34,513 bases of DNA from Deltaproteobacteria bacterium (GTDB taxonomy: Bacteria; JAEEML01): positions 1 through 34,513 of the forward strand of contig JAEEML010000009.1 in assembly GCA_016283195.1 (NCBI GenBank), read 5' to 3'. This document shows, in pieces, positions 1 to 34,513 of the stretch. A program made the position numbers and the translations under genes. Below the pieces are notes generated by a model. It saw nothing but the letters and a program-made list of their open reading frames with translations. It was not told the DNA's origin and made no database searches. Every line of letters starts with the position of its first letter. Positions within the stretch are counted from its first letter, which is position 1.

Positions 1-51
1 AACGGGCGGGTGCACTTCACCGAGCGGCGGGAAGAGAACGAAAATTTTTAA
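1..51 (+). CDS. Possible C-terminal end of an upstream gene (partial)
   Basis: Frame 1 is open from the window edge to a TAA at 49-51 and would encode 16 residues ending in ENENF. The piece is charged and too short to assign to any family. The other two plus frames are also open here, so the reading frame is a guess based only on the stop falling a sensible distance before smpB. The stretch 52-147 that follows holds no feature I can support apart from the smpB ribosome binding site. Confidence 0.2.
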   Translation, partial: NGRVHFTERREENENF

Positions 52-147
52 GCCGAAAAGCCGGGGTGTGTTTCTTCCCTCTTGGCCTAATAAATGCAAT
101 TTGCTATTCTGCCCTTTGCACTGGTGCCCTTTAGAATAGGTGCTGCA

Positions 148-615
148 ATGGTCGAAAAAATAAAATTGCCGCTTATAAAAAATAAAAAAGCCCTCCGCGA
201 TTATGAAATACTCGAAAAGCTGGAGGCCGGAATTGCCCTTTTGGGCAGTGAGATCAAAGCTTGCCGCGCCGGCATGGCTGAGCTTTCTGATGCTTATGTA
301 GAGATAATAAACGGCGAAGCCTGGCTCTTTAACAGCCATATATCACCTTATGAAAAAGCCGGATATTTTAACCATGAGACCAAGCGCAAACGCCGTCTTT
401 TGCTGCACGCCCGCGAGCTGCATCGCTGGGAGCAAAAGGTCAAAGAGCGCGGCCTTACTATTGTGCCTCTCGATATGCACTTTAAAGGCGCTCTGCTTAA
501 GGTGGATATTGCTCTGGTGCGCGGACGCAGTAGCGTAGATAAGCGCAATGTTTTGGCCGAAAAAGAGGCTAAAAGAGAGATGGACAGAGCTATTAAATCA
601 GCTTTAAAAAAATAA
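148..615 (+). CDS. smpB: SsrA (tmRNA)-binding protein SmpB
   Basis: SmpB binds tmRNA and delivers it to stalled ribosomes, where trans-translation releases the ribosome and tags the unfinished peptide. The 155-residue product matches the family in length and in landmarks: NKKALRDYEI near the N-terminus, GIALLGSEIKACR, the NSHISPYE stretch, then KRKRRLLLHARE and the basic C-terminal tail ending in KSALKK, which enters the decoding centre in known SmpBs. An upstream ATG at 94 is in frame but would add 18 residues unlike SmpB; the ATG at 148 has an AGG seven bases before it and gives the normal N-terminus. No ssrA gene is visible nearby. The GH36-like gene follows after 21 bases. Assignment is secure. 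Confidence 0.96.
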   Translation: MVEKIKLPLIKNKKALRDYEILEKLEAGIALLGSEIKACRAGMAELSDAYVEIINGEAWLFNSHISPYEKAGYFNHETKRKRRLLLHARELHRWEQKVKERGLTIVPLDMHFKGALLKVDIALVRGRSSVDKRNVLAEKEAKREMDRAIKSALKK

Positions 616-636
616 TCTGGCGCCAGAGGTAAAAAG

Positions 637-2925
637 GTGAGCGAAGAAAGGCAAAGAATTATATATAGCGCTGAGGCCGGGGAAGCCTCCTTTACAGCCG
701 GCGTAAAATATGAACCTGTCACTGCCGGCGGAGCCCAAAAGCTCTCTTTTATGCCCCTTTGGGATCCACTCTTTGCCGGCGGCTGGCAGCTTACAGCAGA
801 CCGCCGCCAGGTTATGGATAGCTCCTGGGAATATACCTTTGAAGCGCAGCCTCTTGATAACGGCTTTAAAATGCGCCTTTTAGTACGCAATATTCAAAGT
901 GTGGCCGTAAAAGTCCATTATGTAGCTCCTTTCATTATTCATGTTTCCGATGGCACATATTTAAAATTAGATAATAATATTAATAAAATATCTTGGCTAC
1001 GCACTCTTGGTTATCAAACTGTTTCGGCTGCCGGCCTGGTGAAAACCGGCGAAAGACAGGCGCGTTGCCGTTTTTCTTCCATGCGCGACATGGCCGATAA
1101 TCCCTACCCAGACCACGCTCCGGAAGCCGGGTTTTATGTTTTGGACTGGCAAGGCAGCCTGGAATATGGCCATAGAGCTCTAATCTTTTCGGCCATTACC
1201 TCCGAAAAAGCTGTAACCCAAGGGCTCCTCAAAAGTAGCGGAGAACAACTTATCACGCTAAGGATCGCCAGCCTTTTTGGCGGCCTTATCTTAGAGCCCG
1301 GCCAGGAGCTCGCTTCAGACTGGCTGGCCATTACTTTTAGTAGCGATATTCCCAAAGCGCTAAGCACTCTTACTGCTGCCTGGGGAAAAGCCATGAATGC
1401 CCGCTTGGCCCCCGAGGCCGCGCCGGCCGGTTGGCGGCCGGAACTCCGCTATCGCAATCGCTTAAACGAAGAAGAGCTCAATAGAAATCTGCAAGAAATC
1501 AGTAAAATACATGCTGATTTACCTATATCGCTCATAACTCTCGGCGACGGCTACCAAGCGGCAGTCGGCGATTGGCTCACTCCAAGCAGCCGCTACCGCG
1601 ATATTCCGGCCGCCATAAGTGCCATTAAAGAGGCCGGTTTGACACCGGCTATCTGGCTCGCCCCATTTGTTTGCCAATCGGATTCTAAGCTAATGCATAA
1701 GCACCAGGACTGGCTCTTAAAAGAGCCTTCCGGCGCTCCTAAGGTGGCCGGCAACAACAATATTTGGCGCGGCCGTTTTTACGCTCTCGATGCCAGCAAT
1801 CCAGATTTTTTAGCCGAACTCACCAAGTGGTTTACCACCCTTAAAGAGGTCGGCGTCAGCCATTTTAAATTAGATTTTCTCTATGCTGCCGCCCTGCCCG
1901 GCCGGCGCTATAACAAAGAACTTACCGGCATTGGCGCTCTGCGCTCCGCACTCCTCGCCATAAGAGAAGCCATAGGTAATGAGGCTTATTTGGCCTGCGA
2001 CGAAGTGCCTTTTGGCGCTGCTGTCGGTCTCGCCGATGCCATAGCTTGCAGCCCCAAAATCGAGCGCTTTTGGCAAAGTCAATTGCAAGAGCTCAGCACC
2101 GGCTCTACGAGCTTTCCGGCGGCGGAAAACGCCATTAGCGCCACCTTAAACCGCCTGCATCTGCAGCGCCGCCTGGCCCACTTATCGCCCTGCCTGGCTC
2201 TCTCGGCCGCAGCCCATGGCAATAAATTAACCAGTAAACAATTGCGCACCTTATATACCACGCTGGCCATCAGCGGCGGCGAGCTGGAATTTAGCGAAAA
2301 TATAGAGGAAATTTCAGCAGATATCGCTAGTTTAGCCAGGCTTTTACCCTTGCATTCCTTTACACCGGAAGTCATCGGCCTGGGCCAGGACATGGTGCCG
2401 GAAGTATTTAAGGTAAAAAACAGCGATGAGAGCGTTTTGGCTATTGCCTTTTTCAATTGGAGCGAGGGCCCTGTCACCAAAAGCCTTAATTTTACCGCTC
2501 TTGATACTACTGCTCCCAGCGGTTACCACCTCTATGATCCTTGGGAAAATACCTATTATGGTATTTGGGAAAAAAACGATTTAAAAGCCTATGATATCTC
2601 GCGCCATGGCTGTCGCCTCTTTATTGCCACCAGGCATGAAGATATGCCGCAACTGGTTGGTGTGGCTCCGCTCATTATGAGCCATCTGCTTCCCGGCATA
2701 GGTGCCGCTTATAACGCCGCACGCCAGGAATTATCCATTACTTTAAAAGGGTACATAAAACGCACTTTGGAATGTTTTGTGGCCTTTCCTTCTTGGTGCC
2801 GCGATAAAAAGGCTCTTCTTAGCGGCGGCACGCTTTTGGATACGCAAAAGCGCGGTTCTATTATGATTTATAAAATAAACTGCGCCGCAGATGAGGTGGT
2901 TTTATCCGTAACTTGCTCTTTCTAA
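637..2925 (+). CDS. GH36-like alpha-galactosidase family protein
   Basis: A 762-residue protein with the glycoside hydrolase family 36 layout: an N-terminal beta-sandwich (about 1-250), a central TIM barrel (about 265-560) and a C-terminal beta domain. GH36 enzymes remove alpha-galactose, with retention, from oligosaccharides. The barrel shows GDGYQ at 303-307 (family DDGWQ), the nucleophile motif KLDF with Asp413, and a candidate acid/base Asp467 in LADAIACS. The strand that normally carries the GWCSW motif instead reads GWRPELRYRN at 265-274, so sugar-contacting residues differ and the substrate may not be alpha-galactoside. There is no signal peptide, so it is probably cytoplasmic. The start is GTG, supported by AGAGGT seven bases upstream. 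It lies between smpB and a membrane glycosyltransferase-like gene, which may hint at glycan handling. The family is fairly sure; the substrate is unknown. Confidence 0.8.
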   Translation: MSEERQRIIYSAEAGEASFTAGVKYEPVTAGGAQKLSFMPLWDPLFAGGWQLTADRRQVMDSSWEYTFEAQPLDNGFKMRLLVRNIQSVAVKVHYVAPFIIHVSDGTYLKLDNNINKISWLRTLGYQTVSAAGLVKTGERQARCRFSSMRDMADNPYPDHAPEAGFYVLDWQGSLEYGHRALIFSAITSEKAVTQGLLKSSGEQLITLRIASLFGGLILEPGQELASDWLAITFSSDIPKALSTLTAAWGKAMNARLAPEAAPAGWRPELRYRNRLNEEELNRNLQEISKIHADLPISLITLGDGYQAAVGDWLTPSSRYRDIPAAISAIKEAGLTPAIWLAPFVCQSDSKLMHKHQDWLLKEPSGAPKVAGNNNIWRGRFYALDASNPDFLAELTKWFTTLKEVGVSHFKLDFLYAAALPGRRYNKELTGIGALRSALLAIREAIGNEAYLACDEVPFGAAVGLADAIACSPKIERFWQSQLQELSTGSTSFPAAENAISATLNRLHLQRRLAHLSPCLALSAAAHGNKLTSKQLRTLYTTLAISGGELEFSENIEEISADIASLARLLPLHSFTPEVIGLGQDMVPEVFKVKNSDESVLAIAFFNWSEGPVTKSLNFTALDTTAPSGYHLYDPWENTYYGIWEKNDLKAYDISRHGCRLFIATRHEDMPQLVGVAPLIMSHLLPGIGAAYNAARQELSITLKGYIKRTLECFVAFPSWCRDKKALLSGGTLLDTQKRGSIMIYKINCAADEVVLSVTCSF

Positions 2926-2964
2926 AGCCTAGCCGCATCAAAGTTCAAATCGGAGAAATTTTTT

Positions 2965-5250
2965 ATGTCCCGTAGCAGCAAATCAAAGAATAACGCCGTT
3001 CGCAAAAGCAGCAAAACTGCCGGCGAAAATGGTCACAAGCATAGCGCCGGAGGGGTTAAAGCCGTCATTGCCGCACTCTGGGCTGCCCCCAAAAGTGGCG
3101 AAAATTCTTTGGAATATAAGCCCAAAATGAACGCCGGCGTTTTAGCCGCCCTCTTTGCCGCCGCATTTTTTATCTTTTACTTAACTTCGGCGCCTACCAT
3201 TGTCACCGAAGGCGATGCCGCCGAGTTTACCGCTGCCGCCGCCGTGCGCGGCATTGCCCACCCTCCGGGTTATCCGGCCTATATTTTTCTCTCCTGGCTG
3301 ATAGGCCTAATTGTGCCGACCATGCACCTAGCCAGAGCGCTTAATTTGCTCTCGGTTTTGTGCGGAGCTTTAGCCGCCACCTCCATGGCCGCTATCATCA
3401 TCACCATGGCTCGGCGCTATAGCCATATTAAGCCGCTTACCGCCTATGCCGGTGCCGCCGTAGCCGCCCTCACTACCACCTTCAGCCTGGAAATTTGGAC
3501 TCAGGCCATAAGCGCCGAAGTTTATACCATGAGCCTTTTCATCATCTTTGCCTCTCTCTGGCTGAGTGTTCATGAAGTTGGCGAAAAATATCCGCAGATT
3601 ATCCTCTTTTTGCTGGCCTTTGGCTATGGTGTCCACCACACTATTATTGTGCTCTCGCTGCCAATTTTAGCCGAATACTTCTTCCGCACCCGCCTGAATA
3701 TGCGCGGGCGCTATATGCTCACCTTGCTGGTCATAGCCTTGGTGCCGGCCTTTTTAATCTTTAAAAATTCCGTAAAAATTGCCCAGTTGGATTTTGGCGG
3801 GCGCCTAGTACTGGCCTCAGTTTTTATTATTATTGCCACCGTAATTAGCCTTATTTTTTACAAAAAAGGCGGTTACAAAGGCACTAAAACAGAGATAATT
3901 ACCTCCTGGCTCGCCTATTTGTTTGGCCTTTCATTTTACCTCTATTTGCCGCTCGCCAGTAGCGCCAACCCACCGATGGATTTTGTCAACCCGGAGACTT
4001 ACAAGGGCTTTTGGGACCTCATCACCATGGCCGGTATGCCCTCTTTAAATCCGGAATCGCGCGACCTCGCCATGTGGAGCGCCCAGTTCGGCTCATTTTT
4101 TAGCCAGTGGTGGCGCCAGTTCCCGGCGGCCGTTTTTCCGTTTATCGCTCTTGGGCTCATCTTAATTTTGGCCGCTCCATTTAGTGAGTACCTAGGCAAA
4201 AAAGATTTTATCTATGGCCCCTGGACTTTTTACATGGTGCTGCTCGCCATCTTTCTGGGCACTACTTGGGGCTATATCACCATCACCAACTTTACTCCGG
4301 GCAGCAGCTTTGAAAACGAAGTGCGCGTTTTTTATCTCCCGGCTTACGGCATTTGCGCTATAGCCGCCGGCCTGGCTCTCATCTGCATCTGCCACTTTTT
4401 ACCGCAAAAACTTGTAATTTTTACCAAAAGGCCAATTTTACCGGCAAGTTGCCTTATTATCTGGCTTATCATTGCCGCTTTTTGGCTGGGGCAAAACTGG
4501 CATAGCCAGGATAAATCAAAGAATTACATTGCCTATAATTATGGGCTTGATTTGCTAAAAGCCGTGCCGGAAGGAGGCATTATTTTCACTCCCGGCGACA
4601 ATGCCGCTCAGCCAATTTTTTATTTTCAACAGGTAGAAAAGCGCTTCACCAAAGTGGCCGCCATCCATATTCCGCTCATTCCTTTCCCTTGGTACAAAGA
4701 TATGCTGGAGCGCATTTACCCCGATCTCACCATTCCCCGGCGGGCCCGCACTCCGCTCGATATCATAAGAGCCAATATTGACAAGCGCCCTGTTTATTTT
4801 GTGCGCGCCGTGCCGGAAAAGGATATCCCCGGCTTTAAAGTTACTCCGGCCGGTTTTATTTACCGCGTATTACCGGAGGGAGCCCCCTATACGCCAAAGC
4901 TGCCGGACATAAGCAATTATGCACATTTATTTGAATATCATAAAATAGCCACCGATCTTAGAGAAGAATCCATCTATGCCGAATACCGCGACGGCTTTTT
5001 AAAACAGAGCATCGCCTTTTTGGAGAATCAGCAACTGGCCAGCGCCATAAAGATGCTGGAATTTACCGTCTCCCTGCCGCAAATGAATTTTATCGGCGAC
5101 AAACAGGTCTATGCTTATGCCGTTTTTACCCTGGCTCAAAGCTATGCCATTAGCGGTAACAAGGAGAAAGCCATAGACCTGGGCGCCAGGTTGGTAAAGG
5201 AACGCCCCGATTTTACCCCGGTAAAAAAATGGCTCAGCAACTTGAAATGA
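2965..5250 (+). CDS. DUF2723 (TMEM260-like) multi-pass membrane protein, candidate protein O-glycosyltransferase
   Basis: A 761-residue membrane protein. A Lys/Ser-rich N-terminal tail of about 55 residues precedes the first membrane helix (about 57-74). After it comes the family signature, TEGDAAEF at 81-88 followed by HPPGYP at 99-104, the acidic pair and HPPG loop typical of DUF2723. About ten further hydrophobic helices run to roughly residue 510; then come a soluble region and a TPR-like C-terminus (about 670-761). Human TMEM260, of the same family, is a protein O-mannosyltransferase, and the fold resembles GT-C enzymes that use lipid-linked sugars, so a role in glycosylating exported proteins is plausible. 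GGAGAAA lies just before the ATG. The family call is strong, the activity inferred. The next 130 bases hold a palindrome, a promoter and a leader. Confidence 0.82.
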   Translation: MSRSSKSKNNAVRKSSKTAGENGHKHSAGGVKAVIAALWAAPKSGENSLEYKPKMNAGVLAALFAAAFFIFYLTSAPTIVTEGDAAEFTAAAAVRGIAHPPGYPAYIFLSWLIGLIVPTMHLARALNLLSVLCGALAATSMAAIIITMARRYSHIKPLTAYAGAAVAALTTTFSLEIWTQAISAEVYTMSLFIIFASLWLSVHEVGEKYPQIILFLLAFGYGVHHTIIVLSLPILAEYFFRTRLNMRGRYMLTLLVIALVPAFLIFKNSVKIAQLDFGGRLVLASVFIIIATVISLIFYKKGGYKGTKTEIITSWLAYLFGLSFYLYLPLASSANPPMDFVNPETYKGFWDLITMAGMPSLNPESRDLAMWSAQFGSFFSQWWRQFPAAVFPFIALGLILILAAPFSEYLGKKDFIYGPWTFYMVLLAIFLGTTWGYITITNFTPGSSFENEVRVFYLPAYGICAIAAGLALICICHFLPQKLVIFTKRPILPASCLIIWLIIAAFWLGQNWHSQDKSKNYIAYNYGLDLLKAVPEGGIIFTPGDNAAQPIFYFQQVEKRFTKVAAIHIPLIPFPWYKDMLERIYPDLTIPRRARTPLDIIRANIDKRPVYFVRAVPEKDIPGFKVTPAGFIYRVLPEGAPYTPKLPDISNYAHLFEYHKIATDLREESIYAEYRDGFLKQSIAFLENQQLASAIKMLEFTVSLPQMNFIGDKQVYAYAVFTLAQSYAISGNKEKAIDLGARLVKERPDFTPVKKWLSNLK

Positions 5251-5257
5251 AAATTCT

Positions 5258-5281
5258 CAATTTTAAAATTGAATCTTTTTT
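5258..5281 (+). terminator. Possible weak terminator or operator palindrome
   Basis: A perfect 14-base palindrome, CAATTTTAAAATTG at 5258-5271, begins seven bases after the stop of the DUF2723 gene and is followed by a T tract at 5275-5281. The stem is pure AT apart from the ends, so it would be a weak intrinsic terminator. It also overlaps the presumed -35 box of the next promoter and could be an operator instead. Confidence 0.35.
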
Positions 5282-5295
5282 CTACTTGCTATAAG
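5269..5295 (+). promoter_or_regulatory. Predicted sigma70-type promoter of the GAF-cheY-trkAH group
   Basis: TTGAAT at 5269-5274 and TATAAG at 5290-5295 are 15 bases apart. The -10 is preceded by TG and one base (5287-5289), an extended -10 that can make up for short spacing. Transcription would start near 5302, at the foot of the hairpins that follow. Called from consensus only. Confidence 0.45.
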
Positions 5296-5299
5296 GTGG

Positions 5300-5356
5300 G
5301 GCGGTAGTGTGCGCGGCTTAAGGTAGCTATTTTCCGAAAGCTACCGCCAGTAGCCG
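5300..5356 (+). promoter_or_regulatory. Leader with two mutually exclusive stem-loops
   Basis: The leader can fold two ways. In one, GGCGGTAG (5300-5307) pairs with CTACCGCC (5341-5348). In the other, GGTAGCT (5322-5328) pairs with AGCTACC (5339-5345), extended by an outer CGGCT (5314-5318) with AGCCG (5352-5356). Both use 5341-5345, so they cannot coexist. It sits between the predicted promoter and the GAF gene start at 5381. It matches no riboswitch class I recognise, and no clear terminator U-tract follows. Confidence 0.4.
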
Positions 5357-5380
5357 TTTCAATTACGTTTTAGGTGCAAT

Positions 5381-6217
5381 ATGGGTGACATACAGGGAGG
5401 CGGCGTTTCTGGTGACGGTTACATCGAACGCCGCGAAGAAATCATGGCAGTGATGAAAAAAACTGCCTCATTTACCGAGGAGCTCTTGCAGGAAAATGAG
5501 CGTCTTCGGCAGCGGGTGTCAACTCTGGAAGCCCAGAAGAGTATGCCAGTGGCTGCCGATAACTCATTTGTCCAGGAGCTCATGGAACGCCTCAAACAAA
5601 CAGAAAACGATAAGCAGGAGCTCTTCAGCCGTTTTCAGGAAGTTTCTGAAGAGAATCGCAACTTTGCCGAGCGCTATGTAGAAATAGAAGCCGAGAACAA
5701 CAACCTCGCCAACCTCTATGTAGCCTCTTATCAGTTGCACTCCACTCTTGATTTTGACGAAGTTATTCAGATTATTACTGAAATTGTCATCAATCTCATT
5801 GGTGCCGAGGCCTTTGCCATTGCCCTCATCGATCCCAAAACCGAGGTGGTTAAAGCTGTTTCGGCCGAGGGCATCCGCCAGGAAGAATTTCCTACTGTTA
5901 AGCTGGGTGAAGGAGTTATCGGCAAAGTACTCGCCGATGGCGAACCTTTTATCCCGGATGCTCTGGACCCCGAAGCCAAGATTGATTTGACTAAACCGAT
6001 TGTTGCCGTTCCTCTAAAGATTAAAGATCTGGTCTTTGGTGTTTTGTGCATTTACCGTTTCTTTGAGCAAAAGAAGGAACTGGTGGATGTGGACCGCGAG
6101 CTCTTTACTCTGCTTGCCGGCCACGCTGCCACAGCAATTTTTTCCTCACGGCTTTATACCGATTCAAACCGCAAGTTGCAAACCATCCAGGGTTTGATTC
6201 AGCTTATGGCCTCGTGA
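5381..6217 (+). CDS. Coiled-coil plus GAF-domain protein
   Basis: A 278-residue soluble protein with a Glu/Gln-rich coiled coil at about 28-115, then a GAF domain at about 118-262 with VIQIITEIVINLIGAEAFAI at its first helix and the conserved core VAVPLKIKDLVFGVLCIY. GAF domains bind small ligands or serve as dimer sensors, but no ligand can be read from the sequence. There is no kinase, GGDEF or HTH domain, so it probably acts as a sensor or adaptor through a partner. The ATG at 5381 has AGG six bases before it; a later in-frame Met at residue 22 is possible. A CheY-like receiver follows 36 bases downstream, then trkA and trkH, suggesting a shared transcript and a signalling link. The domain call is good; the role is unknown. 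Confidence 0.82.
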   Translation: MGDIQGGGVSGDGYIERREEIMAVMKKTASFTEELLQENERLRQRVSTLEAQKSMPVAADNSFVQELMERLKQTENDKQELFSRFQEVSEENRNFAERYVEIEAENNNLANLYVASYQLHSTLDFDEVIQIITEIVINLIGAEAFAIALIDPKTEVVKAVSAEGIRQEEFPTVKLGEGVIGKVLADGEPFIPDALDPEAKIDLTKPIVAVPLKIKDLVFGVLCIYRFFEQKKELVDVDRELFTLLAGHAATAIFSSRLYTDSNRKLQTIQGLIQLMAS

Positions 6218-6253
6218 GCAAATAATGATGAATAACCACTAAGAGATAAAAAG

Positions 6254-6631
6254 ATGGCTAAATTTACTGCATTAGTTGTTGAAGATTCACCCACCATGCG
6301 GCAGCTTATCTGCTTTGCTTTAAGGCGCGTGCGGGAAGTAACCGTGGTTGAAGCAAACGATGGTGTAGATGGTTTAAAGAAATTAAGTCAGCACCATGTC
6401 GATATTTTGCTGACCGATATAAATATGCCCATCATGGACGGCCTAAAGCTGGTTTCGATGGTCAGGAAAGATGCCAATTACAAAGAATTACCCATTATCA
6501 TCATAACCACCGAAGGTTCACCGGAGGATCGCCAGCGGGCTCTGGCTCTCGGAGCTAATGCTTACATTACCAAGCCCATACAAGCACCACAGGTTATCAG
6601 CCAGGTAAAATCATTATTAAAGCTCCCTTAA
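6254..6631 (+). CDS. Stand-alone CheY-like response regulator receiver
   Basis: A 125-residue single receiver domain. It has the acidic pair Glu10/Asp11, the phospho-acceptor Asp55 in TDINMPIMDG, Thr85/Thr86 in IIIITTEGS and Lys107 in ITKPI, so every residue needed for phosphorylation and switching is present. With no output domain, it must act by protein contact, as CheY does on the flagellar motor, or as a phosphorelay step. No histidine kinase, chemotaxis or flagellar gene is in the window. The neighbours are the GAF protein 36 bases upstream and trkA 15 bases downstream, which makes one operon likely. Potassium-uptake control is one possible target but is only inferred from position. I avoid the symbol cheY because a chemotaxis role is not shown. 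Confidence 0.9.
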   Translation: MAKFTALVVEDSPTMRQLICFALRRVREVTVVEANDGVDGLKKLSQHHVDILLTDINMPIMDGLKLVSMVRKDANYKELPIIIITTEGSPEDRQRALALGANAYITKPIQAPQVISQVKSLLKLP

Positions 6632-6646
6632 TCCGGCCTTAGTTCC

Positions 6647-8011
6647 ATGCGTATTCTGATCATTGGTGCCGGTGATATTGGTTATACCATTGCTTCCCGG
6701 CTCGTTTCCGAGGGCGCGGAAGTAGTGGTGGTCGAAAGCGACCCGGCGCGCCGGCAATATTGCAACAACACTCTTGATTTAATGGTTTTTGACGGCAATG
6801 GTTCCGATCCGACAATTCTCAAAGAGGCGGGCATTGAAGTAGCCGACATGGTGGTAGCCGTCACCAAACAAGATGAAGTAAATATCACCGCCTGCCTTTT
6901 GGCCAAAATACTGGCTCCCAAAAGCACGCGCATTGCCCGCATAAGAAATCCCGAGCTTTCCAAACTTAGCGCTCTTTATGGCATAGAGGCCCTGGATTTG
7001 GCTCTCACCATCCACCCGGAAGGGCTGGTAGCTAAAAAGGTAAGCGACCTCTTAAACCACGACGGCGCGGTAGATTATATCAGCTTTGCCGACGGTATGC
7101 TCAATGTTCTGGGTATTCCGGTGCCCAAAGAGAGCCCGATTGTCGGCCAAAAACTCATGGATTTAGGCCAAAAATATGATTGGTGGCACAAAATTCTTTT
7201 GGCGGCCGTCCAGCGCGGCAGCGAAGTACTTATTCCGCGCGGTAATCTGGTAATTAATGCCAAAGATGTCCTTTATACCGTCACCACCCAGAGCTCTAAA
7301 AGCGAGGTGATGGCGCTCTTAAATTGCCCGGGCAAAGAGCCTAAAAATATCATGATGTATGGCAGCAATCATGTGGCCCGCGCTATTTTAGATCATCTGG
7401 AAAAAGAGGGGCTGGCTGTCAAATTAATAGAGCCCTCCATGGCGCGTTGCGAGGCCCTGGCCGATAAAGTGGCTTCTTCTACCGCCATTCTCCATGGCGA
7501 AGGCACCGATGAAACACTTTTAAAGAGCGAAAATATCCGCGGTATGGATGCCTTTATTGCCTGTTCGGAAGAAGAAGAAACCAATATTTTAGCTGCTGTT
7601 TTGGCCAAAAGACTGGGCGCCCGCTCGGTCATCGCCGTTACCAATAAGCTGATTTTTATGCCTATTTTAGCCGCCAACGGCATCAATATTGCCGTTAGCC
7701 CCAGCTACACCGCCATTGGCTCAATTTTGCAGTTTATCCGCCTGGGCCGCGTGCTTTCGGTGCAGCCGTTTTTTGACGATAGTGCCGAATTTATTGAATT
7801 TATCGTGCCGGAGGAGGCCCCGATTGTAGGGCAGGAACTGCGCAATTTTAAATTGCCGCACGAATCCATTCTCACCTCCATTGTGCGCCGCGATGAAGTA
7901 GTTATCCCGCGCGGGGAAACCATCATCGAGGCCGGAGACCGCGTTTTGGTCTTTACCAAGAGACGAGCCGTCCACAAAGTGGAGCAGGTTTTCTCCGCCG
8001 AAGTGAATTAA
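6647..8011 (+). CDS. trkA: Trk system potassium uptake protein TrkA
   Basis: TrkA is the peripheral cytoplasmic NAD-binding subunit that gates the TrkH potassium channel. The 454-residue protein has the classic duplicated form, RCK_N-RCK_C-RCK_N-RCK_C. The first Rossmann motif is GAGDIG at 7-12 with acidic Glu30 after the second strand (VVVVESD). The second half begins near residue 231, and its motif reads GSNHVA, degenerate as is usual for the second copy. Each half ends in a TrkA_C domain, recognisable from the paired phrases PKESPIVGQKL and EEAPIVGQEL. No clear Shine-Dalgarno precedes the ATG, which lies 15 bases after the receiver gene, so translational coupling is likely. trkH begins two bases after its stop. 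Confidence 0.95.
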   Translation: MRILIIGAGDIGYTIASRLVSEGAEVVVVESDPARRQYCNNTLDLMVFDGNGSDPTILKEAGIEVADMVVAVTKQDEVNITACLLAKILAPKSTRIARIRNPELSKLSALYGIEALDLALTIHPEGLVAKKVSDLLNHDGAVDYISFADGMLNVLGIPVPKESPIVGQKLMDLGQKYDWWHKILLAAVQRGSEVLIPRGNLVINAKDVLYTVTTQSSKSEVMALLNCPGKEPKNIMMYGSNHVARAILDHLEKEGLAVKLIEPSMARCEALADKVASSTAILHGEGTDETLLKSENIRGMDAFIACSEEEETNILAAVLAKRLGARSVIAVTNKLIFMPILAANGINIAVSPSYTAIGSILQFIRLGRVLSVQPFFDDSAEFIEFIVPEEAPIVGQELRNFKLPHESILTSIVRRDEVVIPRGETIIEAGDRVLVFTKRRAVHKVEQVFSAEVN

Positions 8012-8012
8012 T

Positions 8013-9638
8013 ATGCGTCTCGGTAACCTCAATTTTTCCCGCTTACTTCATTTGCTCTCCGGCCTCACCATCGGCAGCGGCGTTTTTATGCTCATTCCCT
8101 TTCTGGTGGCTCTGGCCTACGGCGAAGGCGATGCCGAAGCGCATCTTTTGGCTGCCATCATCTCTCTGCTTTTGGGCGGCGTTATTTTTAAATATACCAA
8201 AAAAAGCGGCGGCGATATTTCTCACCGCGAGGGCATTGCTTTTGTGGCTCTTTGCTGGCTGCTTTTGGGGCCACTTGGCGCTCTGCCCTTTTATTTTTAT
8301 GCCGAGCGCCCTGTGCGCCTCTTTCCGGAGCGGGCTAAAATCTCCGCTTATGCCGTCCCAATAGATAATATGGCTACTCACGGCTATTGTGAGGGCCTGG
8401 GCAGTGGCGGCCCGGGCAGTGAATTTTGCTCGCCAGCCAATTGCCTCTTTGAATCCATCAGCGGCATCACTTCCACTGGCTCCTCTATTTTGGGCGCCCC
8501 CAGTCTCTGGCAATCAATGGAACGCACCAGCGCCGAAGAGCTGCCCCACGGTATTCAGCTCTGGCGCCACCTTATCCACCTGATGGGCGGCATGGGCATC
8601 ATCATCCTTTCTCTGGCTGTCATGCCGCTCCTAGGCGCCAGCGGTATGCAGCTCTTTAGAGCCGAGATCTCCGGCCCGGCCGCCAATAAATTCACCCCAA
8701 AAATTGCCGAAACCGCCCGCTGGCTCTGGTCTATTTACCTGGCTCTAACTCTGGTGCAGATTATTCTGCTAAGAATATGCGGCATACCGCTCTTTTCCGC
8801 CATTTGCTTTGCCTTTACCACCATTTCCACCGGCGGCTTTGCCCCACTGGCCGATAGCTCCGGCGGCCTTAATAATCCGGCAGCCGAGTGGACAATGATT
8901 ATTATTATGATCAGCAGCAGTTTAAATTTTACTCTACACTTTATGTTTATGAAGAGAAAATTCAAAAGCTATATAAAAGATCCGGAATGTCGGGCCTATA
9001 TCAGCACTATATTAGTAGTATCACTTCTGCTCGCCTTTATATTATTTTTCAATAACTATCACGACTTATCTTTTGCTTCCACTTTTAGAGTAGCCCTTTT
9101 TCATATTGTCTCCATCATCTCTTCTACCGGCCTGGCCTCCACAGATTTTGGTGCTTTTGACAGCATAACACCGCTCACCACCATGATCTTTATAGCTATT
9201 TCCTGTATCGGCGGCTGCGCCGGATCCACCGCCGGCGGCCTAAAATTCATCCGCGTGCAAATTGCCTTTAAATACGCCGGCCGCGAAATATACCGCCTGA
9301 TTCATCCTAAAGCCATTGCCAATATAAGAATCGGCAATCGGGCAGTGAGCCAAAAAATCACCGACAGTATTTTTGGCTTTTTCGCTTTTTATATTGCCAC
9401 TTTTACTATCTCCATGCTTTTTATCACCGCCCACGGCCATGATATTACCACCGCCGCTTCTTCCACCATAGCCTCGCTAAGCAACACCGGGGTGGGCGTA
9501 GCAAAAGTCGGCCCCTCTTATAATTACAATTACTTTTCTACCGATTTAAAATTGCTCTTTATGCTGCTCATGATCATGGGCCGCCTGGAGATAGTTAATC
9601 TTTTGGCTCTCTTTTCGCTGCGTTTTTGGAAGAAATAA
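8013..9638 (+). CDS. trkH: Trk system potassium uptake protein TrkH
   Basis: The potassium-translocating membrane subunit, 541 residues, with the four pore repeats of the Trk/Ktr/HKT family. The selectivity loops are recognisable as TSTGSS (153-158), STGGFA, SSTGLAS and SNTGVG; GGCAGSTAGGLKFIR before the fourth repeat is highly characteristic. Between the second helix and the first pore loop lies an extra segment of about 45 residues (about 98-143), rich in Gly and carrying Cys126, Cys139 and, just beyond it, Cys144. Canonical TrkH has only a short link there, so this probably forms a capped, perhaps disulfide-bonded, extracellular loop over the pore. The start overlaps the end of trkA within TAATATG. 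htpG converges from the other side; the 51 bases between show no clear terminator. Confidence 0.94.
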   Translation: MRLGNLNFSRLLHLLSGLTIGSGVFMLIPFLVALAYGEGDAEAHLLAAIISLLLGGVIFKYTKKSGGDISHREGIAFVALCWLLLGPLGALPFYFYAERPVRLFPERAKISAYAVPIDNMATHGYCEGLGSGGPGSEFCSPANCLFESISGITSTGSSILGAPSLWQSMERTSAEELPHGIQLWRHLIHLMGGMGIIILSLAVMPLLGASGMQLFRAEISGPAANKFTPKIAETARWLWSIYLALTLVQIILLRICGIPLFSAICFAFTTISTGGFAPLADSSGGLNNPAAEWTMIIIMISSSLNFTLHFMFMKRKFKSYIKDPECRAYISTILVVSLLLAFILFFNNYHDLSFASTFRVALFHIVSIISSTGLASTDFGAFDSITPLTTMIFIAISCIGGCAGSTAGGLKFIRVQIAFKYAGREIYRLIHPKAIANIRIGNRAVSQKITDSIFGFFAFYIATFTISMLFITAHGHDITTAASSTIASLSNTGVGVAKVGPSYNYNYFSTDLKLLFMLLMIMGRLEIVNLLALFSLRFWKK

Positions 9639-9689
9639 AGGCGCCAAATTATCGGCAAGTCACAAAATAGCTAATATAACTAGTGAATT

Positions 9690-11621
9690 TTAGAATTGGC
9701 TGGCCATGAGTTTATCCACCAGTTTGGTGAATTTAGCCGGATTATCGAGCGGCGAGCCTTCGGCGAGAAGCGACATACCCCAAAGGAGCTCGGCTGCCTC
9801 TTCTATCCGCGCGTCTTCTTTGCAGGTTTTGGCAATTTTGGCCAAATTGGCAATAACCGGATGATGCGGATTAATTTCCATTACCCGCTTGGGGCTTAGA
9901 GCGGCGGCCGCTTTGCCTTGGCTCTGACGCAAAAGGCGCTCGATATGCGGGCTGTAATCATGCTCATCCACCACCAGACAAGCCGGCGAGCTGGTGAGGC
10001 GGCTGGAGAGGCGCACCTCTTTGAGCTCGTCTTTCAAGAGCTCCTGCAAGCGCTCCAAAAGCTCTTTGCACTCATCTTTTTCGGCTTCGCGCTCTTTTTT
10101 AGCCTCTTCACTAGCCTCTTCATCATCCAGGTCAACCTGCCCTTTATTGATGGATTTTAACTTTTTACCCTCATATTCGCCAAGATACTGCACCATAATC
10201 TCATCAACTGGATCAGTCAGATAAAGCACTTCTAAACCGCGTGCTTTAAAGCCCTCCAAGTGGGGCGAGCTCTCAATAACATCGCGCGATTCGCCGGTCA
10301 TATAATAAATATCTTTTTGCCCCTCTTTCATGCGCCCCACATAATCGGCCAGCGATGAAAGCTTTTCCTTATCGGCGGAGGAGGCAAAGAGGAGTAGCGC
10401 AGTCAGGCGATCTTTATTGGCGCTGTCGGAAGTAAAGCCCTCTTTGAGAGCGCGGCCAAATTCCTGCCAAAAGGCCACATAGGCTTCGTATTCTTTTTCT
10501 TTAATATCTTTTAAAGTATCCAGGATCTTCTTGGTGAGGGCCTTTCTAATGGCGGTAATCTGCCGATTATGTTGCAAAATTTCGCGCGAGACATTGAGCG
10601 GCAAATCGGGAGAATCCACCACACCACGCACAAAGCGCAAATAAGTGGGCAACAGGTCTGTGCAATGGTCCATAATTTTCACATGGCGCACATAGAGAGA
10701 AAGCCCGCCCTCATAGCCTTGATAAAAGAGGTCAAAAGGCGCAGCGCCGGGCAAATATAAGAGGGCCTGGTATTCCATAGTGCCTTCGGCTTTTTGGGCA
10801 ATGTGGCGCATGGGGTCGCGCCAATCGTGAGTCAAATGGCGATAAAATTCTTTATATTCGTCTTCGCTCACTTCGCCGGAGCCGCGCAGCCAAATGGCCT
10901 TCATGGAGTTGATGGTCTTAAACTCATATTTGGGCTCTTTGTCTTTAGGCTCTTCACCCTCTTTATGTTCTTCATAAATGGTGCTTTTAAGTTTAATGGG
11001 GTAGCGCACAAAATCGGAATATTTTTTGATTAAATCACTCAAAACCCATTCATCGGTGTAATCGGCCAGCCCTTCATCGAGATCGGCCGGCTTTAAGGTG
11101 AGCACAATTTTGGTGCCGTGCTCCGGCAAAGTGCTCTCTTCCAAAGTATAGCTGCCGTCACCCTTTGATTGCCAGTGCCAGGCTTCTTTATCGCCGGCCT
11201 TTCTGGTGTAAAGATCAACCAGCTCGGAAACCATAAAAGCAGAATAAAAGCCCACACCGAATTGACCAATCATTTCAGGTATTTCGGCTTTTGCTTTTCC
11301 GCCTTTCAGCTGGCGCAAAAGCTCTTTAGTACCCGATTTGGCAATGGTGCCGATATTGGCAATCACTTCATCGTGATTCATGCCGATACCATTATCGGTA
11401 ATGGTAAGCGTGCGCGCTTTTTGGTCCCAATCAATGGTAATAAGCGGCGTACCCTCGGCCAGAGTGTCATCGGTCAAAGTAGCATAGTGCATTTTGTCCA
11501 AAGCATCGGAAGCGTTGGAAATAAGCTCGCGCAAAAATATCTCTTTGTTGGAGTAGATGGAATTAGTCACCAGCTGCAAAAGCTCAGCTGTTTCAGCTTG
11601 AAATGAAAATGTCTCACTCAC
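9690..11621 (-). CDS. htpG: Molecular chaperone HtpG (Hsp90 family)
   Basis: Bacterial Hsp90, an ATP-driven cytoplasmic chaperone dimer. The 643-residue protein has the N-terminal GHKL ATPase domain with the family signatures FLRELISNASDALDK, DNGIGM, GTIAKSGT and GQFGVGFYSAFMV, then the middle domain and the C-terminal dimerisation domain; the acidic stretch DLDDEEASEEAKKE is a variable linker. The frame extends upstream to 11777, but those extra 52 residues do not look like Hsp90. The GTG at 11619-11621 gives the normal start VSETFSFQAETAELLQLV and is preceded by GAGGAG at ideal spacing, so I take GTG as the start. It diverges from the CAP-domain gene and has its own predicted promoter at 11662-11689. 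E. coli HtpG is 624 residues, close to this. Confidence 0.97.
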   Translation of the reverse strand: MSETFSFQAETAELLQLVTNSIYSNKEIFLRELISNASDALDKMHYATLTDDTLAEGTPLITIDWDQKARTLTITDNGIGMNHDEVIANIGTIAKSGTKELLRQLKGGKAKAEIPEMIGQFGVGFYSAFMVSELVDLYTRKAGDKEAWHWQSKGDGSYTLEESTLPEHGTKIVLTLKPADLDEGLADYTDEWVLSDLIKKYSDFVRYPIKLKSTIYEEHKEGEEPKDKEPKYEFKTINSMKAIWLRGSGEVSEDEYKEFYRHLTHDWRDPMRHIAQKAEGTMEYQALLYLPGAAPFDLFYQGYEGGLSLYVRHVKIMDHCTDLLPTYLRFVRGVVDSPDLPLNVSREILQHNRQITAIRKALTKKILDTLKDIKEKEYEAYVAFWQEFGRALKEGFTSDSANKDRLTALLLFASSADKEKLSSLADYVGRMKEGQKDIYYMTGESRDVIESSPHLEGFKARGLEVLYLTDPVDEIMVQYLGEYEGKKLKSINKGQVDLDDEEASEEAKKEREAEKDECKELLERLQELLKDELKEVRLSSRLTSSPACLVVDEHDYSPHIERLLRQSQGKAAAALSPKRVMEINPHHPVIANLAKIAKTCKEDARIEEAAELLWGMSLLAEGSPLDNPAKFTKLVDKLMASQF

Positions 11622-11661
11622 GATATTCTCCTCTAATGGGCCGGGCCCAAAAACTAGGCTA

Positions 11662-11689
11662 AAGATAGGCACCTCTAAAAGCTTGTCAA
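11662..11689 (-). promoter_or_regulatory. Predicted htpG promoter
   Basis: On the minus strand TTGACA (11684-11689) is a perfect -35 and TATCTT (11662-11667) the -10, with 16 bases between. It lies about 40 bases upstream of the htpG GTG start and looks like a housekeeping sigma70 promoter; no CIRCE element or sigma32-type sequence was seen. A short inverted repeat, GCATAA at 11710-11715 with TTATGC at 11723-11728, lies upstream, between the two divergent genes. Confidence 0.5.
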
Positions 11690-11776
11690 GGGGCGCTAAA
11701 ATTGGGTAAGCATAAAAATAGCTTATGCGGCATTTAAACAAAAATGCCGAATATTTATTAAGCAGGGAGGTTTGCA

Positions 11777-12445
11777 ATGAAAGTAGCTCATGTATGTTTG
11801 CCTGTTTTCGTGATTTCTCTTTCTTTTTTCAGCGCAGAGGCTTGTGGAGCCGATAATAATAATAGCTGGCCTAATAATGGTGGTGCAAAACTAACACATA
11901 CAAACGATGCCCAAAGTGATGCCGGCAACATGGAGCCCAGCGAACTGGATATGGCCGTTTTAGCCGAGATAAACCTGGCCCGGGCCAACCCCAAAAATTA
12001 TGCCGAAACTTATATCGCCCCGCTATCCGGCCGCTTTAGCGCCGAATATTTTAATGAATGTATCGAAGAAATGAAGGCCTTAAAACCCCTGCTGGATTAC
12101 ACCTTTAGCCCCGCTCTCTGGCGCATGGCCAAAGCTCACGCCGACACTCAGGGCAAAACCGGACAAACCGGCCACGACCGCACAAACGGCAAAACTTTTG
12201 CGGTAGCGCTAGGCGATTATTGCTCTTCTTATATCCAAGGCGGCGAAAATATCTCCTATGGCTATAGCGCAGCCCGCGATATTGTTATTCAGCTCCTGGT
12301 TGACGACGGCGTAACGACACGCGGCCACCGCAAAAATATTTTGAGCACCTCCTATACCCAGGCCGGTGCCGCCGTAGCTCCCCACTCTACTTATCGCAAT
12401 ATGTGCGTTATTGATTTTGCCAATGGTTGCGTAGAGAAAAAATAA
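11777..12445 (+). CDS. Secreted CAP-domain (SCP/PR-1-like) protein
   Basis: A 222-residue exported protein. The N-terminus has a typical signal peptide (MKVAHV, a hydrophobic core, then SAEA) with likely signal peptidase I cleavage before Cys23; -3 to -1 read AEA, which is not a good lipobox. The mature protein has a short Asn/Gly-rich linker and then a CAP domain at about 56-215. The cavity residues are present: His133 in TGHDR, Glu157 in GENIS and His184 in RGHRKNIL. Bacterial CAP proteins are diverse and often of unknown activity; some bind lipids or act at the cell surface. Several Cys residues (94, 149, 210, 218) could form disulfides in the envelope. GGGAGG lies seven bases before the ATG. 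It is divergent from htpG and probably a single-gene unit. Confidence 0.87.
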   Translation: MKVAHVCLPVFVISLSFFSAEACGADNNNSWPNNGGAKLTHTNDAQSDAGNMEPSELDMAVLAEINLARANPKNYAETYIAPLSGRFSAEYFNECIEEMKALKPLLDYTFSPALWRMAKAHADTQGKTGQTGHDRTNGKTFAVALGDYCSSYIQGGENISYGYSAARDIVIQLLVDDGVTTRGHRKNILSTSYTQAGAAVAPHSTYRNMCVIDFANGCVEKK

Positions 12446-12472
12446 GTTTACCTTTGGCTTCCGCCGCCTCTT

Positions 12473-12496
12473 CCTGTTTTCCTGTTTTCCTGTTTT
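12473..12496. repeat. 8-bp unit repeated three times
   Basis: CCTGTTTT occurs three times head to tail at 12473-12480, 12481-12488 and 12489-12496, in the spacer between two convergent genes. Simple tandem repeats of this kind can vary in copy number by slippage. No gene is present in 12446-12631 and no stem-loop terminator is evident. Confidence 0.85.
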
Positions 12497-12536
12497 CTTT
12501 CGCACTTGCACCCATTAAAAGATTTAACTCATTTCA

Positions 12537-12564
12537 TTACTCTTAGTATTTTACTCTTAGTATT
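12537..12564. repeat. 14-bp direct tandem duplication
   Basis: The unit TTACTCTTAGTATT is present at 12537-12550 and again at 12551-12564 with no mismatch. It lies in the same AT-rich convergent spacer as the 8-bp repeat and looks like a recent slippage duplication. I see no function in it. Confidence 0.85.
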
Positions 12565-12631
12565 TTTGTACATTAAGTTAAGGTATCAAAATTTGGGGGA
12601 GCGAACAGGCAGGCAAGCTTAAAGCGCAGGA

Positions 12632-14227
12632 TTATTCACTGATGCATTGGTGATCATCGGGAATATCACCGTTGTACGCGCCTTGGGCAGTAAAATCACA
12701 TCTGGTATTGCCGGAGAAAACAATATTTCCTTCAAAAGTAACATCAGAGCCGCTTCTCAAAACCAGAGCGCCTTCGCTACCTTTGCCACCATTCATAAAG
12801 CTGGCATTTTTAATGGTGCTGGCTTGTGAATCACGGGTATATTCAATATGGCCCCACTGTTTACCGCTATGGGCAGTAGTAAAAATAGTGTTTTCAATAT
12901 TAAGAGAAGCATTGTTAACAGTAATATTTACACCATCTTCAATGCGCACTTCACCAACTTTAATATTCAAAGTAGCATTTTCAGATACATCTAACCAATC
13001 TTTTACAATAAACGGCACCGGCTGAGCAACCCAGGTAGCGTCCTTAGTAACATAGCCAGCTTCCAGCGCAATTTGGGTATAAGTATCTGTAGCTTTAAGA
13101 ATCGGGCTGAGCTGACCAACGGCTTCCGGGTGAGCAAAAACAGCATTAGCACTAGACATATCAGCAAAGAAGTTCTCGGTAAATGAAGGTACAACGGCCT
13201 TCTGTTCCAAAACAACGCCGCTCTCTTTGGGAGCTACAAAGTCGCAATGGTCAATAGAAGCGCCGCGGCTTTTGATTCTAATAGCTTCTGTAGCATATTC
13301 AAAGATAGTATAAGCAAATCTGCTGCTGGTTTGAGCTTCGTCTTCAAATTTTATCCCATTCCAATCTCCGGCGCTAGGCTCGCTGGCGGTTGAAGTAAAG
13401 AGTATTTGCTTTTCTTTTTTGCCTTCACAGAAAATAGCGCCATTGGTGGCTACAGTGATGGAACCACCGATATTCATAAAGAAAGTATTGCTATCTTCAA
13501 TAGTAAGGGCGGCATTCAAATCAACCCAGTTTTCAAGCTCAAAAGGAATCGGTTGATATTTCCAAGTGGCTTTACTGGTAACATGGCCGGACGGGACAAA
13601 AATCACCGAAGAAGCGGTATCATCTATTTTGATGGTTCCAACTGAGCGCAAAGCATTGGGATGAGCTTTAATGGCATAAGCGCCGTTCATTTTGGCAAAA
13701 TAGTTGCCGCTAAATGAATCGAGAGTGACATTTTCGCCCAGGACAACACCAACATCTTTCGGAGCAATAAAGTCACAGTTGTCAACAGAAGCGCCGATTT
13801 TGTCCATTTTCAAAGCTTCTGTAGCATATTCAAAGATAGTATTAGAAAATTTGCTGCCATTGGCGGCTTCATTGTCAAAATCAATACCTTTCCAATAACC
13901 GGCGGAAGGAATATCGGTATCGGCAGTAAAGATAATAGTTCTGTCTTTATCACTTCCGCCCTCGGAAAGAATGCGGCCGCCACCACCAATGGTAAGACTA
14001 GCTTCGCGCCCCATTCTTATGGTAGCACCGGGCTCGATGGTCAAAGTGGCGTTTTCTACAGTAACCCAACCTTTAATGGTGTGAGAACCCCGCCAAGTGG
14101 TATTGGCTTTAATAACTTCTCCTTCGTGAACGTAAGAGGAGCCGCCGTCCAAAATGATACAACTCGGAACACTCAGCGACAAGAGCGATGAGAGGGCCAG
14201 TACCGGCAACGTCTGCTTTAATTTCAT
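12632..14227 (-). CDS. Predicted lipoprotein with right-handed beta-helix-like repeats
   Basis: A 531-residue exported protein. The signal peptide ends in the lipobox VPSC with acyl-acceptor Cys23, so it is probably an envelope lipoprotein. The rest is three modules of a beta-helix type: each opens with a TW dipeptide (Trp45, Trp222, Trp399; exactly 177 residues apart) and a strand reading like GWVTVENATLTIEPGATI. The first two modules continue with SAGxWxGIxF, IFEYATEA and GASxDxCDF. The third departs and ends after about 135 residues with two Cys (510, 528). Such modules resemble surface proteins of Myxococcota and often bind or display glycans, but no catalytic residues can be named. AAGGAG lies just before the ATG, and a good promoter is found at 14276-14304. 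No close family symbol is recognised. Confidence 0.85.
   Translation of the reverse strand: MKLKQTLPVLALSSLLSLSVPSCIILDGGSSYVHEGEVIKANTTWRGSHTIKGWVTVENATLTIEPGATIRMGREASLTIGGGGRILSEGGSDKDRTIIFTADTDIPSAGYWKGIDFDNEAANGSKFSNTIFEYATEALKMDKIGASVDNCDFIAPKDVGVVLGENVTLDSFSGNYFAKMNGAYAIKAHPNALRSVGTIKIDDTASSVIFVPSGHVTSKATWKYQPIPFELENWVDLNAALTIEDSNTFFMNIGGSITVATNGAIFCEGKKEKQILFTSTASEPSAGDWNGIKFEDEAQTSSRFAYTIFEYATEAIRIKSRGASIDHCDFVAPKESGVVLEQKAVVPSFTENFFADMSSANAVFAHPEAVGQLSPILKATDTYTQIALEAGYVTKDATWVAQPVPFIVKDWLDVSENATLNIKVGEVRIEDGVNITVNNASLNIENTIFTTAHSGKQWGHIEYTRDSQASTIKNASFMNGGKGSEGALVLRSGSDVTFEGNIVFSGNTRCDFTAQGAYNGDIPDDHQCISE
12635..14101 (-). repeat. Three in-frame 531-bp gene-internal repeats
   Basis: Residues 43-219, 220-396 and 397-531 of the beta-helix lipoprotein are successive copies of a 177-residue module; the last is incomplete. 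Some DNA is still identical between copies one and two, for example the 29-base stretches starting at 13283 and 13814, which are 531 bp apart, so the duplication is either fairly recent or maintained by conversion. Confidence 0.75.
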
Positions 14228-14275
14228 GGTTTACTCCTTTTGTTAATATGGCTAAATAGCCAAGCATGTTTTGAA

Positions 14276-14304
14276 AGTGTAATGTATTTATTAATTTAAG
14301 TCAA
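14276..14304 (-). promoter_or_regulatory. Predicted promoter of the beta-helix lipoprotein gene
   Basis: On the minus strand TTGACT (14299-14304) and TACACT (14276-14281) are 17 bases apart, in an AT-rich context. The start point would be near 14269, giving a leader of about 40 bases that contains a 12-base hairpin at 14250-14261 (GGCTA/TAGCC) before the ribosome binding site. Confidence 0.55.
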
Positions 14305-14313
14305 GGCAAGTGA

Positions 14314-14329
14314 TGTGAGCTAGGTCACG
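14314..14329. promoter_or_regulatory. CRP/FNR-family-like operator palindrome
   Basis: TGTGA, six bases, TCACG at 14314-14329 matches nine of the ten conserved positions of the E. coli CRP site. Its centre is roughly 52 bases upstream of the predicted start of the beta-helix gene and just upstream of its -35 box, a position suited to activation. The only cyclic-nucleotide protein seen here (14692-15177) lacks a DNA-binding domain, so another regulator would have to bind. Confidence 0.45.
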
Positions 14330-14347
14330 GACAGCAAAAAATCGCAA

Positions 14348-14644
14348 CTATTTCACATTTTCATAATGTGTCCACAGGCGAATGATTTTTACTGCGCCTT
14401 CATATTCTATTCCACCATCGGTAATTGCTTTATTGATTATCTCGTAAACCAACCTGTGTTTTATATTTATTCTTCGGGAATAAAGTCCGCTAAGATTGCC
14501 AACAAGCTCTTCATATGGCGGCTCTAGCGGATTCTTTCTAAGAATTTCGATTAGCGCTTTTGCTTTGCCATCGAGCAAAGCTGCTTTGAGATTTTTGGCA
14601 TCTTTGGCTGCCTGCTGGTCGTAATAATATATTTCGCTAAGCAA
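14348..14644 (-). CDS. Txe/YoeB-family mRNA endonuclease toxin, apparently orphan
   Basis: A 98-residue protein that lines up with YoeB/Txe toxins over its length: a helical start (QQAAKDAKNLKAA), NPLEPPYEELVGNLSG, then YSRRINIKHRLVYE and a final IIRLWTHYE. These toxins cleave mRNA in the ribosome; by comparison with E. coli YoeB the active-site residues are Glu45 or 46, Arg64 and His93, all present. There is a small insertion around 71-82. The best start is a TTG at 14642-14644 that gives a family-like N-terminus, but no ATG or GTG and no Shine-Dalgarno precede it. No Phd/YefM antitoxin is present: only 47 bases separate it from the cyclic-nucleotide-binding gene upstream, and the 120 bases downstream are non-coding. 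It may be poorly translated, decayed, or controlled by a remote antitoxin. Confidence 0.75.
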   Translation of the reverse strand: MLSEIYYYDQQAAKDAKNLKAALLDGKAKALIEILRKNPLEPPYEELVGNLSGLYSRRINIKHRLVYEIINKAITDGGIEYEGAVKIIRLWTHYENVK

Positions 14645-14691
14645 AATAAAGAAGGCTAATGTAAAAATAGCGCTGGGGTATGGTGATGAGA

Positions 14692-15177
14692 TTAGCTATC
14701 CGCTCTGATGGTGGCGCTGGCCAGCATGGAAGTGGTGGTGTAAATGGTCTCATTGGCTTTACGCAAACGGTGAGCCAGAGCAATAGCTACCGATTTATAA
14801 AACTTAGCCGCCATTTCAAAATCGGAATTAATGATTTTTTCCAAATCGCTGCGCTTTAAAACAATGAGCTGCGTATCGGTAATAGCTTTGATGGTGGCAC
14901 TGCGCGTGGCATCATCAAGAAGCGACATCTCACCGAAATAATCCATCTCGCCGAGAGTATTAACTTGAATCGGCGGCGAATTAGGATCTTTATCCACCAT
15001 AACGCCCACCCGCCCATGCTTAATAACATAAAGAGCGTCACCGGCATCGCCGACCCGGATAATATCCTCGCCGGCAGGCACATTTTTGGAAAAAATCACG
15101 CGGTTAAAACGCATAATTTCCATAGTGGAGAAGTATTTAAAAAATGAAGTACCACGCAAAAGTTCTGTGTTTTCCAT
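14692..15177 (-). CDS. Stand-alone cyclic-nucleotide-binding domain protein
   Basis: A 161-residue cytoplasmic protein made of one cNMP-binding beta-roll (about 10-125) and a C-terminal helix. The phosphate-binding cassette is clear: FGEMSLL with Glu83 for the ribose, and TRSAT with Arg92 for the cyclic phosphate, so cAMP or cGMP binding is likely. Unlike CRP or FNR it has no helix-turn-helix, so it must act by protein contact. The ATG at 15177 is chosen because GGGGG sits five bases upstream; a TTG five codons earlier would place the start inside that site. It has its own strong promoter at 15202-15230. The YoeB-like toxin lies 47 bases downstream on the same strand and is probably on the same transcript. 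Confidence 0.88.
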   Translation of the reverse strand: MENTELLRGTSFFKYFSTMEIMRFNRVIFSKNVPAGEDIIRVGDAGDALYVIKHGRVGVMVDKDPNSPPIQVNTLGEMDYFGEMSLLDDATRSATIKAITDTQLIVLKRSDLEKIINSDFEMAAKFYKSVAIALAHRLRKANETIYTTTSMLASATIRADS

Positions 15178-15201
15178 AGTTCCCCCAAACAAAGCTGCAT
15201 A

Positions 15202-15230
15202 ATTATGGCATATATAAAAAAAGCGGTCAA
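15202..15230 (-). promoter_or_regulatory. Predicted strong promoter of the cNMP-binding gene
   Basis: On the minus strand TTGACC (15225-15230) and CATAAT (15202-15207) are 17 bases apart, with TG plus one base before the -10 giving an extended element and an AT-rich spacer. It is one of the best promoter matches in the window and ends about 25 bases before the ATG. Confidence 0.6.
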
Positions 15231-15238
15231 GAATGAGA

Positions 15239-15263
15239 AAACAATTTTTATAATTAATTGTTT
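15239..15263 (-). terminator. Possible weak terminator after the diacylglycerol-kinase-like gene
   Basis: AAACAATT (15256-15263 read on the minus strand) and AATTGTTT (15239-15246) form an 8-bp AT-rich stem with a 9-base loop, 20 bases after the stop of the upstream gene. The T run is short (TTTTC). It could end dcw-operon read-through before the cNMP gene promoter. Confidence 0.35.
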
Positions 15264-15283
15264 AGAGGCGGCGGGCTGGTTAA

Positions 15284-16477
15284 TTAAAGGCGCTCTTCAT
15301 AAAAATCCAGGAAGTTAACCCGGCGATCCGAAACTTTGTATTCTATCACATCTTTAAAGCCGCGGCCTTCCCCGGAATGTTGATATGGGAAGGGGCGCAC
15401 ACACTCTACGCGCACGCTCTCGACCAGAAAATCTTTAACTTGGCGGAAATCGCGGAAAGAACCATCCCAAAAAGAACCCAGGCGGGCTAAAACATGGAAA
15501 GGACCAATACTGGCCAGACGCAAATTCATCATATCCGGCGAAATACCGGCAAAAGGATAAGCTCTAAGGCCATAACCGAAAAACGGCGTTGTCGCCACAC
15601 CGGCCATGGTGAGCGGCCCTTCGTATAAAAGCTCCCCTTGCTCAATGGGCATCAGGCGATCGCCGCGGCGCGGATCGACATAAAAGCAGCGCTTGCCGGT
15701 ATTATATACGCGCATTTCCACTGAAGAGCCGGAGCGCACCGCCCGGGGCAAAGTGCGCAAAAAAGCACCGGCAAAATAACCGGCCAGCGTTTTAAGCATG
15801 GGGCCGATGACAGGAGTAGAACCAAAGTTGTCTTTTACCCAATTATAATCATTTAAAACAACGGCATCATAGCCCTGGCCGCCAAAAAAGAAATACTCGC
15901 CATCGGCTTCAATCATGGGGATAGTTACAGTATTCGCCACTTTGCCCTCTAAAAGACGAGCAACATTTTTAACCGGATTACTGGTGCCCAAAACGCCGGA
16001 AAGGCCGTTGCCGGTGCCGAGTTTCAAAGCGCCGATGCGCGGAGCGGAAAGGAGCGGTTGCACTTCGCCGGTGCGCTCATAAACGCGCCGCCGCCAATCA
16101 TTGCTTTCATCAATATATTTATAAAGCATATTGATGAGGTTGGTGAGCGTGCCGTCACCACCGCCGCAAACCACGGTGCCATACCCCTGCTGGACAATCT
16201 CGCGCACAAAGTTGCCGGCTTCATCCAGCGAATGAGAAAAATAAACATGCTCTTTGCCCACCAGGCGCCACATGCGCTTAACTACGCTTTTGGTCACCCG
16301 CCGGGCATTAGCATTTAAAACCACGGCGATTTTTTCCGGATCGGGAATAGCCACAGGCAGACTTTCCGGCTCGGAGGCAAATTCTGTTAGTTTTGTATGA
16401 TCTATAGCTGCCATACCGTGCTCAGCGGGATCAGCAATCCAAAATAACTGGCTTTTAGACCTAGCTGTTTGTTCCAT
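15284..16477 (-). CDS. Diacylglycerol/sphingosine kinase family lipid kinase
   Basis: A 397-residue protein with a DAGK catalytic domain (about 48-200), the fold of YegS, DgkB and sphingosine kinases. The nucleotide-binding motif CGGGDGT is at 104-110, preceded by AVVLNANARR (family NPxxG/NANA type) and followed by IGALKLGTGNGLS, the second conserved glycine loop. The C-terminal half fits the beta-sandwich domain of the family. An N-terminal extension of about 45 residues is unassigned. It should phosphorylate a lipid, possibly diacylglycerol, in the inner leaflet; the lipid cannot be told from sequence. AAGGTG precedes the ATG. It follows ftsZ by 111 bases on the same strand, with weak hairpins between, so it may be the last gene of the dcw transcript or have its own promoter. 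Confidence 0.85.
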   Translation of the reverse strand: MEQTARSKSQLFWIADPAEHGMAAIDHTKLTEFASEPESLPVAIPDPEKIAVVLNANARRVTKSVVKRMWRLVGKEHVYFSHSLDEAGNFVREIVQQGYGTVVCGGGDGTLTNLINMLYKYIDESNDWRRRVYERTGEVQPLLSAPRIGALKLGTGNGLSGVLGTSNPVKNVARLLEGKVANTVTIPMIEADGEYFFFGGQGYDAVVLNDYNWVKDNFGSTPVIGPMLKTLAGYFAGAFLRTLPRAVRSGSSVEMRVYNTGKRCFYVDPRRGDRLMPIEQGELLYEGPLTMAGVATTPFFGYGLRAYPFAGISPDMMNLRLASIGPFHVLARLGSFWDGSFRDFRQVKDFLVESVRVECVRPFPYQHSGEGRGFKDVIEYKVSDRRVNFLDFYEERL

Positions 16478-16536
16478 TTTTCACCTTTGGCTCCTCTAGC
16501 GGAGCAAGATAAAAAGGAGTTTACGCATTATGCGCT

Positions 16537-16577
16537 AAAAAGTGAATACTTTTTCGTAGTACTGACAAAAATGTCAG
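16537..16577 (-). terminator. Two small stem-loops between ftsZ and the lipid kinase gene
   Basis: CTGACA (16562-16567) pairs with TGTCAG (16572-16577) over a 4-base loop, and AAAAAGT (16537-16543) pairs with ACTTTTT (16548-16554) over a 4-base loop. Both lie just after the ftsZ stop. The second ends in a T run on either strand and could slow or partly end transcription; neither is a strong terminator. Confidence 0.3.
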
Positions 16578-16588
16578 ACTTTTATGTA

Positions 16589-17764
16589 TTAGTGGGAGAA
16601 ACGCCCGTAGCGGATAAAGGAGGGCATATCATCTCCCTCAAAGGCCAAACTTGATTGGTGAGTAGGTGTTGCAGAGGAAAGTGTGGTACTACCACCACGC
16701 TTGCCGGCACCTTCTTCCGCACTATGGCCGGGAGCAAAAAGCGAATTAATTTGAATATTTTTATTCTTTACTGTGGCCTGCACATAATCGTTATCGGAGT
16801 CCATATCGAGGTCATAGCCGCTGGCTATCACCGTAACTTTGAGATCATCACCCATGTTCGGGTCGGAAACCTTGCCAATCTTTACAATATGAGCTTCGGG
16901 ATCAACCAACTCCCGCACTTTCGCGCTAATATAACGAAACTCTGAACCAGACATTTTAGAGGCCGAAATATTAACCAATACTTTCATGGCCCCTTCCAGA
17001 GAAATATCGTCAAAAAGCGGGTTTTCAATAGCTTCTTGTAAGGCTTCCTGGGCTCTGTTCGGCCCACTCGCTACACCCTGGCCGATGAGAGCGCGTCCTT
17101 GATGCAGCAGAGTAGTCTGGACATCGGCAAAATCGGCATTAATCCGGCCAGGTATCGTAATAATCTCACTAATGCCGCGCACAGCATTAACAAGAATATC
17201 ATCCGAAACATCTAAAAGCACATCCATATCTTCATCTGGATCTTCAACTACCGAATAAACCTTTTCCAGGGGAATAACTATAATAGAATCCACAAATTCG
17301 CGTAAATTTTTAATACCGGTTTCGGCCTGTCTTTTACGCACAACACCTTCATCTTCAAAGGGCATGGTTACTACGGCTAAGGTAAGTGCCCCAAGTTCTT
17401 GAGCAATCTCGGCAATAATGGGAGCGGCGCCGGTACCAGTACCGCCGCCCATGCCACAAGTAACAAATATCATATTGGCACCAAATAGCTGCTCTTTAAT
17501 AGTTTCCCGCGCTTCTTCGGCAGCTTCGCGGCCAATTTGGGGGTTACAACCTGCCCCTAGGCCTTTGGCACATTTTTCACCTAATTGTATTTTATTGGGC
17601 GAAAGATTATTCTCTAAAGCCTGGATATCGGTATTGGCGGCAATAAATTCCAAATCCTGGACTCCGCTTTTTATCAAATTATTGACGGTATTTCCGCCGC
17701 AACCGCCGACGCCGATAACTTTAATTATCGTTTGGGCCCTGTTTTCATTTACATAGTTAATCAT
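16589..17764 (-). CDS. ftsZ: Cell division protein FtsZ
   Basis: The tubulin-like GTPase that polymerises into the Z ring. The 391-residue protein starts directly before the GTPase domain, with VGGCGGNTVNN (19-29), FIAANTDIQAL, the tubulin signature GGGTGTG at 106-112, and DVQTTLLHQGRALIG with the T7-loop region before it (NADFADV, the acidic residues that activate GTP hydrolysis in the next subunit). A variable linker from about 325 to 378 leads to DMPSFIRYGRF, the conserved C-terminal peptide that binds FtsA and ZipA-type partners. GGGGAGCGG precedes the ATG. ftsA is 29 bases upstream. It is the last division gene of the cluster. Confidence 0.98.
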   Translation of the reverse strand: MINYVNENRAQTIIKVIGVGGCGGNTVNNLIKSGVQDLEFIAANTDIQALENNLSPNKIQLGEKCAKGLGAGCNPQIGREAAEEARETIKEQLFGANMIFVTCGMGGGTGTGAAPIIAEIAQELGALTLAVVTMPFEDEGVVRKRQAETGIKNLREFVDSIIVIPLEKVYSVVEDPDEDMDVLLDVSDDILVNAVRGISEIITIPGRINADFADVQTTLLHQGRALIGQGVASGPNRAQEALQEAIENPLFDDISLEGAMKVLVNISASKMSGSEFRYISAKVRELVDPEAHIVKIGKVSDPNMGDDLKVTVIASGYDLDMDSDNDYVQATVKNKNIQINSLFAPGHSAEEGAGKRGGSTTLSSATPTHQSSLAFEGDDMPSFIRYGRFSH

Positions 17765-17793
17765 TTTTCCGCTCCCCTCAGCAGCAATTATGA

Positions 17794-19032
17794 CTAGTGA
17801 AAATCCTTAAACAAACCAATTAATTGACTAAAAATACCGCCACCTCTGCTCCGGCTTACTCCAGGCTTACCCTGGCGGCTGAAAATTTGCTTCTCGGCAT
17901 AACGCAAAATACCCACGGAGGTAGAATAAATGGGGTTTAAAACCTCATTGGAGAGGCCACCTAAATCGGCTACATTGGGATAACCGATACGGGTCGCCGG
18001 GAGACCGATAATATTCTGGGCCATTTCGTCAATACCGGGTAATAAGCTGGTGCCCCCGGTCAGCACCAAACCGGAAGGTATTTTAGAGCCGGATTTTTCA
18101 AGCTCCGGCAAAATATGGCGGAAGAGGTCGTCCACTCGGTCCTGAATAATCTGGCACAAAAGTTCTTCGCTCTTTTTCTCCGGTGCCCGCCCGCCGATGC
18201 GCGGCACATCTATTAATTTATCTTTGCCGGCCATAGCCGCTATGGCTTTGCCATATTGATTTTTGAGCTCTTCGGCAGCCGAAAGGGGCGTTGAGAGCAC
18301 CTGGCTTATATCGTTGGTAATTTGGCTGCCGGCAATATCGACAACCGAGGTGTAAACCAGGCTGTTATTGGACCAAATGGCTATATCACTGGTGCCGCTG
18401 CCGATATCGACAAGCGCCACACCGAGTTCCTGTTCGTCTTTGGACAAAACGGCATAAGAAGAGGCCAGCTGCCCTAAAATGACATCTTGGACATTAAGGC
18501 CGCATTTTTCGCAGCAACGAATAATATTTTGCTCGGCCGCCCTGGAGCAGGAGACAATATAAACATTGGATTTCATCTTGAGCCCGCTCATGCCCAAGGG
18601 TTCTTTAATGCCATCTTGGCCGTCAATAATATAATCCTGCGGCAAAACATGAATAATATCGCGATCATCGGGCATATTTAGAGCTTTGGCGTTATCCAGC
18701 ACCCGCTCAATATCATCTTCGCACACTTCTTTATTTTTGAGCGTTACCTGGCCATCGGATTTATCGCCTCTGATATGGGTGCCGGTGATGCCCACATAAA
18801 CATCGTCTATTTTACAACCGCTGGAGTTTTCCGCCTCTTCAATAACCTGGTGGATGGAATCGACAGTGCTGGAAACATTTACCACCATCCCCTTGCGCAA
18901 ACCGTCGGCCGGCACACTGCCAAAACCACGGATATTTTGCAAAACGCCGTTTTCATTTATTTCACCCACAAGAGCGCAAACTTTGCTGGTGCCAATATCA
19001 AGTCCCACAATAATTTCTGACTGTCTGGGCAT
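17794..19032 (-). CDS. ftsA: Cell division protein FtsA
   Basis: An actin-like ATPase that tethers FtsZ to the membrane. The 412-residue protein has VGLDIGTSKVCALVG (phosphate 1) near the N-terminus, the SHS2/1C domain, VDIGSGTSDIAIW (phosphate 2) and VLTGGTSLLPGI (adenosine motif). The final residues, GGGIFSQLIGLFKDFH, make the amphipathic membrane-targeting helix after a basic linker. AAGGAG is well placed before the ATG. It sits between ftsQ (21-base gap) and ftsZ (29-base gap), the standard order. Confidence 0.98.
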   Translation of the reverse strand: MPRQSEIIVGLDIGTSKVCALVGEINENGVLQNIRGFGSVPADGLRKGMVVNVSSTVDSIHQVIEEAENSSGCKIDDVYVGITGTHIRGDKSDGQVTLKNKEVCEDDIERVLDNAKALNMPDDRDIIHVLPQDYIIDGQDGIKEPLGMSGLKMKSNVYIVSCSRAAEQNIIRCCEKCGLNVQDVILGQLASSYAVLSKDEQELGVALVDIGSGTSDIAIWSNNSLVYTSVVDIAGSQITNDISQVLSTPLSAAEELKNQYGKAIAAMAGKDKLIDVPRIGGRAPEKKSEELLCQIIQDRVDDLFRHILPELEKSGSKIPSGLVLTGGTSLLPGIDEMAQNIIGLPATRIGYPNVADLGGLSNEVLNPIYSTSVGILRYAEKQIFSRQGKPGVSRSRGGGIFSQLIGLFKDFH

Positions 19033-19053
19033 TGAAATTCTCCTTATTAAACA

Positions 19054-19917
19054 TTATCTGCCAGCCAACTTGGCTACCACCAGTTGACGCTGTTTATCAT
19101 TATCCAAATAGAGTATCCGCGCTTTTTTCGACTGCTGTTTTAAAGTAGCTAATACCCTGGCCGCCCTATCTAATTTATCATTATAGTTGCCATATCCCAG
19201 GTTAATTCTTAAAGGCCCGGGAGCAAATTCCACCTCTATACCGGAAAAAGTGTTACAATGCACCTCTTCAATTTTATAACCTTTAAAGGCCGCGCTGTTT
19301 TTTATCAAGGCCATAGTATTAAAAGCGAGTTTTACCAGCGATTCGGCATCCTCTTTATGGCTCATAAAAAACTGCTTTTCTATACCGGTAATAAGCGGAA
19401 AGTTATTTGCAGCGGAAAGGGGGGCCGCCACAAAGGGAAAACCTTCGTCATCAACAAAATAGAGTTTTTCCAAGGCTATCACGGCCATTGGCGTCCGCTC
19501 GCTTATCTCTATTAACATCCGATCGGGTAATTGCCTCTGCACATTAACATCCCTAATCCAAGGATGAGCCGCCAGTTTAGCAGCTATAGCGGCCGGGTCA
19601 AGCTCCAAAATAGGGGTGCCCTTTTTTATCATACCTGTTGTAAGTACTTCTTTTTCGCTAAGTTCTTTATTGCCTACAATATGTACGGTTTTAAGCATGA
19701 GTTTTGGCGATTTCACCATTTTCTCATAGCCTTTTAACGACAGAATAAAGAGCGCTACAGCGGCGCAAATAACCAGCGTAACAGTGGTAACGACGCGCAA
19801 AAGGTGGTGGGCCTGGCTAAGGCGCACCAGGCGCTCTTCGTTACTACTAGGCAGACGGCGATTACCTGTGGTGCGTCTTCTAAAACCGTCTTTATTTTTA
19901 TTTGCTCTACCAGCCAT
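19054..19917 (-). CDS. ftsQ: Cell division protein FtsQ/DivIB
   Basis: A bitopic inner-membrane protein of the divisome that links FtsL/FtsB to the ring. The 287-residue protein has a basic cytoplasmic tail (1-35), one membrane helix (about 41-62), a POTRA domain (about 73-145; LKTVHIVGNKELSEKEV and HPWIRDVNVQRQLPDRMLIEI are typical), and the FtsQ beta domain beyond. Sequence conservation in this family is low, but domain order and position between ddl and ftsA settle the call. The Shine-Dalgarno is weak (AGGA 12 bases upstream). Confidence 0.93.
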   Translation of the reverse strand: MAGRANKNKDGFRRRTTGNRRLPSSNEERLVRLSQAHHLLRVVTTVTLVICAAVALFILSLKGYEKMVKSPKLMLKTVHIVGNKELSEKEVLTTGMIKKGTPILELDPAAIAAKLAAHPWIRDVNVQRQLPDRMLIEISERTPMAVIALEKLYFVDDEGFPFVAAPLSAANNFPLITGIEKQFFMSHKEDAESLVKLAFNTMALIKNSAAFKGYKIEEVHCNTFSGIEVEFAPGPLRINLGYGNYNDKLDRAARVLATLKQQSKKARILYLDNDKQRQLVVAKLAGR

Positions 19918-19955
19918 AGCGCTTTTTATTCCTAATTCACCGTTAATGCTTAAAA

Positions 19956-20906
19956 CTAGCCTTTATCCTTTAAATTATGAGCCGCAAGTAATATTTCTTC
20001 GCATAAATCGGCAAAAGTAAGCCCGGCATAAGATGCCATTTTGGGCAATAAACTGGCCGCTGTCATACCGGGCAGCGAGTTCATCTCCAAAATATATATA
20101 CCTTTTTCCGCTGTAGCATTTTCTTCCACAATAAGATCCGCCCTGGCCGCTCCGCTACAACGGAGCACTTTATAGGCTCTCTCGGCCAGGTGCAAGACCT
20201 TGGCGTTTAATTCATCACTTATGGGTGCCGGCACAATATAGCGATTTTCGTGACATTCATATTTGGCTTCGTAATCATAAAAAGCGCTTTTGGCTACGGC
20301 TATTTCCAAAGTGGCCAGCGCTTTGCCGTTAAGGACACCGGAGGTAATCTCCTTGCCGGCGATGAATTTTTCCACATGGATTACCTGGTCATATTTAAAG
20401 GCTTCGGCAATAGCAGCCGGGAGATCTTTGGCCTCTTTGACAATTGTCACCCCAAAACTTGAACCCTCACTGTTGGGCTTTACCACCACCGGGAAGCCAA
20501 AGGGGAGCTCCGGCACTTTTTCGCCTTTATTGAGCACAATATGCGGCACAATGGGCAGGCCGGCGGCGGCAAAGAGAATTTTGGCTGTCTCTTTATCCAT
20601 AGCGGCGGCACTGGAGAGCACATCACTGCCGCTATAGGGGATGCCCATGACTTCCAATAGGCCCTGCACGCAGCCGTCTTCGCCATAGCGGCCATGAAGG
20701 GCCAAAAAGGCCACATCGATTTTTTTGGCCGCAAGCTGGGCGGCCAAATCCGGCCCCACATCTATGAGCTCCACATTGTAACCCTTCTCTTTTAAAGCGT
20801 TAAAGCAGGCCTCGCCGCTATTTAGAGAAACCGGGCGCTCGCTCGACATACCGCCATAGAGAACAGCCACCTTTTTTTGTTTCATGCTATCTTTAGTAAA
20901 AACCAT
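19956..20906 (-). CDS. ddl: D-alanine--D-alanine ligase
   Basis: Joins two D-alanines with ATP to give the dipeptide that MurF adds to the precursor. The protein has VLYGGMSSERPVSLNSG at the N-terminus, the ATP-grasp fold with PVVVKPNSEGSSFGVTIV, GSGAARADLIVEE-like text (CSGAARADLIVEE) and the metal-binding EMNSLPGMT near the end. Length fits the family. Three in-frame ATGs are possible: 20918, 20906 and 20885. I chose 20906 (316 residues) because GAGGGA sits at good distance and it follows the murC stop by one base; the 20885 start gives a more typical N-terminus. It lies between murC and ftsQ, where murB is often found as well but is missing here. Confidence 0.95.
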   Translation of the reverse strand: MVFTKDSMKQKKVAVLYGGMSSERPVSLNSGEACFNALKEKGYNVELIDVGPDLAAQLAAKKIDVAFLALHGRYGEDGCVQGLLEVMGIPYSGSDVLSSAAAMDKETAKILFAAAGLPIVPHIVLNKGEKVPELPFGFPVVVKPNSEGSSFGVTIVKEAKDLPAAIAEAFKYDQVIHVEKFIAGKEITSGVLNGKALATLEIAVAKSAFYDYEAKYECHENRYIVPAPISDELNAKVLHLAERAYKVLRCSGAARADLIVEENATAEKGIYILEMNSLPGMTAASLLPKMASYAGLTFADLCEEILLAAHNLKDKG

Positions 20907-20907
20907 T

Positions 20908-22296
20908 TTATCCCTCATTTCGGCCGGCCTCTTTTAAGAGCGCCTCGCCTACGGTAAACAAGTTACCCGCCCCCAGAGTTAAAAATATATCACCGGGTTT
21001 AAGATCACTTATAAGTTGCTTTTTTAGCTCTACAAAATTGCTGGTATAATGCACATGGCTCTGCCCGCTATTTTGCACCGCTTTAAATAAAAGCTCCCCG
21101 CTAACACCGGCAATGGGCTCTTCACCGGCACTATATACATCGGTTAAATAAAGTTCATCGGCCGCCATAAAAGCTGTCGAAAACTCCTTTAAAAGCGCCT
21201 TGGTGCGGCTATAGCGATGGGGCTGAAAAGCCACCACCAAACGCCGCCCGGCAGTAGCCTCTTTTAAAGCGCTTAATGTTGTCTTTATTTCTGTCGGGTG
21301 GTGGCCATAATCGTCGATAACGGTTACGCCGGCTACTTCGCCTTTTAATTCCAGACGCCGGCCGACTCCGTGATAGTTTGCAAAAACTTCTTTAATAACG
21401 CCTGGTTTTACACCAAGTTCATGGGCTACGGCAATAGCGGCCAAGCTATTTAAAACATTATGACGCCCTAAAAGGTGCAAATCTATAGTCGCGCATTTTT
21501 GGCCATTATGCCAGAGGTCATAGCGCATAAGGCCCTCTTCCAGGCGGATATTAGCGGCCCGCCACATGGCCTTTTCACTAAAGCCATAGGTGATGACCGG
21601 ACGCGTAAGTTCAGGAATAAGCCCTGCTACTTCCGCATCATCCAAGCAGGCAATAACCCGCCCGTAAAAAGGCACTTTTTGGGCAAATTCTTTAAAAGCG
21701 GCGCGAATTTCGCTAAGGCCGCCGGTGTAATGGTCGAGGTGGTCGGCCTCAATATTGGAAATAACGGCAAAAGTGGGAAAAAGGCGCAAAAATGAGCCAT
21801 CGCTCTCATCGGCTTCGGCCACCAAATATTCGCCGGCGCCATAACGGCCGTTGGTGCCCAAATCGCGCACAATACCGCCCACAATGGCCAGCGGGTCGCA
21901 CCCGGCTTTTACCAGTAATGTGCTGATGAGCGAGGTAATAGTGGTTTTACCGTGCGTGCCGGCCACACAAATGCCGTATTTATAGCGCATGAGATCGGCG
22001 AGGATTTCGCTCCGATGCACAATGGGAATATTTTGCTCTTTAGCGGCCAGTACTTCGGGATTTTTACTATTTAGCGCACTGGTCACCACCAGCACATCGG
22101 CGCCTTTTACCTGCTCTTTGGCATGGCCTTCATAAATAGTAGCCCCAAGAGCGCGCAAACGGGTAACCGTCCCGCTGATATTGAGATCACTGCCGGTCAC
22201 AATAAAGCCCTCTTTTATAAGCACTTCGGCAATAGCACTCATCCCGATGCCGCCGATTCCCACAAAATGGACTCTTTTGACCAAACCTCTAAACAT
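20908..22296 (-). CDS. murC: UDP-N-acetylmuramate--L-alanine ligase MurC
   Basis: Adds the first amino acid, L-alanine, to UDP-MurNAc. The 462-residue protein begins with the Rossmann motif FVGIGGIGMSAIAE, has the Mur ligase ATP loop AGTHGKTT (112-119), DESDGSFL, and the central NIEADHLDHY motif, and ends with the ligase C-terminal domain (DDYGHHPTEI, AFQPHRYSR). An in-frame GTG ten codons upstream lies inside murG and lacks support; the ATG at 22296 has AGAGGA eight bases before it. It overlaps the end of murG by eight bases, and ddl starts right after its stop. Confidence 0.97.
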   Translation of the reverse strand: MFRGLVKRVHFVGIGGIGMSAIAEVLIKEGFIVTGSDLNISGTVTRLRALGATIYEGHAKEQVKGADVLVVTSALNSKNPEVLAAKEQNIPIVHRSEILADLMRYKYGICVAGTHGKTTITSLISTLLVKAGCDPLAIVGGIVRDLGTNGRYGAGEYLVAEADESDGSFLRLFPTFAVISNIEADHLDHYTGGLSEIRAAFKEFAQKVPFYGRVIACLDDAEVAGLIPELTRPVITYGFSEKAMWRAANIRLEEGLMRYDLWHNGQKCATIDLHLLGRHNVLNSLAAIAVAHELGVKPGVIKEVFANYHGVGRRLELKGEVAGVTVIDDYGHHPTEIKTTLSALKEATAGRRLVVAFQPHRYSRTKALLKEFSTAFMAADELYLTDVYSAGEEPIAGVSGELLFKAVQNSGQSHVHYTSNFVELKKQLISDLKPGDIFLTLGAGNLFTVGEALLKEAGRNEG

Positions 22297-23404
22297 CGGC
22301 TTTTTCCTCTTTGGCGCCGGTCCCACTTTGGCGGCCGGAAAGAGTTATAAGAGCAGCGGCAATCTGCGCAGCGGCATTTACTTTGCCGAGTTCACGGGCT
22401 TTTTGAGCCATGTCTTTAAGAGCTGCCGGGTGAGCGGCCAAATCGCTCACTTTTTGGCTGAGTAAAGCCGGCGTTGTCACTTTTTGCTCCATTATGATGG
22501 CCGCCCCATAATTGGCCAGATATTTGGCATTAAAAAACTGATGATTATCGCTGGCATAGGGGAAAGGTATCAAAATAGCCGGCCGGCCGATAGCCGCTAT
22601 CTCGGAAATGGTCATAGCGCCGGCGCGGGCAATAATGAGGTGTGCACCGGCGTATCTTTCGGCCATTCTGGTATCAAAAGCAAAGACCTCGGCCGCTATT
22701 CCAGCCGCGCTATAAGCTGCTTGCAGAGTTTCCACATCGCTCTTGCCGGCCTGGTGGACAATTTTAAGGCCTTTTATCTCCTTTAAAGCTGGCGCGGCAT
22801 CAGCCAAAAGTTCGTTTATGGCATGAGCACCTTGGGAACCACCGGCCACCAAAAGGTTAAATTCCTCCTTAGGCTCCTCATAGATCTTTTCCCGGGCGGC
22901 AATAATTTCACTGCGCACCGGATTGCCCAAACAGCGCACTTTTTTCACCGGGAAGCGCTGTGTGGGCATACCGGTATAAATCTCACGCACTAATTTGCTC
23001 AAAATGCGGTTAGTTAGGCCGGGGAAGGAATTTTGCTCCATAATAGCGGTGGGAACACCTTTGAGCCAGGCGGCTAAAACAATGGGCCCGGCAGCATAAC
23101 CGCCAACACCGATAACGGCTATGGGCCGTTTTTCTTTAATCAGCTTTAAACTGGCAAAAAGCGCCTTAGGCAGAGCAAAAAGCGCTTTTATGGTATTTTT
23201 TAGGCCCACTCTTTTTAAAGGGCGCACCGGGAGGTTATGAAGTTTAAAGCCCGCTTCCGGCACCAAAGTGGCTTCCATGCCGGCAGCTGTGCCCACAAAT
23301 TCTACAGTTAAATCCGCATTATCGCCTACAAGTTGCCGCGCCACTGCCAAAGCCGGCATCACATGGCCGCCGGTGCCGCCGCCAGCTATAAAAATAGTAT
23401 CCAT
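22289..23404 (-). CDS. murG: UDP-GlcNAc:lipid I N-acetylglucosaminyl transferase MurG
   Basis: A GT28-family enzyme at the inner face of the membrane that turns lipid I into lipid II. The 371-residue protein has the N-terminal glycine loop AGGGTGGHVMPALA (7-20), GVGGYAAGPIVLAA, EQNSFPGLTNRIL, the second G-loop VAGGSQGAHAIN, and the donor-binding RAGAMTISEIAAIGRPAILIPFP text. All family landmarks are intact. Its start follows the ftsW stop by one base, and its end overlaps murC by eight, so the three are translationally coupled. Confidence 0.97.
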   Translation of the reverse strand: MDTIFIAGGGTGGHVMPALAVARQLVGDNADLTVEFVGTAAGMEATLVPEAGFKLHNLPVRPLKRVGLKNTIKALFALPKALFASLKLIKEKRPIAVIGVGGYAAGPIVLAAWLKGVPTAIMEQNSFPGLTNRILSKLVREIYTGMPTQRFPVKKVRCLGNPVRSEIIAAREKIYEEPKEEFNLLVAGGSQGAHAINELLADAAPALKEIKGLKIVHQAGKSDVETLQAAYSAAGIAAEVFAFDTRMAERYAGAHLIIARAGAMTISEIAAIGRPAILIPFPYASDNHQFFNAKYLANYGAAIIMEQKVTTPALLSQKVSDLAAHPAALKDMAQKARELGKVNAAAQIAAALITLSGRQSGTGAKEEKADV

Positions 23405-23405
23405 C

Positions 23406-24512
23406 TTAAGCCTCTTCCGCTTGCCGGGCCAAACTCAGTAACAAACCGGTGGCGGCCAGCGAAACAATCAAATTACTGCCCCCGTAACTTATAAAAGGCA
23501 ATGTCAGGCCTTTATTGGGCAAAACACCGGTTACCACACAAATATTGGTAACCGCCGTGGTAACAATCATGAAAGTGATTCCAAAAGCCAGGTATTTGGC
23601 AAAATTATCTTGTAATTTAAAGGCAATACGCAAACCGATAACGCCAAAGCTCACAAAGGCCAGCACAATAAACAAAAGGCCGATGAGCCCCAATTCTTCG
23701 CCCACAATACTTAAAATAAAATCAGTGTGATTTTCCGGCAAAAAGAAGAGCTTTTGCTTACTCTCCCCAAGCCCCAGGCCAAAAACACCGCCGGAGCCCA
23801 TGGAGATAAGTGATTGCACCGTTTGGTAGCCAAGGTCCTGTCTGAAAGACCAGGGATCAAGCCAGGCCAAAACGCGTTTTAGGCGGTAATCTTTTCTAAT
23901 TATCAAAATATAGGCTATAGGCACCAGAGCCATTAAAAGCACCACTAAATAGCGCCATTTTAAGCCGGCCGAGACCAAAAGCGCGATAATAAAAATTTCC
24001 ATCAATACAGCGGTGCCAAAATCGCGCTCGGCGAGAACCAGCACCACCGGCACATGAGCAATAACAAAAACCGGGAGCAAACCGGGTTTTTCATCTTTAT
24101 TATCGGCCCTTTTACCCAAAAGGAAAGAGAGATACAAAACTAAAGATAGCTTGGCAAATTCGGATGGCTGAAAGCCAAAAGAGCCAAAATTTATCCAGCG
24201 ACGGGCGCCGTTGGCCTCTTTACCGATGCCGGGAATCAGTACCAAAAGCAAAGTAATAAGCGTAACGGTAAAAAGCGGCCAAGCCAATTTTTTCACCTGA
24301 GCGCTATCGAGTAAAGAGGCTATGAGCATAGCGATAAGGCCGAGAGACACCCAAATCAGCTGCCGGGTGAGAAAATGCTGCGGATCGTTAAAATCACGCG
24401 CCGCTTTGGCCACGCTGGAAGAGTAAACCATCACCACGCCCAAGGCCACGAGGGCCATGGTCACCCAGCTTAAGAGTATATAGGCGGGGATATGTTGATG
24501 TTCTCTATCCAT
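23406..24512 (-). CDS. ftsW: Septal peptidoglycan polymerase FtsW
   Basis: A SEDS-family membrane glycosyltransferase that polymerises lipid II at the septum with FtsI as partner. The 368-residue protein has about ten membrane helices. Landmarks are GEEANGARRWI-type text (GIGKEANGARRWINFGSFGFQPSEFAKL), AERDFGTAVL, the acidic extracellular loop with NHTDFILSIVGEELG, and PNKGLTLPFISYGGSNL near the end. Asp in the ENHTDFI loop and the conserved Arg and Glu around it are as in active SEDS proteins. It could in principle be RodA, but the place between murD and murG and the pairing with FtsI make FtsW the better call. It overlaps murD by eight bases. Confidence 0.95.
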   Translation of the reverse strand: MDREHQHIPAYILLSWVTMALVALGVVMVYSSSVAKAARDFNDPQHFLTRQLIWVSLGLIAMLIASLLDSAQVKKLAWPLFTVTLITLLLVLIPGIGKEANGARRWINFGSFGFQPSEFAKLSLVLYLSFLLGKRADNKDEKPGLLPVFVIAHVPVVLVLAERDFGTAVLMEIFIIALLVSAGLKWRYLVVLLMALVPIAYILIIRKDYRLKRVLAWLDPWSFRQDLGYQTVQSLISMGSGGVFGLGLGESKQKLFFLPENHTDFILSIVGEELGLIGLLFIVLAFVSFGVIGLRIAFKLQDNFAKYLAFGITFMIVTTAVTNICVVTGVLPNKGLTLPFISYGGSNLIVSLAATGLLLSLARQAEEA

Positions 24513-25902
24513 TCTCTTTAACCCAGGCGGCTACCAGTTCTTTAAATTTTTGGCCGCGCACTTCAAAATTCGGAAATTGATCATAACTGCTACAAGCCGG
24601 CGAAAGTAAAATCTCATCACCAGGCGCCGCCGCTTTAATAGCGGCTTTAAGGGCCTCATCCATGGTGGTAACCACTTCTACCGGCACGGCATCTTGCAAA
24701 GCATCCGCGATGAGCCCGGCGGCGGCACCAAAGAGTACAGCTTTTTTCACCTTGCCGGGTGCCGCCGCCCTGGTGGCCAAATAGCCGCCGCCTTTATCTT
24801 TGCCGCCGGCGAGGAGAATTACCGGGCCTTTTAGGGCTTTTAGCGCCGTGGCCGTAGCCTGGTCGGATGTAGCTTTGGAATCATTATAAAATTTTAGGCC
24901 GGAGGCACCCTCTAGCGGCTCCAGGCGGTGTTCTATGCCTTTAAAAGTGGGGTAACTTGCCTTAATGGCGGCAGCCTCGGCGCCGGCGAGCAAAGCCGCA
25001 CTGATAGCGGCGGCGGCGTTTAAATGGTTGTGCGCGCCGACCAGTATGGGGTGTTTTAGGTCAAAAGCCACATCTTTTACCCCCGGAAGGCCGCTTATTG
25101 TGAGCTCGTCGCCTTTAACGAGAGCGCCGGGCACACAAAGATTAGAGGTGCCAAAATGGATCTTTTGCGGCGCGGTATCTTTGGCCAGAGCGAGCACATT
25201 TTCATCATCGGCGCCGATAATGGCCAAATCACCGGGCCCCATGAGTTCCAAAAGGCGCCTTTTGGCCGCTCCGTACTCGGCCATGGAGGGGTAGCGATCC
25301 AGATGATTGGGCGTCAAATTTAGCCAAAGAGCAATATGCGGGTGAAAATGGCGCGTTGTCTCCAGCTGAAAACTGGAGCACTCAATCACTGCCTGCTCAT
25401 ATTTTTCGCCGCTCATAAGAGCCCGCGAAAGCGGTGTGCCGATATTACCGCCGACAAAAGTCTTAAAACCGGCGCCGCTTAAAAGATGACCGATGAGCGA
25501 AGTTGTGGTGGTTTTGCCGTTGGAGCCGGTGATGGCAATAATATTGCCCTTAAAAAAGTTACTGGCCCACTCGAGTTCGCCCACTACCGGCACTCCGGCC
25601 GCTTTAGCGGCTTTGATGGGAGCTATATCTTCGGGAATACCCGGCGAGAGGATAACTAAATCAGCGCCGGTAAAGTATTTTTCATCATGTCCGCCCAGGT
25701 TGTAAGTAATGCCGCACTTAGCCTCAAGCTCATGTAAGTCCAGCTTTTCGTAGGGGGTGCGATCGCTCACTGTCACATCCATTTTTAAGCTATGACAAAA
25801 GAGCGCGGCGGCAATACCGCTCTTCCCAAGGCCGCAAACGGTTACTTTTTTACAAATCGGCGCCGCCAGTATAGCAGCTATTTTTTCTTCAATATTAGCC
25901 AT
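24505..25902 (-). CDS. murD: UDP-MurNAc-L-alanine--D-glutamate ligase MurD
   Basis: Adds D-glutamate to UDP-MurNAc-L-Ala. The 465-residue protein has VCGLGKSGIAAA near the N-terminus, SPGIP, the ATP loop GSNGKTTTT at 126-134, LNLTPNHLDRY and the C-terminal motifs YNDSKATSDQAT and LLAGGKDKGG. The frame is open further upstream into mraY, but the ATG at 25902 shares a base with the mraY stop (TAATG), a typical coupled start, and gives a normal N-terminus. Confidence 0.97.
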   Translation of the reverse strand: MANIEEKIAAILAAPICKKVTVCGLGKSGIAAALFCHSLKMDVTVSDRTPYEKLDLHELEAKCGITYNLGGHDEKYFTGADLVILSPGIPEDIAPIKAAKAAGVPVVGELEWASNFFKGNIIAITGSNGKTTTTSLIGHLLSGAGFKTFVGGNIGTPLSRALMSGEKYEQAVIECSSFQLETTRHFHPHIALWLNLTPNHLDRYPSMAEYGAAKRRLLELMGPGDLAIIGADDENVLALAKDTAPQKIHFGTSNLCVPGALVKGDELTISGLPGVKDVAFDLKHPILVGAHNHLNAAAAISAALLAGAEAAAIKASYPTFKGIEHRLEPLEGASGLKFYNDSKATSDQATATALKALKGPVILLAGGKDKGGGYLATRAAAPGKVKKAVLFGAAAGLIADALQDAVPVEVVTTMDEALKAAIKAAAPGDEILLSPACSSYDQFPNFEVRGQKFKELVAAWVKENG

Positions 25903-27032
25903 TAACGCACCTTTAGTGAAGCCACGGCCAGCATAGCCAGCATGATGGAAATAAGCCAAAAGCGCACAATAATCTTGGGCTCGGCCCAGCCTTTTAATTC
26001 AAAATGGTGATGCACCGGAGCCATTTTAAAAATGCGCTTGCCGGTGAGCTTGAAACTGGCCACCTGCGTGATAACCGAAAGAGCTTCCATCACAAAAATG
26101 CCATGGATAATCACCGACAAAAATTCATTTTTGGTGAATACAGCCACCGCCCCGAGAGCGCCGCCCAAAGCGAGGCTGCCCACATCGCCCATAAAAACAG
26201 TAGCCGGATAGGTGTTGTACCACAAAAAGCCGAGGCCCGATCCGGCCATGGCGGCACAAAATATGGCCAGCTCCGAAGTGCCCACCATGTGGGGAATTTT
26301 TAAATAATAAGCAATATTAAAATCGGCCAGGACACTGCCGGCAGCATAAGAAAGAATAAGGAAAGTGAGTGCGCTGACAATAGTTGGCCCAATGGCCAGA
26401 CCATCGAGACCATCGGTTAAATTGAGAGCATTGGAAGTAGCGATAATCACTAAAAAAGCAAAAGGTACATAGCCCCACCAGGTGATATCGGGATGAAAAG
26501 TCTTCACCGCAATAAAAGGAAAGGAGATGCGGCTATCAATGGGCAGCGTTTGCAAAAAAGGAATAAGCCCCTGAGACTGGGCCCAAACTAAAAGAGCAAC
26601 AAGGCTAAGCACTATTAATTCAAAGATAATTTTAAAGCGCCCTGGTAAGCCTTTGGAATTTTTATAACGCACCTTGCGGTAATCATCGATAAAGCCTATG
26701 GCCCCAAAGCCCAGCGTAATGAGCATAACGGCAATAACAAAACCGTTGGAAAGATCGGCCCAGAGCAAAGTAGAAAGGAGTAGCGAAAAAAGCATAAAGA
26801 GCCCGCCCATGGTAGGTGTGCCGCTTTTGCTTTTATGGCGCTCCGGGGTATCTTCGCGCACATTGCTGACGCCATATTGTAATTTTTTTAAATAATTAAT
26901 AAATTTTGGGAAGAACAAAAACATTATCAAAAGAGAGGTAATAGCTGCGCCGATAATACGAAAAGAGGGATAACGAAAAACATTAAAAGCACTGATATGA
27001 GCGGCCAGGGGCCATAGTAAATGATACAGCAT
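25902..27032 (-). CDS. mraY: Phospho-MurNAc-pentapeptide transferase MraY
   Basis: The integral membrane enzyme that transfers phospho-MurNAc-pentapeptide from UDP to undecaprenyl phosphate, making lipid I. The 376-residue protein has about ten membrane helices and the motifs SGTPTMGGL, the acidic FIDDYRK, NLTDGLDGLA, FMGDVGSLALGG and the basic HHHFELKGWAEPKIIVRFW. All catalytic Asp and His residues are in place. It starts 14 bases after the murE-murF stop. Confidence 0.98.
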   Translation of the reverse strand: MLYHLLWPLAAHISAFNVFRYPSFRIIGAAITSLLIMFLFFPKFINYLKKLQYGVSNVREDTPERHKSKSGTPTMGGLFMLFSLLLSTLLWADLSNGFVIAVMLITLGFGAIGFIDDYRKVRYKNSKGLPGRFKIIFELIVLSLVALLVWAQSQGLIPFLQTLPIDSRISFPFIAVKTFHPDITWWGYVPFAFLVIIATSNALNLTDGLDGLAIGPTIVSALTFLILSYAAGSVLADFNIAYYLKIPHMVGTSELAIFCAAMAGSGLGFLWYNTYPATVFMGDVGSLALGGALGAVAVFTKNEFLSVIIHGIFVMEALSVITQVASFKLTGKRIFKMAPVHHHFELKGWAEPKIIVRFWLISIMLAMLAVASLKVR

Positions 27033-27046
27033 CTTATATTACCTCA

Positions 27047-29935
27047 TCAGCCATTTTGCGCCATAAGCGCTGCTATAACCTTTTCCATTTGCGCCGAGCG
27101 CGAACCTTTAACCAAAAGAAAACTACCGGCAGGCACCAGCTCTTTAATTTTTTGAGCTGCCTCTTCGTGGCTCGCCGCCCGCACGATTTTCAAGCGACTC
27201 CCCGCCTTCTCTTCAGCTCCGTCGGCAATAAAAAAGCTCTTTTCGCCAACAACAAAAAGATAAGCAAAATCACGGGCAGCAATCCAGTGCCCAAGATCTT
27301 TATGGAGCGCCTTAGAAGAAGTACCGAGCTCGCCCATGTGGCCGAGAATAAGCGCCGTCTTAGCCCCTTTAGCCATGGAGAGCAGCGTAGCCGCCGAAGC
27401 CTTGATGGAAGCCGGGTTGGCATTATAAGTGTCGTCAACCACAGTGTAACCGGCTACCTCCTTAACCGCAAGACGCCCGCCCGGGAGGCTCATGGCGGCG
27501 AGGCCGGCAGCCGCTTTTTGCCCCGGAATATTTAAGGCATAAGCGGCGGCTAAAGCAGCGGTGCAATTTATAAGATTGTGGCTGCCGGGGATGGGCAGCG
27601 TAACGGTTATTTCGTCTTTTCCGTAGCGATAACGGCCAGTTACCGAATAGCCATCATCAGCTGTCATTTTGAGGAGGGCCACTGCGGCCTCTTGGTTATC
27701 AGTAGCGGCGTAAAACACTTTTTTAGTAGCCGCGCTGCGCTGGGCTTCCTCGGGGATAAAGGGCTCGCTGATATTTATAAGCAGCGTGCCGCTCTTTTTC
27801 AGATGGGCGAAAATAGCGCCCTTTTCATGGGCAATGCCTTCCAAAGAGCCGAGGCCCTCAAGATGCACCGGGCGGATATTGGTAATGAGAGCCAAATCGG
27901 GCTCGGCAATAGCCGCCAGGCGGGCAATTTCGCCGTGACCGGAAGTGCCCATTTCAATAACCGCCACTTTGGCGCCGTGCGGCAAGGCCAAAAGTGAGAG
28001 CGGTACGCCGATGTGGTTATTAAGATTGCCCTGAGTTTTATAAGGTGTGCCTAGAGCGGCCGCCAGCATCTCTTTAGTAGTGGTTTTGCCCACCGATCCG
28101 GTGAGGCCAACTATAGTGAACTCGTGCTTATTTCTGTACCAGTGGGCAAGTTCCCCAAGGGCCGTTAAAGTATCGGGCACCGCAATGAGCGGCAGTCCCT
28201 TAGGCAGCTCGGATAATGCGCTCTCGTTCACCATAGCGGCGGCAAACCCGCCGGAGAGCGCTTTTTCCACAAAGGCATGGCCATCGAAATTATCGCCCTT
28301 TAGAGCCACAAAAAGCGCTCCGGCGCCGGCTTTACGCGAATCTGTGGCTACACCGCTCACCTCTTTGGGCAAAGTGCCAAAAACTTTGGCTCCTGTTAAA
28401 GCCGGTAGAGCTTCGGCCAAATTGATAGCTTTTGAGCCAAAGGTGGCCAAAATGGCTTCCCGCGCCACTTCCTGGTCGCTAAAGTGGTGCTTTTCGTGGC
28501 CGATGATTTGGTAATCCTCATGCCCTTTGCCGGCTATCAGCACCAAATCAGCGGGCGTGGCCACTTTTATGGCCAGGCGAATAGCTTTGGCGCGGTCGCT
28601 TTCCACTATGTAGCCGTCTTCGCGGCCGGAGCTCTTAGGTTTGCCGCCGGCGAGCACCCCGGGCATGATCATATCAATGATCTTTTGCGGATCTTCGGTG
28701 CGCGGATTATCAGAGGTCACCACGGCCAAATCGGCTTTTTCGGCCACTTCGCGGCCCATAATGGGCCTCTTGGTATTGTCGCGATCGCCGCCGCAGCCAA
28801 AGACGCAAATAAGGCGCCTCGGATTAAGGCTTTTCACACAAGCCAGAGCTCTGGCCAGAGCATCGGGAGTATGAGCATAATCAACCAAAACCGTAGGCTG
28901 CTTTAAGCCTTCTAATCTAACTTGCTCCAGGCGCCCGGGCACCAAAGAAAGAGCGTTTATGCCCCGGCTAATCTCAGCCGGAGTAAAACCGGCTTCATAA
29001 GCTAAAGCACTGGCCATTAAAATATTATCGAGATTAAATTGGCCCATCAGCGGCGAATCTATCTCAATTTTTTCATTATTTATAAAAACAGGCCCTTTAA
29101 TGCCCCTAATGGAGAGCTCCATAGCGCCGGCATGAACAGCAGCTCTCTTATCGAGAGCGCTAACAGTCAAAAGGCCCTCTTTTAATTCTTCTGCCAGGCG
29201 GCGGCCGTGGGCATCATCAATATTTACGGCGGCGTTTTTGGGAGCCAGCTCGGTAAAAAGGCGCTTTTTGGCCTTAAAATAGCTTTCCAAATCGTGGTGA
29301 TAATCGAGATGATCCTGAGTTAAATTGGAAAAGCCGGCAGCCGTAAAAGTAATGCCGTCAACGCGGTATTGATCGAGAGCATGTGAAGATACTTCCATAA
29401 AGAGGTACTCCACTCCAGCTAAAGTCATCTCAGCCAAAAGATTTTGCAAATAGTCAGCCGGCGGCGTGGTGTGGCTGGAGGGCAAATTTTCACCATTTAT
29501 GCGATAAGAAACAGTGCCGATAACACCCACTTTTTTGCCGGCCGTTCTGGCAATACTTTCGAGCAAATAGGTTGTGGTGGTTTTGCCGTTGGTGCCGGTG
29601 ATACCAACTACTTTCATTTTCCGCGCCGGCTGGCCGTTAAAAGCGGCAGCTGCCAAAGCAAAAGCCCGGCGGATATTCTTTACTTTTATGAGCGGCCCGG
29701 TCGATCCTTTGTAAGCGGAATCGCTACTTATAACCGCCGCAGCGGCCCCGGCCTGAAAAGCCTTTTCGATAAAAGCTTCGCCGTTTATCGCTGTACCAGG
29801 CAGTGCAAAAAAGAGAGAGCCGGGCACTACCTGGCGGGAATCGCCGGTAACCAGAGTAATAGCCTTGCTATCAGGCAAAATGCTAGTAAGTTCATCTTTA
29901 TCAATAAGATCTTTTAATTTCATAGTGCTTGCCAT
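27047..29935 (-). CDS. murE-murF: Bifunctional MurE-MurF ligase fusion
   Basis: One 962-residue open frame carrying two complete Mur ligases. Residues 1 to about 500 are MurE: ATP loop GTNGKTTTT (114-122), SSHALDQYRVDG, the YFKAKKRLF stretch with the carbamylated lysine, and DNPR at 409-412, which marks meso-diaminopimelate as substrate. Residues about 503-962 are MurF: ATDSRKAGAGALFVAL, ATP loop GSVGKTTTK (613-621), VIEMGTSGHGEI, and DDTYNANPASIKA. The linker is only a few residues, with no stop or frameshift in between. The product adds m-DAP and then D-Ala-D-Ala, giving the full pentapeptide. MurE-MurF fusions are known in scattered bacteria. The ATG at 29935 is used; Met5 is an alternative. 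It follows ftsI by eight bases and precedes mraY. Confidence 0.96.
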   Translation of the reverse strand: MASTMKLKDLIDKDELTSILPDSKAITLVTGDSRQVVPGSLFFALPGTAINGEAFIEKAFQAGAAAAVISSDSAYKGSTGPLIKVKNIRRAFALAAAAFNGQPARKMKVVGITGTNGKTTTTYLLESIARTAGKKVGVIGTVSYRINGENLPSSHTTPPADYLQNLLAEMTLAGVEYLFMEVSSHALDQYRVDGITFTAAGFSNLTQDHLDYHHDLESYFKAKKRLFTELAPKNAAVNIDDAHGRRLAEELKEGLLTVSALDKRAAVHAGAMELSIRGIKGPVFINNEKIEIDSPLMGQFNLDNILMASALAYEAGFTPAEISRGINALSLVPGRLEQVRLEGLKQPTVLVDYAHTPDALARALACVKSLNPRRLICVFGCGGDRDNTKRPIMGREVAEKADLAVVTSDNPRTEDPQKIIDMIMPGVLAGGKPKSSGREDGYIVESDRAKAIRLAIKVATPADLVLIAGKGHEDYQIIGHEKHHFSDQEVAREAILATFGSKAINLAEALPALTGAKVFGTLPKEVSGVATDSRKAGAGALFVALKGDNFDGHAFVEKALSGGFAAAMVNESALSELPKGLPLIAVPDTLTALGELAHWYRNKHEFTIVGLTGSVGKTTTKEMLAAALGTPYKTQGNLNNHIGVPLSLLALPHGAKVAVIEMGTSGHGEIARLAAIAEPDLALITNIRPVHLEGLGSLEGIAHEKGAIFAHLKKSGTLLINISEPFIPEEAQRSAATKKVFYAATDNQEAAVALLKMTADDGYSVTGRYRYGKDEITVTLPIPGSHNLINCTAALAAAYALNIPGQKAAAGLAAMSLPGGRLAVKEVAGYTVVDDTYNANPASIKASAATLLSMAKGAKTALILGHMGELGTSSKALHKDLGHWIAARDFAYLFVVGEKSFFIADGAEEKAGSRLKIVRAASHEEAAQKIKELVPAGSFLLVKGSRSAQMEKVIAALMAQNG

Positions 29936-29943
29936 TTTATTTT

Positions 29944-31941
29944 TTAATTCCTGTTATTATCCGGCGCCGGTTCGCAATAAAGCACCACATTTTTTATACC
30001 TGCCAGCGGCGTACCCGCTGCCGGTTCCTGCTTTACCACCAGGCCGCTGCCGTTTATCTGCACCGTCGTCTTGGGCGGCAAAATTTTACTTAAGGAAACT
30101 AAAGCGGTATGCGCCGATTGTTTATTTAGAGAGGGCAATTGCCCTTTTTGCACCGGGACTTCCGGCTCTTCCTCAATTTCCAGCTGAATAGGCGCATCGC
30201 GCTCGGAGAGAGAGCGGCTCAATTTAGCAATGGCTCTTTTCATGCTCATATTGCGGGTAGCCGGCACCAAAAGAGCTTTTAGAGAAGCTTCGGCCACTTC
30301 TTTAAAGACAGGTGCCGAAACAGTGCCGCCCTGGTGCTCCCCCTGAGGCTCGTCAATATTGACAATTATGGCCACTTGCGGGTTTTCTATCGGGGCAAAG
30401 CCGGCAAAAAGCGCCATATAAAGCTCTTGCGAATAACCGCCGGCCGGATCGGATTTTTGCGCCGTACCGGTTTTGCCGGCCGAGCTGTATTCGGCTAGCG
30501 CTGCCCGCCGCCCGGTACCGCGCTGCACCACTTCGCCGAGCATTTTTTGCAATTTCTTAGCATTTGCCTTGGAGATAACCTGGCGTCCCTCAGCTACTTT
30601 TTCCCCTTTGATAATTTTTGGAGGATTATAATAACCGTCGTTAGCAATAGCGGCATAGGCCATCGCCAGTTGTAAAGTGGTCACAGCCACGCCCTGACCG
30701 AAACTGATATTGGCAAATTGGATATCGGCCCATTTATCCGGCCGCGACAAAATACCGCCTATTTCACCTTGCAAATTAATGCCGGTTTTAGCTCCAAAGC
30801 CTAATTTTTTGAGTATTTTGTAAAACTCATCGCGCCCTACGGTCATGGCCATAGTGGCCGCGCCAACATTGCTGGAATAAACCAGCACATCGGTGGCAGT
30901 CATGTTTTTATGCGGGTGCAAATCCTTTACCCAATAATGATTAACCCGCATGGGCGTTGGATCGGAGAGCATCACCCTGTCCGGATCGAGATGGGGATCT
31001 TTTTCCAAAAAAGCCGCCGCCGAAAATGTTTTAAAAACAGAGCCGGGCTCAAAAACATCGGTAATAGCCTTGTTACGCCGAGCTGCAGTCGGCACATCGC
31101 CCGGATTATTGGGATCATAGCTGGGCGCATTGGCCATAGCCAGAATTTCGCCGCTTTTTACATCCACCACCACCACGCTGCCACCCAAGGCGCCGGAACT
31201 ATCAACCGCTTTATTCAGAGCTTCTTCGGCCGCATGCTGAATAGTGGCGTCTATAGTGAGAGTAAGGGGCTCGCCGTCCAGCTTGCTATCAATGTCATCC
31301 TGAGCACTGCGCACCAGGCGACCTTTGCCATCGCGCATAACTTCGAGAGTTTTTTTCTTGGCCGTAAGTTTACTGTTAAAGCGCTTTTCCACCCCTTCAA
31401 GGCCGTTATTATCAATATCCACAAAGCCTAAAATATGGCTGGCCATCTTCTTTTTAGGATAAAAACGCTTGCCTTCCTTAATAGTGCCAATGCCGCGTAT
31501 TTTTAGATTTTGCACCCGCCGCGCCGTATCTTCATCAACATGACGCTTAATCCAAACAAAGCCTAAATCTTTGGCTAACTTATTGAAAATATAACGATTA
31601 TCCATATCAAGAACATTAGCCAGCTGCTTAGCTGCTTCGCGGGGTTTACCGATAGAAGAAGGGTCGGCATAAACAGAATCAACCTGCGTAGAAATAGCTA
31701 AAAGCGTATTGTTGCGGTCATAAATACGCCCGCGGGCGCCGTTTAATTCCATTTGGCGTTTTTGCTGCTGGGCGGCCATTTGGCGCAAAGAACTGCTCTC
31801 AAAAATTTGGATGCGGGTTAAGCGCACGGTGACAATAATAAAAGCGAGAGCCAGGAGAAGAGCCATGAGCAGAACACGGCGCAAAAAGAGCAGCGTTTTA
31901 GCGCTATCTTCGCCAATTGTTATGCTATCAGGCCGTTTCAT
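29944..31941 (-). CDS. ftsI: Septal transpeptidase FtsI (class B PBP) with C-terminal PASTA domain
   Basis: The D,D-transpeptidase that cross-links septal peptidoglycan. The 665-residue protein has a short cytoplasmic tail, one membrane helix (about 18-40), the PBP dimerisation domain (GARGRIYDRNN at 68-78), and the transpeptidase domain with SVFK (catalytic Ser301, Lys304), SSN (356-358) and KTG (490-492). A single PASTA domain occupies about 602-657 (LPSLNKQSAHTALVSL and VVKQEPAAGTPL). PASTA is usual in Gram-positive PBP2x and SpoVD but also occurs in FtsI of some deltaproteobacteria and other phyla. It overlaps ftsL by four bases (ATGA). Confidence 0.96.
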   Translation of the reverse strand: MKRPDSITIGEDSAKTLLFLRRVLLMALLLALAFIIVTVRLTRIQIFESSSLRQMAAQQQKRQMELNGARGRIYDRNNTLLAISTQVDSVYADPSSIGKPREAAKQLANVLDMDNRYIFNKLAKDLGFVWIKRHVDEDTARRVQNLKIRGIGTIKEGKRFYPKKKMASHILGFVDIDNNGLEGVEKRFNSKLTAKKKTLEVMRDGKGRLVRSAQDDIDSKLDGEPLTLTIDATIQHAAEEALNKAVDSSGALGGSVVVVDVKSGEILAMANAPSYDPNNPGDVPTAARRNKAITDVFEPGSVFKTFSAAAFLEKDPHLDPDRVMLSDPTPMRVNHYWVKDLHPHKNMTATDVLVYSSNVGAATMAMTVGRDEFYKILKKLGFGAKTGINLQGEIGGILSRPDKWADIQFANISFGQGVAVTTLQLAMAYAAIANDGYYNPPKIIKGEKVAEGRQVISKANAKKLQKMLGEVVQRGTGRRAALAEYSSAGKTGTAQKSDPAGGYSQELYMALFAGFAPIENPQVAIIVNIDEPQGEHQGGTVSAPVFKEVAEASLKALLVPATRNMSMKRAIAKLSRSLSERDAPIQLEIEEEPEVPVQKGQLPSLNKQSAHTALVSLSKILPPKTTVQINGSGLVVKQEPAAGTPLAGIKNVVLYCEPAPDNNRN

Positions 31942-32309
31942 GGTTCAAGCTCCGGCAGAACATCTGGTGCTGCGGTTTTAGTTTTTTGCCCCTCTTTAGC
32001 CATTTTACCGTCACTTTTGATAATCTGATCGGCCCGGGGCGGCTCCATGTGATGGATACGTAAGGCGGCGGTTTTAAGGCGATCCGGGTCCCTATATTCT
32101 TCTATTTCCCGCTCCAAACCGGTGCGGGTAAGCAAAAGTTCATGGCGCTCTTTGAGTAAATCACTGGCCTCATATTCCAAAGACATTATGCGATAATGCA
32201 CCCAAACCCGAGCCACCAGGACCGAGCCGATAATGGCAAAGAAAAAGAGCGGCACCAAAAGCTCAGCTAAAACATACCAGCGACTTTTGGCAGGAGAAAG
32301 CGAGCTCAT
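31938..32309 (-). CDS. ftsL: Cell division protein FtsL
   Basis: A small bitopic protein that joins FtsB and FtsQ to activate FtsWI. The 123-residue protein has a short N-terminal tail, one membrane helix (about 14-36), a leucine-zipper-like coiled coil (about 40-72, LLKERHELLLTRTGLEREI) and the common EEYRDPDRLKTAAL segment. A charged, Lys/Glu/Pro-rich tail of about 30 residues follows. Sequence identity in this family is always low; the call rests on shape and on the four-base overlaps with rsmH and ftsI. Confidence 0.9.
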   Translation of the reverse strand: MSSLSPAKSRWYVLAELLVPLFFFAIIGSVLVARVWVHYRIMSLEYEASDLLKERHELLLTRTGLEREIEEYRDPDRLKTAALRIHHMEPPRADQIIKSDGKMAKEGQKTKTAAPDVLPELEP

Positions 32310-33256
32310 GGCACCTCCCTCAGCATTTCTACCGCTCTTAGCGTCGCCGAACGGGCCCGATGGTTATTAAGAAGCTCTTCCTCGCCGGGCAAAATGCCTT
32401 TTTTGGTTAAAAGACGGGCCATAGGCTTACCGCCGCAGGTACAAACCGGCTGTTTTGGCGGGCAGGTACAATTCACTGTTAATCTTCTAAGTCCTTGCTT
32501 TACATGACGATCTTCCAGTGAATGAAAGCTGATAACCGCCAGGCGCCCACCTATTTTTAAACAGCTTGGGGCCTTAGCCAATAGAGTATCAATGGCCTCC
32601 AGTTCACCATTTACCGCCATTCTAAGGGCCAAAAAAATGCGCTTTGTCGGATCTTTTTTTCCTGGGTGCGGCATAGATATTTTTTGTATAAGTTCAGCCA
32701 GTTCGCCGGTTGTAAGCTCCGGACGCTCGCCAGCCAGTTTTTTCATTTCTCTGGCTAAAAGCCGGGCCTCGCGCGGCTTTTCATCAACAGCCATAAAAAG
32801 CGTGGCCAATTGATATTCATCAATGGTGCGCAATAAATCGGCCGCGCTCATAGCGGCATCCGGCCCCATGCGCATATCCAAAAAACCGTTATTTTTGGCT
32901 GAAAAGCCCCGCTCTTCGGCCAAGAGCTGGTGAGTAGAAACACCGAGATCGGCTAAAATTCCATCCACTTTAAGGATATTCATAGCCGCTAAATGCTCTT
33001 TTAGAGAGCTGAAATTATCATTCACCAAAGTGAGGCGTCCGGCGGAATTATTTAATAAATCCTGGCCATGCGCTATGGCCTCCGGATCGCGATCAAAAGC
33101 GATAAGCCGCCCATCAGGGCCAAGTTTTTCCAGTATCGCCGCGCTATGACCGCCGCCGCCGAAAGTGGCATCGACATATATACCACTGGGCTTTATGGCC
33201 AATATGTCCACTGCTTCCCGCAGCAACACAGAGGTATGGGCGGTATATTCTTCCAT
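32306..33256 (-). CDS. rsmH: 16S rRNA m4C1402 methyltransferase RsmH (MraW)
   Basis: Methylates N4 of C1402 in the ribosomal P site using S-adenosylmethionine. The 316-residue protein has HTSVLLREAVD near the N-terminus, the SAM motif DATFGGGGHS (28-37), ADLGVSTHQL, GFSAKNNGFLDMRM and the C-terminal VISFHSLEDRHVK. A cluster of four Cys (about 274-285, CTCPPKQPVCTC) in the terminal part is seen in many RsmH proteins. It starts one base after mraZ ends and overlaps ftsL by four bases. Confidence 0.97.
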   Translation of the reverse strand: MEEYTAHTSVLLREAVDILAIKPSGIYVDATFGGGGHSAAILEKLGPDGRLIAFDRDPEAIAHGQDLLNNSAGRLTLVNDNFSSLKEHLAAMNILKVDGILADLGVSTHQLLAEERGFSAKNNGFLDMRMGPDAAMSAADLLRTIDEYQLATLFMAVDEKPREARLLAREMKKLAGERPELTTGELAELIQKISMPHPGKKDPTKRIFLALRMAVNGELEAIDTLLAKAPSCLKIGGRLAVISFHSLEDRHVKQGLRRLTVNCTCPPKQPVCTCGGKPMARLLTKKGILPGEEELLNNHRARSATLRAVEMLREVP

Positions 33257-33257
33257 C

Positions 33258-33701
33258 TTAGAGTCCCAGAGCTGTCAAATCATCCAAAAGTTCCAGCGCA
33301 TCACGCTGAGCAGTGCGCCACGACTCATAAGCAGCTTTATTCCAGAGCTCTAAATTATCGATCATCCCCACCCATAGAACTTCTTTTTCCAAAGAGGCAT
33401 GGGCGCGGTGCGTCATGGGGATAATAAGCCGCCCGTGGCTATCAAGGGAACACTCCATGGCTGGGGCCACAAAAAAGCGTTTTAAAAGAGTAATACGCTT
33501 ATCAAATTGCGGCTTTTCACTGATTTTGGTAAGCAGTTTTTGCCAAGTGGAGAGAGGATAAAGTTGCAAACAGGGATCGCTGTAATGAGTAGTAATAATA
33601 ACGCTCTCGGAGCCATCTTGCTGGCAGAGCTCACGCAGACGGGCCGGCAGGCTGATGCGCCCCTTTTCGTCTATTGTATGCTCATAAATACCACTAAACA
33701 T
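33258..33701 (-). CDS. mraZ: Transcriptional regulator MraZ
   Basis: A ring-forming DNA-binding protein that controls the dcw operon, usually by binding repeats in its own promoter. The 147-residue protein has two AbrB/SpoVT-type swapped-hairpin domains with the DxxGR motifs at 11-15 (DEKGR) and 87-91 (DSHGR), the latter followed by LIIPM. GGGGAA precedes the ATG. It is the first gene of the operon, and matching boxes lie in the promoter just upstream at 33730-33766. Confidence 0.97.
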   Translation of the reverse strand: MFSGIYEHTIDEKGRISLPARLRELCQQDGSESVIITTHYSDPCLQLYPLSTWQKLLTKISEKPQFDKRITLLKRFFVAPAMECSLDSHGRLIIPMTHRAHASLEKEVLWVGMIDNLELWNKAAYESWRTAQRDALELLDDLTALGL

Positions 33702-33729
33702 GACTTCCCCGCCACCGGCCGTTTAGGAT

Positions 33730-33766
33730 CCACTTTGATCCACTTTTTGGGAATATATACCACTCA
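33730..33766 (-). promoter_or_regulatory. MraZ box direct repeats
   Basis: On the minus strand AAAGTGG occurs at 33740-33746 and 33730-33736, exactly 10 bp apart, and TGAGTGG at 33760-33766 lies in the same 10-bp phase; CGCTGG at 33770-33775 is a weaker fourth match, and the slot at 33750 is degenerate. This is the pattern of MraZ binding sites (boxes repeated about every helical turn: TGGGN in E. coli, AAAGTG-type in mycoplasmas). The sites overlap the promoter and the presumed start point, which fits autoregulation. Confidence 0.7.
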
Positions 33767-33779
33767 CAACCAGCGTCAA
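33752..33779 (-). promoter_or_regulatory. Predicted dcw operon promoter
   Basis: On the minus strand TTGACG (33774-33779) and TATATT (33752-33757) are 16 bases apart, about 50 bases before the mraZ ATG. Transcription would begin near 33745, inside the MraZ boxes. All dcw genes down to ftsZ follow with short gaps or overlaps, so this is probably the main promoter. Confidence 0.6.
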
Positions 33780-33827
33780 GGGCAAAATTAAGGAGCGCAG
33801 GGGAGAAAACGCTTCCGTTCTCATAAA

Positions 33828-33844
33828 GCCCGCCGCAGGCGGGC
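33828..33844. repeat. GC-rich perfect inverted repeat
   Basis: GCCCGCC (33828-33834) and GGCGGGC (33838-33844) form a 7-bp perfect GC stem over a 3-base loop, flanked by AAA on the left. It lies between the divergent dcw operon and lipoprotein gene, upstream of both promoter regions, so it is not an obvious terminator. It may be a dispersed palindromic element or an extruding hairpin. Confidence 0.55.
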
Positions 33845-33927
33845 GATCGCGCAAATTTTCCAAAAATTTTCCAGGCCAACCTGCATATTGCTCTTGAAAA
33901 GGCATAATATAAAAGCTAGCCTGTATA

Positions 33928-33948
33928 TTAGGTCTTGAAAAGACCTAA
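33928..33948 (+). promoter_or_regulatory. Palindrome upstream of the Cys-rich lipoprotein
   Basis: TTAGGTCTT (33928-33936) and AAGACCTAA (33940-33948) form a perfect 9-bp stem around a GAA loop, 41 bases before the ATG. It could be an operator or a leader hairpin. TTGAAA at 33894-33899 is a possible -35 upstream but the matching -10 is poor, so no promoter is called. The rest of 33845-33988 shows nothing clear. Confidence 0.4.
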
Positions 33949-33988
33949 GCGCGAAAATCGGTTCGCCTTTCCAAGTTTGAGGTGCAGA

Positions 33989-34513
33989 ATGAAACTTTCC
34001 CCCCGCCTGATTCTTGCTCCCTCCCTTATTGCCTTAAGCATGCTTACAGGTTGCCCGGATAAGCCTTTGCCACCCAGTGATACCGGGCAGCTCGGTGACC
34101 AGTGCGATGCGGAGCATGACTGTATGCCCGGCCTAATATGCGAAAACGGCCTGTGCAGAAAAGTCTGTCTTGATAACAGCGATTGCCCGGAAAATTCCGC
34201 TTGCCAGAATGGCCGCTGTGTCAAAAACACTACCGCCGCCCCGCGCAAAGAAGGCGAAAGTTGTAACGATAACCAACTCTGCGCCACCGGACTCGATTGC
34301 CAAAACGGCATTTGCAAAAAGCCCTGCACCGGTAAAAACGATTGCCTGGATGGCGAAATATGCCAAAACGGCAAGTGCATTCCGGAAGAAAAGCTCCCCG
34401 AGCGCGGCGAGCCCTGCACCGCTCAGGGAAAGTGTAAAGCCGGACTTACCTGTATTGAGCAAATATGCCAAAAAGAGTGCACTCTCGATGAGGATTGCGG
34501 CGACCCGGCGCTA
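33989..34513 (+). CDS. Cys-rich repeat lipoprotein (partial, cut by window end)
   Basis: Open from an ATG at 33989 to the edge, 175 codons with no stop. GAGGTG lies four bases before the start. The signal peptide ends in a perfect lipobox LTGC (Cys22), so the protein is probably anchored to the membrane. The mature part is a tandem array with eight Cys per unit: Cys39, 45, 51, 56, 60, 66, 72, 77, then Cys92 to 130 and Cys143 to 170 with the same spacing (6,6,5,4,6,6,5). Each unit reads roughly GLxCxNGxCxKxC and then DCxxxxxCxNGxC. This is the Dickkopf/EGF-like style of repeat seen in large surface lipoproteins of Myxococcota and Bradymonadales. The function is unknown; extracellular, disulfide-rich binding or display is likely. 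It diverges from the dcw operon. Confidence 0.85.
   Translation, partial: MKLSPRLILAPSLIALSMLTGCPDKPLPPSDTGQLGDQCDAEHDCMPGLICENGLCRKVCLDNSDCPENSACQNGRCVKNTTAAPRKEGESCNDNQLCATGLDCQNGICKKPCTGKNDCLDGEICQNGKCIPEEKLPERGEPCTAQGKCKAGLTCIEQICQKECTLDEDCGDPAL

Follow-up and report, generated by a model that had tools for sequence, protein, structure and literature searches.

The window analysed here (the whole 34,513-nucleotide contig JAEEML010000009.1 of a Deltaproteobacteria bacterium, assembly GCA_016283195.1) carries a gene for a YoeB toxin with an intact catalytic core. No YefM antitoxin gene accompanies this gene, its N-terminus is unlike that of the family and it has no Shine-Dalgarno sequence. 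We propose that the toxin gene is probably the 3′ remnant of a yefM-yoeB module, which would have lost its antitoxin gene recently and together with the normal toxin start. Toxin production is probably rare or absent; therefore, the cell would tolerate a lone toxin gene.

Identification of a YoeB-type toxin gene

The toxin open reading frame lies at positions 14644-14348 of the minus strand and encodes 98 residues from a TTG start. When this frame was compared with curated profiles, NCBIfam TIGR02116 (toxin_Txe_YoeB) gave 62.9 bits (cut-off 51.8, E 2.4e-17) and Pfam YoeB_toxin gave 31.1 bits (cut-off 27). As far as sequence profiles can tell, these matches are far above chance and the score exceeds the curated TIGR02116 cut-off for the Txe/YoeB family. 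Judged by these scores, the frame at 14348..14644, which a preliminary description had presented as an orphan YoeB-type gene with a TTG start, is real. Profiles and the alignments of relatives place the homologous part at codons 8-98 and the stop codon (14348..14623, minus), and this part contains Glu45, Arg58, Arg64, His93 and Tyr94.

Glu45, Arg58 and Arg64 align with Glu46, Arg59 and Arg65 of E. coli YoeB, and His93 and Tyr94 are conserved in the family. From their place at the C-terminus, His93 and Tyr94 are probably the counterparts of E. coli His83 and Tyr84; the alignment ends before both. The available part of PMC3814384 gives Glu46, Arg59, Arg65, His83 and Tyr84 of E. coli YoeB for catalysis or mRNA contact, with Glu63 as a further such residue. 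Lys62 of the window toxin stands opposite this Glu63, a position at which the relatives have Lys or Gln. The catalytic residues named earlier (Glu45/46, Arg64 and His93) are present, Glu45, Arg58 and Arg64 by alignment and the His-Tyr pair by family conservation. Furthermore, the best structure matches of the predicted toxin model are YoeB and YoeB-like toxins. With the E. coli YefM-YoeB complex (PDB 2a6q), the window toxin shares the fold, according to the predicted model, the catalytic Glu, Arg and Arg by alignment and, putatively, the His-Tyr pair by position. In contrast to the E. coli system, it has no antitoxin, its N-terminus is not family-like, Lys occupies the Glu63 position, its loop is nine residues longer than that of the short relatives and four residues follow the Tyr.

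The five closest relatives among the matches listed (L013-L017) are from Treponema/Spirochaetaceae metagenome-assembled genomes, with 75-82% identical residues. All five are yefM-yoeB pairs; two or three bases separate the end of yefM from the toxin ATG. The window toxin is like these toxins over residues 8-98 and shares with them the longer loop that precedes the last strand. However, the toxins of the five relatives begin with MYLIK or MFLIK and have yefM upstream, and the window toxin has neither feature. Plasmid records gave 11 matches, all under 60% identity to the toxin, and phage records gave no toxin match. In the organism's own genome, the search for a further YoeB gave no match at E up to 0.001.

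The G+C content of the toxin gene is 39%, as compared with 49% for the window. This difference would agree with an assembly or binning artefact, in which sequences of two strains or contigs were falsely joined at the junction and the pair is intact in the real genome; the assembly is a draft of 190 contigs with 4.18% contamination. However, the two gaps adjoining the toxin gene are also low in G+C (35% and 38%), and the site is internal to the 34.5-kb contig, far from its ends. We consider such an artefact highly improbable.

Search for the antitoxin gene

The orphan state given in the preliminary description was borne out: YefM profiles find no antitoxin in the window, and the 47-base gap ahead of the toxin gene (14645..14691, minus) has none. 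The same holds for the 3.2-Mb draft assembly, in which YefM profile A1 gave no match to a YefM-type antitoxin at E up to 1. This profile gave matches in four of four control genomes, where the best matches are rows of the profile itself; three of the four also have a non-row match at 4e-7 or better. A search of the own genome with a single Treponema YefM also found no antitoxin. This search is uninformative alone because it had no control.

Pfam PF02604 revealed two Phd/YefM-like genes in the own genome, on contigs C17 and C108, both scoring below the cut-off (27.5 and 25.5 bits; cut-off 29.8) and both invisible to profile A1. A third match, with E 0.75, lies within a 257-codon frame on contig C141 and was taken as chance. 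If the protein from C17 or C108, for example, neutralized the toxin, the antitoxin would be encoded elsewhere, as had been suggested. However, both genes adjoin apparent toxin partners of their own, namely a ParE/RelE-type gene directly after the gene on C17 and a PIN-like frame (labelled by eye) directly after that on C108. Given these partners and the absence of an A1 match, we regard an antitoxin encoded elsewhere as very unlikely. The Phd/YefM-like and ParE/RelE-type pair of C17 (L002, positions 1477-2051) is intact, and its ParE/RelE-type gene is the only ParE_toxin match of the genome at E up to 0.1.

Among 115 other YoeB loci, which are not independent (at least three pairs, L027/L035, L029/L058 and L031/L080, share an assembly, and genomes may recur across sets), yefM is directly upstream in 114, counting any same-strand YefM match whose end lies between 150 bases ahead of the toxin match and 60 bases past it. 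The 114 consist of 80 of 80 GTDB loci, 7 of 8 and 22 of 22 loci in other genome sets and 5 of 5 contigs of a viral collection, and the relatives counted include 80 of 220 confirmed stretches. It should be mentioned that the YefM model for this count was rebuilt from an 85-locus set, the earlier model having been seeded with five of those loci, and that an earlier count of 85/85 omitted the weak matches L010-L012, which 114/115 includes. The sole locus without yefM (L010) is a weak match and starts 130 bases from the contig end on the upstream side. As judged from these sequences, a YoeB locus that lacks the antitoxin is exceptional among related loci.

Start signals and N-terminus of the toxin

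The preliminary description had stated that the toxin has no ATG, GTG or Shine-Dalgarno start. Indeed, an in-frame ATG is absent from the frame and the sole in-frame GTG is codon 97. The anti-Shine-Dalgarno pairing ahead of the TTG was calculated as +1.3 kcal/mol, as compared with -1.5 to -14.3 kcal/mol at 23 chosen starts of the window, from which an alternative TTG (+1.2 kcal/mol) of the gene upstream was left out. At the toxin starts of 112 relatives, the median was -5.5 kcal/mol and the weakest value was +0.6 kcal/mol, and none of the 112 depends on a TTG or has a Shine-Dalgarno as weak as that in the window. The other three relatives (L012, L065 and L091; 3 of 115) have no start within nine codons and are outside this comparison. 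All three are YoeB genes linked to yefM, and the nine codons adjoining their conserved part contain no ATG, GTG or TTG. In two cases, this stretch has in-frame stops; the three are possibly broken toxins or misplaced alignments. The TTG of the window toxin lies within a small predicted hairpin (-3.3 kcal/mol), and the folding of a longer stretch around it is no better than that of shuffles (z -0.25).

The TTG is at position -7 from codon 8, where 38 of the 115 relatives start with ATG or GTG. Therefore, the TTG may be an altered old start. Even if it is, this TTG is, by its sequence context, the poorest start seen. In contrast, codons 1-7 (14624..14644, minus) lack the N-terminal pattern of the family, which was derived in this analysis and is not a curated family criterion. 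Counted from codon 8, the residue at -4 is Glu in the window but aromatic in 112 of 115 relatives, and that at -2 is Tyr in the window but I, L or V in 113 of 115. Both residues of the pattern are found in 111 of 115 relatives and neither is found in the window toxin. The only relative with neither is L091, which has stops in that stretch. Thus, the position of the TTG and the residues after it point in opposite directions.

When the DNA of the window was compared with that of the five nearest relatives, 3-5 of 15 bases were identical in the five codons before codon 8, which include the ATG of the relatives, as compared with 20-23 of 30 bases directly after these codons. The DNA of these relatives aligns from 14623 (three relatives) or 14616 (two relatives) to the end of the toxin gene; by tblastn, a few relatives align already from residue 1. 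In the AlphaFold models, the first ten residues have a pLDDT of 65 with a predicted strand at residues 6-8 in the window toxin, against 94 with a strand at residues 2-6 in L013. The mean pLDDT of the whole model is 81 for the window toxin versus 91 for the relative, and few rows cover the N-terminal residues. Because the window model is less confident throughout, the weak predicted N-terminus is only partly specific.

A proposed loss of the antitoxin and the normal start

The ancestral locus would have been an ordinary yefM-yoeB module, spread by horizontal transfer, and the relatives found nearest to its subtype are those of Treponema/Spirochaetaceae. We infer that the antitoxin gene was lost by deletion or recombination, together with the normal start and the first strand of the toxin; the junction would lie near 14623/14624. 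Codon 8 to the stop codon would have been left behind, downstream of the neighbouring gene. Only short repeats occur at the junctions and none is convincing. The same event would have silenced the toxin, which would make the loss of the antitoxin survivable. In other words, the cell would have escaped poisoning because both the antitoxin and the normal toxin start were lost in a single event. Any toxin protein still made would be expected to act as a ribosome-dependent mRNase, in trace amounts. It had been suggested that translation is deliberately very weak; the start signals agree with very weak translation but do not show it to be deliberate, and the normal start looks lost with the antitoxin.

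The state of the coding part bears on the age of this event. The window toxin keeps all 27 strongly conserved columns, which were picked without the window sequence; in 52 of 85 relatives, at least one of these columns is broken. Against the five nearest relatives, dN is 0.12-0.17 and dS is saturated. When 10 random changes (3.4% divergence) were simulated, 4.9% of copies kept the frame and 30 conserved residues, a list that is slightly circular, being taken from an alignment that includes the window. With 20 random changes, 2.9% of copies kept the 17 invariant residues. The coding part has no stop and keeps 27 of 27 columns; therefore, the silencing, if real, is recent. No date for the loss of the antitoxin follows from these tests, and most of the constraint on the toxin gene can predate this loss.

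The same features could be those of a working solitary toxin, for which the TTG would initiate translation very weakly on the transcript of the upstream gene; the low dose would be tolerated or would serve to slow growth. The intact frame with its conserved columns and low dN versus dS would fit this idea, as would the top matches of the predicted structure, the location of the TTG, at which 38 of 115 relatives start, and the absence of a terminator-like site between the two genes. Moreover, OrtT is an orphan toxin according to the available text of PMC4344625. However, the toxin has the weakest Shine-Dalgarno of the starts compared, its TTG is placed in a small hairpin, the N-terminal pattern of the family is missing and the constraint on the gene may be older than the loss of the antitoxin. 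We regard a working solitary toxin as unlikely. It keeps a small share of our confidence because the undecayed frame and conserved sites require that the loss of the antitoxin was recent.

The neighbouring cyclic-nucleotide-binding protein gene

The gene upstream of the toxin gene encodes a stand-alone cyclic-nucleotide-binding (cNMP) protein (14692..15177, minus). Its ATG at 15177 follows GGGGGA, and a TTG at 15192 is a longer alternative. The gene belongs to an ftsZ-DAGK-cNMP neighbourhood. The protein has no Pfam domain besides the cNMP-binding domain; six further matches to this domain are present in the own genome, including two near each other on contig C3. A promoter-like site precedes the gene (15202..15230, minus; 10/12 match, extended -10). 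The toxin had been described as lying 47 bases after a cNMP gene with a strong promoter. The spacing is correct and the site is a good one, but the count of promoter-like sites in the region is not above that of shuffles (5 versus 3.5, sd 1.8). Terminator-like sites number 4 in the region versus 1.7 in shuffles, and none is in the 47-base gap, which has no Shine-Dalgarno and folds no better than shuffles. The cNMP gene, as the upstream neighbour, is perhaps co-transcribed with the toxin gene.

This arrangement would suit the earlier proposal that the neighbour has taken the antitoxin role: the genes adjoin on the same strand, the gap is 47 bases and a promoter-like site is upstream. By analogy, the solitary MazF-mx and MrpC of Myxococcus offer a contested precedent in the available parts of PMC4803016 and PMC2654758. 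An active YoeB might then have been captured by the cNMP gene, made in traces from its transcript and restrained or switched by the cNMP protein. If this were true, a second messenger would control an mRNase, as a counterpart of the contested MazF-mx/MrpC pair. However, no cNMP gene was found in the analysed flanks of the 115 other toxin loci, which range in length from a few hundred bases up to about 8 kb, and no YoeB is at any of 29 cNMP loci outside the own genome (best stray YoeB, E 0.78; stray YefM, E 0.63), the comparison loci for both genes being all outside the phylum of the organism. The 29 loci (L105-L133) were drawn from cNMP matches in 69 of 98 genomes, the own genome included, and the controls for the cNMP search, namely five cNMP loci from the own genome, were all matched. 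A conserved cNMP-toxin pair was rejected on these counts (0/115 and 0/29). We consider it most improbable that the cNMP protein has turned into an antitoxin or regulator of the toxin, and the capture of an active YoeB by the cNMP gene seems just as remote. The phylum of the organism is sparsely sampled in the searched genome collection, where the own genome is its sole member.

Comparison with other orphan toxins

Of the preliminary reading as a whole, the orphan state, the catalytic residues and the absent start signals stood, and an antitoxin located elsewhere and a neighbour in the antitoxin role were not supported. Orphan toxins of this kind have been reported before. In the accessible part of PMC12654330, YoeB is among the top five orphan toxins of marine metagenome-assembled genomes. 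Those orphan YoeBs are likewise without a recognized neighbouring antitoxin, but they come from annotation counts, whereas paired relatives indicate a loss in the present case. According to the portion of PMC10790755 at hand, orphan toxins are abundant in E. coli and genome quality affects such counts. Myxococcus MazF-mx is also an mRNase toxin without its usual antitoxin, for which the regulator MrpC has been proposed as a surrogate; this role of MrpC is disputed (available sections of PMC4803016 and PMC2654758). However, as described in those sections, MazF-mx belongs to another toxin family and MrpC is encoded 4.44 Mbp away, whereas the cNMP gene here is adjacent.

Since orphan YoeB has already been reported as common, the window toxin is an ordinary, well-resolved instance. 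It may illustrate how a lone toxin gene with an intact active site can persist: the antitoxin and the normal start appear to have been lost at the same time. For surveys of orphan toxins, this suggests a comparison of each orphan with its paired relatives at the start of the gene before a function is assumed.

A 531-residue protein encoded in the window (12632-14227, minus) has no Pfam or NCBIfam match. By eye, its start resembles a lipoprotein signal, and internal repeats (GASVDNCDFIAPKDVGVVLGENV / GASIDHCDFVAPKESGVVLEQKA) are visible in it.
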